From Nakamurella deserti (GTDB taxonomy: Bacteria; Actinomycetota; Actinomycetes; Mycobacteriales; Nakamurellaceae): a DNA stretch of 64,000 nt. Positions 1 to 64,000 of this stretch are shown here, one piece after another. The notes under the pieces are model-generated. The model was given only the letters and a program-made list of their open reading frames with translations, was not told the DNA's origin and did not search any database. The stretch spans positions 2,604,001 through 2,668,000 of the forward strand of contig NZ_QCXS01000002.1 of the NCBI RefSeq assembly GCF_003260015.1, in the 5' to 3' direction. Position 1 is the first letter of the stretch; the number at the start of each line of letters is the position of its first letter. The position numbers and the translations under genes are program-made.

Positions 1-221
1 ACCACCTGGCGTACCTGCGGTCACAGCTGTTCCTGACGCTGGTCGTCGGCAGCGGACAGTGGGAGGACACCACCGGAGCCAACGCCTCCACCCATGCGCT
101 GGACGGGCTGCTGTCGGAGAAGCGGATCCCACACGAGTGTTTCGACTGGGGCGCGGAGTGGCCGCACGACTGGTCAAGCTGGCGGGCCCAGGCCGCGGTG
201 TACCTGCCGGCGCTGGGCTGA
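1..221 (+). CDS. Esterase family protein, C-terminal end (5'-partial)
   Basis: The window opens inside a reading frame that starts at base 3 and ends at TGA 219-221, giving 72 residues. The visible end contains a Trp-rich stretch, HDWSSWRAQ, close to the stop. That pattern is typical of the C-terminus of actinobacterial alpha/beta-hydrolase esterases related to PHB depolymerase, where the His would be the catalytic histidine. The nucleophile serine lies outside the window. The next gene, an ATP-grasp protein in the same direction 61 bp on, is a partner I recall seeing beside such esterases. The family call is inference from a short fragment. Confidence 0.6.
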   Translation, partial: HLAYLRSQLFLTLVVGSGQWEDTTGANASTHALDGLLSEKRIPHECFDWGAEWPHDWSSWRAQAAVYLPALG

Positions 222-282
222 GTCCGGCCCCGTCGCTGATCCTGCCGAGCGGGCACCCGGGGGTGGCTGTCAGGATCGAGCC

Positions 283-1527
283 ATGACGAACCGCGGCGAC
301 CAGACCACCCACCTGATCGGGCTCCTGCTGGGCACCGAGAACGACTGGCCCCGGGCGTTCGAGGCGCTCGCGCGGCGGCTCGGACCGGTGCCGTACCGGG
401 GGCGTGAGCACACGCTGAACACCGAGAGGATCACCATCGAGCCGTTCGACCTGCGCGACCCGGTCCGTCACGATCTCGTCATCGACCGGTTGGCGTGGTG
501 GTACTTCCACCCGCGGGAGTGGCTGAAGAAGGCCGCCCTGATGAACGACACCTACCTGCTCAACAACCCTTTCACCTTCCAGGCGATGGAGAAGCACTCC
601 GCGTACTGCGCCATCATGCGGCTCGGTTTCGACATCCCGCCGACGGTGCTGGTGCCGTACAAGAACCCGGTCGACAGCGAGAAGTGGAAGTACACCGCGT
701 CGCAGTACAACCTGCCCTTCGACCTCGACGAGGTGGCCGGTCGCGTCGGCTTCCCGATGTTCATGAAGCCGTTCGACGGCGGCGCGTGGCGCGGAGTGAG
801 CCGCATCGACGACACCGCCGCGCTGCACGCCGCCTACGACGCGTCCGGCCAGATGCTGATGCACCTGCAGGGCGCGGTCAACCACTACGACGCCTTCGCC
901 CGGTCGCTGACGATCGGCCCGAACACCCAGGTGATGAAGTTCCGGCCGGAGCTGCCGATGCACGATCGCTACGAGGTCGCCCACAACTTCCTGCCGGCGT
1001 CGGCGGGCGCGGAGATCCTCACCCTGTCCAAGGTCATCAACGCGTTCTTCCGCTGGGAGTTCAACTCGTGCGAGGCGCTGGTGACCGGGGAGCGCGTGCA
1101 GCCCATCGACTACGCCAACGCCTGCCCGGACATCGCGATCACCTCGCTGCACTACTACTTCCCGTGGGCCATCCAGAACCTGCTGTCGTGGAGCGCGTTC
1201 TGCACCGTGACGGGTCGACAGCCCAAGGTGGACACCAGCACCCGAGCCTGGTTCGACGTCGCCGACGACCCCGGCCTGGATTTCCCGGCCAAGCTGCAGC
1301 GTTACTCGGCGATGGCCGACGAGTACTTCCAGGTGCAGGAGTACCGCGAATTCTGCGACACCTCACTGGCGTCGCTGCCCGCGCTGGTCCACGAGTGGGT
1401 CGGCTCGCCGGAGTTCGACGCACTGCTCGTCGAGACGGTGCGGAGCACCTACCCGGCCGCCGAGCACGACCGGTTCATCCCGCACTTCCGCGGGCTGCTG
1501 GGGGCCTGGGTTTCCGACAACGCCTGA
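283..1527 (+). CDS. ATP-grasp domain protein, ligase-like
   Basis: A 414-residue protein that starts at ATG 283; an upstream in-frame ATG at 94 would overlap the esterase end and is rejected. The middle contains a stretch reading GFPMFMKPFDGGAWRGVSRI, which looks like the ATP-binding Lys and glycine-rich loop of ATP-grasp enzymes, preceded by a conserved NNPFTFQAMEKHSAY region. Such enzymes join a carboxylate to an amine or thiol with ATP. The substrate cannot be read from the sequence. It probably forms an operon with the upstream esterase. It lacks obvious carbamoyl-phosphate synthase or glutathione synthase signatures, so I leave the specific function open. Confidence 0.8.
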   Translation: MTNRGDQTTHLIGLLLGTENDWPRAFEALARRLGPVPYRGREHTLNTERITIEPFDLRDPVRHDLVIDRLAWWYFHPREWLKKAALMNDTYLLNNPFTFQAMEKHSAYCAIMRLGFDIPPTVLVPYKNPVDSEKWKYTASQYNLPFDLDEVAGRVGFPMFMKPFDGGAWRGVSRIDDTAALHAAYDASGQMLMHLQGAVNHYDAFARSLTIGPNTQVMKFRPELPMHDRYEVAHNFLPASAGAEILTLSKVINAFFRWEFNSCEALVTGERVQPIDYANACPDIAITSLHYYFPWAIQNLLSWSAFCTVTGRQPKVDTSTRAWFDVADDPGLDFPAKLQRYSAMADEYFQVQEYREFCDTSLASLPALVHEWVGSPEFDALLVETVRSTYPAAEHDRFIPHFRGLLGAWVSDNA

Positions 1528-1605
1528 GCCTCCGCGGGTTTCGGGGTGGTCGGGGCCCCGAGGGATCAGCCGCACCGCGGACAGCGGGAGGCTAGGCTTC
1601 GCGGC

Positions 1606-2274
1606 ATGGCGACGACAGGCAGGCCCGGAATCGACATCCCCGACCACCGCGGGCGTACCGGCCTCGACCGGGCCGGCCGCGACCTCGACCGCAACCCGCG
1701 GGTCCGGGTCGCCGACGTCGAGCTGGTCGGCTCCGGCTGGCACGTGTTGCGGCGCACCACGTTCGACTACCAGCACGGTGACGGCCATTGGACCCGGGAG
1801 GCCCGCGAGACCTACGACCGCGGCAACGGAGCGACCGTGCTGCTGTACGACCCCGAGCGCCGCACCGTGCTGCTCACCCGCCAGTTCCGGTATCCGGTCT
1901 ACGTCAACGACCACCCCGACGGGATGTTGATCGAGGCCGCCGCCGGGCTGCTCGACGACGACTCTCCCGAGGACGCGATCCGCCGGGAGGCCGAGGAGGA
2001 GACCGGCGTAGCGGTCGGCGATCTCCAGCACGTCTTCGACGTCTACATGAGCCCGGGGTCGGTCACCGAACGGCTGCACTTCTACGCGGCCCGCTACTCA
2101 CCGGACAGCCGGCTCACCGCGGGCGGTGGCCTGGCCGACGAGGGCGAGGACATCGACGTCCTGGAGCTGCCCTTCGACCGCGCGCTGGCCATGATCCGCA
2201 GCGGCGACATCGCCGACGCCAAGACCGTGATGCTGCTGCAGTGGGCGGCCCTGGACGGCCCCTTCCGCCACTGA
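1606..2274 (+). CDS. nudK: NudK-type Nudix hydrolase (GDP-mannose pyrophosphatase-like)
   Basis: A 222-residue Nudix enzyme starting at ATG 1606, 78 bp after the ATP-grasp gene. The Nudix helix is visible as REAEEETGV, preceded by AAAGLLDDDSPEDAIR. The first Gly and Glu of the canonical box are replaced by Ala and Asp. The flanking motifs (a YMSPGSVTE segment, then GGGLADEGEDIDVLELPF and a DAKTVMLLQW tail) match what I recall of E. coli NudK, which cleaves GDP-mannose to GMP and mannose-1-phosphate. The substrate here is inferred from that resemblance; ADP-ribose is an alternative. The gene is convergent with the next one, across a tandem repeat. Confidence 0.85.
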   Translation: MATTGRPGIDIPDHRGRTGLDRAGRDLDRNPRVRVADVELVGSGWHVLRRTTFDYQHGDGHWTREARETYDRGNGATVLLYDPERRTVLLTRQFRYPVYVNDHPDGMLIEAAAGLLDDDSPEDAIRREAEEETGVAVGDLQHVFDVYMSPGSVTERLHFYAARYSPDSRLTAGGGLADEGEDIDVLELPFDRALAMIRSGDIADAKTVMLLQWAALDGPFRH

Positions 2275-2299
2275 GGATCCGGGAGCGTGCCGCCCGGGG

Positions 2300-2678
2300 C
2301 CGGAACTCCCTCCCCCGATCCGGGAGGCACCCTCGTGCCTGGGTGGGACGTTTCCTACCCGAGTCCGGGACGAATCCTCCCGCTGGGTGGGAACTTCCCT
2401 ACCGGAGTCCGGGAGGAATCTCCCCGCGCCTAGCGGGAACTTCCCTCCCCGAGTCAGGGAGGAATCCTCCCGCCCAGCGGGAACTTCCCTCCCCGAGTCC
2501 GGGACGAATCCTCCCGCCCAGCGGGAACTTCCCTACCCGAGTCCGGGACGAATCCTCCCGCCCGGCGGGAACTTCCCTCCCCGAGTCAGGGAGGAATCCT
2601 CCCGCCTAGCGGGAACTTCCCTCCCCGAGTCCGGGACGAATCCTCCCGCCCAGCGGGAACTTCCCTACCCGAGTCCGG
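2300..2678. repeat. 44-bp tandem repeat array, about eight copies
   Basis: GGGAACTTCCCT recurs at 2389, 2435, 2479, 2523, 2567, 2611 and 2655, with spacings of 46, 44, 44, 44, 44 and 44 bp. A diverged copy begins at 2345 and an older one near 2300. Each unit contains two palindromes: GGGAACTTCCC and, in several copies, GGGAGGAATCCTCCC. The array fills the gap between nudK and the converging SDR gene. It is contiguous without unique spacers, so it is not a CRISPR. It could fold in both transcripts and help termination. A related hairpin lies at 3999-4049. Confidence 0.9.
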
Positions 2679-2679
2679 C

Positions 2680-3510
2680 TCACTTCTTCCCGTGCGCCGC
2701 CACGGAGACCGGCTCCCAGGCGCGCCATTCGGCCAGCCGGGACTCGTAGTCGGCGGTGGCGATGGCGAGCGGGCCGTCACCGAAGAAGACGCGCAGCGGC
2801 GGCTTCTCGGCGTCGACGACCTGCAGGATGGCCTCCCGGGTGGCCACGGGGTCACCCGGCGTGGACTGCCGGGTCTTGCGGAGCTCGGCGGCCCGATCAC
2901 GGACCGGGTCGTAGGCGTCGAGCGTGGTGGCGTGCCTGGCCGACGATCCGCTCCAGTCCGTCGAGTAGCCGGCCGGCTCCACCAACGTGACGTGCACGCC
3001 GAACGGTGCCACCTCCGCGGCCAGCGCCTGGCTGATCCCCTCCAGTGCCCACTTGGACCCGTTGTAGATGCCGATGTTCGGGAACGCGGAGATCCCGCCG
3101 ATCGACGAGACCTGGATGACGTGCCCGCTGCGCTGCTCCCGCAGGTACGGCAGCGCCGCCTGCGTCACCCACAGCGCTCCGAAGACGTTGGTCTCGAACT
3201 GCGCCCGGATCTCGGCCTCGTCGGCCTCCTCGACCATGCCGAACTGCCCGTAACCGGCGTTGTTGACGACGACGTCGAGGCGCCCGAAGTGGCGGTGGGC
3301 CTGCTCCACGGCCGCCACGACCGCCGACCGGTCGGTGACGTCCAGTGCCAGCGGCAACACGGCGTCACCGTAGGTGGCGGCGAGATCGCCCAGGCTGTCG
3401 GTGTTGCGGGCGGTGGCCGCCACCCGGTCACCCCGGTCGAGCGCCGCGATCGCCCACTCGCGGCCGAAGCCCCGGGACGTGCCGGTGATGAACCACGTTC
3501 TCTGCGTCAT
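2680..3510 (-). CDS. SDR family oxidoreductase
   Basis: A classical short-chain dehydrogenase of 276 residues. The N-terminus carries the Rossmann motif TGTSRGFG for NAD(P) binding, NNAG follows near residue 85, and the catalytic Ser with YNGSK lies near residues 138-156. The start ATG at 3510 was chosen because GGAGG sits 7 bases upstream; the upstream extension has no family resemblance. The substrate is unknown. It resembles the many actinobacterial 'oxidoreductase' SDRs annotated after retinol dehydrogenases. It is transcribed towards nudK, and its stop lies directly beside the 44-bp repeat array. Confidence 0.9.
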   Translation of the reverse strand: MTQRTWFITGTSRGFGREWAIAALDRGDRVAATARNTDSLGDLAATYGDAVLPLALDVTDRSAVVAAVEQAHRHFGRLDVVVNNAGYGQFGMVEEADEAEIRAQFETNVFGALWVTQAALPYLREQRSGHVIQVSSIGGISAFPNIGIYNGSKWALEGISQALAAEVAPFGVHVTLVEPAGYSTDWSGSSARHATTLDAYDPVRDRAAELRKTRQSTPGDPVATREAILQVVDAEKPPLRVFFGDGPLAIATADYESRLAEWRAWEPVSVAAHGKK

Positions 3511-3624
3511 TGTGAACCTCCATGCGGGGTGCTGCCCCGCTCGCTCGACCCGGTGCCGTCGCAGGCACCCTGCGGTGCAACGGCGCACCCGGGTCGATCC
3601 ATACCCGGCCGGGACGCCGACCGG

Positions 3625-3975
3625 TCAGGCGCTGGTCGCGTCCAGGTGCTGCAGGAGGTCGTGGGCGGCGAGCTCGATCGCCTTGTGCCGCCACTCGCCG
3701 GCCCGGTAGACCGCGGCGATCAGCGCGGACCGGTGCACGCGCCGCAGGTCGCCGTACACGAACGCGTACCGCGCCTTGGTGTGGTCGGCGGCACCGGCGG
3801 TGAGGCCCAGGTGCCAGGCGGCGTAGTCGTCCCAGGAGTGCCGCTCGAGATAGGCGTTCTCGGCGGCGGCGTCGGGTTGGACGTCGCCCCAGTCGCTGTC
3901 GAGCACGTACTGCCGGCTGTCGATCAGCCGTCGGGCGTGCGCCACGGCGGCGGTGTTCACCTCGTACTCGGCCAT
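3625..3975 (-). CDS. Conserved hypothetical protein
   Basis: A 116-residue soluble protein with no signal peptide or membrane segment. It is rich in Ala, Trp and Tyr, with a WDDYAAWHLGLT segment in the middle and an EWRHKAIELAAHDLL helix near the C-terminus. I recall close relatives of this sequence in other actinobacteria, all uncharacterised, so I regard it as a real conserved family. The start ATG 3975 is preceded by GGGAGGACCG, a good ribosome site. It lies downstream of the aldolase gene on the same strand but is separated from it by a strong hairpin, so it is probably expressed partly on its own. Confidence 0.75.
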   Translation of the reverse strand: MAEYEVNTAAVAHARRLIDSRQYVLDSDWGDVQPDAAAENAYLERHSWDDYAAWHLGLTAGAADHTKARYAFVYGDLRRVHRSALIAAVYRAGEWRHKAIELAAHDLLQHLDATSA

Positions 3976-3998
3976 CGGTCCTCCCGGTCCCGGAACGG

Positions 3999-4049
3999 CG
4001 AATCGGGTAGGAGAGTGCCCGCTGAGCGAGCACTTCCCTACCCGACTCG
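3999..4049 (-). terminator. Hairpin after the aldolase gene, related to the 44-bp repeats
   Basis: An inverted repeat with arms of about 20 bases (left CGAATCGGGTAGGAGAGTGC, right GCACTTCCCTACCCGACTCG, about three mismatches) plus an inner CGCT/AGCG pair. It begins 10 bp past the aldolase stop on the minus strand, so it can act as its terminator. There is no clear U-tract. The arm ACTTCCCTACCCGA is shared with the 44-bp units at 2300-2678. Confidence 0.65.
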
Positions 4050-4058
4050 GGGAGCTTT

Positions 4059-5096
<1,038 letters not shown>

Positions 5097-5321
5097 CTCT
5101 GACGGTCCTCTCGCGATCGGTGAACTCGGTGGTTCTGGGCGCGCGACCACGCCGCGGCGCGTTCTCGAACTGCGGACCAGTATTGCCCATCGTCCCGCCC
5201 ACGGCTCGACGCCCCCGGTGTCCCCGAAAGCCGTCACACCGGGGTCCGGCGGAGGAGAATGGGACACCGTGCCCGCGGTCCACCGACCCCGGGTCCTGGC
5301 GATCCGGAAGAAACGGCGGAC

Positions 5322-5957
5322 ATGTCCTCACCTGCGGGAGACGACCCGGGCGGCTTCGGTGACGCCGCCGGCGGGCGCGACGGGACGGCGGTCGAACGCA
5401 CCCTGACCTCGTTGTCCGCCCTGAATCCGGTGGTGGGCGATCCGGCCGGGTCGCCGACGGCGAGCGACCGGCCGCAGACCATCGACGACATCTACCGGAC
5501 GCACCGGATGGGGATGGTCCGGCTGGCGATCCTGCTGGTCGACGACATCAACAGCGCCGAGGACGTGGTGCAGGACGCGTTCGCCGGGCTGTACCGCCAG
5601 TGGGACCAGCTGCGTGACGCCCAGGCGGCGATCGGATACCTGCGGACCGCGGTGGTGAACGGCTCCCGGTCGATGCTGCGCCGCCGGCGCACCGCCCGTG
5701 CCTACGTCCCGCCGCACAGCGCCGACGCCCGCTCCGCCGAATCGATGGCCATGCTGACCGCCGAGCACCAGTCGGTGATCAGCGCCCTCGGCGAGCTGGC
5801 CCCCCGCCAGCGGGAGATCCTCGTGCTGCGCTACTACGGCGGGCTCAGTGAGGCCGAGATCGCCGCAGCCACCGGACTGACCACGGGGACGGTCAAGTCG
5901 ACCGCCAGCCGCGCGGTGGCCAAGCTGGGCGACATCATCCGCGACAAGCACCAGTAG
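5322..5957 (+). CDS. SigE-family ECF RNA polymerase sigma factor
   Basis: A sigma-70 family protein of 211 residues from ATG 5322. Region 2 is seen as VRLAILLVDDINSAEDVVQDAF near residue 65, and region 4 as LAPRQREILVLRYYGGLSEAE followed by a helix-turn-helix near residue 160-190. It therefore recruits RNA polymerase core to a specific promoter set. The start is uncertain: an in-frame ATG at 5259 has GGAGGAG only one base before it, too close for normal initiation, while 5322 has a weaker site. The first 60 residues are low-complexity. No anti-sigma factor gene sits beside it. It is convergent with the VTC gene, with 3 bp between them. Confidence 0.88.
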   Translation: MSSPAGDDPGGFGDAAGGRDGTAVERTLTSLSALNPVVGDPAGSPTASDRPQTIDDIYRTHRMGMVRLAILLVDDINSAEDVVQDAFAGLYRQWDQLRDAQAAIGYLRTAVVNGSRSMLRRRRTARAYVPPHSADARSAESMAMLTAEHQSVISALGELAPRQREILVLRYYGGLSEAEIAAATGLTTGTVKSTASRAVAKLGDIIRDKHQ

Positions 5958-5960
5958 GCG

Positions 5961-6749
5961 TCAGACCCGCTCCGGCGTCGCCGGCGCCCAGCAGAAGTGC
6001 CGCCGCAGCGTGGTGTTCCACTTGTTCGCCGCGAGCCCCGGGGTCAGCGCGGCCAGCCCGGTCGCGTACTTGCTGACCGTCACCGGGCGCAGACCGCACG
6101 CCCACAGGAACCGATCCATCCCGGTGACCGCCCCGGGGGACTTCGTCTCCACCAACACCTTCCGGCCCAGGTCGACCGACGCACCGGACGGGGTCACGCA
6201 CCGCAGTCCGGTGTCGACGGTGAAGCGGGCGCCGTCGTCACCGAGCAGCGTCGAGCGTCGGTACCGGGTGACCAACGTCGGCGTCAACCGGTGGCTCACG
6301 TCGGGGTCGATCCGGTGGCGGTGCAGGAACTCCCGGCCGGCGTCGTCGAGGGCGTCCCGACGGTCCAGGAGCCACGGCAGCCGCTCCTTCACGGTGTGGC
6401 CGCGGCCGCCGGCCGTCTTCACCTCCAGGACGCACTCCCCCGAGTCCAGGTACGACCGGGTGCGCACCTTGAACCGGCGGCGGCGCCCGGTCGCGGCTCC
6501 GTGGTAGGAGTCCAGTGCCGGGGTGTCGAAATACACCGAGTCGTAGGCGAATTCGCGCAGTCCGTCGATGGTCAGCACCCGCAGGGTCGGGGCCAACGCA
6601 CGGACGGCGGCCACCAGCACCTCCGGCGCCAGGATGTACTTGCGGTCCAGCCGGGTCTGCAGGTCCGCGGTCGACCGCAGCTCGGCCAGGCCGATGGGTG
6701 GCAACGTGTCCAGGACGGAACCGACGGCGGCGCAGGCGGCCCGGGTCAC
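5961..6749 (-). CDS. VTC domain protein (polyphosphate polymerase-like)
   Basis: A 262-residue protein of the VTC domain family, whose eukaryotic members build polyphosphate from ATP inside a beta-tunnel lined with basic residues. Features seen: DRKYIL near residue 36, SVYFDTP near 71, RRRFKVRTRSYLDSGE near 90, LEVKT near 108, TRYRRSTL near 160 and VETKSPG near 201. These alternating basic and acidic strands are typical of the tunnel. It starts inside the DUF4956 stop (4-bp ATGA overlap), so the two are co-translated. Whether it makes polyphosphate is not shown by sequence alone. Confidence 0.85.
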   Translation of the reverse strand: MTRAACAAVGSVLDTLPPIGLAELRSTADLQTRLDRKYILAPEVLVAAVRALAPTLRVLTIDGLREFAYDSVYFDTPALDSYHGAATGRRRRFKVRTRSYLDSGECVLEVKTAGGRGHTVKERLPWLLDRRDALDDAGREFLHRHRIDPDVSHRLTPTLVTRYRRSTLLGDDGARFTVDTGLRCVTPSGASVDLGRKVLVETKSPGAVTGMDRFLWACGLRPVTVSKYATGLAALTPGLAANKWNTTLRRHFCWAPATPERV

Positions 6750-7369
6750 CGGGACCCCGGCCGCAGCGGCGCCGTCACGAACGACATCGCGTCGTCAGCG
6801 GGCACGTCGGCGGGAACGTCCGCCGCCGGGTGCCGGCGGTACCGGACGTCGACCACGGTGAGGTCACGCACGAGATCGGTGCTGATCACGACGATCCGCT
6901 GCACCTCGCCGGTCAGCAGGTCCTCCAGTCGGCGCACCAGCGCCGCTTCGGAGTGGTAGACCGCGTCCAGGGTGACCAGCTGGTGCCGGTACCGGTGGTG
7001 CACGCGCGGCTGGTCGACGAGGGCGAAGACGCCCACGATCACCGCGCTGAGCGCCGGTGCGAGCCACTGCGGCGTGGGCTGCAGCCCACAGACGAGGCCC
7101 AACGCGAGTGCGGCGAAGTAGTAGGCGACCTCGTCGTGGGAGATCTCCGACGACCGCAGCCGGATGATGGCGAGCACACCGAACAGGCCGAGACCGACGC
7201 CGACGCTCACGTCGATCCCGGACAGCACCGCACAGACCGCGAGCACGCCCACGTTGAGACCGACGAGCGGCAACAGCATGTCGCGGCCGCGGTGGCGGCG
7301 GTGGTAGACGCCGAAGACGAGGACGGCGACGGCGATCAGGTCGACGGCCAGGATGAGCAGGTCGGGCAC
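6746..7369 (-). CDS. DUF4956 membrane protein
   Basis: A 207-residue integral membrane protein. Hydrophobic segments lie at about residues 3-20, 32-48, 53-70, 84-98 and 104-120, followed by a soluble C-terminal half. The motif FGVLAIIRLRSSEISHDEVAYY matches the DUF4956 core, where the family has a conserved FGxxxxIRxRS pattern. It is the first gene of a two-gene operon with the VTC gene (4-bp overlap) and is divergent from the CotH-like gene. This trio is a recurring association I know from other bacteria; its biochemical job is unknown. Confidence 0.85.
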   Translation of the reverse strand: MPDLLILAVDLIAVAVLVFGVYHRRHRGRDMLLPLVGLNVGVLAVCAVLSGIDVSVGVGLGLFGVLAIIRLRSSEISHDEVAYYFAALALGLVCGLQPTPQWLAPALSAVIVGVFALVDQPRVHHRYRHQLVTLDAVYHSEAALVRRLEDLLTGEVQRIVVISTDLVRDLTVVDVRYRRHPAADVPADVPADDAMSFVTAPLRPGSR

Positions 7370-7612
7370 GGAGGGCTCCTCGGGTGGCGGGGGCGGCTGT
7401 GGCCGGCCGTTGTTCGGCCGGCGTTCAGCGGGGGTTCACCCGGAGATGTCTACGGAGCCCCGCTGTACCGGAGCTGTGCGTGCGCTGGCAGCCGGCGCAG
7501 CAGTCGCGTCGGGGCGCCACGGTCTCAGCCCGGGCACAGGTCGGGCCCAGCCGGCGGCCAGCCGGCTCGGGTGGCATGGGACGCAGTCCCGAGGAAGAAG
7601 GAACCGCCACCC

Positions 7613-9028
7613 ATGACCGTCCGTCAGCTGCGCCGCGCCACCCACCGGGTCGCCGCCGGCGCCACCGTCCTCGTCCTGCTCGTCGCCTGCGGCACCGCCG
7701 GTGACCCGACGGCCGTGTCGTCGGCCGTCTCCTCGACGTCCGCCACCGGGACCGCGACCGCGACCCCGGCCGCCGGGAGCGGCGTGTTCGACAGCTCGAC
7801 CGTGCACAGCATCTCCGTCGAGTACGACCAGGCCGCCTACGACGCGATGATGACCACGTTCACCACCACCGGCGAGAAGGAGTGGATCACCGCGACGGTC
7901 ACCATCGACGGCACCGTGTTCACCGACGTCGGGATCAAGCTCAAGGGGAACTCCTCGCTGCGTGGCCTGCAGGACGGCGGCGGCGGGAGAGGCGGCACCG
8001 GCGGGGACCTCTCCGCCGACGCGCCGGAAGGGCTGCCCTGGCGCATCCGGCTCGACAAGTACGTCGACGGCCAGAACTACCAGGGCCAGACCGATCTCGT
8101 GATCCGCGGCACCAACACCGAGACCAGCCTGAACGAGGCCGTCGCCCTGGAGCTGCTCGGCGTGGCGGGTCTGGCCACCGAAGGGGCGGCCAGCACCCGG
8201 TTCTGGGTGAACGGCGGCACCCAGGCGTTACGCCTGGTCATCCAGAACCCCGGCGAGACCTGGGACGAGGAGAACTTCGACACCGACGGCGTGCTGTACA
8301 AGTCCGAGGCCGAGGGCGACTGGTCCTACCGGGGCGACGATCCCACCGCCTACGCCGAGGCGTTCTCGGTGGAGGCATCGACCAGCGGCGAGGACGACTA
8401 CACCCCGTTGGTCTCGTTCCTCGAGTTCGTCAACGAGTCCGACGACGCCACCTTCGCCACCGAGCTGTCGCAGCACCTGGACGTCGACGCCTTCGCCACC
8501 TACCTCGCCGTCCAGACGCTGGTCGCGAACGCCGACGACATCGACGGGCCCGGCAACAACTCCTACCTCCGCTGGGACGCGGCCACCGGCGTCTTCACCG
8601 TCGTCGCCTGGGACCAGAATCTGTCGTTCGGCGGGATGGGCGGCGGCGCGGGTGGGGGCATGGGCGGCGGCGGGATGCGGCCACGCCCGGATCGGGCCAC
8701 CGCCACGGACGGCAGCGCGGCCGGCACCGGCGACGCGGCAGCGACTCCCCCCGCCGATGGGGAGTCCGCGGACGGTGGCGTGGCCGGCGGGATGGGCGGC
8801 CCGCGCGGCGGCAACGTCCTGTCCGAACGTTTCTTCGCGGACACCGCGTTCGCGGCTCTGTACGACGCCGCCGTCACGCAACTGACGGCGGACTACGCCG
8901 ACGGGACGGCGCAGAGCATCCTCGACTCCTGGACCGCCGTACTGACCGGTCAGGCGGGCGACCTGGTCGCCACCGAAACCGTCGACAGCGAGGCCGCGAC
9001 GATCGCGGAGTTCTTCACCGCGAGCTGA
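7613..9028 (+). CDS. CotH kinase family lipoprotein
   Basis: A 471-residue exported protein. The N-terminus has basic residues, a hydrophobic core and a lipobox ending LVAC near residue 24, predicting a lipid-anchored protein. The CotH-like region runs from about residue 60 to 350 and includes GIKLKGNSS, TDLVIRGTNTETSLNE, and VVAWDQNLSFG, the last resembling the metal-binding end of the kinase fold. A Gly/Met-rich low-complexity insert follows at about residues 343-365 and again near 392. CotH proteins in spore formers phosphorylate coat proteins; the target here is unknown. ATG 7613 follows GAGGAAGAAGGAA. It lies divergent from the DUF4956-VTC operon across 243 bp. Confidence 0.85.
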   Translation: MTVRQLRRATHRVAAGATVLVLLVACGTAGDPTAVSSAVSSTSATGTATATPAAGSGVFDSSTVHSISVEYDQAAYDAMMTTFTTTGEKEWITATVTIDGTVFTDVGIKLKGNSSLRGLQDGGGGRGGTGGDLSADAPEGLPWRIRLDKYVDGQNYQGQTDLVIRGTNTETSLNEAVALELLGVAGLATEGAASTRFWVNGGTQALRLVIQNPGETWDEENFDTDGVLYKSEAEGDWSYRGDDPTAYAEAFSVEASTSGEDDYTPLVSFLEFVNESDDATFATELSQHLDVDAFATYLAVQTLVANADDIDGPGNNSYLRWDAATGVFTVVAWDQNLSFGGMGGGAGGGMGGGGMRPRPDRATATDGSAAGTGDAAATPPADGESADGGVAGGMGGPRGGNVLSERFFADTAFAALYDAAVTQLTADYADGTAQSILDSWTAVLTGQAGDLVATETVDSEAATIAEFFTAS

Positions 9029-9087
9029 CCCCTGGCGTGCACGACGGGCGGACCCGCCCCTCACCGGCCACCACGATGCCACCTGGT

Positions 9088-9132
9088 GAGCAACTGCGGT
9101 TGCTCGATCTGCCTTCAGCAACTAAAGTTGCT
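9088..9132 (+). promoter_or_regulatory. Twin inverted-repeat operators before the HTH/Clp-N pair
   Basis: Two perfect inverted repeats share the core GCAAC-N4-GTTGC. Site 1 is GAGCAAC-TGCG-GTTGCTC at 9088-9105. Site 2 is AGCAAC-TAAA-GTTGCT at 9117-9132. Their centres are 28 bp apart, and site 2 ends 3 bp before the ATG at 9136. This placement suggests autorepression by the HTH protein encoded directly downstream. Confidence 0.75.
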
Positions 9133-9135
9133 CGC

Positions 9136-9369
9136 ATGCCCCCGGACATCGCCCCACTCGACGAGATCGCCGACACGCTGGCCGCTGTCGTCGCCCTCCG
9201 CCGCCGCGCCGACGAACTCGAGGAGTCCGCCGTCGAGCGGGCGATGCGGGCCGGCTGGTCGTGGTCACAGGTCGGGGAGGCGCTCGGGGTGACCCGGCAG
9301 GCGGTCCACAAGAGCCATGCGTCCCGCCTCGCGGACGCCGGCGTGACCCTGAGGAGACGCGGTGTTTGA
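9136..9369 (+). CDS. Small helix-turn-helix regulator
   Basis: A 77-residue protein. Its C-terminal half is a clear helix-turn-helix: WSWSQVGEALGVTRQAVHKSH, with the turn at LGV and a basic recognition helix. The N-terminal half is an Ala/Arg/Glu-rich helix likely used for dimerisation. It is followed, with an 8-bp overlap, by the Clp-N gene, so the two are translationally coupled. Two GCAAC-N4-GTTGC sites stand just upstream of the ATG and are its probable operators. I recognise the HTH/Clp-N gene pair as common in actinobacteria but know no experimentally defined role. Confidence 0.85.
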   Translation: MPPDIAPLDEIADTLAAVVALRRRADELEESAVERAMRAGWSWSQVGEALGVTRQAVHKSHASRLADAGVTLRRRGV

Positions 9370-9844
9370 GCAACTGACCCCGTCGGCGCGGACGATCCTC
9401 GCCGACGCACAACGGGAGGCCGAGGCGCTGGGCTCTCCCGCGATCGAATCCGAGCACGTCGTGCTGGCCGTCAGCGCCCGGGCGGGCAGCAGCGCCTCGG
9501 CGGCCATGGCCTCGGCCGGCCTGGACCATCGCCGCCTCCGGGAACTGCTGGTCGAGGAGCGGCGGCGCAGCCTGGCGACCGCCGGTGTCGACGCCATCCC
9601 GGACGATCCGCTGCACCGGGTCTCGCGTCGAGGCCGGTCGCTGAAGCTGGCCACCTCCACCAAGTCCCTGCTCGAGCGGGCGGTCCGCGAGGCGGGCCGG
9701 CACCGCACCCGGACGATCGACGAGGCGCAGTTGCTCGTCGCCGGACTGCAGGCCGAGGTGGGCACCGTGCCGCGGCTGATCGCACTGGCGGGCGTCGACC
9801 GGGACGACCTGATCGCCCGGCTGCGGGAGCGCCCCGCCGCCTGA
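9362..9844 (+). CDS. Stand-alone Clp N-terminal domain protein
   Basis: A 160-residue protein starting at GTG 9362, inside the end of the HTH gene. It consists of two Clp-N-like repeats: residues 1-60 begin FEQLTPSARTILADAQREA with a following SEHVVLAV, and residues about 90-155 include LLERAVREA and a second IDEAQLLVAGL. It has no AAA+ Walker motifs, so unlike ClpB or ClpC it cannot unfold proteins alone. It may bind substrates or sense unfolded protein and signal to the coupled HTH regulator; that is inference. Full-length ClpB is encoded 11 kb away. Confidence 0.85.
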   Translation: MFEQLTPSARTILADAQREAEALGSPAIESEHVVLAVSARAGSSASAAMASAGLDHRRLRELLVEERRRSLATAGVDAIPDDPLHRVSRRGRSLKLATSTKSLLERAVREAGRHRTRTIDEAQLLVAGLQAEVGTVPRLIALAGVDRDDLIARLRERPAA

Positions 9845-9875
9845 CGTGGGACGCGGCGCCCGCACACCGCCGAAC

Positions 9876-10123
9876 CCGCCGAGCGCGCCCGGCGGTGTGC
9901 GGCGTCGGGACGGGGACGTCCCGTCCGCTGGTCTGACCCGCCGAGCGCGCACGGCGGTGTGCGGCGTCGGCACGGGGACGTCCCCTCCGCTGGGCTGACC
10001 CGCCGAGCGCGCCCGGCGGTGTGCGGCGTCGGGACGGGGACGTCCCGTCCGCTGGTCTGACCCGCCGAGCGCGCCAGGCGGTGTGCGGCATCGGCACGGG
10101 GACGTCCCGTCCGCGGGGCGAAC
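9876..10123. repeat. 62-bp tandem repeat, four copies
   Basis: CCGCCGAGCGCGC starts at 9876, 9938, 10000 and 10062, exactly 62 bp apart. Each unit holds a CCGCC...GGCGG inverted pair and a palindromic core GGGACGTCCC (changed in one copy). The array fills the 360-bp gap between the Clp-N gene and the oxidase gene, which point the same way. No gene is visible in this gap. Confidence 0.92.
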
Positions 10124-10204
10124 CCTCCCCGGCCGGCGGGCGCGCAGGACACGCCGGTGGCCCGCGGGACCGCGCCACCGACAGCGTCGGGCACCATCGT
10201 CGGC

Positions 10205-11158
10205 ATGACCGACGTGCTGGTGATCGGAGCCGGTGTCACCGGCCTGACCACGGCCGTGCTGCTGGCCGAGCAGGGCGCCCAGGTGGTGGTCCGGACGGCG
10301 GAGCCGCCCGCGCAGACCACGTCGGTGGTGGCCGGCGCGCTGCTCGGCCCCGTCCACGGTGAACCGGACGATCCGCGGGTCCGTGGGTGGCTGGAGCACG
10401 GCGACGCGGTGTTCCGGGAACTGGCCGCGGATCCGACGTCGGGGGTCCGGGTCCGCCGCGGCCGGCTCTTCGAGCCCGGCGAGCCGGAGCCCTCGATCCG
10501 GGCCACGCCCGGGTACGCGGTGTGCACCGGAGAGGACGCGATCCCCCGGCCCGGGACCACCTACCGCGCGGAACTCCCGCTGGCCGACATGCGCGTCTAT
10601 CTTCCCTACCTCGTCGAGCGGCTCGGCCGGGCGGGCGGTGTCGTGGAGCTCGGCACGGTGGCGACCCTGGCCGAGGCCGCTGCGATGGCGCCGGTGGTGG
10701 TCAACTGCGCCGGCGTCGCCGCCGGAAGGCTCACCGGCGATGCCGATCTGCACCCGGTGCGCGGCCAGCACGTCATCGTCGCCGATCCCGGTCTGGACGA
10801 GTTCTGTTACGAGGGCCACGCCGCCGCGTGGACGAGCTGGTTCCCGTACGGCGACCGGGTCGTCCTCGGCGGCGTGTCCGTGCCCGGCGTCTGGGACCGC
10901 ACCCCCGACCCCGGGGTCACCGCAGCGATCCTGGAACGGGCCGCGGCGCGCGAGCCGCGACTGCGGGGTGCCGAGGTTCTCGGGGTCGAGGTGGGGCTGC
11001 GTCCGCGCCGTTCCACGATGCGCGTCGAGGCCGGCACCGTGGGCCGCACCCGGGTGGTGCATCACTACGGCCACGGCGGCAACGGGGTTCAATGGTCGTG
11101 GGGCACGGCACGCGACGCGGTCGCCCTCGCCCTGACCGGAGAGGAGCACCAGCGATGA
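10205..11158 (+). CDS. FAD-dependent D-amino-acid oxidase-like protein
   Basis: A 317-residue flavoenzyme. The N-terminal dinucleotide-binding motif VIGAGVTGLTTAVLLAEQG is followed by an acidic/basic strand end, and NCAGVAA marks the second FAD contact near residue 160. The C-terminal HHYGHGGNGVQWSWGTARDAV matches the family consensus for D-amino-acid and D-aspartate oxidases, which produce a 2-oxo acid, ammonia and hydrogen peroxide. ATG 10205 gives a normal length. It overlaps the next small membrane-protein gene by 4 bp (ATGA). Confidence 0.85.
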   Translation: MTDVLVIGAGVTGLTTAVLLAEQGAQVVVRTAEPPAQTTSVVAGALLGPVHGEPDDPRVRGWLEHGDAVFRELAADPTSGVRVRRGRLFEPGEPEPSIRATPGYAVCTGEDAIPRPGTTYRAELPLADMRVYLPYLVERLGRAGGVVELGTVATLAEAAAMAPVVVNCAGVAAGRLTGDADLHPVRGQHVIVADPGLDEFCYEGHAAAWTSWFPYGDRVVLGGVSVPGVWDRTPDPGVTAAILERAAAREPRLRGAEVLGVEVGLRPRRSTMRVEAGTVGRTRVVHHYGHGGNGVQWSWGTARDAVALALTGEEHQR

Positions 11159-11382
11159 CCGACCCCCGCAGGTCCGGCGACGCGGGCAAGAGCTCGGAGC
11201 AGATCCTGGCCGAGGCTCTGCGCGCCCGGGCCGGCGGCACGCCCCGTGTGCCGACACGCAGCACCGCGACCGCCCGACCGGTGGCGGCCCGCCCGCCGAT
11301 GACCATCGTGCAGCTGGTCCTCGCGGCAGCCATCGCCGGACTGGTCATCGGCATCCTGGCAGCCGTCCTGACGCTCGTCTGA
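11155..11382 (+). CDS. Small C-terminally anchored membrane protein
   Basis: A 75-residue protein whose first 50 residues are polar and Arg/Thr/Ala-rich and whose last 25 form one transmembrane helix (IVQLVLAAAIAGLVIGILAAV). It looks like a tail-anchored protein with the N-terminus in the cytoplasm. The start codon overlaps the stop of the amino-acid oxidase gene by 4 bp, so it is co-translated with it. I do not recognise a family. Confidence 0.65.
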   Translation: MTDPRRSGDAGKSSEQILAEALRARAGGTPRVPTRSTATARPVAARPPMTIVQLVLAAAIAGLVIGILAAVLTLV

Positions 11383-11426
11383 GCCGGATCCGCGCAGTTC
11401 CGGCCCTTCCGCACCCCGAACGACCG

Positions 11427-11461
11427 GACGCCGGGCCGCTCACGGTGAGCGGCCCGGCGTC
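11427..11461. terminator. Bidirectional hairpin between convergent genes
   Basis: A perfect inverted repeat: GACGCCGGGCCGCTCAC at 11427-11443 pairs with GTGAGCGGCCCGGCGTC at 11445-11461, only one base apart (the effective loop must open a few pairs). It lies between the small membrane protein gene and the converging terC gene, so it can stop transcription from both sides. Confidence 0.8.
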
Positions 11462-11493
11462 GGCGGGTCGGCGGGTCCATGGACCCGGATGGA

Positions 11494-12603
11494 TCAGCTG
11501 CGGTCGGGCCGCCCGGTCGGGCCGGGCCGGTCCTCGGTGGCCACCGCCGCGGCGGCCGCGGCGGCACCCTCGGCCCGGTCGGCCGACGTGTGCGGGTGCT
11601 CGATGCCGTCCACGATGTCGTGGCGGTCGTGGGCCTGCAGTTCCGCGTCCTCCAGCGTCTCCTCCTCCTCCGGCGGCAGCGGCTTGCGCAGCGACAGCAC
11701 GATCGAGAGCGTCAACGCGACGACGATGACCGCCAGCGAGACCAGCGACGGGATCTCCGGGATGGAGGTCGAGATGGTCTTGTGGCCGGCCTGCAGGAAC
11801 AGCTTCACGCCGATGAAGGCGAGGATGAAGGCGAGACCCTTGCTCAGCAGGTGGAACTTCTTCAGCATCCCGGCGAGCAGGAAGTACAGGGCACGCAGGC
11901 CCAGGATGGCGAAGGCGTTGCTGGAGTAGACGATGAACGGGTCGCTGCTGACGGCCAGCACGGCCGGCACGCTGTCGACGGCGAAGATCAGGTCCGCGGC
12001 CTCGATGGCCACCACGACCGCCAGCAGCGGGGTGGCGATGCGCTTGCCCGCCTCCTTGTAGAAGAACTTGGTGCCGCGGTACTCGTCGGACACGGGCACG
12101 ATCTTGCGGAGCATCCGGACCGCGAAGCTCTTGCCCGGGTCCATCGACTCGTCATCGTCCTTGAGCATCTTGATCGCGCTGTAGATCAGGATGGCGCCGA
12201 AGACGAACAGCACGGCGGTGAACTTGGTGACGATGGCGACACCGGCGGCGAGGAAGATGCCGCGGAACACCAGGGCGCCGATGACGCCGTAGAACAGCAC
12301 CCGGTGCTGGTACTCACGGGGCACCTTGAAGTAGCCGAAGATCAGCGCGAAGACGAACAGGTTGTCGACGCTGAGGGACTTCTCCAGCAACCACGCGGTG
12401 GTGAAGTCGACCGCGGCGCCGCCGCCCAGGGTCAACCAGACGACGACGGCGAAGATCAGCGAGAGGCCGACCCAGACCGCGCTCCAGATGGCGGCTTCCT
12501 TGAACTTGATGACGTGCGCACCGCGATGGGCGAGCAGGTCGACGGCCAGCATGATGACGACCACGGCGCCGAAAGCGGCCCAGGCCCAGAGGGGAACGTT
12601 CAC
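11494..12603 (-). CDS. TerC family integral membrane protein
   Basis: A 369-residue protein with about eight to nine membrane segments and a charged C-terminal tail from about residue 310. The family marks are EKSLSVDNLFVFALIF near residue 75 and EAADLIFAVDSVPAVLA near 205; their acidic residues in membrane helices are thought to bind metal. TerC proteins are linked to tellurite resistance and to manganese export or loading of secreted metalloenzymes. The start GTG 12603 (VNVPLWAW) has GAAGGA 6 bases upstream. A TTGACA-like -35 box lies at 12778-12783 on this strand. I did not recognise a yybP-ykoY manganese riboswitch in the leader. Confidence 0.92.
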   Translation of the reverse strand: MNVPLWAWAAFGAVVVIMLAVDLLAHRGAHVIKFKEAAIWSAVWVGLSLIFAVVVWLTLGGGAAVDFTTAWLLEKSLSVDNLFVFALIFGYFKVPREYQHRVLFYGVIGALVFRGIFLAAGVAIVTKFTAVLFVFGAILIYSAIKMLKDDDESMDPGKSFAVRMLRKIVPVSDEYRGTKFFYKEAGKRIATPLLAVVVAIEAADLIFAVDSVPAVLAVSSDPFIVYSSNAFAILGLRALYFLLAGMLKKFHLLSKGLAFILAFIGVKLFLQAGHKTISTSIPEIPSLVSLAVIVVALTLSIVLSLRKPLPPEEEETLEDAELQAHDRHDIVDGIEHPHTSADRAEGAAAAAAAVATEDRPGPTGRPDRS

Positions 12604-12840
12604 GGCAGTCCTTCGCAGGGGGAGTCGGGTGTGGTGCGGGTTGGCGCTGCGGCAGACCTCGCCGCGATGTCTCCAGAGTGCCGCCCTTCCGACTGCCCAA
12701 CCATGAACACTTCGACACAAGGTGCGCCCTTTTCGTTGCCGAACCTCGGCAGATTCACTCCGAAGATGGTAAACGTCTGTCAAAGCCCTCGGAGTGGTGT
12801 GCGACCGCGGACCGACGGGACGCGGATGGAGGTCAGCCGA

Positions 12841-13080
12841 CTCCGGCCCGACGCCGACCGGCCCCCCGGACGCACCCCCGGGCGCGGCTGTCGCGGTGGC
12901 GCCGGACCCGCGCGCAACCGAGGCGCGGCTGTCGCGGCGTCACCGACCCACGCCCGACCGGACGCACGTCGGGCGCGGGCTGCCGTGCTGTCACCGACCC
13001 ACGCCCGACCGGATGCGCGCCCGGGCGCGGGCTGTCGCGGTGTCGCCGACGCAGTCCAGACCCGGATGCGCGCCCGGTAT
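12841..13080. repeat. Imperfect ~50-bp tandem repeats upstream of the riboswitch
   Basis: The phrase GCGCGGCTGTCGCGG or a close variant recurs at 12882, 12923, 12973 and 13024 (spacings about 41, 50 and 51), with ACCCACGCCCGACCGGA between copies. The stretch 12604-13089 separates divergent terC and the DUF4395 transcription unit; apart from these repeats and a terC -35-like box I see no gene in it. Confidence 0.7.
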
Positions 13081-13089
13081 CGTGGCGTT

Positions 13090-13200
13090 CAGGTGATGAG
13101 CGTCAGCGACAAGCTCTGGCTGGCTGACCGGCAACCCTCCGCGACGACGGGGTGCTCCAGGAGAACCACCTGGCCGGCGTCGACCGACGCCGGCAACGTC
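13090..13200 (+). promoter_or_regulatory. SAM-IV-type riboswitch
   Basis: The leader of the DUF4395 gene matches my recollection of the actinobacterial SAM-IV aptamer. The conserved order is GGTGATGAGCGTCAGCG, then CTGGCTGACCGGCAACCCTC, then CGGGGTGCTCCAGGAGAACC. P1 can form between CAGGTG (13090-13095) and CACCTG (13167-13172). A further stem GCCGGCGTCG/CGACGCCGGC follows at 13173-13194. Binding S-adenosylmethionine should lower expression of the downstream gene. The ribosome site GGGAG at 13230-13234 lies just after, so control of translation is plausible; no obvious U-rich terminator is seen. Confidence 0.85.
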
Positions 13201-13239
13201 GTGACCGGATGCCGTCCGGTCCCGTTCCCGGGAGCTGCC

Positions 13240-13731
13240 GTGGCTGCGGTGTTCGCCTTCCCCCACCCCGTCAACGAGAAGGCCGCGCGGGCCGTCGCCG
13301 GCCTGGTCGTGCTGCTGAGTACCGCCGTGCTGGTCACCGGCAGCCCCTGGTTGCTGGGCCTGCTGGCCCTGGGCTTTCTCGCCCGGGTGGCGGCGGGGCC
13401 GCGGTTCTCGTTGTTCGGGCGGCTCGCCACCCAGGTCATCGCGCCGCGACTCGGCCCGGCGGTACCCGTGCCCGGACCGCCCAAGCGGTTCGCGCAGGCC
13501 GTCGGCGCGACGTTGTCGATCGCGGCCTTCGGGTGCCTCGTCACCGGTTCTCCCACCGCCGCCCTGGTGCTGGTCGGGATGATCACCGTGGCGGCCACGC
13601 TGGAGTCGGTGTTCGCCGTGTGTCTCGGCTGCGTCGCCTTCGGTCGGTTGCAGGCGCTCGGCGTCATCCCGGCGTCGGTGTGCGAGGCGTGCAACGACAT
13701 CCGGCTGCGGCGACCCTCGGCCACCTCCTGA
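13240..13731 (+). CDS. DUF4395 domain membrane protein under SAM control
   Basis: A 163-residue protein with hydrophobic segments near residues 20-45 and 85-120. The N-terminus AVFAFPHPVNEKAARAVAG is the DUF4395 signature, and CEACNDIRLRR ends the protein. The start is GTG 13240 with GGGAG 5 bases before it. An in-frame ATG at 13096 is rejected because it lies inside the SAM-IV-type aptamer. The riboswitch ties the gene to sulfur or methionine metabolism. DUF4395 proteins often lie beside thioredoxin-like or sulfurtransferase genes, but here it stands alone. Its exact role is unknown. Confidence 0.82.
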   Translation: MAAVFAFPHPVNEKAARAVAGLVVLLSTAVLVTGSPWLLGLLALGFLARVAAGPRFSLFGRLATQVIAPRLGPAVPVPGPPKRFAQAVGATLSIAAFGCLVTGSPTAALVLVGMITVAATLESVFAVCLGCVAFGRLQALGVIPASVCEACNDIRLRRPSATS

Positions 13732-13734
13732 CGG

Positions 13735-14925
13735 TCAGGCCCGGTCCGGCCAGCCCAGCAGCCGGGCGCCGGTGACCGCGGTCTGCAGCTCGAAGCGCTG
13801 CGCCGGGTCGGCGGGGTCGCGTCCGGTAAGTTCGGCGATCTTGGCCAGCCGGTAGGTCAGCGCCCGCACCGACAGGTGCAGCGAGCGACCGGCCAGGGAG
13901 GCGTTACCACCCGCGGCGAAGTACGCCTCGAGGGTCTGCAGCATCGGCTCGACACCGCCCCGGGCGTGCACCAACGGCGCCAGCACCGTCTCGACAAGCT
14001 CCAGCATCGCGGCCCGGTCGCGCACCAGAACCCGGTGCATCAGCAGATCGGCCGCGTCCAGCACCTGGGCGGTCCCGCCCAGCTGGGCACCCAGCTCGAG
14101 TGCCTCCAGCGCCTGCTCGTAGGACGCCCGCACGCCGCCGGGGCCCTGGTGCGCCCGGCCCACCCCCATCCGCCAGGAGCCCACCGCGGCGGTCCGGCGG
14201 AGGTTGACCCCCTCCCCGGGATCCGACGGCAGGCTTCCGGTCAGGCCCGCGATCACCTCGTCGATCGCCGCCCGGTCCGGCGCGGCGAACACGACGACCA
14301 GGAGTCCGTCCTTGGTGGTGACCAGCGCGTCGGCGTCGGCGCTGCCGCCCTGGATGGCCCGTTCGAGCAGGGTCGTCAGCGGAGAGCTGTCGGTGAAGTC
14401 GCGTTCGGCGCGCACCACGATGACCGCCTGCGGGCCCACCAGGCTCAGGCCGAACAGGCCGGCGCGCTGCACGAGGTTGGGCAGCGCCTGCGCGCCCCCG
14501 ATCAGCAGGTCGTCCACGAACTCCCGGCGGGCGGCGACCTGCGACCGGACGAGATCCCGCCGGGCGAGCTGGTACCCCTCGATGAGGACGGCGACGGCGT
14601 CGTCGACCGACCGCAGCATCACCTCACCGGCCTGCACGACCGCCGCCGGATCGTCCCGGGCCGCGACCACCTCGGGGAGATGCCGCCAGAGCCGCCAGGC
14701 GGCGGACAGGTAGAGATCGACGAGCGCCCGCGGCGGCACCCCTCGATCGGCCGCCGCGCGGCCGGCGTCCCGGTAGCGGGCGAGGTCGCGGCGCTGCAGC
14801 CGCCGGCCGGACGCGACCGCGTCGACCAGCACCGGCAGGAAGTCGTCCAGCAGGGCGACATCCACCCCACCGGCGTCGGCGGCCGCGCGGGCGCCGATCT
14901 CGGCCACCGGTGGACCCTGCGTCAC
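13735..14925 (-). CDS. PucR-family transcriptional regulator
   Basis: A 396-residue regulator. The last 60 residues carry the PucR C-terminal helix-turn-helix (LQTLEAYFAAGGNASLAGRS, then LHLSVRALTYRLAKIAELTG). The middle region is GGDEF-like without the motif, as usual in this family, and the N-terminal 140 residues form a helical sensory part. GTG 14925 was chosen because GGGAGG lies 4 bases upstream; a 13-residue longer frame is possible. Family members respond to purine or other metabolites and often activate neighbouring genes. It ends 3 bp from the convergent DUF4395 gene. Confidence 0.88.
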   Translation of the reverse strand: MTQGPPVAEIGARAAADAGGVDVALLDDFLPVLVDAVASGRRLQRRDLARYRDAGRAAADRGVPPRALVDLYLSAAWRLWRHLPEVVAARDDPAAVVQAGEVMLRSVDDAVAVLIEGYQLARRDLVRSQVAARREFVDDLLIGGAQALPNLVQRAGLFGLSLVGPQAVIVVRAERDFTDSSPLTTLLERAIQGGSADADALVTTKDGLLVVVFAAPDRAAIDEVIAGLTGSLPSDPGEGVNLRRTAAVGSWRMGVGRAHQGPGGVRASYEQALEALELGAQLGGTAQVLDAADLLMHRVLVRDRAAMLELVETVLAPLVHARGGVEPMLQTLEAYFAAGGNASLAGRSLHLSVRALTYRLAKIAELTGRDPADPAQRFELQTAVTGARLLGWPDRA

Positions 14926-15125
14926 GCTGCCTCCCGGATCGGACACCGGCGGACGGGCCCGCACCGATGAGCAAGGTACCGGCTCGACCGCGCGCCCACC
15001 CCACCGCGGGCGCCACCACGCAGCGTGAACCCGGTCCGGCGACCGGGGGAACCGCAGGTTGCGTGGGTGTGGCCTTCCTCGCGAAGCCCCCGAACGGCGG
15101 GGTCACTGATCCATACTGGTCGACG

Positions 15126-15854
15126 ATGATGACGACTGAACTCGCCCTGCTGCCCGGCTGGCTGGACCCCTCGAACCTGATCTCCTCGCTGGGATCGTGG
15201 GCGGTGGTCGGCGTGCTGCTGATCATCTTCGCCGAGTGCGGCATCCTGATCGGCTTCTTCCTCCCCGGTGACACGCTGCTATTCCTGGCCGGCCTGCTGG
15301 TCGCCCAGGGCGCCGCCGGCGGTATCGACATCAACATCTGGTTGTTCGTCGCACTGCTGGCGCTGGCCGCCTTCGTCGGCAACGTCGTGGGCTACTGGAT
15401 CGGTTACAAGGTCGGTCCGGCCGTCTTCAGCCGCCCGGACGCGAAGTTCCTGAAGAAGGAGCACATCGACCGGTCCGCGGCGTTCTTCGAGAAGTACGGG
15501 AAGATCACCGTCGTACTGGCCCGGTTCGTGCCGATCGTGCGCACGGTGGCCACCGTGATGGCCGGTGCGTCGAAGATGGACCGCAGGATCTACCTGACCT
15601 ACTCCGCCATCGGCGGGATCATCTGGGTCGCCACCGTCACCCTGGCCGGCTACTTCCTCGGCCAGATCACCTTCATCCGCGAGAACGTCGACCTCATCTT
15701 CGTCGCCGCGGTCGCGGTCATCGTGCTCGGCCTGGTCGTCCCCGCGGTCATGCACCTGCTGCAGAAGCGCCGGAAGGGCATCAGCCCCGCCGAGTCCGAC
15801 GCGGCGGTCGACGACGCGGCCGAGGGCATCGAGAACGACGCCAAGACCGTCTGA
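15126..15854 (+). CDS. DedA family membrane protein
   Basis: A 242-residue protein with about five to six hydrophobic segments. DedA marks are FAECGILIGFFLPGDTLLFLAG near residue 35, GYWIGYKVG near 88, FEKYGKITVVLARFVPIVRT near 120 with the conserved Arg residues, and MAGASKM followed by IGGIIWV. Such proteins act as lipid scramblases or transporters, including undecaprenyl-phosphate recycling in some species. ATG 15126 (or 15129) is chosen over an upstream extension that overlaps the divergent PucR-type gene. A perfect terminator hairpin follows. Confidence 0.92.
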   Translation: MMTTELALLPGWLDPSNLISSLGSWAVVGVLLIIFAECGILIGFFLPGDTLLFLAGLLVAQGAAGGIDINIWLFVALLALAAFVGNVVGYWIGYKVGPAVFSRPDAKFLKKEHIDRSAAFFEKYGKITVVLARFVPIVRTVATVMAGASKMDRRIYLTYSAIGGIIWVATVTLAGYFLGQITFIRENVDLIFVAAVAVIVLGLVVPAVMHLLQKRRKGISPAESDAAVDDAAEGIENDAKTV

Positions 15855-15867
15855 GTCCCCTCACTCC

Positions 15868-15904
15868 GACAGAACCCCCGGGCCGACGGCCCGGGGGTTC
15901 TGTC
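15868..15904. terminator. Bidirectional terminator after DedA
   Basis: GACAGAACCCCCGGGCC (15868-15884), loop GAC, and GGCCCGGGGGTTCTGTC (15888-15904) form a perfect 17-bp stem between two convergent genes. It has the strongest hairpin symmetry of the terminators in the window. Confidence 0.92.
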
Positions 15905-15925
15905 GTCCGGGGCGTCGGAGTCCGG

Positions 15926-16228
15926 TCAGCGGGCGGTGCACCAGCCGTCGGGCAGGCTGATCCCGATCCCCAGGAAGGACGTCGCCTCCCGTGTGGTCGG
16001 GTTGTCGACCGCCCCGGAGACCGAGTCGCAGGCCTGTCCCTGGACCTCCTCGGCGTAGCTCACGACCTTGTCGCGCTGCTGCCACGCCACGAGGACCAGG
16101 ACCGCAGCGACGACCAGGCTGATGATCTTGCCGACGATCTTGCGGATCACGATCGCGAGCAGCAGCCCGATCACGGCGATGGCGATGATGGCCACGATCG
16201 CCACGGTCTTCACGGTTTCCAGGTCCAC
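15926..16228 (-). CDS. Small membrane protein
   Basis: A 100-residue protein with two hydrophobic segments in the first half (residues about 7-28 and 33-50) and a soluble second half containing two Cys residues (positions about 67 and 97) that could form a disulfide outside the cell. The last gene of a minus-strand group SDR-pyrE-trmH, 112 bp after trmH. I do not recognise a family. Confidence 0.6.
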   Translation of the reverse strand: MDLETVKTVAIVAIIAIAVIGLLLAIVIRKIVGKIISLVVAAVLVLVAWQQRDKVVSYAEEVQGQACDSVSGAVDNPTTREATSFLGIGISLPDGWCTAR

Positions 16229-16340
16229 GCTGGTGAGGGTAACCGGCGCGGCGGGGCGTTCCGGGTACGCCGGCTCGGCCGGTCCCGGCGGGCGCGTTCG
16301 TGGTCGTGGCGGCGTCGCGGTCCGCGACGGGACGCCGTGC

Positions 16341-17036
16341 TCAGGCCGGCGGTGGTCCGGCGTGCTCGCGGATCCAGGCGTGCATCACGATCCCGGCGGC
16401 CACCCCGACGTTGATGGACCGGGTCGAGCCGAACTGGGCGATGGACACGTGGAGGTCGGCCGCGGCGGTGGCCTCCGGGCTGAGCCCCGGCCCTTCGGCA
16501 CCGAAGAGCAGGACGGCCCGCTCGGGCAGTGCGGTGCGCTCCAGGGGTGCCGCTCCCGGCAGGTTGTCCACCGCGACCAGCACGAGACCGCGTCGCCGGA
16601 TGTCGTCGGCGAGTCCCCCGACCGTCGGGTGGTGCTCCAGGTGCTGGTACCGGTCGGTCACCATGGCCCCCCGCCGGTTCCACCGGCGCCGGCCGACGAT
16701 GTGCACCCGGGCCGCGGCGAAGGCGTTCGCGGTGCGGACGACGGTACCGATGTTGTGGTCGTGGCCCAGGTTCTCGATGGCCACCTCGAACGGGAACCGC
16801 ACCCGGTCGAGGTCGGCGACGATGGCCTCGCGCCGCCAGTAGCGGTAGCGGTCGACGACGTTGCGGCGGTCGCCCGCGGCCAGCAGCTCGGGGTCGTAGT
16901 GATCGCCGGCCGGCCACGGCAACGGGTGCGGGCCGACGCCGACCTCCTGGCCCGGCCGCTCCCACTCCGTCGGTCCGGTCGGCTCGGGCGCGGCGCTGTC
17001 GCGCTGCGGCTCGACCGGCGACGCCGGGTCGGTCAC
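16341..17036 (-). CDS. TrmH/SpoU-family RNA 2'-O-methyltransferase
   Basis: A 231-residue SPOUT methyltransferase. The three family motifs are present: NIGTVVRTANAF near residue 94 (motif 1), LLFGAEGPGLS near 177 (motif 2) and FGSTRSINVGVAAGIVM near 201 (motif 3, trefoil knot that binds SAM). It methylates a ribose in tRNA or rRNA; the target cannot be told. The first 50 residues are an Arg/Pro-rich extension. It starts 4 bp after pyrE ends, so the two are probably one transcript. Confidence 0.9.
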   Translation of the reverse strand: MTDPASPVEPQRDSAAPEPTGPTEWERPGQEVGVGPHPLPWPAGDHYDPELLAAGDRRNVVDRYRYWRREAIVADLDRVRFPFEVAIENLGHDHNIGTVVRTANAFAAARVHIVGRRRWNRRGAMVTDRYQHLEHHPTVGGLADDIRRRGLVLVAVDNLPGAAPLERTALPERAVLLFGAEGPGLSPEATAAADLHVSIAQFGSTRSINVGVAAGIVMHAWIREHAGPPPA

Positions 17037-17040
17037 CGGG

Positions 17041-17619
17041 TCACTGAGGCCGGTCGCCGAGGCCGATGTCGGCCCGGCTCAGGACGCTGCGGTAGGCGAT
17101 ACCGGCCGCTTCGAACACGCCGGCCGCCTCACCGCCACGGTCGAGGATGGTCGCCACGCCGATCACCTCGGCCCCGGCCTCGCGGACGGCGGTGACCGCG
17201 GTCATCGGCGAACCGCCGGTCGTGGTGGTGTCCTCGACGACGAGCACCCGGCGGCCCCGTACGTCGGGGCCCTCCACCTGGCGTTGCATGCCGTGGCCCT
17301 TGGCCGACTTGCGCACCACGAAGGCGTCCAGGGGCCGGCCGTCGGCGTGCAGCATGGCCGTGGCGACCGGGTCGGCGCCGAGCGTCAGGCCGCCGGCCGC
17401 GGCGAAGTCCCAGTCGGCGGTGAGCTGCCGCAGCAGTCGTCCGACCAGCGGCGACGCCTCGTGGTGCAGGCTGATCCGACGCAGGTCGACGTAGTAGTCG
17501 GCCTCCCGTCCGGACGACAGGACGACCCTTCCGTGCACGACGGCCAGCTCGGCGACGAGCGCCGCGAGGCGCTGCTTGGCGGTGGGATCGACCGCGGGGG
17601 CTTCGGTGGGAACACTCAT
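17041..17619 (-). CDS. pyrE: Orotate phosphoribosyltransferase
   Basis: A 192-residue enzyme of pyrimidine synthesis that converts orotate and PRPP to orotidine 5'-phosphate. The PRPP-binding loop is visible as VLVVEDTTTTGGSPM near residues 125-139, with VVRKSAKGHG near 100-109 supplying the catalytic Lys residues and SSGREADYYVDLR near 35 at the N-terminus. Length is normal. Its neighbours are not pyrimidine genes: an SDR ends 26 bp upstream and a TrmH methyltransferase follows directly, a layout I have seen in other actinobacteria. Confidence 0.95.
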   Translation of the reverse strand: MSVPTEAPAVDPTAKQRLAALVAELAVVHGRVVLSSGREADYYVDLRRISLHHEASPLVGRLLRQLTADWDFAAAGGLTLGADPVATAMLHADGRPLDAFVVRKSAKGHGMQRQVEGPDVRGRRVLVVEDTTTTGGSPMTAVTAVREAGAEVIGVATILDRGGEAAGVFEAAGIAYRSVLSRADIGLGDRPQ

Positions 17620-17645
17620 CAGGACAGCCTGTCACAGGCCGGCGG

Positions 17646-18452
17646 TCACTCCCGCGCCCCGTAGACGGTCCGGCTGAGGACCCGCACGAGCGGTCGCGGC
17701 AGTACCCGGGTGACGCCGACGAGGGTCTTGTACAGCGGCCCCGGCACGCAGATCAGCCGGCCCCGCCGCAGATCGGCCAGCGATCCGGCGACGACCGTGT
17801 CGACCTCCGAGTAGGCCACCGCGGGGACCCGGCCGAGGGCGATCCCGGCGCGGTCGTGGAACTCGGTGTGCACCAGGCCCGGGCACAGCGCCTGCACCCG
17901 CACGCCGGTGCCGCGCAGCGTCATCGCCAGCCCCTCGGTGAACGCCACCACCCAGGCCTTGGACGCGGCGTAGCTCGCTCCGGGGTTCGGGAAGAGCCCG
18001 GCCACCGACGCCACGTTGACGACCGTCCCCTCCCGGCGGGCGGTCATCCCCGGCAGTGCGGCGTGCGTGAGGGCGAGGACCGCGGTGACGTTCAACGCGA
18101 GCTGGCGCTCCAGCTCCGCGGGTGACACCGCGGAGAACGGCCGCCCCAGCCCCATTCCGGCGTTGTTGACCAGCGTCGCCACCGGACGGCGGGGGTCACC
18201 GAGTCGCTGCCGGACCCGGTCCCTGCCCTCGGGGGTCGTGAGATCGGCCACCAGGACCTCGACGTCGGGCGCCCCGGCAGCTCGCAGGTCCGCTGCGGCG
18301 GCCGCGAGCCGCGCGCCGTCCCGGGCGACGAGGACCAGCCGGTCGCCGCGGGCGGCGAGAGCGCGGGCGTAACCGGCACCGATACCGGCCGTCGCGCCGG
18401 TGATCAACGCGGTGGGCGGGCCTGCACCATCCGGCGCCGGGAGCGGGGTCAT
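17646..18452 (-). CDS. SDR family oxidoreductase
   Basis: A 268-residue short-chain dehydrogenase. The NAD(P) motif TGATAGIGAGYARALA is near residue 15, NNAGMGLG near 96, catalytic Ser in VASVAG near 145 and YAASK near 159. The C-terminus has VGVTRVLPRPLVR, a hydrophobic end often seen in membrane-associated SDRs acting on lipids or ketoacyl chains. ATG 18452 gives the family's usual length. It heads a minus-strand group with pyrE 26 bp downstream. Substrate unknown. Confidence 0.9.
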   Translation of the reverse strand: MTPLPAPDGAGPPTALITGATAGIGAGYARALAARGDRLVLVARDGARLAAAAADLRAAGAPDVEVLVADLTTPEGRDRVRQRLGDPRRPVATLVNNAGMGLGRPFSAVSPAELERQLALNVTAVLALTHAALPGMTARREGTVVNVASVAGLFPNPGASYAASKAWVVAFTEGLAMTLRGTGVRVQALCPGLVHTEFHDRAGIALGRVPAVAYSEVDTVVAGSLADLRRGRLICVPGPLYKTLVGVTRVLPRPLVRVLSRTVYGARE

Positions 18453-18718
18453 CGCCCGACCGTACCGAGGGAGCGCGCGGGACGGTGTCCGGGCGGCGGC
18501 GACCCGATGGCCGGCAGGCGTCGCGGGCACGTACGGCTGGCGTCCGATCGTGGGTGGCGATTCACCGACAGGTGAGTGGGGATGCTCGCCACGACTACGC
18601 TGGTCGGACCGGGCCGGTCGTCGGGTCCGCGGCGCGCTGCCGACGGGCGCCGACGGATCACGACAGCCGGCGGGCCGTCCGGGTCGCTGTCGAATGATCC
18701 GAGGTGGGGAGGTGGCGG

Positions 18719-21014
18719 GTGACGACCTCCGGCGCTGCGACCACCGACATGGGATTCGACGAGGACGCCGACGACGACCTCGCCGGCTGGCAGGCCGATC
18801 CGTCGCCGCAGCACCCGCACATCGCGCTGCTGCTGGGCGGCAGCATCCTGATCGTGGTGCTGGCCTGCGTGCTGCCGCTGTTCGTGGTGGAGAACGTGCG
18901 TCCCGGCATGCACCAGGCCGGTCTGATGCTCACGGTGGTGGTCGCTCTCAGCTGCGGACTCGGGCCGTTCCTGACCCACCGACTGCAGAACACCCGCTAC
19001 GTCGTCTGTGCGCTCGTCGTCCTCGACCTGATGCCGCTGACCTTGGCCACGTCGCTGAAGGACGACTCCCCCGTCCGTCAGTGGACCTCGCTGCTGCTGA
19101 TCCCGGTGCTCATCTCCGCGGCGACCCTGAACCGCCGGCTGTACGTGGCCCAGCTGGTCGCCGGGTGCCTCGTCGGCATCGCCGTGATGGTGATCCGGGC
19201 CCCCGGCGTCGAGGAGGGACTGCTGACCTGCGTCGGCTGCACCTTCCTGATCGTCGTGTGCGCGAGCCTGGCGCGCCAGGACCGGACCGCCCTGGACGTG
19301 CGGTTCCGGCAGTGGCTGCGCCGCTCCCGGCGGGACGAGCTCACCGGGCTGCTCAACCGCCGGGGCTTCGTCGCCGGGTTCCCGCAGGTCCGGCGGGAAT
19401 GCGTGGACAGCGACGTGCCGATCGGCATCGTGATGATCGACATCGACCACTTCAGCCGGCTCAACGCCGTCCACGGCCACGCGTACGGGGACGCGGTGCT
19501 GCGCGACCTGTGCGCCCTGGTGTCCGAGCTGCCCGAGGTGGCGGAGGGCATCGTCGCCCGGATCGGCGGTGAGGAGCTGGTCGTGGTCGTGCCCCGGCCG
19601 GCCGGGACCACCGCGGTGGCGTTGCGGGAGGCGCTCGCCCGGTCGTCGCTGCATCCCGGACTGACGGTGAGCATGGGCATCGCCGACGCCGACCCCCGCA
19701 GCTGCACCGACATCGACGCCATGTGGCGACTGGTGCACCTGACCGACGCCGCGATGTACCGCGCCAAGCAGGAGGGCCGCGATCGGATCGCCCGCGCCGA
19801 GCCCGGCGCCGGCGGTGGGCCCGACACGCCGCCCGGCGCGCGCGGGGACGGTGAGGCGGACCGGACCGGCACCCGGCCGGTGCCGCCGCACTGGGGTCCC
19901 CGGCCTGTCGGTCCGGCGCTGCCCACCGGCGGCCCGGACGAGACCGGCTGCCCGGACGCGGTCGGCGACGACGCCGGCGACGGCCGGCTGTTCGGCGCCT
20001 ACTGCCTGGTCTTCGCCGCCATCGGCCTCTGCGCCCTGCTCATCCCGGTGGCCGTGGACCGCGGGTCCGACTGGTCGACGGTGTTCGCCGCCGGGCTGGT
20101 CGCGATGGCCGTGCTCGGTGCCGTCGCCGTCGGACGGCGTCAGCTGGCGCCGCCGCTGCTGGTCGGGGTCATCTGCGTGGTGATCGAGGTGAGCACGCTC
20201 AGCGCGGTGCTCGCCACCGGTGACCTGGAGCACCGGCTGATGATCATCAGCGTGCTGACGGTGCCCGTCCTGGTCTCCGCGCACGCCATGCCCCTGCCCT
20301 GGCTGGGTGGTCAGATCCTGCTGGTCTTCGTCGGGGTCGGCATCGCCGCGACCAGCACCGCCGACACCGTCGACGCGGAATGGATGCACCGGACGTTGAG
20401 TCAGGCGGCGGTGCTGTGCGCCGCCCCCGGGGTGTTGTTCTGGCTGCGGCAGCGGCGGGAGCGGGCGAACACCCGGCTCCGTCGACTCGCCTCGATCGAT
20501 CCGCTGACCGGGGTGCTCAACCGCACCGGGCTGGAGCACCACGTCATCCGCGGCACCACGGGCGGCGACGTGCGGATCCTGACGTTCGACGTGGTGGGGT
20601 TCAAGTCGCTCAACGACACCTACGGCCACGTCTTCGGCGACGAGGTGCTGGTGCACGTCGCCCGGGCGCTGACCACCGCGGTGGCCACCACGCTGCCCGC
20701 CGACCGGACCGGCGGGACGGCACCGCCGGATCCGGTCGTCGGCCGGACCGGCGGCGACCGGTTCGTGGTGGCCGGACCCGAACCGCTGGACCCGGCGCTG
20801 CCCGGCCGGATCGCCCGGACCCTGCAGACCTTCCCCGCCGAGGTGGCGGTGGCCACCGGTGAGGCCGTCGGCCCGGTGCGCGACGCCGCCGGGTTCTGGG
20901 CGCTGATCGCCACCGCGGAGACGACCATGGTCCGGCCGGCGGTCTCCCGGCGGCCCGGCACCGGCGGGATCACCACCGGGCGCGGGCGGACCCGGACCGC
21001 CGGACCGGGGCCGG

Positions 21015-21025
<11 letters not shown>
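18719..21025 (+). CDS. Membrane protein with two GGDEF modules
   Basis: A 768-residue protein made of two similar halves. Each half has about five to six membrane helices followed by a GGDEF domain. In the first (about residues 195-360) the active-site motif is intact as GGEEL, with DIDHFSRLN and HGHAYGDAV. In the second (about residues 590-745) the motif is GGDRF, and the last third of the domain is short, so it is probably inactive or regulatory; its FDVVGFKSLNDTYGHVFGDE segment is well kept. The protein likely makes cyclic di-GMP from GTP. GTG 18719 has GGGAGG 6 bases upstream. Its 3' end overlaps the convergent clpB end by 11 bp. I see no gene or riboswitch in the 266-bp leader. Confidence 0.88.
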
Positions 21026-23624
<2,599 letters not shown>

Positions 23625-23687
23625 GAGCCTCTCGGTCAGGTGTGCGGTGGTTCGTGGAGCCCGACCTGAGTGTCGATCGGGCGTTAA

Positions 23688-23708
23688 GTTGAGTGTACTC
23701 GACTCATG
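23688..23708 (-). promoter_or_regulatory. HAIR-like HspR operator of clpB
   Basis: GTTGAGT-N7-ACTCATG matches the HAIR consensus CTTGAGT-N7-ACTCAAG at 12 of 14 positions, 64 bp upstream of the clpB start. The same element, in almost perfect form, precedes dnaK at 48156. HspR bound here should repress clpB until heat stress titrates it. Confidence 0.85.
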
Positions 23709-23847
23709 TTCCGAAGGCCAGAGTTCTATGCCCCGACGGGGACCGGAGTACCCGCGCGGACGGCGTGTCCGGCGGTGTCGTCCTGCCGACACCGCCGCGC
23801 CCGGGGAGCGCTTGCTGTTTGCCGTGCGGACGCTGTAGCAAGAACCG

Positions 23848-25413
23848 ATGACCGCTTCCGGCATGTCCCGTCACCAGGAGATCGAGGTCAAGCTCGAGGC
23901 GGGCAGCGACTTCTCGATGCCCGACCTCCGCTCCGTCCGGGGGGTCGCCGCGGTCTCCGCACCGGTCGTGCACGAACTCGACGCCACCTACCACGACACC
24001 GCCGAGCTCGACCTCCTGCAGTCGCGGATCACCCTGCGCCGCCGGGTCGGCGGCAAGGACCAGGGCTGGCACCTGAAGCTGCCGGGGACCGGGCCCGGGT
24101 CGTCCTGGGTCGGCAGCAGCAACCGCACGGAACTGGCGTTCCCACTGGGCGACGAGCTCCCCGACGAGCTGGCCGACCTCATCCGCGGCGTCACCCGCGG
24201 GCGTCCCGTGGTGCCGGTCGCCTCCATCCGTACGCGGCGGACGGTCGTCGAGCTGCTGGACGCCGACGGCACCGGCCTGGTGGAGCTCGCCGACGACGCC
24301 GTCGAGACCGAGGTCCTCGGTGAGGTCGGCGTGGCGCGCGGCGCCGGTGGCCCCACGGCCTGGCGGGAGCTGGAGGTCGAGCTGCTCAGCGGGGACGAGG
24401 ACACCGTCCGGTTGGCCGCCGCCCGGCTGACCAAAGCGGGCGCGCGGACGGCGAAGTCGCCGTCCAAGCTGTCGTCCGCGCTGGCCGCGGGCGGCCGGGC
24501 GCCCGCGCGCTCGGTCCCGGGTGGCCCGACCCCCACCCGTCGCAGCCGCGCCCAGGACGTGGTGCTGCGGGGACTGGCCCGGCACCGCGACGCGCTGGTC
24601 GTCGCCGACGTGGGGCTGCGCCTCGGCGCACCGGAGTCGCTGCACGCCAGCCGCGCTGCGGCACGGCGGCTGCGCAGTTCCCTGACGGTGTTCCGCGCGC
24701 TGTTCGACCCGGACCAGGTCGACCGCCTCCTCAAGGGGCTGCGCGCGATGGACAAGGTGCTGCAGCCGGTGCGCGACAACGACGTGCTCCTGACCCGGCT
24801 CACCACCGAGATCAGCGAGGAGCCGGCCGAGTTCGCACAGCCGGCCGAGGTGCTGCTGCGCCGGGCTCTGGCCGACCGCAACGCCGCGGCCTGGGAGCAG
24901 GTCGAGCACTGGCTGTCCCGCCCGCAGGCCGTGCGGCTGCTCCAGCGGCTGGACGCGTTCCTGGCCGATCCGCCGCTGGACGCCTCCCAGCAGGGTCAGG
25001 CGGGCCGGCTGCTGCCGGCGATGATCGCCGCCGCCTGGAGCCGGGTCCGCAAGCTGGCCGATGTGGCGCTCGCCGACCCGGAGGACGTGCGGGCGCTGGA
25101 GCGGGTGCGGCGGGCGGCCAAGTCGGTGCGCTACGCCGCCGAACTCGCCGGCACCGCGCTCGGCGACGCGCCCATCGTGTTCGCCGCCGCCGTGGAGGAG
25201 ATCCAGGAGGTGCTCGGTGAGCACCGCAACGCGCTGCTGGTCGGCGAGTTCCTGGTCGCGCTGGCCGCCGACGTGCGCACCTCCGGGCGGGCCGGCTTCC
25301 TCTACGGACGGCTGCACGCGGTCGCCGACTCCAACGTGCTGTCCGCGGTCGACGACTTCGCCGACGCCTGGGACCGGGCCGACGACGGGGAGCTCATCAG
25401 CTGGCTGCGGTGA
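23848..25413 (+). CDS. CYTH and CHAD domain protein
   Basis: A 521-residue protein. The N-terminal CYTH (triphosphate tunnel) domain shows the diagnostic EIEVKLE at residues 11-17, then LDATYHDT, LRRRVGG and LELEV-like acidic and basic strands to about residue 205. The C-terminal CHAD domain, from about 235 to 515, is a helical bundle with regularly spaced His and Arg (HASRAAARRLRS, RDNDVLL, RRAAKSVRYAAEL). CHAD domains bind polyphosphate and CYTH domains hydrolyse or bind triphosphates. The protein probably associates with polyphosphate granules. It is divergent from clpB. Confidence 0.92.
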   Translation: MTASGMSRHQEIEVKLEAGSDFSMPDLRSVRGVAAVSAPVVHELDATYHDTAELDLLQSRITLRRRVGGKDQGWHLKLPGTGPGSSWVGSSNRTELAFPLGDELPDELADLIRGVTRGRPVVPVASIRTRRTVVELLDADGTGLVELADDAVETEVLGEVGVARGAGGPTAWRELEVELLSGDEDTVRLAAARLTKAGARTAKSPSKLSSALAAGGRAPARSVPGGPTPTRRSRAQDVVLRGLARHRDALVVADVGLRLGAPESLHASRAAARRLRSSLTVFRALFDPDQVDRLLKGLRAMDKVLQPVRDNDVLLTRLTTEISEEPAEFAQPAEVLLRRALADRNAAAWEQVEHWLSRPQAVRLLQRLDAFLADPPLDASQQGQAGRLLPAMIAAAWSRVRKLADVALADPEDVRALERVRRAAKSVRYAAELAGTALGDAPIVFAAAVEEIQEVLGEHRNALLVGEFLVALAADVRTSGRAGFLYGRLHAVADSNVLSAVDDFADAWDRADDGELISWLR

Positions 25414-25477
25414 CCGGTGCCCGGCGCGGCGGCGCCCCAGGGACGGCGGTCGCCGCGCCCGGGGAGGCGCCGCCGGG

Positions 25478-26482
25478 TCAGTCCCGGGTGGCGAAGGCCG
25501 CGTCGAAGGCGCTGTCGGGAGCCTCGAACGCCAGCGAGCGGACGAACTCCAGCGCCTCCGGGGCGCCGAGCAGCCGGTCCATCCCGGCGTCCTCCCACTC
25601 GACCGAGATGGGGCCGGCGTAGCCGATGGCGTTGAGCATCCGGAACGCGTCCTCCCACGGCACGTCACCGTGGCCGGTGGAGATGAAGTCCCACCCGCGC
25701 CGCGGGTCGGCCCAGGCCAGGTGCGACCCCAACCGGCCGTTGCGGCCGTTGCCCATCCGCTTGCGGGTGTCCTTGCAGTCCACGTGGTAGATCCGGTCCT
25801 TGAAGTCCCACAGGAACGCCACCGGATCGATGTCCTGCCAGACCATGTGGCTCGGGTCCCAGTTCAGGCCGAACTCGGGCCGGTGTCCGATCGCCTCCAG
25901 GGTGCGCACGGTGGTCCAGTAGTCGTAGGCGATCTCGCTGGGGTGCACCTCGTGGGCGAAGCGCACGCCGACCTCGGCGAAGACGTCCAGGATGGGGTTC
26001 CACCGGTCGGCGAAGTCCCGGTAGCCCGCGTCGATCGCGTCCTGGGACACCGGCGGGAACATCGCCACGTACTTCCAGATGGCCGAGCCGGTGAAGCCGA
26101 TGACGGTGTCGACGCCGAGCGCCGCCGCGAGCCGCGCGGTCGCCTTCATCTCCTCGGCGGCCCGCTGCCGGACGCCCTCGGGATCGCCGTCGCCCCACAC
26201 CCGGTCGGACACGATGTTGCGGTGCCGCTCGTCGATCGGGTCGTCGCACACGGCCTGACCCTTGAGGTGGTTGGAGATGGCGTGCAACGTCAACCCGTGC
26301 CGCTCCAGCAGCTCGAGCCGGCCTCGGACGTACTCGGCGTCGTCCCACCGGTAGGGATCGAGATGGTCTCCCCAGCAGGCGATCTCGAGACCGTCGTAAC
26401 CCCAGCCGGCGGCCAGCCGGGCCACCTCCTCCAGCGGCAGGTCGGCCCACTGGCCGGTGAACAGGGTGATGGGTCGGGTCAT
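25478..26482 (-). CDS. Sugar phosphate isomerase/epimerase (TIM barrel)
   Basis: A 334-residue protein of the AP-endonuclease-2/xylose-isomerase-like TIM-barrel family. Likely metal ligands are in [10 protein letters not shown] (Glu/His), NWDPSHM (Asp/His), YHVDCKD and VEWEDAG (Glu). The N-terminus [30 protein letters not shown] is typical. It would isomerise or epimerise a keto-sugar or inosose. It is the last gene of the ABC transporter operon, 76 bp after the Gfo/Idh gene, so it should act on the same imported compound after oxidation. The start ATG 26482 is preceded by GAGGAGCACC. Confidence 0.88.
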
Positions 26483-26558
26483 GGTGCTCCTCGTGTGCGC
26501 GTGGCCCCGTCGTCGTGGACGCGTGGGCCGGAGGTCGGATCGGCGGTGCCCTGACGGG

Positions 26559-27707
26559 TCAGACGGTGACCCACGAGTCACCCGCGGAGCTGCGCTCGAC
26601 GGCGTCGAGCACCCGCTGCACCTGCAGTCCGTCGGCGAAGCCGGGAGCGGGCGGCACGCCGTCGGCGATCCCGGTCAACAGGTCCACCACCTGGTGGGTG
26701 AACGGGTGTTCGTAGCCGAGACCGTGTCCGGGCGGCCACCAGTGGCCCACGTAGGCGTGGACCGGCTCCGTGACGACGATGCGGCGGAACCCGGCGGTCG
26801 CGGGATCGTCGGCGCCGTCGTGGAAGTGCAGGACGTTCATGTCCTCGAAGTCGAAGGCCAGTGATCCGAGGGAGCCGTTGATCTCCAGCCGAATGGCGTT
26901 CTTGCGGCCGAGAGCGAAGCGGCTGGCCTCGAAGACGCCGAGCGGGCCACCGTCGAAGGTGGCCAGGAACGCGGCGGCGTCGTCGACGGTGACCTGGCCG
27001 CGGGTGGTGGTCCCGGGCACGGGCCGCTCGTCGACGAAGGTGGTGAGGCGCCCGGTCACCGAGGTGATCCGCTGTCCGGTGATGAACTGCGTGAGATCGA
27101 CGATGTGGGCGCCGATGTCGCCGAGTGCACCGGAGCCGGCACGGGACTTGTCCAGCCGCCAGGTGAACGGCGACTCGGGGTCGGACAGCCAGTCCTGGAG
27201 GTACTGGGCCCGGATGTGACGGATCGTGCCGAGTCGCCCCTGCTCGACCAGCGTCCGCGCCAGCTGGATGGCCGGTACCCGCCGGTAGGTGAAGCCCACC
27301 ATGGCGACCGTGCCGAACCGAGCGGCGGCCGCGGCGGCGGCCGCGGTCATCCGCTCGGCCTCCTCGACCGTGTTGGCCAGCGGCTTCTCGCACAGCACGT
27401 GCTTGCCGGCCTCCAGCGCGGCGATGGCGATCTCGGCGTGCGTGTCGCCGGGCGAGCAGATGTCGACGAGGTCGACGTCGTCCCGGCTGAGCAGTGCGCG
27501 CCAGTCCGTCTCCACCCCGTCCCAGCCCAGCTGCGTCGCCGCCGCGGTCACCGCGGAGCGGTCGCGCCCCACCAGGACCCGCATCCGGGGGTCCACGGGG
27601 AGGTCGAAGAAGCGGGGGGCGGTCCGCCAGGCCTGGGAGTGTGCCGCCCCCATGAAGGCGTAGCCGATCATGCCGACACCGAGGGGTGCGGGCGGGGTGC
27701 TAGTCAT
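26559..27707 (-). CDS. Gfo/Idh/MocA family oxidoreductase
   Basis: A 382-residue NAD(P)-dependent sugar or inositol dehydrogenase. The Rossmann motif [16 protein letters not shown] is near residue 11, the family motif CEKPLA near 101 has the catalytic Lys, and [16 protein letters not shown] near 195 holds the conserved catalytic region with Asp and His. ATG 27707 (MTSTPPAP) is chosen over an ATG 30 bases upstream because GGAAAGGACCC precedes it. Its place between the binding-protein gene and an isomerase gene indicates oxidation of the transported sugar or polyol. Confidence 0.92.
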
Positions 27708-27775
27708 GCTGGGTCCTTTCCGGTGGCGTGCGGGCACGGGCCCGGCGGGAGGAGGTCCCGCCGGGCCTGGCCGGA

Positions 27776-28894
27776 TCAGGACTCGAAGGCGGTCGGCAGG
27801 TACTGGTCGACGTTGTCGGCGGTGACGACCGGCGCGAACAGCTGAATCGTGCGGGGCACACCGGAGGACTGCAGGTCACCGAGGTTGGCGTTCTGGACGA
27901 TCAGGCGGGCCAGCGAGACGCCGTCCGCAGCCTGGGTGGAGGGGTACACGACGGTGGCCTTGACCACGGAGTCACCGGCCTTGATGAGGTCCATCATGTT
28001 CTTCGAGCCGGCCCCGCCGACCATGAGCATCTCGCTGCGGCCCGCGTTCTCGATGGCGGCGAGCACGCCGACACCCTGGTCGTCGTCGTGGTTCCACAGG
28101 GCGTCGATCTTCGGCGCGGCCTGCAGCAGGTTCGACGTCGCGGTCTCGCCGCCCTGGACGGTGAAGTCGGCGGCGACCCGGTTGGAGACCGACAGACCGC
28201 AGTCGCCGAGCGCGTCGGCGAAGCCCTTGCTGCGGTCCTGGGTCAGCGGCAGCGAGTCGATGCCGGCGACCTCGGCGATGACGGCATCGGGGTTGTCACC
28301 GAGCTGGCTGCAGATGTAGGTGCCGGCGCTGACGCCCATGCCGTAGTTGTCGCCGAGCACGGTGGTGCGGGCGGCGAACGGGCTGGTGAACTCCCGGTCG
28401 ACGTTGATGATCGGGATGCCGGCGTCCATGGCGCGGGTCGCCACCTCGGTGAGGGCCGCCCCGTCGAACGGCAGCAGCACGATGGCGTCCACGCCGTCGT
28501 TGATGAACGTCTCGATCTGGCTGATCTGCAGGTTGACGTCGTTGGTGGCCTCGGCCTGCCGCAGCTCCACGTCGGGGTAGGTGGCGGCCTCGGCAACCGC
28601 CGCCTTGGTGATGGCACCCATCCAGCCGTGGTCGGCGGCCGGCGCGGAGAAGCCGATGACCACCTTCTCGCCGGTGGCGGGGGCACCGGCGGACCCCCCA
28701 GCGGTGCCGGCCGGTGCGGAACCGGTGCCGGTGCCGGTGCCGGCGGGGGCACTGGACGAGGTCGCCGCCGGCGCGGAGGTGGTGGACTCCTCGGCCGCGG
28801 TGTTGGACGTGCAACCGGCCAGAACCAGGCCGGTCAGGGCGGCGGCGACCACGATGGGGGTGGTGACGCGGCGACGGGCACGACGTACGGACAT
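27776..28894 (-). CDS. Sugar ABC transporter substrate-binding lipoprotein
   Basis: A 372-residue periplasmic-type binding protein (type 1 fold, ribose/RbsB class). The N-terminus has Arg residues, a hydrophobic stretch and lipobox LVLAGC near residue 27, followed by a long Ser/Thr/Ala/Gly linker to about residue 68. The mature domain begins KVVIGFSAP and contains NDGVDAIVLLPFDGAAL, INVDREF and LWNHDDDQGVG. It is anchored outside the membrane and passes a monosaccharide or polyol to the permease. It lies 104 bp after the permease gene in the same operon, spacing that often allows extra expression of the binding protein. Confidence 0.93.
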   Translation of the reverse strand: MSVRRARRRVTTPIVVAAALTGLVLAGCTSNTAAEESTTSAPAATSSSAPAGTGTGTGSAPAGTAGGSAGAPATGEKVVIGFSAPAADHGWMGAITKAAVAEAATYPDVELRQAEATNDVNLQISQIETFINDGVDAIVLLPFDGAALTEVATRAMDAGIPIINVDREFTSPFAARTTVLGDNYGMGVSAGTYICSQLGDNPDAVIAEVAGIDSLPLTQDRSKGFADALGDCGLSVSNRVAADFTVQGGETATSNLLQAAPKIDALWNHDDDQGVGVLAAIENAGRSEMLMVGGAGSKNMMDLIKAGDSVVKATVVYPSTQAADGVSLARLIVQNANLGDLQSSGVPRTIQLFAPVVTADNVDQYLPTAFES

Positions 28895-28998
28895 CGACTT
28901 CTCCTCAGGACGGAACGTGCGGTGACGGAACGGATCTGGACGCGACGAACAGGACCTGCGAGGTGACGCAGGCCGACAGGGCGGGGACGGCGGCGGCG

Positions 28999-30045
28999 CT
29001 ATTTGCGGGGGTGCGCCCGGACGACGAAGCGCTGCTGGAGCAGCACGGCGATGACGATGATGGCGCCCTTGGCCACGGACTGCGCCGAGATCGACATGTT
29101 GTTGATGGTGAACAGGTTCGTCAGCAGGGTGAAGATCAGCACCCCGAAGACGGTCCCGACGATGGTGCCGCGACCCCCGACGAGCAGGGTGCCGCCGACG
29201 ACCACCGCGGCGATGGCGTCCAGCTCGTACAGCTGACCGTGGGTGGAGCTGCCGGACGTGGTGCGGACGAGCATCATCACGGCGGCGATACCGGCGGTGA
29301 GCCCGGCCAGGCCGTACAGGTACATGGTGTGCCGCTTGACTTTGATACCGGCCAACCGGGCGGCCTCGGGGTTGCCACCGACGGCGACCGTGCGACGGCC
29401 GAACGTGGTGCGGTTCAGCAGGAACCAGCCCGCGACGGCGACGAGGGCGAAGATCCAGACCAGCTTCGGGACGCCGATGATGTTGCCGCGGAACGCCTCC
29501 AGGAACGGCCGTACGGTGACCACCTGGGTCTGCCGGTTGGAGATGATCTCGGCGACGCCGCGGGCGGCGACCATCATGGCCAGCGTCGCGATGAAGGCGA
29601 CCACGTTGCCGTAGGCGATGATCACCCCGTTGATGAGGCCGGCGACGATGCCGACGGCCAGCGCGCTGCCCACCATCACGATCCAGTGGACGTCACCGGC
29701 CATCGTCTGGGTGGCCAGGGTCGAGGCCCAGATGGTGGCCAGCCCCAGTACCGACCCGACGGACAGGTCGATCCCACCGGCGGTGATCACGAACGTCATC
29801 CCGACGGCCAGCACCCCGATCACCGACGCCAACCGCAGCACGGTGAGGATGTTGTCGATACTGGCGAACCGCTCGCCGCCGGTGATGACCCCGACGATGC
29901 ACAGCAGCACCAGTGCGACGACCAGACCCAGGTTGCGGCCGACCGACCCACTGAGCAGCCCGCCGCCGGACCGGTCCGGCTTGGCGGGCGACGAATCCCC
30001 GCCTGCGGCGGTGGCTTTCGCCACCGAGACCTTCTGCTCGCTCAC
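28999..30045 (-). CDS. Sugar ABC transporter permease (RbsC type)
   Basis: A 348-residue permease with about nine to ten membrane helices after a 30-residue polar N-terminus. The BPD-transp-2 family signature is clear: GMTFVITAGGIDLSVGSVLGL near residue 81, GNVVAFIATLAMM near 147 and GGNPEAARLAGIKV near 230, ending VVVGGTLLVGGRGTIVGTVFG. It forms the membrane channel with the RbsA-type ATPase, whose stop it overlaps by 4 bp. Confidence 0.94.
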   Translation of the reverse strand: MSEQKVSVAKATAAGGDSSPAKPDRSGGGLLSGSVGRNLGLVVALVLLCIVGVITGGERFASIDNILTVLRLASVIGVLAVGMTFVITAGGIDLSVGSVLGLATIWASTLATQTMAGDVHWIVMVGSALAVGIVAGLINGVIIAYGNVVAFIATLAMMVAARGVAEIISNRQTQVVTVRPFLEAFRGNIIGVPKLVWIFALVAVAGWFLLNRTTFGRRTVAVGGNPEAARLAGIKVKRHTMYLYGLAGLTAGIAAVMMLVRTTSGSSTHGQLYELDAIAAVVVGGTLLVGGRGTIVGTVFGVLIFTLLTNLFTINNMSISAQSVAKGAIIVIAVLLQQRFVVRAHPRK

Positions 30046-31562
30046 GCGACGCTTCCTTCCATGACGAGGTCGAGCACGCGGTGCTCGTCGATCGAGGCGG
30101 CGGCGCCCTGGTGGACGACCCGCCCGTCGGAGATGACCAGCACCCGGTCGGACAGACCGAGCACCTCGGGGATCTCACTGGAGACCACGACGACGGCGGC
30201 GCCGTCGTCGGCCAGTGTGCGGATCAGGGCGTAGATCTCGGCGCGGGCACCGACGTCGACACCGCGGGTGGGTTCGTCGAGCATCAGCACGCGGCAGCCG
30301 TGCACCAGCCAGCGGGCGAGCACGGCCTTCTGCTGGTTGCCGCCGGACAGTGTCCGGACGGCCCGGGTCACCCCCGCGGGACGCAGGTGCAGGGCCTCGG
30401 ACTGCTGCAGGGCGGTGGACCGCTCCTGCTTCTCCCCCAGCATGCCGAAGCGGGCGAACCGGCCGAAGCTGGACAGGGTGATGTTGCGGAACACCGGCTC
30501 GTCGAGCAGCAGCGCCTGACTCTTGCGCTCCTCGGGGGCGAGCCCGATCCCCGCGTCGACGGCGGCGCTCACCGAGCCGCGGCGCAGCCGGCGGCCGCCG
30601 ACCGTGACGGTGCCCGCCGAGGCCTTGCGCGCGCCGTAGATGGTCTCCAGGATCTCGGACCGCCCGGAGCCGACGAGACCGGCCAGACCGACGATCTCGC
30701 CCGCCCGGACCTGGAGGGAGACGTCGGAGAAAATACCGGCGAGCGCCAGGCCGTCGACGTCCAGGACGACCTCGGCGTCGTCGGGGACACCGGGACCCAC
30801 CGGGAAGACGTTGTCCACGGTGCGGCCGGTCATCAACCGGATGAGGTCGGCAGTGGGCGTCTCGGACACCGCGAGGTTGCGGGCCACCGTCCGGCCGTCC
30901 TTGAGAACGGTGATGCGGTCGCCGATCTCGCGGATCTCCTCGAGCCGGTGGGAGATGTAGATGACGGCGATACCGGCGCCGGTGACCTCTCGGACGAGAT
31001 GGAAGAGGTTGGTGACCTCCTCGGAGTCGAGCACGGCCGACGGCTCGTCCATCACGATCACCCGGGCGTCGTGCGAGAGGGCCCGGGCCATCGAGACGAT
31101 CTGCTTGCCGGCGGCCGACAGCCGGCCCACCTCGCGGTGCGGGGAGATCTCCGGATGCCCGAGCCGGGCGAGGATGTCCCGGGTGCGTCGGGTGGCCTCC
31201 CGCCGCTGCGAGAAGCCGGCGACGGCGAGTTCGTGACCCAGGAAGACGTTCTCGGCGACGCTGAGGCCGTCGACGACGTCGAGCTCCTGGTACATGGTGG
31301 CGATGCCCAGCTTCAGCGCCGCGACCGGGTTCGGGATGACGACGGCGGTGCCGCCGATCTCGACGGTGCCGGCATCGGGTTGGTGGGCGCCGGCGAGAAC
31401 CTTGATGAGAGTGGACTTCCCGGCTCCGTTCTGGCCGAGGAGGCAGTGGACTTCGCCGGGAACGACATCGAGATCCACGCCGTCCAGGGCCTTCGCCCCG
31501 GGGAAGTGCTTCACGATGCCCCGGAGGCTGAGCAACGGCGTCGGGGGGTCTGCGGTGACCAT
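30042..31562 (-). CDS. Sugar ABC transporter ATP-binding protein (RbsA type)
   Basis: A 506-residue protein with two ABC domains in tandem, the normal RbsA/MglA arrangement. Domain 1 has Walker A GQNGAGKS near residue 39, signature LSAAGKQ and Walker B VIVMDEPS. Domain 2 has the degenerate P-loop GLVGSGRS, signature LSGGNQQK near 393 and VLMLDEPT. It powers import of a monosaccharide or polyol. It is the first gene of the five-gene operon and is divergent from the ROK regulator gene; a small inverted repeat in between is a likely operator. Confidence 0.94.
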   Translation of the reverse strand: MVTADPPTPLLSLRGIVKHFPGAKALDGVDLDVVPGEVHCLLGQNGAGKSTLIKVLAGAHQPDAGTVEIGGTAVVIPNPVAALKLGIATMYQELDVVDGLSVAENVFLGHELAVAGFSQRREATRRTRDILARLGHPEISPHREVGRLSAAGKQIVSMARALSHDARVIVMDEPSAVLDSEEVTNLFHLVREVTGAGIAVIYISHRLEEIREIGDRITVLKDGRTVARNLAVSETPTADLIRLMTGRTVDNVFPVGPGVPDDAEVVLDVDGLALAGIFSDVSLQVRAGEIVGLAGLVGSGRSEILETIYGARKASAGTVTVGGRRLRRGSVSAAVDAGIGLAPEERKSQALLLDEPVFRNITLSSFGRFARFGMLGEKQERSTALQQSEALHLRPAGVTRAVRTLSGGNQQKAVLARWLVHGCRVLMLDEPTRGVDVGARAEIYALIRTLADDGAAVVVVSSEIPEVLGLSDRVLVISDGRVVHQGAAASIDEHRVLDLVMEGSVA

Positions 31563-31599
31563 GCGAGCAATGTTTCACCCCTTTTGATGAGTGTCAAGC

Positions 31600-31616
31600 A
31601 AAAGTCCGCAACTTTT
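31600..31616. promoter_or_regulatory. Candidate ROK-regulator operator
   Basis: AAAAGT-CCGCA-ACTTTT is a perfect inverted repeat with 6-bp arms, standing in an A/T-richer patch in the middle of the 189-bp divergent region between the ABC operon and the ROK gene. It lies 37 bp upstream of the ATPase start codon, close to where a promoter would be. Confidence 0.6.
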
Positions 31617-31751
31617 CGGCTAATGTTGCCTGCCTGGCGACACGAAGCCTCGCGACGGTGCGGGACGTCGGGCCGTCGATCACGCCGGGGACGCCGCGAC
31701 GGTGGGTGTCGGCCGGTCGACCGGGACAGGGACGGGCGGTATTTTGTGGCG

Positions 31752-32945
31752 ATGCAACTGACCGGCGAGCCGGAGGTACGGCCGGTCTTCCGCAGCAGCG
31801 GCACCGGCGAGCTGTTCCAGCTCCTGCGGGACGGCGCGCCCCGGACCCGCGCGGACCTGATCGCGATGACCGGTATGGCCCGGTCGACCATCGGTGGTCG
31901 CATCGACCTGCTGCTCGACTCCGGGCTGGTCGCCCCGGCCGGCGGTGCCGGTTCCACCGGCGGCCGGCCGCCCGCGACGTTCGCGTTCAACCCGTCGAGC
32001 CGGGTGGTGCTGGCGGTCGACCTGGGGGCCACGCACGCGCGGCTGGCGCTGACCGACCTGGCGTCCCGGGTGCTCGCCGCCCACCAGGCCCCGCTGCTGA
32101 TCGCGGAAGGCCCCGACCACGTGCTGGCCTGGGTCGTCGCGCAGGGCCAGCGGCTGCTCGCCGAGGCCGGTCGTGAGGTCGGTGACCTGCTGAGCATCGG
32201 CGTCGGCCTCCCCGGGCCCGTCGAGCACGCGACCGGACGGCCGACCAACCCGCCGATCATGCCGGGGTGGGACGACGCCGACGTCCGGGGCATCCTCGCC
32301 GACCGGTTCGGGTCCGCGGTGCTGGTCGACAACGACGTCAACATCATGGCTCTCGGTGAACACCGCACCGCATGGAAGGACGTGTCGGACCTGCTGTTCG
32401 TCAAGCTGGCGACCGGGATCGGGGCCGGCATCATCGCCGACGGCCGGCTCCGCCGCGGCGCGCAGGGTGCGGCCGGCGACCTCGGCCACGTGGCGGTGCC
32501 CGACGGCGGCGACGTGCTGTGCCGGTGCGGCAACACCGGCTGTCTGGAGGCCATCGCCAGCGGTCAGGCCGTCGCCGACGCCCTCGCGGCCGAGGGGGTC
32601 GGCGTGCACAGCGGAGCGGACGTCGTCGCGCTGGTTCGGGCCGGCGACCTGCGGGCGAGCCTGGCCGTCCGGCAGGCCGGGCGGCGCATCGGGGCGGTGC
32701 TCACCACGTGCGTGAGTCTGCTCAACCCGTCGGTCATCGCCATCGGCGGCATCATGGCCGGGGCCGGGGAGCACCTGCTGGCCGGCATCCGCGAGATCGT
32801 CTACCAGCGCTCGTTGCCGCTGGCGACGCAGCACCTGCGCATCGTCGGTTCGGTCACCGGCCCGGACGCCGGCGTCATCGGCGCCAGCGTGATGGCCATC
32901 GACCACGTCCTGGCGCCCGACGCGGTGGACCTGCTGGTGGGCTGA
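31752..32945 (+). CDS. ROK family transcriptional regulator
   Basis: A 397-residue protein. The first 80 residues carry a winged helix-turn-helix (LFQLLRDGAPRTRADLIAMTGM, ARSTIGGRIDLLLDSGLV). The rest is a ROK sugar-kinase fold with VLAVDLGATHARLAL, GVGLPGPV, and the zinc-binding CRCGNTGCLEAIAS near residue 260. Such proteins sense a sugar and repress a transport operon; here the divergent ABC operon is the natural target. Start may be ATG 31752 or GTG 31746, 6 bases earlier and in frame; no strong ribosome site decides. Confidence 0.9.
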   Translation: MQLTGEPEVRPVFRSSGTGELFQLLRDGAPRTRADLIAMTGMARSTIGGRIDLLLDSGLVAPAGGAGSTGGRPPATFAFNPSSRVVLAVDLGATHARLALTDLASRVLAAHQAPLLIAEGPDHVLAWVVAQGQRLLAEAGREVGDLLSIGVGLPGPVEHATGRPTNPPIMPGWDDADVRGILADRFGSAVLVDNDVNIMALGEHRTAWKDVSDLLFVKLATGIGAGIIADGRLRRGAQGAAGDLGHVAVPDGGDVLCRCGNTGCLEAIASGQAVADALAAEGVGVHSGADVVALVRAGDLRASLAVRQAGRRIGAVLTTCVSLLNPSVIAIGGIMAGAGEHLLAGIREIVYQRSLPLATQHLRIVGSVTGPDAGVIGASVMAIDHVLAPDAVDLLVG

Positions 32946-32955
32946 CACCCATCCG

Positions 32956-33219
32956 CACCCCTACGGTGCGCCGCGGAGGTCGACACCCGTCGTCCGGCAG
33001 GCACCCTCGCACCGGGGTCAGCCGGGTCGTACCGATGATCCGCGGACGTGCAGGGTGGCCGGAATCGGCGCCGCGGTCGCGGGCCACCCACACCCCTACG
33101 GTGCGCCGCGGAGGTCGACACCCGTCGTCCGGCAGGCACCCTCGCACCGGGGTCAGCCGGGTCGTACCGATGATCCGCGGACGTGCAGGGTGGCCGGCAT
33201 CAGCGCCGCGGTCGCGGGC
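32956..33219. repeat. 135-bp tandem duplication including the lacI 3' end
   Basis: CTACGGTGCG occurs at 32961 and 33096, and the following ~120 bases are nearly identical (I see about two changes before they diverge). The second copy runs through the lacI stop at 33153 into its coding end, so the first copy is an extra, untranslated copy of the lacI tail and its downstream sequence. It fills the gap between the convergent ROK and lacI genes. Confidence 0.92.
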
Positions 33220-34166
33220 GTGTCCGGCCGGTCGATCCGCCGCAGCAGCGCCTCCCCGGCGCGGCGGCCCAGGGCGTGCCCGGCGATGTCGACGCTGGTC
33301 AGCCACAGGTGCCGCAGCTGCGCGAGATGGGTGTTGTCGAACCCGACCACCGACAGGTCGCGGGGCAGATCCAGACCGAGCTCGTCCGCCGCGGAGATGG
33401 CCCCGATGCAGGCGACGTCGTTGACGGCGAAGACCGCTGTCGGCCGGTCGCCGGACGGGGAGAGCAGCCGCACCGCTGCGCGGTAGCCGCCCTCCTCGGT
33501 CGCGTCCGAGGTCTCGATCCGGGGGTCCAGACCGTGGCGTGCCATCGCCGCCACGTAGCTGTCGCGCCGGAGCTCGGCGAAACGTCCCGCATTACCGGCG
33601 ATGTGGGCGATACGGCGGTGGCCGAGCGCCACCAGGTGGTCGACGGCGAGGGTGGCGCCGGCGCTGTCGTCACCGGCGATGACGTCCACTCCCGGCAGGT
33701 CGACGTCGCGACTGGCGGCGACCACCGTCGGCACCAGCCGGGTCGCCTCCTGCAACCGGGCGGTCAGCGGCATGGTGCCGACCAGCACCAGACCGTCGAC
33801 CGGGAAGTCCAGGAAACCCTGCGTCAGCAGGTCGTCGGTGCGGCTGTCCAACCGGGAATCGCCGAGGTACATCCGGTAGCCGCGCTCCCCCAACGTCGCC
33901 GCGAGGCCTTCGAGACAGTCGACGTACCAGGGGTTGCGGAGATCGTTGAGGAGGACACCGACCGTGGAGGTCCGGCGCTGGCTGAGGTGGCGGGCGGTGG
34001 CGTTGGGTCGGTACCCGAGCTCGGCGATGGCGCGCTCGACGGCGGCCCGCTTGGCCGGGCCCACTTTGTCGGAGTTCTGCAGGACCAGGGACACCAGCGA
34101 TTTGGAGACCCCGGCGGCGGCGGCCACGTCGCGGATGGTCGGCGGACGGGACGGTTCTCCGACCAT
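33153..34166 (-). CDS. LacI family transcriptional regulator
   Basis: A 337-residue repressor. The N-terminal helix-turn-helix reads TIRDVAAAAGVSKSLVSLVLQ, followed by the hinge helix region (YRPNATARHLSQRRT) and a periplasmic-binding-protein-like sugar domain with VGVLLNDLRNPWY and VVGFDNTHLAQL. ATG 34166 is preferred to GTG 34175 because GGAGG lies 8 bases before it and overlaps the GTG. It is divergent from a Gfo/Idh gene; a 16-bp perfect palindrome between them is the expected operator. Its 3' end has been duplicated downstream. Confidence 0.93.
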   Translation of the reverse strand: MVGEPSRPPTIRDVAAAAGVSKSLVSLVLQNSDKVGPAKRAAVERAIAELGYRPNATARHLSQRRTSTVGVLLNDLRNPWYVDCLEGLAATLGERGYRMYLGDSRLDSRTDDLLTQGFLDFPVDGLVLVGTMPLTARLQEATRLVPTVVAASRDVDLPGVDVIAGDDSAGATLAVDHLVALGHRRIAHIAGNAGRFAELRRDSYVAAMARHGLDPRIETSDATEEGGYRAAVRLLSPSGDRPTAVFAVNDVACIGAISAADELGLDLPRDLSVVGFDNTHLAQLRHLWLTSVDIAGHALGRRAGEALLRRIDRPDTPATAALMPATLHVRGSSVRPG

Positions 34167-34224
34167 CGACGCCACCTCCGCTCAACGGTTGACACCGGTG
34201 ACGCCGGTGCGTCATCCTGGGCTT

Positions 34225-34250
34225 GTTGGACCGGTCCAACTCTGTCCAAC
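34225..34250. promoter_or_regulatory. LacI operator palindrome
   Basis: GTTGGACCGGTCCAAC (34225-34240) is a perfect 16-bp palindrome with the central CG pair typical of LacI-family operators. A half-site GTCCAAC follows at 34244-34250. It lies 29 bp before the Gfo/Idh start and 58 bp before the lacI start, so it can control both genes. Confidence 0.85.
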
Positions 34251-34279
34251 CATAGACCAGCCACCGCCGAGGAGCAATC

Positions 34280-35449
34280 ATGTCGCAGCCGTCGTCCCGC
34301 CCGTCCCTCGGAGTGGCCGTGGCCGGGTTCGGATGGATGGGCCGCGTGCACACGCAGGCCTACGCCCGGGTCCGGCACCACTTCCCCGACGTCACCCCCG
34401 TCCCGGAGCTGGTCGCGGTGGCTGACGAAGTGCCCGGGCGGGCCGAGCAGGCAGCGGCGCAGTACGGCTTCGCCGGCGCCACCACCGACTGGCGGGACCT
34501 CGCGACGAACCCGGACGTGCAGGCGGTCAGCGTCACCGCCCCCAATTTCCTGCACCGGGAGATCGGCGTGACGCTGGCCGAGGCCGGCAAGCACATCTGG
34601 ATCGAGAAGCCGGTCGGACTCTCCGCCGACGACGCGCGCGCCGTCCAGGCGGCAGTGACCAAGGGCGGCGTCCAGAGCGCCGTCGGCTTCAACTACCGCA
34701 ACGCGCCCGCCGTCCAGTACGCCAAGCAGCTCATCGACGCCGGTGAGCTCGGCGACGTCACCCACGCCCGCTTCCGCTTCCTGTCCGATTACGCCGCCCA
34801 CCCGGACGGAGCGCTGAGCTGGCGCTTCGAGCGGGCCCGCGGCGGCAACGGCGTGCTCGGCGACCTCGTCTCGCACGGCGTCGATCTCACCTGGTTCCTG
34901 CTCGGCGATCTCGAGTCCGTCGTCGCCGACACCACCGTCTTCCTGCCGCAGCGGTCCCGCCCGACCGGCGCCACCAGTGGTCACCAGCGGGCCACCGGCG
35001 GCGAGCTCGGACCGGTCGAGAACGAGGACTGGATGAGCGGTCTCATCCGGATGGGCTCGGGGGCCCGGGTGTCACTGGAGGCGAGCCGGGTCGCCGTCGG
35101 CGAGCAGAACAACTACGGCTTCGAGATCCACGGCACCAAGGGGGTGCTCACCTGGGACTACCGGCGGATGGGCGAGCTCGGCGTCGGTCTCGGCGGCAGC
35201 TACGCCGACCAGAACATCAGCACCGTCTTCGTCGGCCCGGGCCACGGGGACTTCGGCGCCTTCCAGCCCGGTGCGTCCAATCCGATGGGCTACGACGACC
35301 TCAAGGTCGTCGAACTGCGCAACTTCCTGGCCTCCATCGACTCCGGCGCCCCGGTCGGCGCCACCGTCGCCGACGCCGTCCGCAGCGCGATCACCCTCGA
35401 CGCGATCGTCGAGTCCGTGGCGACCGGCGGCTGGGTCACTCTGGCCTGA
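34280..35449 (+). CDS. Gfo/Idh/MocA family oxidoreductase
   Basis: A 389-residue NAD(P)-dependent dehydrogenase. It has VAVAGFGWMGRVHTQAYA near residue 12, WIEKPVGL near 108 with the catalytic Lys, and GVLGDLVSHGVDLTWFLLGD near 190 with catalytic Asp and His. It differs from the copy at 26559 by a longer C-terminal part with a basic, Gly-rich loop (about 226-245). The substrate is probably a sugar or inositol. GAGGAGCAATC precedes ATG 34280. It stands alone, 9 bp from a convergent gene, and should be controlled by the divergent LacI. Confidence 0.92.
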   Translation: MSQPSSRPSLGVAVAGFGWMGRVHTQAYARVRHHFPDVTPVPELVAVADEVPGRAEQAAAQYGFAGATTDWRDLATNPDVQAVSVTAPNFLHREIGVTLAEAGKHIWIEKPVGLSADDARAVQAAVTKGGVQSAVGFNYRNAPAVQYAKQLIDAGELGDVTHARFRFLSDYAAHPDGALSWRFERARGGNGVLGDLVSHGVDLTWFLLGDLESVVADTTVFLPQRSRPTGATSGHQRATGGELGPVENEDWMSGLIRMGSGARVSLEASRVAVGEQNNYGFEIHGTKGVLTWDYRRMGELGVGLGGSYADQNISTVFVGPGHGDFGAFQPGASNPMGYDDLKVVELRNFLASIDSGAPVGATVADAVRSAITLDAIVESVATGGWVTLA

Positions 35450-35458
35450 GCCGTCGGC

Positions 35459-36256
35459 TCAGACGCGCGTGAGTGCGCGCCTGCCCGAGGTCGCCTGCAC
35501 CCGGGCCGCCACGAACGCCACGGCGACGACGACGGCCGCGACCACGGCTCCGACGGCGACCACGGTCGACTCGGGAGCGGCCGTCGCCCGGGCGATGGCG
35601 ATCCAGCTGATGCCCCAGACCATGGCGGCACCGATACCGAGGTTGCCGCGGCTGACCCGGGACAGCAGCACGCCGATGCCGGCGGCGACGGCCAGCACGG
35701 CCACGGTCAGCGCTTCGGCGACACCCTCGGACGGGTCGAGACCGGCGTCCTGCAGGGTGGCCGTGACGTTGGCCGCGGTCGCGACGCTGACCCAGCCGAC
35801 GTACAGGCCGAAGGTCCCGTCGGTGATGACCGTGTCCACCACCGACCGCGACGGCGCGGCGGCCAGCCGGGAGATGATCACGCCGAGGACGAGGACCAGC
35901 GCGAGGATCACCAGCACGCTCACCCACAGCCAACCCGCCTGGACGACGAGCAGCCAGCCGGCGTTGAGCAACATGGAGGCCGCCGCGAGGTAGCCGATCC
36001 GGCGGTGCCGCTCGGCGGTCGCCTGCCCGGGCAACCACTGCCACACCGTGTAGGCGGCGAGCCCGGCGTAGATCACCGACCAGATCGAGAAGGCCTGGGT
36101 GCCCGGTGCGATCAGGGTGGCGTCGGCGGACAGGGCGCCGCCGGCGGCCCGGTCGACCTGGGTGCCGCCGAACACCCCCACGCCGAGCAGGGTGCCGAAG
36201 ACGCAGACGATCTCGCTGGCGGTGACGGTGATCTGACGGGTGCGGTCGCTGTTCAT
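35459..36256 (-). CDS. TspO/MBR-related tryptophan-rich membrane protein
   Basis: A 265-residue protein with about seven to eight hydrophobic segments. AFSIWSVIYAGLAAYTVWQWLPG near residue 55 and the Trp-containing helices that follow (NAGWLLVVQAGWLWVSV) resemble the group annotated as tryptophan-rich sensory proteins, which are distantly related to TspO. The length exceeds classical TspO (about 160). TspO proteins bind porphyrins and respond to oxygen or light stress; whether this member does is unknown. ATG 36256 has no strong ribosome site; two 16-bp repeats lie just upstream. Confidence 0.65.
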   Translation of the reverse strand: MNSDRTRQITVTASEIVCVFGTLLGVGVFGGTQVDRAAGGALSADATLIAPGTQAFSIWSVIYAGLAAYTVWQWLPGQATAERHRRIGYLAAASMLLNAGWLLVVQAGWLWVSVLVILALVLVLGVIISRLAAAPSRSVVDTVITDGTFGLYVGWVSVATAANVTATLQDAGLDPSEGVAEALTVAVLAVAAGIGVLLSRVSRGNLGIGAAMVWGISWIAIARATAAPESTVVAVGAVVAAVVVAVAFVAARVQATSGRRALTRV

Positions 36257-36266
36257 GACCGACTGA

Positions 36267-36302
36267 TACCCAGCATGCTGAGGAATTACCCAGCGTGCTG
36301 AG
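36267..36302. promoter_or_regulatory. Pair of 16-bp direct repeats before the TspO-like gene
   Basis: TACCCAGCATGCTGAG (36267-36282) and TACCCAGCGTGCTGAG (36287-36302) are 20 bp apart and differ at one base. Each has an inverted core, CAGCATGCTG in the first copy. The second copy overlaps the stop of the MBL gene (TTA at 36286-36288). They could be an operator pair or a small tail duplication. Confidence 0.55.
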
Positions 36303-37158
36303 TATTCGCCGGAAGCTCCTCGTCGGGGTCGCGGATCGTGTCGGTGAGCCAGCCGATGTAACGCTCGGCGGACGAGCGGACGACCGCCGGGGCGTCGCTG
36401 ACGATCGCCCGACCGGGGAAGGCCCCGTGGATGCGGTCGTACGCCAGCGGTTCCAGCGTCGCCACGATCTGCCTGACCAGTCGCTCGGACAGCGGCAGCT
36501 GGTTCGGGTAGCTGCGCATGAACGACACGGTGTGCCCGCTCGGACCCACCATGAGCGTGTCCCCGACCAGCAGCACACCGCGCCCGCCGGCTCCGGCCGG
36601 CCAGTGCAGCACGCAGGACCCCGGGAAGTGCCCGCCGGCCCGCAGCAGGGTCACGCCTGGCACCGGCTCGTGCCGGTCGGTCCAGAAGACGTAGGCCGGG
36701 TCCGGCCGCTGCACCCACCGCCGGTCGTGGGCGTTCCACAGGATCGGCACCTCGTGCTGCTGCCGGGCGCTGAGCATGTGGCTCCAGGACACGGCCGCCC
36801 CGGCCAGGTGCGGATGGCTCGCGGCCACCGCGACGACGCGGCCCAGCGCCTCGACGGCGACCACGAGATCGGCGCTGATGTAGGCCGAGGGCTCCCACAG
36901 GATGTTGCCGTGCGGGGTCCGGAGGACGAGCGAGCGCTGGCCGATCGCCACCTCGGGCGTGACCGTCACGGCGAACAGGTCCGGCTCGATCTCCTCGACG
37001 GTGAAGGTCCGGCCCACCTCGAGGTCCGACGCGGTACTCCAGCGCTGACCCTCGGGAGGTATCCACTGCCGGTCGTCGGCGCAGATCGCGCACACGTCCG
37101 GCGGCCGCCGGGTGTCGGGGTGCTCGGCTCCGCAGGTCAGGCAGATCCACAACGACAT
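36286..37158 (-). CDS. MBL-fold protein with N-terminal zinc ribbon
   Basis: A 290-residue protein. Residues 1-30 hold CLTCG...CAIC, a rubredoxin-like two-CxxC zinc knuckle. The remainder is a metallo-beta-lactamase fold, but the usual HxHxDH metal motif reads HPHLAGAAVSW, so the later Asp and His ligands are missing. GGHFPGSC, LVGDTL and HGAFPGR provide the other typical positions. It may be a one-metal enzyme or have lost hydrolase activity. ATG 37158 follows GAGGGGGTCGT. Transcribed towards and probably with the TspO-like gene, 29 bp downstream. Confidence 0.82.
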   Translation of the reverse strand: MSLWICLTCGAEHPDTRRPPDVCAICADDRQWIPPEGQRWSTASDLEVGRTFTVEEIEPDLFAVTVTPEVAIGQRSLVLRTPHGNILWEPSAYISADLVVAVEALGRVVAVAASHPHLAGAAVSWSHMLSARQQHEVPILWNAHDRRWVQRPDPAYVFWTDRHEPVPGVTLLRAGGHFPGSCVLHWPAGAGGRGVLLVGDTLMVGPSGHTVSFMRSYPNQLPLSERLVRQIVATLEPLAYDRIHGAFPGRAIVSDAPAVVRSSAERYIGWLTDTIRDPDEELPANTQHAG

Positions 37159-37230
37159 ACGACCCCCTCGTCGCGCGGCGGGCGATCCCGGGCGGGTCCG
37201 CCGGTCCGCCGTGACGGCCAGTCTGACACC

Positions 37231-37338
37231 ACGCTGTACCCGGTGATCAACTCGTCGCTGTCCGACGACATGAAGGAGATCACCTACCACGGCAGCGTCA
37301 ACCTCGGCGTCGCCGTCGACACCCCGCGTGGCCTGCCG
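37231..37338 (+). pseudogene. Fragment of a 2-oxo acid dehydrogenase E2 acyltransferase gene
   Basis: The plus frame reads LYPVINSSLSDDMKEITYHG and then SVNLGVAVDTPRGLP. This closely resembles the catalytic-domain core of dihydrolipoamide acyltransferases (xPxLNASxxxxEIxYHxxVNLGIAVDTPRGL). Sequence on either side in this frame does not continue the domain, and there is no start or lipoyl domain. About 36 codons of a gene of more than 1.3 kb remain. The fragment sits in the gene-poor stretch 37159-37918, which otherwise holds only repeats. Confidence 0.7.
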
Positions 37339-37550
37339 TCGACTCCGTCACCGGTGGCGCCCGACGGACTGTCGTCACCGACCGTCGGGCTGGGCGGGTC
37401 AGCGGCGCGGTGGTCGCCGTCACGCTGACGCTGCCTGCGTACCACCGCGCGAGATGGACGACGTCGGGGCCATCGCGAGAACGCGATCGGTGACGCCCTG
37501 GCCGTCCCGACGCCGCCGGCGCCAGCCCTGACCGTGACCGGGCACATGAC

Positions 37551-37720
37551 GAGGTCCGCCGGTGGTCGGCCGACGGGAGCGGCTGACCGACGGGATCAAG
37601 AACTCGTGGGATCAGTGACGTGCCGGAGGTCCGCCGGTGGTCGGCTGACGGGAGCGGCTGACCGACGGGATCACGTACCCGTGGGATCAGTGGCGTGCCG
37701 GAGGTCCGTTGACCGATGAG
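37551..37720. repeat. 75-bp tandem repeat, two copies and a partial third
   Basis: GAGGTCCG begins units at 37551, 37626 and 37701, exactly 75 bp apart. The unit includes GGTGGTCGGC, GACGGGAGCGGCTGACC and GTGGGATCAGTG. The third copy breaks off after about 20 bases. Open frames through it are by-products of the repeat and are not called as genes. Together with the acyltransferase fragment, this is all I see between 37159 and 37918. Confidence 0.88.
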
Positions 37721-37918
37721 CCCGGTGACCGAGAGGGTCAGGTGGCTTACCGGACCGGGCGGCCGACGGGACCGGGCAGCCGACGGGTCGGGTGTCACGC
37801 CGGCTCCGCGGAACGTCACCGGTCCGGGCGCCGGACCGGGATGTCGACTGCCGATCGTCCGACGACGTCGGCGGACCCTGGCTGCATCACTCCCCCGGAC
37901 ACGCCGTCCAGGTGCGCC

Positions 37919-38095
37919 TCAGGAGTGGTGGCGCTCCTTGTCCTCCGGCCCCATGCCGAAGGTGTTGACGCTCGAGTCCTCGCCCTCAACGGCCGGCTCA
38001 CCCTTGCGCGGCTTCCCCGCGTCGTCGTGCGCCTCGTCCTCGGGTCCGAGGCCGAACTGGTCCAGCTGGTTCTCACCGGTGGTGTCGTGGGTCAT
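37919..38095 (-). CDS. Small acidic protein with repeated FGxGPED motif
   Basis: A 58-residue very acidic, hydrophilic protein. The peptide QFGLGPEDE near residue 12 recurs as TFGMGPEDK near residue 46. There is no hydrophobic segment. GGGGAC directly precedes ATG 38095, and the frame uses codons like a real gene. I do not recognise the family. It is divergent from copC across 128 bp. It could be a small regulator or stress protein; no function is claimed. Confidence 0.55.
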   Translation of the reverse strand: MTHDTTGENQLDQFGLGPEDEAHDDAGKPRKGEPAVEGEDSSVNTFGMGPEDKERHHS

Positions 38096-38223
38096 GTCCC
38101 CAGTGTGCTCCCGGCGGGCGGCGCGGGCATCCGGGGAGAGGGAGAATTTCCGGCACGGGCTCGGAGCCCACACCGCCCCCGCTCCCGGAACCGTCACCGC
38201 ACCCGACATCCCCGAGGACGACG

Positions 38224-39003
38224 ATGACCCGCTTCCCGACCGCCCGCTCCCTTCGGGCCGGCACCGCCATCCTGCTCACCGCTCTGACGGTGGTGCTCGG
38301 TATCGGAGTGGCCCCGGCCGCCTGGGCGCACACCGATCTGTCCTCCAGCGACCCTGCCGACGGCAGCACCGTCGAGGGGCCGCCGGCGGTGTTGCGGCTC
38401 GTCTTCGCCGATCCTGTCGCTGCGCCCGACCCGGCGGGCCCGACCCTGACGCTCACGGTGGCCGGCGCCGACCCCGTCGACGTCCCCGCCACCGTCGTCG
38501 ACGACACGGTCTCCGCGGACCTGACCGGGGTGACCCTGCCCACCGCCGCGACCTACCCGGCGGAGTGGGAGATCGGCTACCGACTCGTCGCGACCGACGG
38601 CGACACCTTCACCGGAGACCTCACCTTCACCGTCGCCGGCCCGGCCGACGCCACCCCGCCGGCGACCCCGCAGGCCTCCACTCCGGGCGAGCCGGCCCTG
38701 ACCAGCGCCTCCCCGACCGACACCCCCGCCGCGACCGCGTCCGCGACCCCCGCGTCCACGGCACCGGGCACCACCGTCGCGAGCACCACGACGGAGAGTT
38801 CGGCGGCCGCCCCCGGGACCACGGCAGAGCTCGCGCCCTCGGCCGCCACCGGCCCGGGTTCCACAGCCGCCGCCGTGGTGCCGGAGTCGGACCCCGGCAT
38901 CTCCGGCTGGTGGTGGTTCGCCGGCATCGCCCTCGTCGTCCTGATCGCCGGCGCCGGCTACGGCTATGCGCGCAGCCGCCGGGCGCAGGGCCCGACCACC
39001 TGA
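38224..39003 (+). CDS. CopC domain copper-resistance-like protein
   Basis: A 259-residue exported protein. A signal peptide (residues 1-35, ending PAAWA) is followed directly by HTDLSSSDPADGSTVEGPP, the start of the mature CopC fold, whose first His usually binds Cu(II). The domain runs to about residue 137 and ends with IGYRLVATDGDTFTGDLTFTV. A Thr/Ala/Pro-rich linker (about 138-220) leads to one C-terminal membrane helix and a short basic tail, so the copper domain is displayed outside the membrane. No CopD or copper ATPase gene is adjacent. Confidence 0.9.
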   Translation: MTRFPTARSLRAGTAILLTALTVVLGIGVAPAAWAHTDLSSSDPADGSTVEGPPAVLRLVFADPVAAPDPAGPTLTLTVAGADPVDVPATVVDDTVSADLTGVTLPTAATYPAEWEIGYRLVATDGDTFTGDLTFTVAGPADATPPATPQASTPGEPALTSASPTDTPAATASATPASTAPGTTVASTTTESSAAAPGTTAELAPSAATGPGSTAAAVVPESDPGISGWWWFAGIALVVLIAGAGYGYARSRRAQGPTT

Positions 39004-39034
39004 CCGCTCGGCAGCCCCGAACCGCGACCGGCAA

Positions 39035-39068
39035 CGGCATCAGGGCATCAGGGCATCACGGCATCAGG
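39035..39068. repeat. Short direct repeats (GGCATCAGG)
   Basis: GGCATCA followed by GG or CG is repeated four times in a row at a 9-10 base period in the gap between copC and the XRE gene. I see nothing else in 39004-39213. Confidence 0.7.
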
Positions 39069-39213
39069 GGCATTGCCGTCATCCCCCCACCACGGCATCA
39101 CCGGCTCCACGGCCCCACGGCTGCCGACGTGTCCAGCGGGTATCGACGTGTCCAACGGCAGCGACCGATCGGATGCCACCCGGCCCCCGGACGACGGCCG
39201 CCGGGCGCACCGG

Positions 39214-39708
39214 TCAGCTGCGCGGTCGCCCGGCTCGGACCGAGGCCGCGTCCAGCACGGCGGCCAGCGCCGGCGCGGTCGCCCGCACCGCGTCCGCTGC
39301 CGCCGCCAGGGCGGCCGTCGGGGCGAGAGCCGCGAGCGCGTCGGCGATGCCGTCGCCCGCAGGCGGACCCGCCGCGGTGACGCGGGTGCTGAGGACGGGC
39401 TGGGACGCGGCGGTCCGGGCGAGCAACGCGTCGATCTCCGCCGCGTCCCGGCGCGCGAATCCCGGGTCCGCGCACGCCTCCTCGAGGGCGACGATGCGGC
39501 CGTAGACGGCCGGATTGCTGATCTTCACGCGTTGGCCGCTGATGAGCTGGCTGAGCATCGGAGCGCTCAGCCCGATGACGCCGGCCAGCCTGGCCTGCGA
39601 CAGGCGGTAGGCCGCCATCAGCCGGTGCAGCCGGTCGGCCCAGCTCTCGCCGTAGATCTCGGTCTGGCGCGCCGACGCCGCTGATCGGGCATCCTCGACG
39701 GCGTCCAC
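39214..39708 (-). CDS. XRE-type DNA-binding regulator
   Basis: A 164-residue protein with an XRE-like helix-turn-helix at residues about 28-65 (RLSQARLAGVIGLSAPMLSQ, then LISGQRVKISNPAVYGRI). The second half is Ala-rich and helical, perhaps for dimerisation. The start is GTG 39708, with GGAGGAG 5 bases upstream; a much longer upstream frame overlaps the vWA gene and is rejected. It is divergent from the vWA gene, and two identical-core inverted repeats between them are its likely operators. Confidence 0.85.
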   Translation of the reverse strand: MDAVEDARSAASARQTEIYGESWADRLHRLMAAYRLSQARLAGVIGLSAPMLSQLISGQRVKISNPAVYGRIVALEEACADPGFARRDAAEIDALLARTAASQPVLSTRVTAAGPPAGDGIADALAALAPTAALAAAADAVRATAPALAAVLDAASVRAGRPRS

Positions 39709-39755
39709 GGGTCTCCTCCGATCCGGTCGGGTCGCACCGGATGTTGCGCTCGTGA

Positions 39756-39795
39756 TTTGCATGTGCAAACATTGGTCTCGCTTTGCAGGTGCAAA
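39756..39795. promoter_or_regulatory. Twin TTTGCA-N2-TGCAAA operators
   Basis: TTTGCATGTGCAAA (39756-39769) and TTTGCAGGTGCAAA (39782-39795) are perfect inverted repeats with the same flank ACAT, centres 26 bp apart, in the 103-bp region between the divergent XRE and vWA genes. The second ends 16 bp before the vWA start. They are the best candidate sites for the XRE protein. Confidence 0.82.
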
Positions 39796-39811
39796 CATAC
39801 CGGAGGTTTCG

Positions 39812-41911
39812 ATGAACCACCTCTCTCCCCGCCCGTCGGCCCGCCGGCTCTTCGCCGCGGCAGCCGCCCTGGGCCTCCTGGCCGCCGGTGCGGTCCAGAC
39901 CGGTGCCGCCGCCGCGGTCGCGCCCGTCGAGTCCACCGCCCCGGTGATGATCGTGCTCGACGCGTCCGGCTCGATGAGGGCCGACGACGCCCCCGGCGTC
40001 CGGATGGACGCCGCCAAGGCCGCGGTCACCTCGCTCATCGACACCCTGCCCGCCGGTAGCGAGGTCGGACTGATGGTCTACGGCACCGGAACCGGATCCG
40101 CCGACACCGACAAGGCCGCCGGGTGCCGGGACATCACCACCCTCACCCCGGTGGGCCCGCTGGACGCCGCGACGATGACCGCGCAGGTCGCGTCCGTCCA
40201 GGCGTCCGGGTACACCCCCATCGGCGAGTCGCTGCGGGCCGCGGCCGCCGCCCTGCCCGCGGAGGGGCCACGGTCGATCGTGCTGGTCTCCGACGGGGAG
40301 GACACCTGCGCACCGCCCACGCCCTGTGATGTCGCCGCCGAACTCGACACCCAGGGCGTCGACCTGACCGTGCACACCGTCGGGTTCAAGGTCGACGACG
40401 CCGCCCGGCAGCAGCTGAGCTGCATCGCCGGCGCCACCGGCGGCACGTTCGCCGACGCGGCCGACGCCGCCCAGCTCGAGCAGGCCCTGAAGGTCCGGGT
40501 CGGGTACGCCCTGTCCGGCTACACCACCGAGGGGACCCCGGTGACCGGCGACGACCAGCCCACCCTCGACGCACCACTGCTGACCCCCGGTCAGTACGTC
40601 GACCGCTACGCCCTCGGCGAGGTCAAGGCCGGCGACGCCGGGCCCGGCCGCAACGGCACCACGAAGTACTACACCGTGCCGGTGCAGGCCGGCTTCCGGC
40701 CGTACATCTCCGCGTCGCTGATCGTCCCGGACGACGTCAGCCGGGCGGACATGGGCATCGAACTGCTCGGGGTCGAGCTGAGCCTGATGACCGCCGACGG
40801 CACCGTGTGCGCCGACGAACGCGACTCCGTGGTCAACTCCGCCGACCGCCTGCAACCGGCCACCACGGTGCTGAACGGCCCGACCGTCGGCGGACCCAAC
40901 TACCGGAGCAGGTGCAACACCGACGGTGTCCAGATCCTGCGCGTGGATCGGATCGGCAACCTGCTGACCGACCGCGAGCTGGCGATGGAGATCGTGGTGC
41001 GCTCCGAACCCCCCGCCGACGCCTCCGGGGTGCCGGCCGCCGCGGCGGACGAGAGCGAGCCGCTGCCCCTGGTCAACCACGGATCGCCGACGCCGATCAC
41101 CGGCGGCCACAGCTTCAACGACGCCGCCGACCTCATCAGCGGCGCGACCTACGCGGACACGTTGACCACCGGCGAGAGCCGCTACTACAAGTTCCCCGTG
41201 CAATGGGGCCAGCGGTTCGCCTACACCCTGACGCCCACCGCCACCGCGGATGCACAGTCCTACTCCATCGCCTGGGTCGACGTCTTCAACCCGGTGCGGC
41301 AGGAGGTCGACACCGAGGGCACCGATTCCGGCCAGGTCTGGTTCAATTCGCTGCCCGGCGACCCGTTCAGCGCGTCGTCGAGCTACCCGGCCCGCTACAC
41401 CAACCGCGACAGCACCTTCGCCCGCGCCTACGCGCTCGACGGCTCCTACTACCTGCGCATCGACGCCGGCCTGGACGAGGACCGCGTAACGGTGCCGTTC
41501 CTGATCACGGTGCAGGTCAGCGGGGACGTCGAGCCCGGTCCGGTGTACCAGCCCGACGGCGGCGGCGCGGCCACCTCTGATCGCAGCACCGGCGCGACCG
41601 GCCCGTCGACCCCGTCCTCGTCGTCCCCGTCGACGTCGTCCCCGGCCACCTCCCCGTCCTCGTCTTCGTCGTCCTCGAACGACGGGACGGCGACGTCCGG
41701 GTCGGACACCTCCGCCGGAACCGACGTCGCCGACGCGTCCTCGGCCGGCACCACCGCCGCCATCACGGTGGCCCGCGCGACCACCGACACCACCGGCCCC
41801 GGGGCCGCGGTGTGGATCGTGCTCGCCTCGGTGGCGGCCGCCGGTCTGGTCGGCCTGGCGGTGGGATGGGCACGTCGTGGGCGGTCCACCCCGCCGCCGT
41901 CGCACTGGTGA
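39812..41911 (+). CDS. Secreted, membrane-anchored vWA domain protein
   Basis: A 699-residue protein. A signal peptide (residues 1-36) is followed by a von Willebrand A domain from about 45 to 230. The metal-ion-dependent adhesion site is complete: DASGS near 50, the Thr in GYTPIGES near 138 and SDGED near 162. Residues 240-590 form beta-rich domains, the last (about 430-580) resembling pre-peptidase C-terminal domains. A Ser/Thr/Asp-rich linker (about 590-655) and one C-terminal membrane helix with Arg-rich tail complete it. GGAGG lies 6 bases before ATG 39812. It probably binds a protein or surface ligand outside the cell. The divergent XRE regulator likely controls it. Confidence 0.9.
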   Translation: MNHLSPRPSARRLFAAAAALGLLAAGAVQTGAAAAVAPVESTAPVMIVLDASGSMRADDAPGVRMDAAKAAVTSLIDTLPAGSEVGLMVYGTGTGSADTDKAAGCRDITTLTPVGPLDAATMTAQVASVQASGYTPIGESLRAAAAALPAEGPRSIVLVSDGEDTCAPPTPCDVAAELDTQGVDLTVHTVGFKVDDAARQQLSCIAGATGGTFADAADAAQLEQALKVRVGYALSGYTTEGTPVTGDDQPTLDAPLLTPGQYVDRYALGEVKAGDAGPGRNGTTKYYTVPVQAGFRPYISASLIVPDDVSRADMGIELLGVELSLMTADGTVCADERDSVVNSADRLQPATTVLNGPTVGGPNYRSRCNTDGVQILRVDRIGNLLTDRELAMEIVVRSEPPADASGVPAAAADESEPLPLVNHGSPTPITGGHSFNDAADLISGATYADTLTTGESRYYKFPVQWGQRFAYTLTPTATADAQSYSIAWVDVFNPVRQEVDTEGTDSGQVWFNSLPGDPFSASSSYPARYTNRDSTFARAYALDGSYYLRIDAGLDEDRVTVPFLITVQVSGDVEPGPVYQPDGGGAATSDRSTGATGPSTPSSSSPSTSSPATSPSSSSSSSNDGTATSGSDTSAGTDVADASSAGTTAAITVARATTDTTGPGAAVWIVLASVAAAGLVGLAVGWARRGRSTPPPSHW

Positions 41912-41943
41912 GCCGTGGCCCCCGGCCCGCTAGCGCTTGACGG

Positions 41944-43464
41944 TCACCCCGGCGTCCAGACGTAGGAACCGTCCACCACGGTGCAGGTGAGGGCGACCCC
42001 GTCGGGTGAGCCGGTCGGGTTCACCTGTTGCCAGCTGCACGGATCGCCCGCTTCGACGGTCCCCGGCGCCACCGGGGCGGTCGAGGCGGGCGTTCCGTCG
42101 TCGCCGGGCGCCGTCGGGTCGCGATCCGCGGAGCCGGTGCTCAGGGCGGCGACGAGCATCCCGAGAACACCCACCGCGACCGCGGCACCGCTGAGAACCC
42201 ACCAGCGGCGGTTCACCGGCGGGCGGGCCGGCGACGCCACGGTGCGGGGTGAGGTCGATCCGGCGGTGGTGGTCGTGATCGGGACGCGCTGAGCCGGCTC
42301 CGCTCTCGCGGTCACCACGTCGGTGACGGCGGCGTCGACCCTGGTCCGCGGGTTGCGCGGCCCTTCGTGGCCAGATCCGGCCGCTCGACCGGCGTCCGGT
42401 CCGGGCCGGACCTGGTGACCCTGGTCCTGGTCGGGACGCACCTCCCGACCCGGGCCGCCGTCGGGCGGGACGTCAGGACCCGGGTCCCGGACGGGCCGCA
42501 CCTCCTGGCCGGCGCCTCGACCGGACCGGACCTCCCCACCGGGACCGCCCTCGGGCGGGACGTCAGGACCCGGGTCCCGGACGGGCCGCACCTCCCGACC
42601 CGGGCCGCGGTCGGGCCCGGCGTCAGGGGACCAGCCCGGCGGCAGCGGTGGCAGCTGGTCGAGCACGGTGAGCGGGTCGCCGTCCCGGGTGTGCGGCACG
42701 TCGTCTCGCCGCGCCCCGGCCAGCAGCCCGCGCGCGGCCTCGGTGGCGGCGGGGCGGTCGGCCGGCCGGGTCGCCACCAACGCGGTGAGCGCCGAGCGCA
42801 GCACCGGATCGGCGATCGCGGCCAGCACCGGGCGGGCGTCGTCGACCTCGCCCCCGGCCAGCAGGGTCAACCCGAGCCGTCCCACGGCGTACAGGTCGTG
42901 CCGGACGTCCGGCGGCACCCCACCGGCGAGGACCTCGGGCGGCAGGTAGCCGGGAGTGCCGATCACGGTGCCGACCTGGGTGAGACGGGCGTCGCGGACG
43001 CCGATGGTCAGGCCGAAATCGGCGAGCAGCACCTCGAGCCGGTTCCCCGACCGGAGCAGCAGGTTGCCGGGTTTGACGTCGCGGTGGATGAGCTGGGCGG
43101 CGTGCACCGCCCCGAGCGCGTCGAGCACCTGGTCCAGGACGGCGACCACGGTCCCCTCGGCCAGCGGCCCGTAATCGCCGATGAGGGTCTGCAGGGAGCC
43201 GCCGTCGATCAGTTCGCTGACGATGACCACCATGCCGTCGTCGGCGGCCCAGGCGTAGGGGCTGACCACCCGGGGATGCGTCAGGCGGACGGCCTGCTCC
43301 CGGGCGAACCGCAGCAGCTCACCGGCGTCACGCTGCCGCAGCAGTTTCGCCGCGCAGAAGCGGCTCCGGTCGCGGTCCCAGGCACGCCACACCGTCCCGG
43401 TGCCACCGACGCCGATCGGGTCGCACAGCGCGTAGCGCCCGGCGATGATCTCGGCGTCGACGAT
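41944..43464 (-). CDS. Transmembrane Ser/Thr protein kinase, start codon unclear
   Basis: A eukaryotic-type kinase of about 500 residues. The glycine loop GVGGTGTV and the Lys in FCAAKLL lie just upstream of, and after, the first standard in-frame start (GTG 43392), so translation must begin earlier. Yet the frame from the stop at 43543-43545 to 43392 has no ATG, GTG or TTG. ATC 43464 after GGGAGGTGC is the best guess. Other motifs: HRDVKPGN, ADFGLTIG, GTPGYLPPEV. A linker with a 30-residue repeat (from 42461), one membrane helix and a small Cys-containing outer domain follow. It phosphorylates cellular proteins in response to an external cue. It is convergent with the vWA gene. A frameshift near the start is the alternative. 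Confidence 0.82.
   Translation of the reverse strand: MVDAEIIAGRYALCDPIGVGGTGTVWRAWDRDRSRFCAAKLLRQRDAGELLRFAREQAVRLTHPRVVSPYAWAADDGMVVIVSELIDGGSLQTLIGDYGPLAEGTVVAVLDQVLDALGAVHAAQLIHRDVKPGNLLLRSGNRLEVLLADFGLTIGVRDARLTQVGTVIGTPGYLPPEVLAGGVPPDVRHDLYAVGRLGLTLLAGGEVDDARPVLAAIADPVLRSALTALVATRPADRPAATEAARGLLAGARRDDVPHTRDGDPLTVLDQLPPLPPGWSPDAGPDRGPGREVRPVRDPGPDVPPEGGPGGEVRSGRGAGQEVRPVRDPGPDVPPDGGPGREVRPDQDQGHQVRPGPDAGRAAGSGHEGPRNPRTRVDAAVTDVVTARAEPAQRVPITTTTAGSTSPRTVASPARPPVNRRWWVLSGAAVAVGVLGMLVAALSTGSADRDPTAPGDDGTPASTAPVAPGTVEAGDPCSWQQVNPTGSPDGVALTCTVVDGSYVWTPG
42461..42640 (-). repeat. 90-bp in-frame repeat in the kinase linker
   Basis: TCGGGCGGGACGTCAGGACC occurs at 42461 and 42551, 90 bp apart, encoding a repeated 30-residue unit with REVRPVRDPGPDVPPDGGPG on the minus strand; partial copies extend on both sides. 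It lengthens the charged Pro/Gly/Arg-rich juxtamembrane linker without breaking the frame. Confidence 0.8.
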
Positions 43465-43521
43465 GCACCTCCCGCGGTCGTACGCCCCGGGGCGGGGCGG
43501 ACTCCAGTATCCCGTGTCAGC

Positions 43522-43566
43522 TTTCGGGGTGATTGTGTCCGCTCAGCGGACAGAATCACCCCGAAA
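43522..43566. terminator. Near-perfect 45-bp palindrome after hspR
   Basis: Arms of 22 bases (43522-43543 and 43545-43566; outer part TTTCGGGGTGATT / AATCACCCCGAAA) pair with one mismatch. It starts 18 bp past the hspR stop on the minus strand and should end the dnaK operon. It also overlaps the upstream limit of the kinase reading frame. Confidence 0.8.
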
Positions 43567-43584
43567 CCTGAAGAAGGGGCGGCG

Positions 43585-44061
43585 TCAGCGGGACCGCGGC
43601 TGCCAGGTGACGATGGCGGCGGACGGCGCCCGCCACGGGACGACGTCACGGCGGTAGGAGCGGTGCACGGCCTCGGAGGCCTCGGCCACCGAACTGGCGG
43701 TGTGCTGGGACGCTTTCCGCAGCTCGGCGTTGGCCCGGTCCAGCTCGTCGGAGAGTTCGGTGAGCCGGGCCTGCAGGGCCAGCACCTGCGACTCGAGGTC
43801 GATGATCCGTTTGATGCCCGCGCGGTTGACGCCCTCGTCCTGGCTCAGCCGCTGCACCTCACGGAGCAGCTGGATGTCGCGCTGGGAGTACCGGCGGCCA
43901 CCGCTGGGCGTGCGACCCGGCGAGACCAGGCCCTCACGGTCGTAGGACCGCAGGGTCTGGGCGTGCATGCCGGCGAGCTCCGCGGCCACCGAGATGACGA
44001 ACAGCGGAGCCAGCTCGTCGAGCGGGATGTCGCGCCGGTCACGGCGTCCGGAGTCGCCCAT
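43585..44061 (-). CDS. hspR: Heat-shock repressor HspR
   Basis: A 158-residue MerR-type repressor. The helix-turn-helix is FVISVAAELAGMHAQTLRSYD, followed by the wing REGLVSPGRTPSGGRRYSQRD and a coiled helix (LESQVLALQARLTELSDELD). HspR binds HAIR sites with DnaK as co-repressor; heat pulls DnaK away and releases repression. Sites match upstream of dnaK (48156) and clpB (23688). ATG 44061 or GTG 44064 overlaps the dnaJ stop, so it is translated with dnaJ as the last gene of the operon. Confidence 0.94.
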   Translation of the reverse strand: MGDSGRRDRRDIPLDELAPLFVISVAAELAGMHAQTLRSYDREGLVSPGRTPSGGRRYSQRDIQLLREVQRLSQDEGVNRAGIKRIIDLESQVLALQARLTELSDELDRANAELRKASQHTASSVAEASEAVHRSYRRDVVPWRAPSAAIVTWQPRSR

Positions 44062-45284
44062 CACGACGCTCCCGCCCCGACCGTGCTGCCACTGCCGGCC
44101 GTGGTCGCACTGCCGGCAGCCACCGCGGCGGTGATGGCCGCACGGGGATCGTCGGTCTGCTCGGCGGCGTAGGCCTCCAACGCAGCTTTCGCCGCGTCGC
44201 TCATCCGGGCCGGGACCGCCACCTCGACGGTGACGATCAGGTCGCCCTGCCGCCCGTCGCGGCGCTGCACACCGGCGCCCTTGACCCGGAACTTGCGTCC
44301 CGACGACGTGCCCGGCGGCACCCGCAGGGTGACCGGGGCGTCCAGCGTCGGCACCGTCAACGAGGTGCCCAGGGCGACCTCGGGGAAGGTGACCGGCACG
44401 GTGAGCGTCAGGTTGTCACCGTTGCGGCCGAACATCGGGTGCGGGGCGACGTGCACGGTGACGAGCAGGTCACCCGCCGGTCCGCCGTTGGCCCCCGGCG
44501 AACCCTTGCCGGACAGCTTGATCTTCTGCCCGTCGGTGACCCCGGGCGGGATCCGCGTGGTGAGCGACTTCGTGGTGAGCACGGTCCGCTCGCCGTGGCA
44601 GGTCGGGCAGGGCTCGTCGATGACCATCCCGGTACCGCGGCAGTTCTTGCACGGCTCGGAGAACGCGAACGACCCCTGGTTGCGGGTGACGAGTCCCTTG
44701 CCGTTGCAGACCGGGCATTCGTGTGCGCTGGTCCCGGGCTTGGCCCCGGTACCGGCGCAGGTCGGGCAGCTCGCCCGTTGGCCGAGCTGCAGTGACACGG
44801 TCACCCCGCGCACGGCGTCCTCGAAGGAGATCCGCACCTCCGCCTCGGTGTCGGCTCCGCGCTGGGCGCGGGAGGCGCGACCGCCGTCGCCACGGTTGAA
44901 CAGGTTGCCGAAGATGTCCCCGAGACCGCCCGCGCCACCGCCGGCCCCACCGCCGCGACCGAACAGGTCACCGACGTCGAACGTGGCGCCGCCACCGGGC
45001 CCGCCGAAGCCGCCGCCGCCGGCACCCGGGCGGCGCATGCCGCCCGCGCCGAACAGCGAGCGGGCCTCGTCGTACTCGGCGCGCTTGGCGTCGTCGGACA
45101 GCACGTCGTAGGCCTCGGAGACGTCCTTGAACCGGGTCTCCGCCGCCTTGTTGTCCGGGTTCTTGTCGGGGTGGAGCTCCCGGGCGAGCTTGCGGTAGGC
45201 CTTCTTGATGTCCGCCGCCGGCGCCTTCTTGTCGACGCCGAGCGTCTTGTAGAAGTCCTTCTCGATCCAGTCCTGCGCGCTCAC
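44061..45284 (-). CDS. dnaJ: Chaperone DnaJ
   Basis: A 407-residue DnaK co-chaperone. The J domain (residues about 10-75) has the HPD motif that triggers DnaK ATP hydrolysis. A Gly/Phe-rich stretch (about 78-135) follows. The zinc region (about 165-235) has four CxxCxGxG-type repeats: [24 protein letters not shown] and a variant CPTCHGER. Two substrate-binding beta domains fill the rest. The start is GTG 45284. It lies 117 bp after grpE, with a strong hairpin in between. Confidence 0.96.
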
Positions 45285-45354
45285 CCGGAACCTCCCTCCT
45301 GTCGATCACCCGGTACCGGTGGTCCTGCGGTCACTGTCGTCCTGCTGACGTGCG

Positions 45355-45385
45355 GGGTGCCCCGGCCGGGTCGGCCGGGGCACCC
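45355..45385 (-). terminator. Intercistronic hairpin between grpE and dnaJ
   Basis: GGGTGCCCCGGCC (45355-45367), a 5-base loop and GGCCGGGGCACCC (45373-45385) form a perfect 13-bp stem in the 117-bp gap. It may act as a partial terminator or RNA-processing point that lowers dnaJ-hspR relative to dnaK-grpE. Confidence 0.75.
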
Positions 45386-45401
45386 GGTGATGCGGTCCTG
45401 A

Positions 45402-46231
45402 TCAGGCCGGGTCCTCGGCGGGCCGGGGTTGCCCGTCCGATCCCACCGCGTCGCCGTCGAGGTCCGGCACACTGCCGGACTTGCTCTCCTGCTCGGCGCG
45501 CGCCTTGGCGTCGTCGACGCGGTCCTGCTCGTCGGCGGCCTCGGAATCGGGCGTGTCGGGCGTGCTCACAGCATCTCCATTCGTCGGTCGCGGTGCCGCG
45601 TCCTGATCGGGCCCGGTGACCACCACCACGGCGGCCCGCAGGGGGCGTTCCTTGAACTCGTAGCCGCGCCGGAAGACGCTCGTCACCGTGGGGGCGTCGA
45701 CGTCGACCGAGGTGCCGAACTGCACGGCCTCGTGGTGCGCCGGGTCGAACGGATCGCCCTCGGCGCCGAAGCCCTTGAGCCCGGCGCGCTCCAGCGTGCC
45801 GATCAGCCGCTCGGCGACCGACTTGAACGCCCCGGTGAGGTCGCCGTGCTTCTGGGCCAGCTCGATGTCGTCGAGCACCCCGAGCAGTTCACCCACCACG
45901 GCCGCCTTGGCGGTCACCGTGGCCACCTCCCGGTCGCGGTCGACCCGCTTGCGGTAGTTGGCGTACTCGGCGGTGACCCGCTGCAGGTCGGCCGTCCGCT
46001 CGGCGAGATCGGTCGCGAGCTTCGCGACCTCCTCGCTGTCGGCGGTCACGTGGGCGTCGATGGGCTGACCGGCCTGCGCCGGGTCACCCGGGTCCCCCGC
46101 GGCGGGGAACGGATTCCCCGCCGCGTCACGGACGTCCCCGGTGTCGGGGTCGATCCGCCGCTTGTCCCTGAACACGACGTGCGGCTCCTCTGTTCCGGTG
46201 GTGCTGCTGGTCCCGTTCTGGTCGGGGGCCG

Positions 46232-46235
<4 letters not shown>
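45402..46235 (-). CDS. grpE: Nucleotide exchange factor GrpE
   Basis: A 277-residue protein that releases ADP from DnaK. The long coiled-coil (about residues 68-125, [25 protein letters not shown]...) is followed by the family helix [18 protein letters not shown] and the beta-wing region [16 protein letters not shown] ... [24 protein letters not shown]. The N- and C-terminal extensions are acidic and low-complexity, making it longer than E. coli GrpE (about 197). It overlaps dnaK by 4 bp (ATGA). Confidence 0.95.
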
Positions 46236-48076
<1,841 letters not shown>

Positions 48077-48155
48077 GGAAGCGAATCCTCCTGGCTTGCA
48101 CCCGGATCGTGGTCTCCCCGGGCGGGGTGGGTACTGCGTGGGGCAGGGCACTCAC

Positions 48156-48176
48156 CTTGAGCGCCATTGACTCAAG
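48156..48176 (-). promoter_or_regulatory. HAIR operator of the dnaK operon
   Basis: CTTGAGC-N7-ACTCAAG agrees with the consensus CTTGAGT-N7-ACTCAAG at all but one position, 80 bp before the dnaK start. A further half-site GTTGAGT lies about 30 bp further upstream. This is the binding site for HspR, encoded at the end of the same operon. Confidence 0.93.
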
Positions 48177-48383
48177 AATGCCCATCGTTGGCGGTTCTGT
48201 CAAGACGGTTGAGTCGGGCCGGCTCATGTCTGATGGATCACGTCGCCGCTCCTGGTGACCGCCGGGCGGGAGCCCGGGGTACCGGACTGTTCGCAGGCGA
48301 CCGGCGCCGACCAGCCCGGCGCCGGATCCACGTCGGAGTCGGCGGCACTGCACCCGCATCGTCCCTTTTCGAGGAGCATCTCC

Positions 48384-49427
48384 ATGAGCAGCACCGTCCC
48401 CGCCTACGCCGCCCCCGCCGAAGGCGCACCGCTGGTTCCCACCACGATCCAGCGCCGCGACGTCGGCCCCCGCGACGTCCGCATCGATGTCACCTACGCC
48501 GGCATCTGCCACTCCGACATCCACACCGTCCAGGGCGACTGGGGTCCTCAGACCTACCCGCTCACCCCCGGACACGAGATCTTCGGTCACGTCGCCGAGG
48601 TCGGTTCCGAGGTCACCACCCACCAGGTCGGCGATCGGGTCGGCGTCGGCTGCATGGTCAACTCGTGCGGCGAGTGCCGCAACTGCGTCCGCGGCGAGCA
48701 GCAGTTCTGCCTCGAGGGCGCGGTCTTCACCTACGGCGACACCGACCGCGACGGCACCATCACCCAGGGCGGGTACGCGACCTCGGTCGTCGTCGACGCG
48801 GGTTTCGTGCTGTCGGTCCCCGAGGGCATCGACGCCGAGCAGGCGGCGCCGCTGCTGTGCGCCGGCGTCACCACCTACAACCCGCTCAAGCACTGGGGCG
48901 CAGGCCCCGGCAAGCAGGTCGCCGTCGTCGGGCTCGGCGGCCTGGGGCATATGGCGGTCAAGCTCGCCCATGCCATGGGCGCCGAGGTGACCGTGCTGTC
49001 GCAGTCGCTGAAGAAGCAGGAGGACGGTCTGGCCCTGGGCGCGGACCACTACTACGCCACCTCCGACCCGGCCACCTTCGAGACCCTGGCCGGTCGGTTC
49101 GACATCATCATCAACACCGTCAGCGCCGACCTCGACATCCCCGCCTTCGTCGGGCTGCTCGACATCGGCGGGGCGATGAGCAACGTCGGCGCGGCTCCCA
49201 ACCCGATGTCGGTCAGCAGCGGACAGCTGGCCGGGCACAAGTCGGTCACCGGCTCCCTCATCGGTGGCATCCCGGTGACCCAGGAGATGCTCGACTTCTG
49301 TGCCGCACACGGCATCGGCGCCGAGGTCGAGGTCATCCCCGCCGACAAGATCAACGAGGCCTACGAGCGGGTGCTGGCCTCCGACGTCCGCTACCGCTTC
49401 GTCATCGACGCCACGACCCTGGGCTGA
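48384..49427 (+). CDS. Zinc-dependent NAD(P) alcohol dehydrogenase
   Basis: A 347-residue medium-chain dehydrogenase of the cinnamyl-alcohol/YahK type. Catalytic zinc ligands are in GICHSDIH (Cys, near 41) and GHEIFGHV (His-Glu, near 63). The structural zinc site is CGECRNC...C near 95-109. The coenzyme motif VVGLGGLGHMAVKLA is near 180. Relatives reduce a range of aldehydes with NADPH. GAGGAGCATCTCC leads to ATG 48384. It is divergent from dnaK, across about 307 bp that include the HAIR site; a perfect hairpin follows the gene. Confidence 0.92.
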   Translation: MSSTVPAYAAPAEGAPLVPTTIQRRDVGPRDVRIDVTYAGICHSDIHTVQGDWGPQTYPLTPGHEIFGHVAEVGSEVTTHQVGDRVGVGCMVNSCGECRNCVRGEQQFCLEGAVFTYGDTDRDGTITQGGYATSVVVDAGFVLSVPEGIDAEQAAPLLCAGVTTYNPLKHWGAGPGKQVAVVGLGGLGHMAVKLAHAMGAEVTVLSQSLKKQEDGLALGADHYYATSDPATFETLAGRFDIIINTVSADLDIPAFVGLLDIGGAMSNVGAAPNPMSVSSGQLAGHKSVTGSLIGGIPVTQEMLDFCAAHGIGAEVEVIPADKINEAYERVLASDVRYRFVIDATTLG

Positions 49428-49450
49428 GCGAGCGGCTCGTCCTGCTCCGA

Positions 49451-49478
49451 CGCCCGCCGGGGTCAGCCCCGGCGGGCG
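49451..49478. terminator. Bidirectional hairpin between ADH and deaminase genes
   Basis: CGCCCGCCGGGG (49451-49462), loop TCAG and CCCCGGCGGGCG (49467-49478) form a perfect 12-bp stem. The loop contains the stop codon of the converging deaminase gene, so the right arm is also coding sequence. Confidence 0.8.
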
Positions 49479-50059
49479 TTGTAGACCAGCGCGCGGCCCT
49501 GGCCGTAGGCGGTGTAGGTCGCGATGGCACCCTCGCGCAGCACGTCCTGCTCCACGGTGATGCCCCGCTGCTCGAGCTGCTCCGCCCAGTCGGCGACGAC
49601 CGGACCCTCGTCGAACCCGGTGAGCTCCTCGAGCTCCGGTCCGTCGCCCGCCACCACCAGCTTCTGCACGCCCGACCACAGGAACGCCCCGAAACACATC
49701 GCGCACGGCCGCCAGTTGACCACCAGCTCCAGACCGGGCCGCACCGCGGCGAGGTCCCAGCTGCCCACGGCGGCCTGCGCGAGACTGATCGCGGTGACCT
49801 CCGCGTGCGCCGACGACAGCCCGCTGGACAGCACCACGTTGACCCCGACGCTGACGATCTCGCCGGTGAAGGTGTCGGCGACGACGGCCGCGAACGGCCC
49901 GCCGTTGCCGGCCACCCAGTTGCGGTCGGCGAGCGCGTGGACCAGCGCCATCCGCTCCGCCGACGACGTCAGCGGCGCCTCGTAGTCGTCCAGGAACGGC
50001 CACACCCACGGTGGCAACTCAGCGTGGAATCCGGTGGCCATCGATTCGGTGTCGATCAT
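49463..50059 (-). CDS. CMP/dCMP deaminase-family nucleoside deaminase
   Basis: A 198-residue zinc deaminase. The active site reads SAHAEVTAI near residue 88 (His ligand and catalytic Glu) and RPCAMCFGAF near 118 (two Cys ligands). It resembles guanine deaminase or tRNA adenosine deaminase relatives, but is longer, with N- and C-terminal extensions. It would deaminate a purine or nucleoside. ATG 50059 or 50041 may be the start; neither has a strong ribosome site. Confidence 0.87.
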   Translation of the reverse strand: MIDTESMATGFHAELPPWVWPFLDDYEAPLTSSAERMALVHALADRNWVAGNGGPFAAVVADTFTGEIVSVGVNVVLSSGLSSAHAEVTAISLAQAAVGSWDLAAVRPGLELVVNWRPCAMCFGAFLWSGVQKLVVAGDGPELEELTGFDEGPVVADWAEQLEQRGITVEQDVLREGAIATYTAYGQGRALVYNARRG

Positions 50060-50105
50060 GGGCCGAGCCTACGACCGGGGGCCGCGAGCGGCCCGGCGGG
50101 AGCGC

Positions 50106-50978
50106 TCAGACCTCGTCGCGCCAGCTGTGCTGCGGGTCGAAGCCCAGCAGCCGGCGCGCCTTGCCGATGCTCAGCAGGGTCTCGTTCGCCCCGACCTCAC
50201 CGGTGATTCCGACGCCCGGGAAGACCTCCTCGACGAGTTCGGCGTTGGGTCGGCTCATCACCGTGTCGGCGGCGGCGATGATGAAGACCTCCCGGCCGGT
50301 GACCTCGGCGGTGAGGGCTTTGCGGACCGCCTGGGCGCCGTCCCTGGCGTCGATGTAACCCCACAGGTTCCACTTGCGCAGGGTCGCGTCGGCGTCGAAC
50401 GACGGGAACGCGGCGTACTCGGCGGGCTCCATGACGTTGGAGAAGCGCAGGCCGATCATCGTCAGCTCCTGGTCCCAGCGGCAGAACTGCTCGGCCATCG
50501 ACTCCTCGAGCCGCTTGGACAGCGAGTACGACGATTCCGGCCGCGGCGGGTACTCCTCGTCCACGGGGATGTACGGCGGCGGGGTGTCGAAGGGCAGGCC
50601 GAGCACCGTCTCGCTGGAGGCCCACACCACGCGCTTGATGCCGCACGCCTTCGCCGCGGCGAACACGTTGTAGGTCGCGGTGATGTTGTTGGTGAACAAG
50701 GCCGCGTTGGGCACCAGACCGGGGGCCGGGACGGCCCCCAGGTGCACCACCGCATCGACCCCGCTATGACGGTCGTCGATGGCGTGCAGGGACTCGAACA
50801 CCTGCCCGTAGTCGGTGAGATCCACCCGCACGAAAGGATTGCCGGCGTCGGCGGGCGGGGTCATCCGGTCGAGGTTGACCACGGTGTACCCGTGCTCGAC
50901 GAGGTCGCGGACGACCGCACGGCCCAGCTTGCCGCTGCCGCCGGTGACGGCGACGGTCGTGATGCGGCGGTCGGTCAT
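50106..50978 (-). CDS. NAD-dependent epimerase/dehydratase family protein
   Basis: A 290-residue extended SDR. The NAD motif TGGSGKLGRAVVRDL is at residues 12-26, HLGAVPAPG near 77, catalytic Ser in SSETVLG near 115 and YSLSK near 144. These proteins modify nucleotide sugars or reduce/oxidise uronates; a relation to uronate dehydrogenases is possible. It overlaps the GNAT gene by 4 bp and is translated with it. Confidence 0.88.
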   Translation of the reverse strand: MTDRRITTVAVTGGSGKLGRAVVRDLVEHGYTVVNLDRMTPPADAGNPFVRVDLTDYGQVFESLHAIDDRHSGVDAVVHLGAVPAPGLVPNAALFTNNITATYNVFAAAKACGIKRVVWASSETVLGLPFDTPPPYIPVDEEYPPRPESSYSLSKRLEESMAEQFCRWDQELTMIGLRFSNVMEPAEYAAFPSFDADATLRKWNLWGYIDARDGAQAVRKALTAEVTGREVFIIAAADTVMSRPNAELVEEVFPGVGITGEVGANETLLSIGKARRLLGFDPQHSWRDEV

Positions 50979-51463
50979 GAATGCTCCTGGGGTTCGGGCA
51001 CCAGCGTCTTCGCCATGTGCACGGATCGCTCGGTGTACCCGAGTGAGGTGTAGAGGGCGCGGGCGACCGCGTTGCCGCCGAACACGTTCAGCTCGACGAC
51101 GGTCGCCCCCTGCGACTGTGCCCAACCGTGCGCCGCCAGCATCAACGCCCGCCCGAGGCCACGGCCGCGGAAGCCCTCGTCGATCTCCACGTCGTAGATC
51201 CACACGGTGGTGTCCGACCGGCGGAACAACCACAACGCGCCGACCCGGGCGCCGTCGGCGTCGTGCGCGGTGAACAGCGCATGACCCTCCGCCGGCACGC
51301 CGCCGGGGAAGAACCGGTCGTTCTGGTCGGTGGCGACGGCGGTGGCGGTGGCGTGGTCCTCGCCGCCGAACTCGACGCGCTGGGTGATGTAGCCGTCGAG
51401 CTGGACGCGGCGGAACGTGTCCAGGACGTCCGCCGTCATCGGCCGCAGGGTCACGGTGCTCAA
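50975..51463 (-). CDS. GNAT family N-acetyltransferase
   Basis: A 162-residue acetyltransferase. The acetyl-CoA loop is EGFRGRGLGRALMLAA near residue 110, preceded by VWIYDVEID and followed by VVELNVFGGNAVARALYTSLGYTE. It transfers an acetyl group to an unknown amine. The start is TTG 51463, 4 bases after GGAGG; GTG 51454 is an alternative. It heads a two-gene operon with the epimerase (4-bp overlap). Confidence 0.86.
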   Translation of the reverse strand: MSTVTLRPMTADVLDTFRRVQLDGYITQRVEFGGEDHATATAVATDQNDRFFPGGVPAEGHALFTAHDADGARVGALWLFRRSDTTVWIYDVEIDEGFRGRGLGRALMLAAHGWAQSQGATVVELNVFGGNAVARALYTSLGYTERSVHMAKTLVPEPQEHS

Positions 51464-51580
51464 GGGTCCTCCTCGCACGTCGTGCGTACCGGTGGGCGGA
51501 GCTGGGCAGACTTCCGGATCGGGAGTGCCGGTACCCCGGACCCCGGCGTCACCATCGCACCACAGGCAAGGAGATGCAGT

Positions 51581-52414
51581 ATGACCGTCCCCCATGTGCA
51601 CCTGAACAACGGCGTGGAGATCCCGCAGCTGGGCTTCGGCGTCTTCCAGATCGACCCGGCCGACACGGCCGCGGCCGTCTCCCAGGCGATCGGCGTGGGC
51701 TACCGCCACATCGACACCGCCGAGATGTACGGCAACGAGAAGGAGGTCGGTGAGGGCATCCGCGCGTCGGGCGTCGACGTCGCCGACATCTGGATCACCA
51801 GCAAGATCAACAACAATCGGCACGGTTACGACAGCACCCTGGCCGCGTTCGACCAGACCCTGACCGACCTGGGTGTCGAGCAGATCGACCTCATCCTCAT
51901 CCACTGGCCGCTGCCCGAGGCCGGCGACTTCGTCGGGACCTGGAAGGCGCTGGAGAAGGTCTACGCCGAGGGCCGGGCGCGTTCCATCGGCGTGTCCAAC
52001 TTCCAGTCCAACCACCTCAACCGGCTGGCCGACGAGTGCACCGTGGTGCCGGCGGTCAACCAGATCGAGGTGCACCCGTACCTGACGCAGGACGCGCTGC
52101 GCGCGTTCAACGCCGAGCACGGCATCGCCACCGAGGCCTGGTCGCCGATCGCCCAGGGTGGCGTGCTGAACGACCCGGTCATCAAGGGGATCGCGGCGGA
52201 GCACGGGAAGTCGACCGCACAGGTGGTGCTGCGCTGGCACGTGCAGCTGGACAACATCATCTTCCCGAAGTCGTCGTCGGCCGAGCGGATGCGCGAGAAC
52301 TTCGAGATCTTCGACTTCGAGCTGTCCCCCGCCGACATGGGCTTCATCTCGGCGCTGAACCGCGACGAGCGCACCGGGCCGGATCCGGACGTCTTCAACT
52401 ACGTCCCGGCGTGA
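51581..52414 (+). CDS. Aldo/keto reductase
   Basis: A 277-residue NADPH-dependent reductase of the 2,5-diketo-gluconate reductase type. The catalytic tetrad is visible: Asp and Tyr in RHIDTAEMYGNE near residue 45-56, Lys in ITSKIN near 76 and His in LILIHWPLP near 106-114. The coenzyme tail site is IIFPKSSSAERMRENF near 227. Relatives reduce aldehydes and small ketones. AAGGAG lies shortly before ATG 51581. It ends at a perfect terminator hairpin, convergent with the MEDS gene. Confidence 0.94.
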   Translation: MTVPHVHLNNGVEIPQLGFGVFQIDPADTAAAVSQAIGVGYRHIDTAEMYGNEKEVGEGIRASGVDVADIWITSKINNNRHGYDSTLAAFDQTLTDLGVEQIDLILIHWPLPEAGDFVGTWKALEKVYAEGRARSIGVSNFQSNHLNRLADECTVVPAVNQIEVHPYLTQDALRAFNAEHGIATEAWSPIAQGGVLNDPVIKGIAAEHGKSTAQVVLRWHVQLDNIIFPKSSSAERMRENFEIFDFELSPADMGFISALNRDERTGPDPDVFNYVPA

Positions 52415-52420
52415 CACCCC

Positions 52421-52465
52421 CGACGACCGCCGCGCCCGGCTCACCCGCCGGCGCGGCGGTCGTCG
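52421..52465. terminator. Bidirectional hairpin after the aldo/keto reductase
   Basis: CGACGACCGCCGCGCC (52421-52436) and GGCGCGGCGGTCGTCG (52450-52465) form a perfect 16-bp stem with a 13-base loop between two convergent genes. Confidence 0.88.
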
Positions 52466-52520
52466 TGTGTCCGGAGTCGGATGTGGCGGGGTGGCGGGCA
52501 CGGACCGTGGGCGTCGGCGT

Positions 52521-53441
52521 TCAGCGCCAGGTGTGCACCCGCACGGTGGTGCCGGCTTCGGTCGAGCGGACCTGGATGAGATCCGAGGTCTGATTGGCCA
52601 ACCACAGGCCCTTGCGGGCGGCCCGGGTGGTGGTGGGGACCCGGCCGACCACGGGCGCCGCGACCAGCGGGTCCTCGATCTCGCAGACCACCGCGTCGGC
52701 GTCGGTCCACACGCGCAGGACGGCGGTGTCACCGACGGTCGCGTCGGAGGCGAGCTCGCGCATCGCCGCGGCCAGCCGGTGCGACCGCTCGACGCTGAGG
52801 CCGGCGCGGAACGCGGTGGCCAGCACCCGGTTGGCGACCTCCCCGATCTCCGCCCGCCGGAACGTGCGCACCTCGGCGTCGTCGGGCGCCGGCGGCAGCG
52901 CCCGGCGGAACATGTTCTCGACGTACCAGGCGCCCGTGTAGCCGGTGCTGCCGCGGTAGTCGCCCTTCTCCAGCATCACCGGATGGCTGTGCGCGGCGTG
53001 CTCGGCAACCTCGGGGTCGCCGGTGGACGCGTCGTAGGGGCAGATCAGCCAGAGCGGCGCGTCCGGCGGGATCACCAGGTTGATCAGGCCCTCGTGCAAC
53101 CGGGACTCGACGATCTCGACGTCACGGCGGCCCGCCCAGACCGGCTGCCCCAGGACCCGCATGGCGCGGCCGTCGTGGTGGTGGCTCTCGACCAGCGTGG
53201 TGAGCGCGGGCATGATCCGGGCCGGGTTGGCGGCCAGGTCGCTCATGTCGACGAACGCCACCTCGCCGGCCGCGTCCCCGAGCCGCTCCCGGATCTCGTC
53301 GCCGGCGGGCTCGACCACCGCGACCAGCACGTGCTCGCCCCGCTCGACACCCTCCCGGAGGAAAGGCACCACCGTGTCGAGGTACTCGTCGTGGTCGTGG
53401 TAGAGCAATGCCTCGTGGCGGAAGCTCTGATGTGCGGGCAC
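52521..53441 (-). CDS. MEDS and HATPase (anti-sigma-like) regulator
   Basis: A 306-residue protein. Residues about 8-165 form a MEDS sensory domain (HEALLYHDHDEYLDTVVPFLREG at the start, PYDAST near 137). Residues about 185-306 resemble an RsbW/SpoIIAB-like ATPase (RLAAAMRELASDATVGD, then a short nucleotide-binding end GLWLANQTSDLIQVRS). Such MEDS-HATPase proteins are common in actinobacteria and are thought to control alternative sigma factors through anti-sigma antagonists. No partner gene lies beside it; the SigE-family gene is far away at 5.3 kb. Confidence 0.82.
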   Translation of the reverse strand: MPAHQSFRHEALLYHDHDEYLDTVVPFLREGVERGEHVLVAVVEPAGDEIRERLGDAAGEVAFVDMSDLAANPARIMPALTTLVESHHHDGRAMRVLGQPVWAGRRDVEIVESRLHEGLINLVIPPDAPLWLICPYDASTGDPEVAEHAAHSHPVMLEKGDYRGSTGYTGAWYVENMFRRALPPAPDDAEVRTFRRAEIGEVANRVLATAFRAGLSVERSHRLAAAMRELASDATVGDTAVLRVWTDADAVVCEIEDPLVAAPVVGRVPTTTRAARKGLWLANQTSDLIQVRSTEAGTTVRVHTWR

Positions 53442-53560
53442 GGCGGCAGCCTAGCCGCTGCAGATGTGCACGAGTGAGGTAAACGTGACCCCCGGTTGAT
53501 CGTCGCAGCGACACCGTGACGTATGCCTGCGGACAGTCACCGGCTGGTCACGGACCCCGC

Positions 53561-54181
53561 TCAGTCGGCTCGCAACACCGTGACGCACCAGTCGGCGTCG
53601 GCCGTCCACGGTACGAGGTCCCAGGTGGCGAAGCGGTGCTCGACGGTGAGGCCGAGTGCCGCGGCGTCGACGTCCAGCGCGTCGACGCGGTAGTCCCGGT
53701 CGGTGGCGAAGCCGGCGACGATCCGCCCGGCCGGCCGGAGCAGGCCGCGCAGCACCGCCAGGACCTGCCGCTCGGTGCCGGGCGCCAGGTAGACCAGCAC
53801 GTTGCCGGGCAGCGCCACCAGGTCGAACGCGGTCGGCGCCCCGGCGGCGGCGAGCAGATCCGGGGTCAGCGTCAGCAGGTCGGCGGCCACGTAGGACGAC
53901 CCGGGGTACCACGCCCGCGCGGCGGCGAGCAGCCCCTCGTCCCGGTCCACGCCGACGGCGCGGTGCCCACGGCGGCGCAGCGCGTCGGTGACCCGACCGG
54001 TCCCGCAGCCGGCGTCGAGCACCGCGGCACCCCGGGGCAGCATCGCGTCCAGCAGCCGGGCCTCGCCGTCCAGGTCGGCGCCGGAGGCCACCAGCTCGGC
54101 GAACCGTTCGCGGTAGCCGGTCCAGCGCTCACCGACGGTCTCGGTCTGCCAGCGGGTGGGTGGGTTCTGCTGCGTCGTCAT
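53561..54181 (-). CDS. Class I SAM-dependent methyltransferase
   Basis: A 206-residue methyltransferase. Motif I is VLDAGCGTGRVTDALRRRG near residue 55, with VGVDRDEG as the acidic end of beta-2 and FDLVALPGNVLVYLAPG as motif II. The substrate is unknown. It overlaps the VanZ gene end by 4 bp (ATGA) and is translated with it. Between its end and the MEDS gene there are about 120 bp with nothing recognised. Confidence 0.9.
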   Translation of the reverse strand: MTTQQNPPTRWQTETVGERWTGYRERFAELVASGADLDGEARLLDAMLPRGAAVLDAGCGTGRVTDALRRRGHRAVGVDRDEGLLAAARAWYPGSSYVAADLLTLTPDLLAAAGAPTAFDLVALPGNVLVYLAPGTERQVLAVLRGLLRPAGRIVAGFATDRDYRVDALDVDAAALGLTVEHRFATWDLVPWTADADWCVTVLRAD

Positions 54182-54711
54182 CCCGTCCAGGATGGGCCGT
54201 CGGCGGCCCGGTCGACGACACCGGCGGCGGCGCGGCGGCCCGAAGTGCGCTCGGTGAGGTGCACCAGCAGCAGCACCCCGAGCAGCGCGCCGACGGTGTT
54301 GGACAGCACGTCGGACACCGACGAGACGCGTTCCGGGATGAACAGCTGCACCGTCTCGATAACGACCGACCCGGCGGCGGCAACGGGCACCACCCAGTGC
54401 CGCAGCGCCGGCCGGACGGCCGCGGCGAACAGGAACCCGATCGGCAGGAACATCAGCAGATTCGAGCCCCACTCGACCGTGTCGTAGGTGAGGAAGCGGG
54501 GCTGGGCGCCGCTGGCCTGCCACACGGCGGACCAGTGGTGCAACCACGACTGGCCGTGCCGCGCCGGCGGGCCGGGGGTGAAGACGATCAGCCCCGACAC
54601 GAACACCGTGAGACCGAGCAGCACCAGCGCGACCAGACGCAGCCGGTGTGCGACCGGACGCCCCTCCAGCCGCTCCTCACGCAACGTCACCAGAGCCGGG
54701 GGAACGTGCAC
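54178..54711 (-). CDS. VanZ family membrane protein
   Basis: A 177-residue protein with four to five hydrophobic segments. The family region is VEWGSNLLMFLPIGFLFAAAV near residue 80, followed by AAGSVVIETVQLFIPERVSSVSDVLSNTVGALLG. VanZ itself gives low-level teicoplanin resistance in enterococci; most relatives have no known role. GTG 54711 is chosen because GGGAGG lies 8 bases before it. It heads a two-gene unit with the methyltransferase. Confidence 0.86.
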   Translation of the reverse strand: MHVPPALVTLREERLEGRPVAHRLRLVALVLLGLTVFVSGLIVFTPGPPARHGQSWLHHWSAVWQASGAQPRFLTYDTVEWGSNLLMFLPIGFLFAAAVRPALRHWVVPVAAAGSVVIETVQLFIPERVSSVSDVLSNTVGALLGVLLLVHLTERTSGRRAAAGVVDRAADGPSWTG

Positions 54712-54836
54712 CGTTCCATCCTCCCGGGGGACCCCCCGGCCGCACCGGTGACCGCCCGGAATGTGCCGGACGTCTCGACGGCGGAACCTGCCGGGATGCC
54801 ACTGCCGTCCCGGCACCGGAGGTTTACCGTTTCCCC

Positions 54837-55547
54837 ATGCAGACCCAACTCCGCCACAACCCGTCCTTCAGCGTCGCGCGGCTCATCCTGGCTCCCAACG
54901 AGCCGGTCCGCGTCGAGGGCGGGGCCATGATGGCCCACAGTCAGGGCGTCCAGATCGAAGCCAGGGCTGACGGCGGCATCATGGCCGGGCTCAAGCGGTC
55001 GGTGCTGGCGGGCGAGTCGTTCTTCGTCACCACCTACACCGCGCCCCCGCAGGGCGGCTGGGTCGACGTCGCCGGGGTGCTGCCCGGCGACGTCCTGCCC
55101 ATCGACATCCAGCCCGACCGGCCGTACTACATCGCCCGCGGCAACTGGATCGCCAACTCCCACGGCACGCAGATCGACACCCAGTGGGGCGGCCGCGCGA
55201 ACCTGTTCGGCGGCGAGGGCGGCTTCGGCATCCGCTGCAGCGGTCAGGGCACCGCGGTGGTGAGCGTCTACGGCGCCATCGACGTCTTCGACCTGGCCCC
55301 CGGCCAGCAGGTCACCGTCGACACCGGGCACGTCGTCGCCTACGACCTCAACATCCAGTTCCAGATGCGGCGCGCGGTCCAGGGCCGGACCGTGCAGACG
55401 ATGAAGTCCGGGGAGGGGTTCGTGTTCGACTTCGCCGGCCCGGGCCGAGTCATCCTGCAGAGTCGTAATCCGTCGGCGTTCGCCGCCTGGGCGGCGTCGT
55501 TGGCTCCCGGCAACAGCCCCAAGGGGGGATTGGGCTTCCTCCGATGA
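54837..55547 (+). CDS. AIM24/TIGR00266 family protein
   Basis: A 236-residue, beta-rich, Gly-rich protein without signal or membrane segments. Features of the family are VRVEGGAMMAHSQGVQIEAR near residue 25, GGIMAGLKRSVLAGESFFVTTY near 46 and PGQQVTVDTGHVVAYD near 155. The fold is a duplicated beta-helix-like barrel. In yeast AIM24 is a mitochondrial membrane-organising protein; bacterial members have no settled role. ATG 54837 follows GGAGG at some distance. Spacing of 54 bp to the trehalase gene allows one transcript. Confidence 0.88.
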   Translation: MQTQLRHNPSFSVARLILAPNEPVRVEGGAMMAHSQGVQIEARADGGIMAGLKRSVLAGESFFVTTYTAPPQGGWVDVAGVLPGDVLPIDIQPDRPYYIARGNWIANSHGTQIDTQWGGRANLFGGEGGFGIRCSGQGTAVVSVYGAIDVFDLAPGQQVTVDTGHVVAYDLNIQFQMRRAVQGRTVQTMKSGEGFVFDFAGPGRVILQSRNPSAFAAWAASLAPGNSPKGGLGFLR

Positions 55548-55601
55548 GCGCGCCACCCGCCGGGGTCTCGTGACCAGCCGCGATGGCGTCAGAATGGGTG
55601 C

Positions 55602-57707
55602 ATGAGCCTCGATCCGCTGCCCCCGCCGCCCACCGACGACGGAACCGGCTCGGTCGCGTCGACGACGCGCGGTCTGGACGGCGAGAACGACCATCCGATC
55701 CTGAACCTGGGGCGTGCCGTGAATGACAAGGGGCATCCGTTGACCGCCACCGGCCATCCGCTGGGTGCGTCGGCGACGCCGGGCGGGGGCAGCTCGCACC
55801 CGGTCATGGCGACCAGTGACGGTCGGATCAGCGACGCGTTCCCCAACATCGCCGACTACGCATTCCTCTCCGACTGCGAGACGAACTGCCTCATCGCCCC
55901 GTCGGGTGCGGTGGAGTGGCTGTGCATCCCACGGCCGGACTCGCCGAGCATCTTCACCGCCCTGCTGGACCGGGCGGGCGGCTTCTTCCGGCTCGGGCCC
56001 TACGGCGTCCAGGTCCCGGCAGCACGTCGCTACCTGCCCGGGACGCTGGTGCTGGAGACGACCTGGCAGACCCCGACGGGCTGGATCATCGTGCGGGACG
56101 CGCTGATCATGGGCCCGTGGCACAACGTCCGGGAGCGGTCCAGGACCCACCGGCGCTCCCCCACCGACATCGACGCCGAGCACTGTCTGGTGCGGGTGGT
56201 GAAGTGCCTGCACGGCTCGGTGGACATCGGCCTGCACTGCGAGCCGCTGTTCGACTACGCCAAGGTCGGCCCGACCTGGGAGTACGTCGACGCCGGCTAC
56301 AACAAGATGAAGGCCTCCGCCGACGGACAGCCGACGATCGTGCTGACCTCCTCGCTGCGGATGGGCAACGAGGGCCGTACCGCACAGGCCCGCACGACCA
56401 TGCGACCCGGCGACGAGCACTTCGTGGCGCTGTCGTTCTCCGAGCTGCCCGGACCGCAGACCACCGCCGAGGCCAACGCCTACCTGCTGCGGACCAGCGA
56501 GTACTGGCGCGAATGGCTCACCCAGGGCTCGTTCCCCGACCACCCGTGGCGGTCGTACCTGCAGTCCAGTGCGCTGGCACTGAAGGGCCTGTCGTACGCG
56601 CCGACCGGTGCGCTGCTGGCCGCGGCCACCACCTCGCTGCCCGAGACCCCGGGCGGGGAACGCAACTGGGACTACCGCTACACCTGGATCCGCGACTCGA
56701 CCTTCGCGCTGTGGGGCCTGTACACCCTCGGCTTCGACCGCGAGGCCAACGACTTCTTCTTCTTCATCTCCGACGTCTGCCGGGACAACAACAACGACCT
56801 GCAGATCATGTACGGCGTCGGCGGCGAGCGGACGCTGGACGAGTTCACCCTCGACCACCTGTCCGGGTACGCCGACTCCCGGCCCGTCCGGGTCGGCAAC
56901 GGCGCCTGGGACCAGCAGCAGCACGACGTCTGGGGGGCGCTGCTGGACTCGATCTACCTGCACGCCCGGTCCCGCGAGCAGATGCCCGAGGAGCTGTGGC
57001 CGGTGGTGAAGGCGCAGGTCGAGCAGGCCGCGGCACACTGGCGGGCCCCCGACCGCGGGATCTGGGAGGTGCGCGGCGAGCCGCAGCACTTCACCTCGTC
57101 CAAGATCATGTGCTGGGTCGCCCTGGACCGGGGCGCGCGGCTCGCGCGGCTGCACGACTCACCCGGCACGGCCGAGAAGTGGCAGGCGATCGCCGACGAG
57201 ATCCACAACGACATCTGCACCCACGGCGTCGACGACCGTGGCGTGTTCGTCCAGCGCTACGGCTCCGACGCGCTGGACGCCTCGCTGCTGCTCGCGCCGC
57301 TGGTCCGGTTCCTGCCGGCCGACGACCCGCGCATCCGCGACACCGTGCTGGCCATCGCCGACGAGCTGACCGAGAGCGGGCTGGTGCTGCGCTACCGCGT
57401 CCACGAGACCGACGACGGCTTCGCCGGCGACGAGGGCACGTTCACCATCTGCTCGTTCTGGTTGGTCTCGGCGCTGGTGGAGATCGGCGAGGTGGAGCGG
57501 GCGCACCACCTGTGCAGCCGGTTGCTGTCGCACGCCTCCTCGCTGGGGCTCTACGCGGAGGAGCTGGACGCCAAGACGGGCCAGCACCTGGGCAACTTCC
57601 CGCAGGCGTTCACCCACCTGGCGCTGATCAACGCGGTCACCCATGTGATCCGCGCCCAGGCCGAGAGCCACGCCACCGGTTTCACCCCGGCCAACCGGCA
57701 GGGCTGA
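55602..57707 (+). CDS. treH: GH15 trehalase of mycobacterial type
   Basis: A 701-residue glycoside hydrolase family 15 enzyme. From residue 75 (RISDAFPNIADYAFLSDCETN) to the end it follows my recollection of mycobacterial trehalase (Rv2402) closely: ERNWDYRYTWIRDSTFALWGLYTLG, GIWEVRGEPQHFTSSK with the probable catalytic acid, and LYAEELDAKTGQHLGNFPQAFTH with the probable base. It splits trehalose into two glucose molecules in the cytoplasm. The first 70 residues are a variable low-complexity extension; no signal peptide. A glucoamylase role is the alternative, but the similarity to the mycobacterial trehalase is strong. Confidence 0.9.
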   Translation: MSLDPLPPPPTDDGTGSVASTTRGLDGENDHPILNLGRAVNDKGHPLTATGHPLGASATPGGGSSHPVMATSDGRISDAFPNIADYAFLSDCETNCLIAPSGAVEWLCIPRPDSPSIFTALLDRAGGFFRLGPYGVQVPAARRYLPGTLVLETTWQTPTGWIIVRDALIMGPWHNVRERSRTHRRSPTDIDAEHCLVRVVKCLHGSVDIGLHCEPLFDYAKVGPTWEYVDAGYNKMKASADGQPTIVLTSSLRMGNEGRTAQARTTMRPGDEHFVALSFSELPGPQTTAEANAYLLRTSEYWREWLTQGSFPDHPWRSYLQSSALALKGLSYAPTGALLAAATTSLPETPGGERNWDYRYTWIRDSTFALWGLYTLGFDREANDFFFFISDVCRDNNNDLQIMYGVGGERTLDEFTLDHLSGYADSRPVRVGNGAWDQQQHDVWGALLDSIYLHARSREQMPEELWPVVKAQVEQAAAHWRAPDRGIWEVRGEPQHFTSSKIMCWVALDRGARLARLHDSPGTAEKWQAIADEIHNDICTHGVDDRGVFVQRYGSDALDASLLLAPLVRFLPADDPRIRDTVLAIADELTESGLVLRYRVHETDDGFAGDEGTFTICSFWLVSALVEIGEVERAHHLCSRLLSHASSLGLYAEELDAKTGQHLGNFPQAFTHLALINAVTHVIRAQAESHATGFTPANRQG

Positions 57708-57743
57708 GCCGGCGGGCTGTACCGAAGGGCCGTAGGGCTGGAC

Positions 57744-57957
57744 CTGCAGGGTCGAGCCGGGCGGGGCCGAGCCGGCAGGGCTGAACCGGCAGGGCTGAAC
57801 CGGCAGGGATCGTCCGGCAGGGTCGAGCCGGTCGGGCTGAACCGGCGGGGCTCGACCGGCAGAATCGAGCCGGTTGGACTGAACCGGCGGGGCCGAACCG
57901 GCGGGGCCGAACCGGCGGGGCTGAACCGGCCGGGCCGAGCCGGCAGGCTGAACCGGC
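57744..57957. repeat. 14-bp tandem repeat, about fifteen copies
   Basis: The unit CCGGCAGGGCTGAA recurs exactly every 14 bp (57772, 57786, 57800, 57814, 57828, and on), with variants such as CCGGCGGGGCTGAA. It fills the space just after the trehalase gene. Since 14 is not a multiple of 3, it is unlikely to be coding. Together with the next repeat it makes up nearly all of 57708-58177. Confidence 0.93.
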
Positions 57958-58058
57958 AATGCCCCGCGCTGGACCGCGGGGTGCGTCAGCGGGCCGCCAC
58001 GGCCCGTCCCGAGGGCTCGGGGCCGGCGGTGGTCCGTCGTCCCTCGGACGCGCTCCCG

Positions 58059-58205
58059 GTCAGCGTTCGTCGACCGCATCGAACGACGGTCAGCGTTCGA
58101 CGGCCGCCTGGACGACGGTCAGCGTTCGTCGACCGCATCGAACGACGGTCAGCGTTCGACGGCCGCCTGGACGACGGTCAGCGTTCGTCGACCGCCTCGA
58201 ACGAG
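58059..58205. repeat. 59-bp tandem repeat derived from the deoR 3' end
   Basis: GGTCAGCGTTCGTCGACCGC starts at 58059, 58118 and 58177, 59 bp apart, and half-units beginning CAGCGTTCGACGGCC alternate between them. The last copy is the end of the DeoR gene, with its stop (TCA at 58178-58180). The earlier copies therefore repeat the gene tail outside the coding region. Confidence 0.92.
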
Positions 58206-58984
58206 GTGGTGGCGCTGTCCACCACCACCACGTCGATCCCGTGGTCCTTGAACTTCGCGACCTCCTCGCGCTCGGCGCTGTCGTCGGTGACGAGCGTCCA
58301 GTGGTCGGGCATCACCGCCCACGCGTGGAACGGCCGCTGGCCCAGCTTGGCCGCGTGCGCCAGCACGTAGACGTGCTCGGCGCGGCGCATCATCAGCTCC
58401 TTCTGCCGGGTCTGGGTCAGGTCCGCCTCGCAGATGCCGCGGTCGGCGGTCACCCCGTCGGTGCCCATGAACGCCCGGTCGAAGGTCATCCGCTCCAGGG
58501 ACGCTTCCGTCAGCGGGCCGACGAAGCCCTGACTCAGCGGACGCAACCGGCCGCCGAGGCTGAGCACCTCGACACCGGTGGCGTCGGCGAGTTCGTCGAG
58601 GGCGTTGAGACCGACCGTGGCGACGACGATCTCGCGGGCGGAGGCCAGCGCATTGGCCATCGCCCCGGTGGTCGACCCGGCGTCCAGCAACACCGTCTCA
58701 CCCGGCCGGACCTGGGCGGCGGCCCAGCGGCCGATGGCGCGCTTGGCCTCGAACGCCTGCCCACTGCGCTGCCGCAGCGACGCCTCGGGATGCGGCACCA
58801 GCGCCATCGCGCCGCCGTAGGTGCGGGCCAGCTTGCCCTGCGCGGTGAGCACCGCGAGGTCGCGCCGGATGGTCGACGAGGTGACGCCCAGGACCGTGGA
58901 CAGCTCCTCCACGTTGGCCAGGCCCGAAACCGTGGCGAGTCGGACGATCTCGGCCCGCCGCTCCCGGGACGTCTGCTTTCCCAT
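58178..58984 (-). CDS. DeoR family transcriptional regulator
   Basis: A 268-residue repressor. The N-terminal helix-turn-helix is NVEELSTVLGVTSSTIRRDLAVL, and the sugar-phosphate-binding C-terminal domain has LLDAGSTTGAMANAL near residue 95 and FMGTDGVTADRGICEADL near 172. Members control sugar catabolism in response to a phosphorylated sugar. GGAGGAG lies 5 bases before ATG 58984. It is divergent from the ChaB gene and convergent with trehalase; no adjacent sugar operon shows its target. Its 3' end is repeated downstream. Confidence 0.92.
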   Translation of the reverse strand: MGKQTSRERRAEIVRLATVSGLANVEELSTVLGVTSSTIRRDLAVLTAQGKLARTYGGAMALVPHPEASLRQRSGQAFEAKRAIGRWAAAQVRPGETVLLDAGSTTGAMANALASAREIVVATVGLNALDELADATGVEVLSLGGRLRPLSQGFVGPLTEASLERMTFDRAFMGTDGVTADRGICEADLTQTRQKELMMRRAEHVYVLAHAAKLGQRPFHAWAVMPDHWTLVTDDSAEREEVAKFKDHGIDVVVVDSATTSFEAVDER

Positions 58985-59189
58985 CGCGTCTCCTCCTGTG
59001 CCGGGCCGCGCGGCCCGCGACGATCGTCCCACCCCGCAGGCCCGCACGCTGCACCGATCAGGCAGGACGGCGTGCGCGCCGTGCGCAGCCGGAGCCGTCG
59101 TGTGCACGGGTGGCCGGTCCGTGGGCAAGGAACAGCACAGACCGCCCGGTGTGCGACCGCCGCCCGCCGGCCCGACGAGAGGAGCCACC

Positions 59190-59591
59190 GTGCCCACCGA
59201 CGACAAGGACGACAGCCCGGACCTGCCCAGCACCCTCGAGCGGTCGGCGAAGAAGATCCAGCACACCTACACCGAGACCCTCGACAGCGCCGAGGACCAG
59301 TACGACGGTGACGAGTCGCGGGCGCACCGCACGGCCTGGGCCTCGGTCAAGCACGTCGCCGAGAAGGTCGGCGACCACTGGGAGCTCAAGGACGAGAAGG
59401 GTCCGTCGGATCCCCGGTCGAAGGGCACCACCGAGGAGAAGCGCCAGGGCAGGGGCGAGACGTTCGGCGGTGTCGACGTCGAGGGCAACACCCGCGACGA
59501 GTTGATCGAGCGGGCGAAGAAGGCCGGGATCACCGGCTACTCCCACATGAACAAGGCCGAGCTCGGGCGGGCGCTGCAGAAACACGAGTGA
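59190..59591 (+). CDS. ChaB family protein with Rho N-terminal domain
   Basis: A 133-residue protein. Residues about 10-75 form a ChaB domain (LPSTLERSAKKIQHTYTETLDSA and HRTAWASVKHVAEK), and residues about 100-133 form a Rho-N/SAP-like helix-loop-helix (TRDELIERAKKAGITGYSHMNKAELGRALQ) that usually binds nucleic acid. GTG 59190 follows GAGGAGCCACC. ChaB was named for a cation-transport operon, but its function is unclear. It is divergent from the DeoR gene. Confidence 0.88.
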   Translation: MPTDDKDDSPDLPSTLERSAKKIQHTYTETLDSAEDQYDGDESRAHRTAWASVKHVAEKVGDHWELKDEKGPSDPRSKGTTEEKRQGRGETFGGVDVEGNTRDELIERAKKAGITGYSHMNKAELGRALQKHE

Positions 59592-59659
59592 CCGGCCCGC
59601 CCCTGGCCGCGCCCGGCCCCCTCGCCGGCGGACGCCGACCGACGGGGCGGTGCGGCTGC

Positions 59660-59752
59660 TGACACCGCACCGGCGGCGGTCACCGGCCGCCCGTCGCGCC
59701 GGCCGCAGACACCGCGCCGGCGGCGGTCACCGGCCGCCCGTCGCGCCGGCCG
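59660..59752. repeat. 47-bp tandem duplication including the GT2 gene 3' end
   Basis: TCACCGGCCGCCCGTCGCGC occurs at 59680 and 59727, 47 bp apart, with the preceding ACACCGC(A/G)CCGGCGGCGG also repeated. The second copy includes the stop of the glycosyltransferase gene (TCA at 59727-59729). The first copy is outside the gene, in the gap to the convergent ChaB gene. Confidence 0.9.
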
Positions 59753-60740
59753 CTCGCCGTGTGGTCAGCGGATCGGCACGGTTGAGCAGCCGGCGCCGGG
59801 CGGCGAACCGGCGCCGGTCGAGCACCGACATCGCCTCGTCGAGTTCCCGCTCGACCGGCCGCCGGTGGGCCAGGGCCCACGGCAGGCCACCGAGGGCCAT
59901 CATCAGCCCGCGCGCCCAGTCCCGGTTCTTCGGGGTGTCGGCCAGCGTGAACACCGTCCACCGCAGCGCCGATCGCCAGGGCCGGTGCAGCCAGGCGTTC
60001 CACAGCGTGTTGCGCATCCCGAACGCCCGCAGGTGGGGTGCGTTCGCCACGCTCGGGTGATGGTGCATGACGACGTCGGGCACGTAGCGCATCTGCCAAC
60101 CGGCGTCGGCCAGCGGGTAGGACACGGTCTCCTCCTCGCCGCCGATGAAGAAGCGCGGGTGGTACCCGCCGACGCCCAGGAAGGCCGAACGCCGGACGAC
60201 GACCGCGCCGGCCATGAAGCTGAGCAGCACCGTGCCGGGGATGCCGTCCCGCTCGGTCAGGGGGCTGTCGGCCATCTCCGCGCTGATCGGGTCCAGCCGC
60301 TCCTCCTCGCCGACCAGGATGCGGGCGTTGACCAGAGCCAGCGAGGGGTGCCGGTCCAGCAACCGGACGGCCACCCCGAGCCCGTCCCGCTCGTACCAGC
60401 CGTCGTCGTCGCAGAACGCGACGTACGGGGTGCCCGCCCGGCGGGCCCCTTCGTTGCGGGCGGCGGCGCCGATGTTGCGCGGCAGCGGCACCACGGTGAT
60501 CCCCGGCCACGAGCGGAGTGTCGCCACGGTGGCGTCGGTGGACCCGTTGTCGACCGCGACCACCGGCACACCCAGCGTCAGCAGTCGTTCCACCACGGGA
60601 CGCAACCGGTGCGCACAGTTGAAGGTCAGCAGCACGACGGTCACCCGTTCCACGGACGTGACGGCCGACGCGAGCTCGGACCCGTCGGGCCGCGAACCCG
60701 TGGACGGGGTCGGGGTCGGGGTACTCACGGAATCCGACAT
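59727..60740 (-). CDS. Family 2 glycosyltransferase
   Basis: A 337-residue enzyme. The GT-A fold begins VTVVLLTFNCAHRLRPVVERLL near residue 33, with VDNGSTDATVATLRSW near 62, the metal-binding FCDDDGWYERDG near 108, and FMAGAVVVRRSAFLGVGGYHPRFFIGGEEE near 175. There is no membrane segment. It transfers a sugar to an unknown acceptor, perhaps a cell-surface glycan. A frame starting at 60750 and running to 59680 exists only because of the duplicated tail and is not the gene. Confidence 0.9.
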   Translation of the reverse strand: MSDSVSTPTPTPSTGSRPDGSELASAVTSVERVTVVLLTFNCAHRLRPVVERLLTLGVPVVAVDNGSTDATVATLRSWPGITVVPLPRNIGAAARNEGARRAGTPYVAFCDDDGWYERDGLGVAVRLLDRHPSLALVNARILVGEEERLDPISAEMADSPLTERDGIPGTVLLSFMAGAVVVRRSAFLGVGGYHPRFFIGGEEETVSYPLADAGWQMRYVPDVVMHHHPSVANAPHLRAFGMRNTLWNAWLHRPWRSALRWTVFTLADTPKNRDWARGLMMALGGLPWALAHRRPVERELDEAMSVLDRRRFAARRRLLNRADPLTTRRAAGATGGR

Positions 60741-60824
60741 CGGACATCACCCGGCTCTCCGGTACCGGCCGGCGGTTTCAGCGTCCTGCTGGCTCTACCC
60801 GGGCACCGCCCGGCGGGAAACTCC

Positions 60825-61046
60825 TCAGCCCTTGAAACCCAGCTCCTCGGACGGCGGCTGCAGTCCGACGGTGAGGGTCAGGTCGGCGCGCAGGGCCTCG
60901 AGGCGGTCGACGAGCCCCTGGTCGGCCGCCGGGTCGAGGCCGCTCCGCAACTCGTCCAGCTCGGCGATCGCGCGTTGCTGCCCGTCGGGCGACAGCGTCT
61001 GCCAGCTGTCACTCAACTGTCGGAGACGGGTCTCGGTGTCGGTCAT
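60825..61046 (-). CDS. Small helical protein of unknown function
   Basis: A 73-residue soluble protein with two Leu-rich amphipathic helices (TRLRQLSDSWQTLSPDGQQRA and LVDRLEALRADLTLTVGL). ATG 61046 follows GAGCGACC. I do not recognise a family. It lies upstream of the glycosyltransferase on the same strand, 84 bp away, and is divergent from the DUF1707 gene. Confidence 0.55.
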   Translation of the reverse strand: MTDTETRLRQLSDSWQTLSPDGQQRAIAELDELRSGLDPAADQGLVDRLEALRADLTLTVGLQPPSEELGFKG

Positions 61047-61186
61047 GGTCGCTCCTGACGTCGGGGTCACCAGGGTCTGTGCCCGGACGGCATGATCGAA
61101 TACCGCCCGCGTTGGACGCGCCCGGGCCGGCCCCACCGGTCGGCACCGCCGCCCCGGCGCCGCGTCCGGCGATTACGATCTGGGGC

Positions 61187-61819
61187 GTGTCCGACGACCT
61201 GGTTCCCGGTGCCCACCCCGGCCGGCTGCGCGCCTCCGACGCCGATCGCGAGCGCGTCGCCCGCGCGTTGCAGGTCGCGGTGGCCGAAGGCCGGTTGACC
61301 ATGGACGAACTGCAGGAGCGGCTCGACGTCGTCTACGCCTCCAGGACCGTCGGCGAGCTCGAGCCGTTGACCCACGACCTGCCCGAGCCCGTGCGACTGA
61401 CCGCACCCACGCCGAGCGCCGGAGGGCCGTCCGGCGGGCTCGTCGGCGGCGCCCCGACCTCGTCGGCGGCGATCGCGGTGATGTCCGGGTCGGAGCGCAA
61501 GGGTCTGTGGGTGGTACCGCGACAGTTCACCGCCGTCGCGTTCTGGGGCGGGGTCGAGCTCGACCTCACCCAGGCCCGGTACGCCGAGCGGGAGGTGACG
61601 ATCACCGCGGTGGCCATCATGGGCGGGATCGAGATCGTCGTGTCACCCGACACCACCGTGATCGTCAGCGGGGTCGGGATCATGGGCGCGTTCGAGGACA
61701 AGGCCCGCTGCCAGGGCCGCCCGGGCGGACCGGTGGTCCGGATCAACGGCCTCGCGTTCTGGGGCGGTGTCGAGGTCCGGCGCCCCGAGGACACCGAGAC
61801 CCGCGAGCTGGAGCGCTGA
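61187..61819 (+). CDS. DUF1707 protein with LiaF-like C-terminal domain
   Basis: A 210-residue protein. Residues about 10-65 are a DUF1707 domain (LRASDADRERVARALQVAVAEGRLTMDELQERLD), a short helical unit common in actinobacteria. From about 115 the sequence is beta-rich with repeated FWGGVE, IMGGIE and IMGAFE phrases, as in LiaF-type cell-wall stress proteins. There is no membrane segment. The start GTG 61187 has only a weak ribosome site (GGGG). Related proteins are linked to envelope stress, which is inference here. Confidence 0.85.
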   Translation: MSDDLVPGAHPGRLRASDADRERVARALQVAVAEGRLTMDELQERLDVVYASRTVGELEPLTHDLPEPVRLTAPTPSAGGPSGGLVGGAPTSSAAIAVMSGSERKGLWVVPRQFTAVAFWGGVELDLTQARYAEREVTITAVAIMGGIEIVVSPDTTVIVSGVGIMGAFEDKARCQGRPGGPVVRINGLAFWGGVEVRRPEDTETRELER

Positions 61820-61847
61820 GCCGCTCCGTGCCGCCCGCACCGGACCC

Positions 61848-62387
61848 GTGACACCGGCTCTGAAGGAGTGGGGTGCGGCGGTCCACGCACTGCTCGCCGG
61901 GCGGCAGACGGTGCTGCTGCGCAAGGGCGGCATCCACGAGAAGCGCTTCGCCGTCGGCGCGTCCCGGTTCCTGCTGTTCCCGACGTACGTCCACACCCAC
62001 GCCGGGTCGACCCGGCCGGAGTTCGCGCACCTGCTGGCTCCCGGCGCCGCCGACGCGACCCCGGAGGCGCTGACGATCCGGGCGGCCGCCGAGGTCGTCG
62101 CGGCGATCCCGGTCGTGCGGCCCGACGACATCGGCGCACTGGAGCCGTTGCACCTGTGGACGACGGAGTCCGTGCGACGTCACCGGGTGGACTTCCGGCC
62201 GCGGCACCGGCTCACGGCGCTCGTCGTCCACGTCACCCCGCTGCCCGCGCCGGTGGTCCTACCGCGGCTCCCGGCGTACGGCGGCTGCGTCAGCTGGCTG
62301 GAGCTTGACCTGCCGTTGCCGGTCGCGACGCCGGTGCCGGCCGGACTGCGGGCCGTCGCCGACCGGGTCCGCGCCGCGGTCGGCTGA
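61848..62387 (+). CDS. DUF1802 family protein
   Basis: A 179-residue soluble protein. The opening PALKEWGAAVHALLAGRQTVLLRKGGIHEKRF with FLLFPTYVHTH soon after is the DUF1802 signature. No catalytic motif is obvious to me. GTG 61848 lies 28 bp after the DUF1707 stop, so the two may share a transcript. It is convergent with the antiporter gene, with only 6 bp between. Confidence 0.8.
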   Translation: MTPALKEWGAAVHALLAGRQTVLLRKGGIHEKRFAVGASRFLLFPTYVHTHAGSTRPEFAHLLAPGAADATPEALTIRAAAEVVAAIPVVRPDDIGALEPLHLWTTESVRRHRVDFRPRHRLTALVVHVTPLPAPVVLPRLPAYGGCVSWLELDLPLPVATPVPAGLRAVADRVRAAVG

Positions 62388-62393
62388 GCCCGT

Positions 62394-64000
62394 TCAGCCG
62401 ATGAGGTCGTCCACGTAACACCAGCGCCAGGCCTCGCCGGGCTCGATGCTGCGCATCACCGCGTGCCCGGTCTCGGCGTAGTGCCGGTCGGCGTGCCTGC
62501 CCACCGACGAGTCGCAGCATCCGACGTTGCCGCAGCTCAGGCACATCCGCAGGTGCACCGGCTGGGTGTGCTCCCGGATGCAGTCCTCGCACACCCCGGC
62601 GCTCTTGGGTTTCAGCGACACCGGTGCATGCGTCAGGTGGTCGCAGCCGCCGCGCAGTGGCTCCGGGGCGAGCAGCACGTCGTCGCGGTCCGGCGCCAGA
62701 TCGGGCTCGGCCCAACTGGTGACCAGCGCCTCCTCGACGTCGAGCACCTCCAGCACGTCACTGAGCACCTTGGGCGGCAGGTGCCCCTCGCTGCGCAGCT
62801 CGAGCACCTTGTCCCGCTCCGCCTGCAGCATGGTCAGCCGCAGGGAACGGAAACGCTGGCTGGGGGTCTCGCCGTCGGACTCCGGGCGACCGAGCAGCTC
62901 CCAGGCGGTCAACCGACGTTGTTCCATCCGCTGTCGCAGGCTGTGCACGATGTCCGGCGGGTCGTCCGGTAGGCGTTCGCTCTCCAGCTTCGCCAGTCCC
63001 GCCTCCGCCGTCTCCTGCAGCACCACCGCCTGCTGCAGCAGATCCTCCCGTGGGTCGGTGCCGCGGACCTTCAACCGCCGGACCAGCGTCGGCAGTGTGA
63101 AGCCCTGCAGGATCAGCGTGCCGAACACCACCATCAGGGCGGCCAGCACCAGGACCGGCTGATGCGGGACGTCCTCGGGGATGGCGAACACCGCGGCCAG
63201 CGTGACCACGCCGCGCATCCCGGCCCACGAGATGATCGTCGGGTAGGTCAGCGGCGGAGCCGGGTCGTTGCGCCGTACCGCCGGGATGAGCCGGGGCAGG
63301 TACGTCGCCGGGAACACCCACAGCGGCCGCAGCACCAGGACGGCGAGCAGCACCGCGGCGCACCCCCACCAGATCCGTGTCGTGCCCAGCGAGTCGGTCT
63401 CGGCGGCTTCCACGATCTGCCGCACCTGCAGACCGATGAGCAAAAACACCGAGTTCTCCAGCAGGAACTGCACGGTCGCCCAGTTGATCCGCTCCGACAG
63501 CCGCGCGGTACCGGACTGGGTGACCGGTGACTTGTGCCCGATCAGCAGACCGGCGACGACGACGGCGAGCACCCCGGAGGCGTGGATCTCCTCGGCGGCC
63601 ACGTACGCCACGAACGGCACGGTGAACGACACCGCGGTGGAGATGAGCACGTCCTCGATGTGCGGACGGAGCTTGACGATCACGAACGCCACGGCCAGCC
63701 CGATCACCACGCCGCCGCCGGCCGCGAGGACGAAGTTGGCGGCGATCTGCCAGGCGGCGACCGTGCCGCTGATCGAGGCGACCGCGGTGCGCAGGACCAC
63801 GATGGCGGTGGCGTCGTTGACCAGCGACTCGCCCTCGAGGATGTCGACGACCCGCCGCGGCATGCCGATCCGGCGGGCCACCGCGGTGGCGGCCACCGCG
63901 TCCGGCGGCGCGACCACGGCGCCGAGGGCGAACGCGGCGGCCCAGCCGATGTCCAGCGCCTGGTGGGCGACCACGCCGACGCCGAGCGTGGAGAAGATGA
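62394..64000 (-). CDS. CPA1 Na+/H+ antiporter fused to a UBP-type zinc finger (5'-partial)
   Basis: The frame is open to the window edge, so the N-terminus is missing; 535 residues are visible. The first half has about eight membrane helices and the CPA1 marks VVAPPDAVAATAVARR and ILEGESLVNDATAIV, where the Asp pair carries the ion. A cytoplasmic helical region (about 310-440) follows. The last 85 residues are a ubiquitin-protease-type zinc finger with ordered Cys/His: CDHL, CEDC, CLSCGNVGCC, HADRHYAETGHAV. The fusion occurs in other actinobacteria as far as I recall. The finger may sense a ligand or bind a peptide C-terminus. Confidence 0.9.
   Translation of the reverse strand, partial: IFSTLGVGVVAHQALDIGWAAAFALGAVVAPPDAVAATAVARRIGMPRRVVDILEGESLVNDATAIVVLRTAVASISGTVAAWQIAANFVLAAGGGVVIGLAVAFVIVKLRPHIEDVLISTAVSFTVPFVAYVAAEEIHASGVLAVVVAGLLIGHKSPVTQSGTARLSERINWATVQFLLENSVFLLIGLQVRQIVEAAETDSLGTTRIWWGCAAVLLAVLVLRPLWVFPATYLPRLIPAVRRNDPAPPLTYPTIISWAGMRGVVTLAAVFAIPEDVPHQPVLVLAALMVVFGTLILQGFTLPTLVRRLKVRGTDPREDLLQQAVVLQETAEAGLAKLESERLPDDPPDIVHSLRQRMEQRRLTAWELLGRPESDGETPSQRFRSLRLTMLQAERDKVLELRSEGHLPPKVLSDVLEVLDVEEALVTSWAEPDLAPDRDDVLLAPEPLRGGCDHLTHAPVSLKPKSAGVCEDCIREHTQPVHLRMCLSCGNVGCCDSSVGRHADRHYAETGHAVMRSIEPGEAWRWCYVDDLIG

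Follow-up and report, generated by a model that had tools for sequence, protein, structure and literature searches.

A SAM-IV riboswitch aptamer directly upstream of a lone DUF4395 gene in Nakamurella

Organization of the locus

The locus lies within a 64 kb stretch of Nakamurella DNA (hereafter the window) and consists of a short leader followed on the forward strand by a single gene, which encodes a membrane protein of 163 residues belonging to the DUF4395 family (positions 13240–13731). The assignment is clear: the protein matches PF14340 with 125.6 bits against a cut-off of 24.5, over profile positions 1–129 of 130. The gene stands by itself, in agreement with the preliminary description of this DNA. 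Its upstream neighbour is a divergent TerC gene, while downstream a convergent gene for a PucR-type regulator with GGDEF-like and HTH_30 domains (13735–14964, reverse strand) falls outside the unit. The stop codon of the DUF4395 gene ends at 13731 and the convergent reading frame has its lower end at 13735, which leaves the 3 bp gap that had been described.

Two starts in the same frame had to be compared, ATG 13096, which lies within the aptamer described below, and GTG 13240. An in-frame start codon is present at most 12 codons from a conserved phenylalanine in 48 of 51 relatives, and in 23 of the 51 (counted from the rows) there is no in-frame start further upstream. The GC content at the three codon positions is 0.56/0.71/0.85 for 13096–13239 and 0.71/0.56/0.93 for 13240–13728. 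On the basis of the start positions in the relatives and of this change at 13240, ATG 13096 is rejected and GTG 13240 is supported as the better start, so that the correction made in the preliminary description stands. The correction matters, as an automatic gene caller could place the start inside the aptamer.

Four cysteines, present as a CLGC motif and a C-terminal CEAC motif, are invariant in all 52 proteins of an alignment that contains the window protein and those of 51 out of 80 named loci. The predicted structure (mean pLDDT 87.8, pTM 0.81) contains four long helices besides shorter ones. No useful relative was found among solved structures: the best Foldseek match has an E value of 1.8, and VIA-align returned only common four-helix arrangements with Z up to 8.6. 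At the sequence level there is a weak match to the FYVE zinc finger (E = 0.046), and no family was matched in an NCBIfam scan.

The SAM-IV aptamer

In a covariance scan of the 64 kb window, the Rfam model for SAM-IV (RF00634) matches positions 13092–13205 of the forward strand over all 116 model positions. The score of 87.9 bits (E = 2.1 × 10−14) is far above the gathering score of 38 bits, and nothing else in the window exceeds an Rfam threshold. Our own model of 37 SAM-IV sequences, which has the window aptamer itself among its training rows, gives the aptamer 92.1 bits and the next-best window match 14.2 bits. The identification as a SAM-IV-type riboswitch, with ordered conserved blocks and a closing P1 stem, is therefore borne out.

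P1 pairs GGUG (13092–13095) with CACC (13167–13170) and contains one compensated pair (C–G to G–C). The P2 loop provides the 5' strand of pseudoknot PK-1 (13115–13119), which forms all five pairs, one of them compensated, with 13157–13161. The P3 loop provides the 5' strand of PK-2 (CGACG, 13142–13146), for which CGUCG at 13197–13201 is the partner. P5 is a 9 bp hairpin with a GACC loop (13173–13194) that follows from the Rfam match and the alignment. A double-pseudoknot architecture has been described for the cryo-EM structure of SAM-IV (PMC6890682).

The structure was examined in an alignment of 37 SAM-IV copies, eight from the same genome and 29 from related genomes (those returned as loci). 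Across the helices and the two pseudoknots 98.0% of the cells are paired and 16 pairs are changed on both sides; these figures are a property of the family and not of the window row alone, and they lean towards the structure because the structure was derived from Rfam and from the same alignment. None of 500 shuffles gave a value as high, and partners that were slid along the alignment pair in 29–45% of the cells.

In the window row itself, 29 of the 30 nested pairs of P1, P2, P3 and P5 are formed. Compensated changes are present in P1, P2, PK-1 and P5, the columns of P5 being loosely aligned. PK-2 forms none of its five pairs as aligned and all five after a shift of one column, with two compensated pairs. 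The shift reflects a single base missing after CAA, which makes the linker before the 3' strand of PK-2 one base shorter. Since the shift was chosen after inspection, the pairing of PK-2 is weaker evidence than that of the other elements. The other 36 copies share 43 invariant columns. The window aptamer retains 40 of them, and the three that are lost (58, 120 and 121) belong to PK-2 or its linker. The near-invariant unpaired column 76 is A in the window and U in 35 of the 36 other copies.

The window RNA shares with SAM-IV (RF00634) the helices, both pseudoknots, the placement of the promoter and an actinobacterial sulfur regulon. It differs in that the sequences of P1, PK-1 and PK-2 are compensated but unusual, in the shortened linker and in having a lone DUF4395 gene as its target. 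Judged by its sequence, it is a genuine SAM-IV element, an ordinary sensor with an unusual partner gene. Origin by chance or as an artefact is ruled out by the covariance score, the compensated pairs and the promoter box.

Promoter and expression platform

A −10 box of the TANNNT type, TATCGT, is located at 13078–13083 on the forward strand, 8 nt 5' of the aptamer. With a distance of 4–11 nt before the aptamer allowed, such a box accompanies 36 of the 37 SAM-IV copies, at 5–10 nt, compared with 0.58% of random positions in the same sequences. This spacing predicts a transcription start near 13090, at the first base of the aptamer or immediately 5' of it. The SAM-IV transcript of Corynebacterium glutamicum was observed to begin 2 nt upstream of the Rfam start (PMC3890552). 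As far as the sequence tells, a transcript beginning downstream of 13170, which would have spoken against the riboswitch, is not to be expected. A generic sigma-70 scan, which also demands a −35 hexamer, found no promoter. Directly upstream of the −10 box is a 51-base tandem repeat in three copies (12922–13077).

The DUF4395 gene starts 34 bases behind the aptamer. An 8 bp hairpin (GACCGGAU/GUCCGGUC, 13203–13221) is located just 3' of PK-2, with no T run after it, and is followed by a Shine–Dalgarno-like GGGAG (13230–13234), read from the sequence, 5 nt before GTG 13240. A terminator scan of 12800–13900 found no intrinsic terminator between the aptamer and the gene, this hairpin included; the sole terminator-like site in that range, 13387–13402, lies inside the gene and was rejected as a platform. 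The region around the start is largely paired in every folded state that we computed, in which pseudoknots were entered only as unpaired bases, and no switch was revealed. A short open reading frame ending in cysteine codons, the pattern of a leader peptide, is absent after the window aptamer. In Streptomyces clavuligerus a SAM-IV leader is reported to yield a premature transcript (PMC8269248), and Rho-type termination is therefore possible for the window leader as well.

The SAM-IV regulon of the genome

In the Nakamurella genome (G000, 4.6 Mb) there are eight SAM-IV elements and a single DUF4395 gene; none of the other seven elements shares contig C2 with the window element. The targets of the other seven, assigned by reading of the open reading frames together with Pfam and NCBIfam, are sulfur-metabolism or transport-type genes. 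One element precedes a class-V aminotransferase that resembles desulfurases and SufS, the sufS match being below its cut-off. Another precedes a PLP enzyme of Cys/Met metabolism and an alpha/beta hydrolase, and a third an NlpA-type lipoprotein with an ABC ATPase and a permease; metY–metX and metQNI, respectively, are our readings of the Pfam matches. The remaining targets are two luciferase-like monooxygenases of NtaA/DmoA type (one above and one below the family cut-off), an amidohydrolase-like gene with a cysteine dioxygenase and, behind separate elements, an ABC permease and an ABC binding protein. Published SAM-IV targets include O-acetylhomoserine sulfhydrylase (PMC3774663), cysteine desulfurase (PMC8079986) and cg1478 (PMC3890552).

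At several loci a SAM-IV element is followed by a short open reading frame with a RRHVDLQRVSSALCR-like end, so that a SAM riboswitch and a Cys-type leader peptide stand in tandem. This arrangement is seen in the same genome (L012:6283–6366, L013, L014 and L015) and in congeners (L075, L076, L077 and L078). The pattern picks up three of the eight leaders of the genome and none of the 29 other copies, while L015 and the four congener leaders were recognized by eye. Against the NF042934 cut-off of 27 bits, the peptides of L012 (34.4), L075 (34.9) and L078 (27.9) score above and those of L077 (24.9), L014 (20.8), L013 (15.9), L015 (14.7) and L076 (13.5) below. No description of this tandem was found in the accessible parts of the literature covering both elements.

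Distribution of the SAM-IV–DUF4395 pairing

Among 61 genomes including G000, DUF4395 is found in 40 and SAM-IV in 37, the search for the latter using stricter filters with which weak matches are lost. When the listed places were compared by eye, the aptamer was directly before DUF4395 in one genome of the 61, G000. The 80 named loci of the same DUF4395 subfamily contain no SAM-IV, the best match (E = 0.32) overlapping the coding region. Class-wide, in 296 genomes, DUF4395 is present in 224 and SAM-IV in 188, and no close pair on the same contig was seen by eye among the places listed. Across 35 DUF4395 loci (20 of the 30 family-search loci and 15 of the 80 named ones) the Rfam families gave a 5S rRNA, a tRNA and no riboswitch. 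As the direct pairing was seen in G000 alone, it looks like a lineage-specific event.

DUF4395 is matched in ten Nakamurella genomes, with one match being partial and one gene split by an insertion. In G004 a SAM-IV element is located 2.8 kb 5' of DUF4395 in the same orientation. Between them are a leader peptide and then two luciferase-like monooxygenases, and the DUF4395 match starts where the second monooxygenase reading frame has its last base. In G012 DUF4395 is the last gene of a run on one strand that comprises cysN (TIGR02034, 547.6 versus 336.1 bits), ABC genes and CbiX. In G013 and G009 the gene is preceded by a Cys-type leader peptide with the pattern RRHxD...C, at a distance of about 98 nt (NF042934, 29.4 bits against the cut-off of 27) and 413 nt (15.9 bits, below that cut-off), respectively. 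These leader peptides in two congeners are found at L081:7016–7114 and L079:7847–7939, both on the reverse strand. The gene therefore appears under different sulfur sensors within one genus. With G004 included, the leader pattern is present at three of the 13 genus and order loci and at none of the 13 on the opposite strand. Cysteine leader peptides of the kind known from Actinobacteria (NF042934; described in PMC1262725) thus precede DUF4395 in G013 and G009 and form part of the SAM-IV operon leader in G004, whereas the window leader has none and its sensor is an RNA aptamer.

No sulfur-type control or operon of this kind was found at DUF4395 in G001, G002, G003, G006 and G015. G002 and G006 have beta-carbonic-anhydrase-like genes ahead of DUF4395. 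In G006 an aptamer is downstream of the DUF4395 gene and not before it; the gene in this genome is interrupted by inserted DNA that carries a transposase-like reading frame (L078:6433–7902).

Beyond the genus, the 80 named loci have no neighbour gene that is conserved in most of them. A Cys-type leader within 1.4 kb upstream is found at one of the 30 family-search loci and one of the 80 named loci, both being the same G009 locus. Among 53 upstream neighbour proteins of the subfamily (55 candidates less L088 and L109, obtained with a crude composition rule and including some spurious reading frames) there are five TauE/SafE proteins, one homocysteine S-methyltransferase and one PALP enzyme.

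Two types of DUF4395

DUF4395 genes come in two types. One is found in an operon with thioredoxin, rhodanese and DUF1416; the window type lacks this operon and carries a further pair of cysteines near its C terminus. The first is exemplified by L019, where thioredoxin, DUF4395, rhodanese and DUF1416 follow each other. With the L019 sulfurtransferase as a tblastn query, rhodanese adjoins DUF4395 at 23 of the 30 family-search loci, each time within about 160 bases, and four of the seven loci without it are Nakamurella loci. The same search found rhodanese at none of the 80 named loci and none of the 13 genus and order loci collected with or around the window type. Beside the window DUF4395 there is likewise no rhodanese, the neighbours being the PucR-type regulator and TerC. 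Both types are PF14340 membrane proteins with a CxGC motif; the window type differs by its added CEAC and by the missing rhodanese neighbour.

The earlier statement that the riboswitch ties the family directly to SAM or to sulfur status is too wide: the direct pairing was seen in this genome alone, and the sulfurtransferase operon that accompanies other DUF4395 genes is missing from the window subfamily. Nor is a sulfur link of PF14340 new. A role in sulfur metabolism was already proposed in the title of a 2014 paper (Lyubetsky et al., 2014, Comput Biol Chem).

Discussion

The aptamer, its promoter box, the gene and its start, the regulon and the gene neighbourhoods can be read directly from the DNA. 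The explanation that we favour, with considerable confidence, is that a SAM-IV riboswitch with its own promoter controls the lone DUF4395 gene, that SAM represses the gene and that the protein serves sulfur acquisition. Transcription would begin near 13090, which would make the aptamer the first part of the RNA to be produced. When SAM is plentiful the aptamer would bind it, the P1/PK-2 core would be held and expression of DUF4395 would fall. Both SAM binding and repression are expected by analogy with what is established for SAM-IV. We infer that repression most likely operates on access of the ribosome to GGGAG and GTG, or else via Rho, these routes being favoured because an intrinsic terminator is not present. 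When SAM is low, DUF4395 would be made with the rest of the eight-element regulon, i.e. together with functions in sulfur uptake and in methionine and cysteine metabolism. The protein would probably act in sulfur acquisition at the membrane, where it could perhaps move or reduce a sulfur compound via its two Cys-x-x-Cys pairs.

The riboswitch could also be real while sulfur is incidental to DUF4395. The protein might, for example, have a general redox or stress function in the membrane, and control by SAM would then say little about its function. We consider this unlikely: the lineage-specific pairing, the minority of sulfur families among the 53 upstream neighbours and the rarity of Cys-type leaders outside the genus would all fit, but four congeners have sulfur-type control or operons at the gene and the other DUF4395 subfamily adjoins rhodanese (23 of the 30 family-search loci). 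An on-switch, or a transcription attenuator in place of a translational switch, is rather improbable. Known SAM-IV targets are biosynthetic and SAM is expected to turn them off, which argues against the former; for the latter, the premature transcript of S. clavuligerus is a precedent that has to be set against the lack of an intrinsic terminator between the aptamer and the gene. That the aptamer has become degenerate or weakened, and is still transcribed without switching DUF4395 any longer, is very improbable. Column 76 departs, a linker base is missing, no platform is recognizable and the score is below those of five of the seven other copies of the genome, tying with one and exceeding one. 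Decay, however, would break pairs. Here, where paired positions have changed, compensating changes preserve the pairing in P1, P2 and PK-1 and, once the shift is applied, in PK-2, and the promoter box has been retained.

A more specific proposal can be entertained tentatively. Window-type DUF4395 may be a dedicated membrane protein of sulfur limitation that deals with the sulfite or reduced sulfur set free by flavin monooxygenases, and its gene would have been captured repeatedly by different sulfur sensors in Nakamurella: by SAM-IV in the present genome, by SAM-IV together with a cysteine leader in G004 and by leaders alone in G013 and G009.

The SAM-IV class and the proposed sulfur role of PF14340 were known before; what is new is a SAM-IV element directly before DUF4395, an arrangement of which no description was found in the accessible literature on either family. 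This placement suggests a benefit of the protein to the cell under sulfur shortage. It provides an uncharacterized family with a single-gene control point that is defined by a metabolite, and the role of DUF4395 can therefore be tested in a simple way. Taken with the sensors found in the congeners, the finding lends support and precision to the published proposal of a part for PF14340 in sulfur metabolism.
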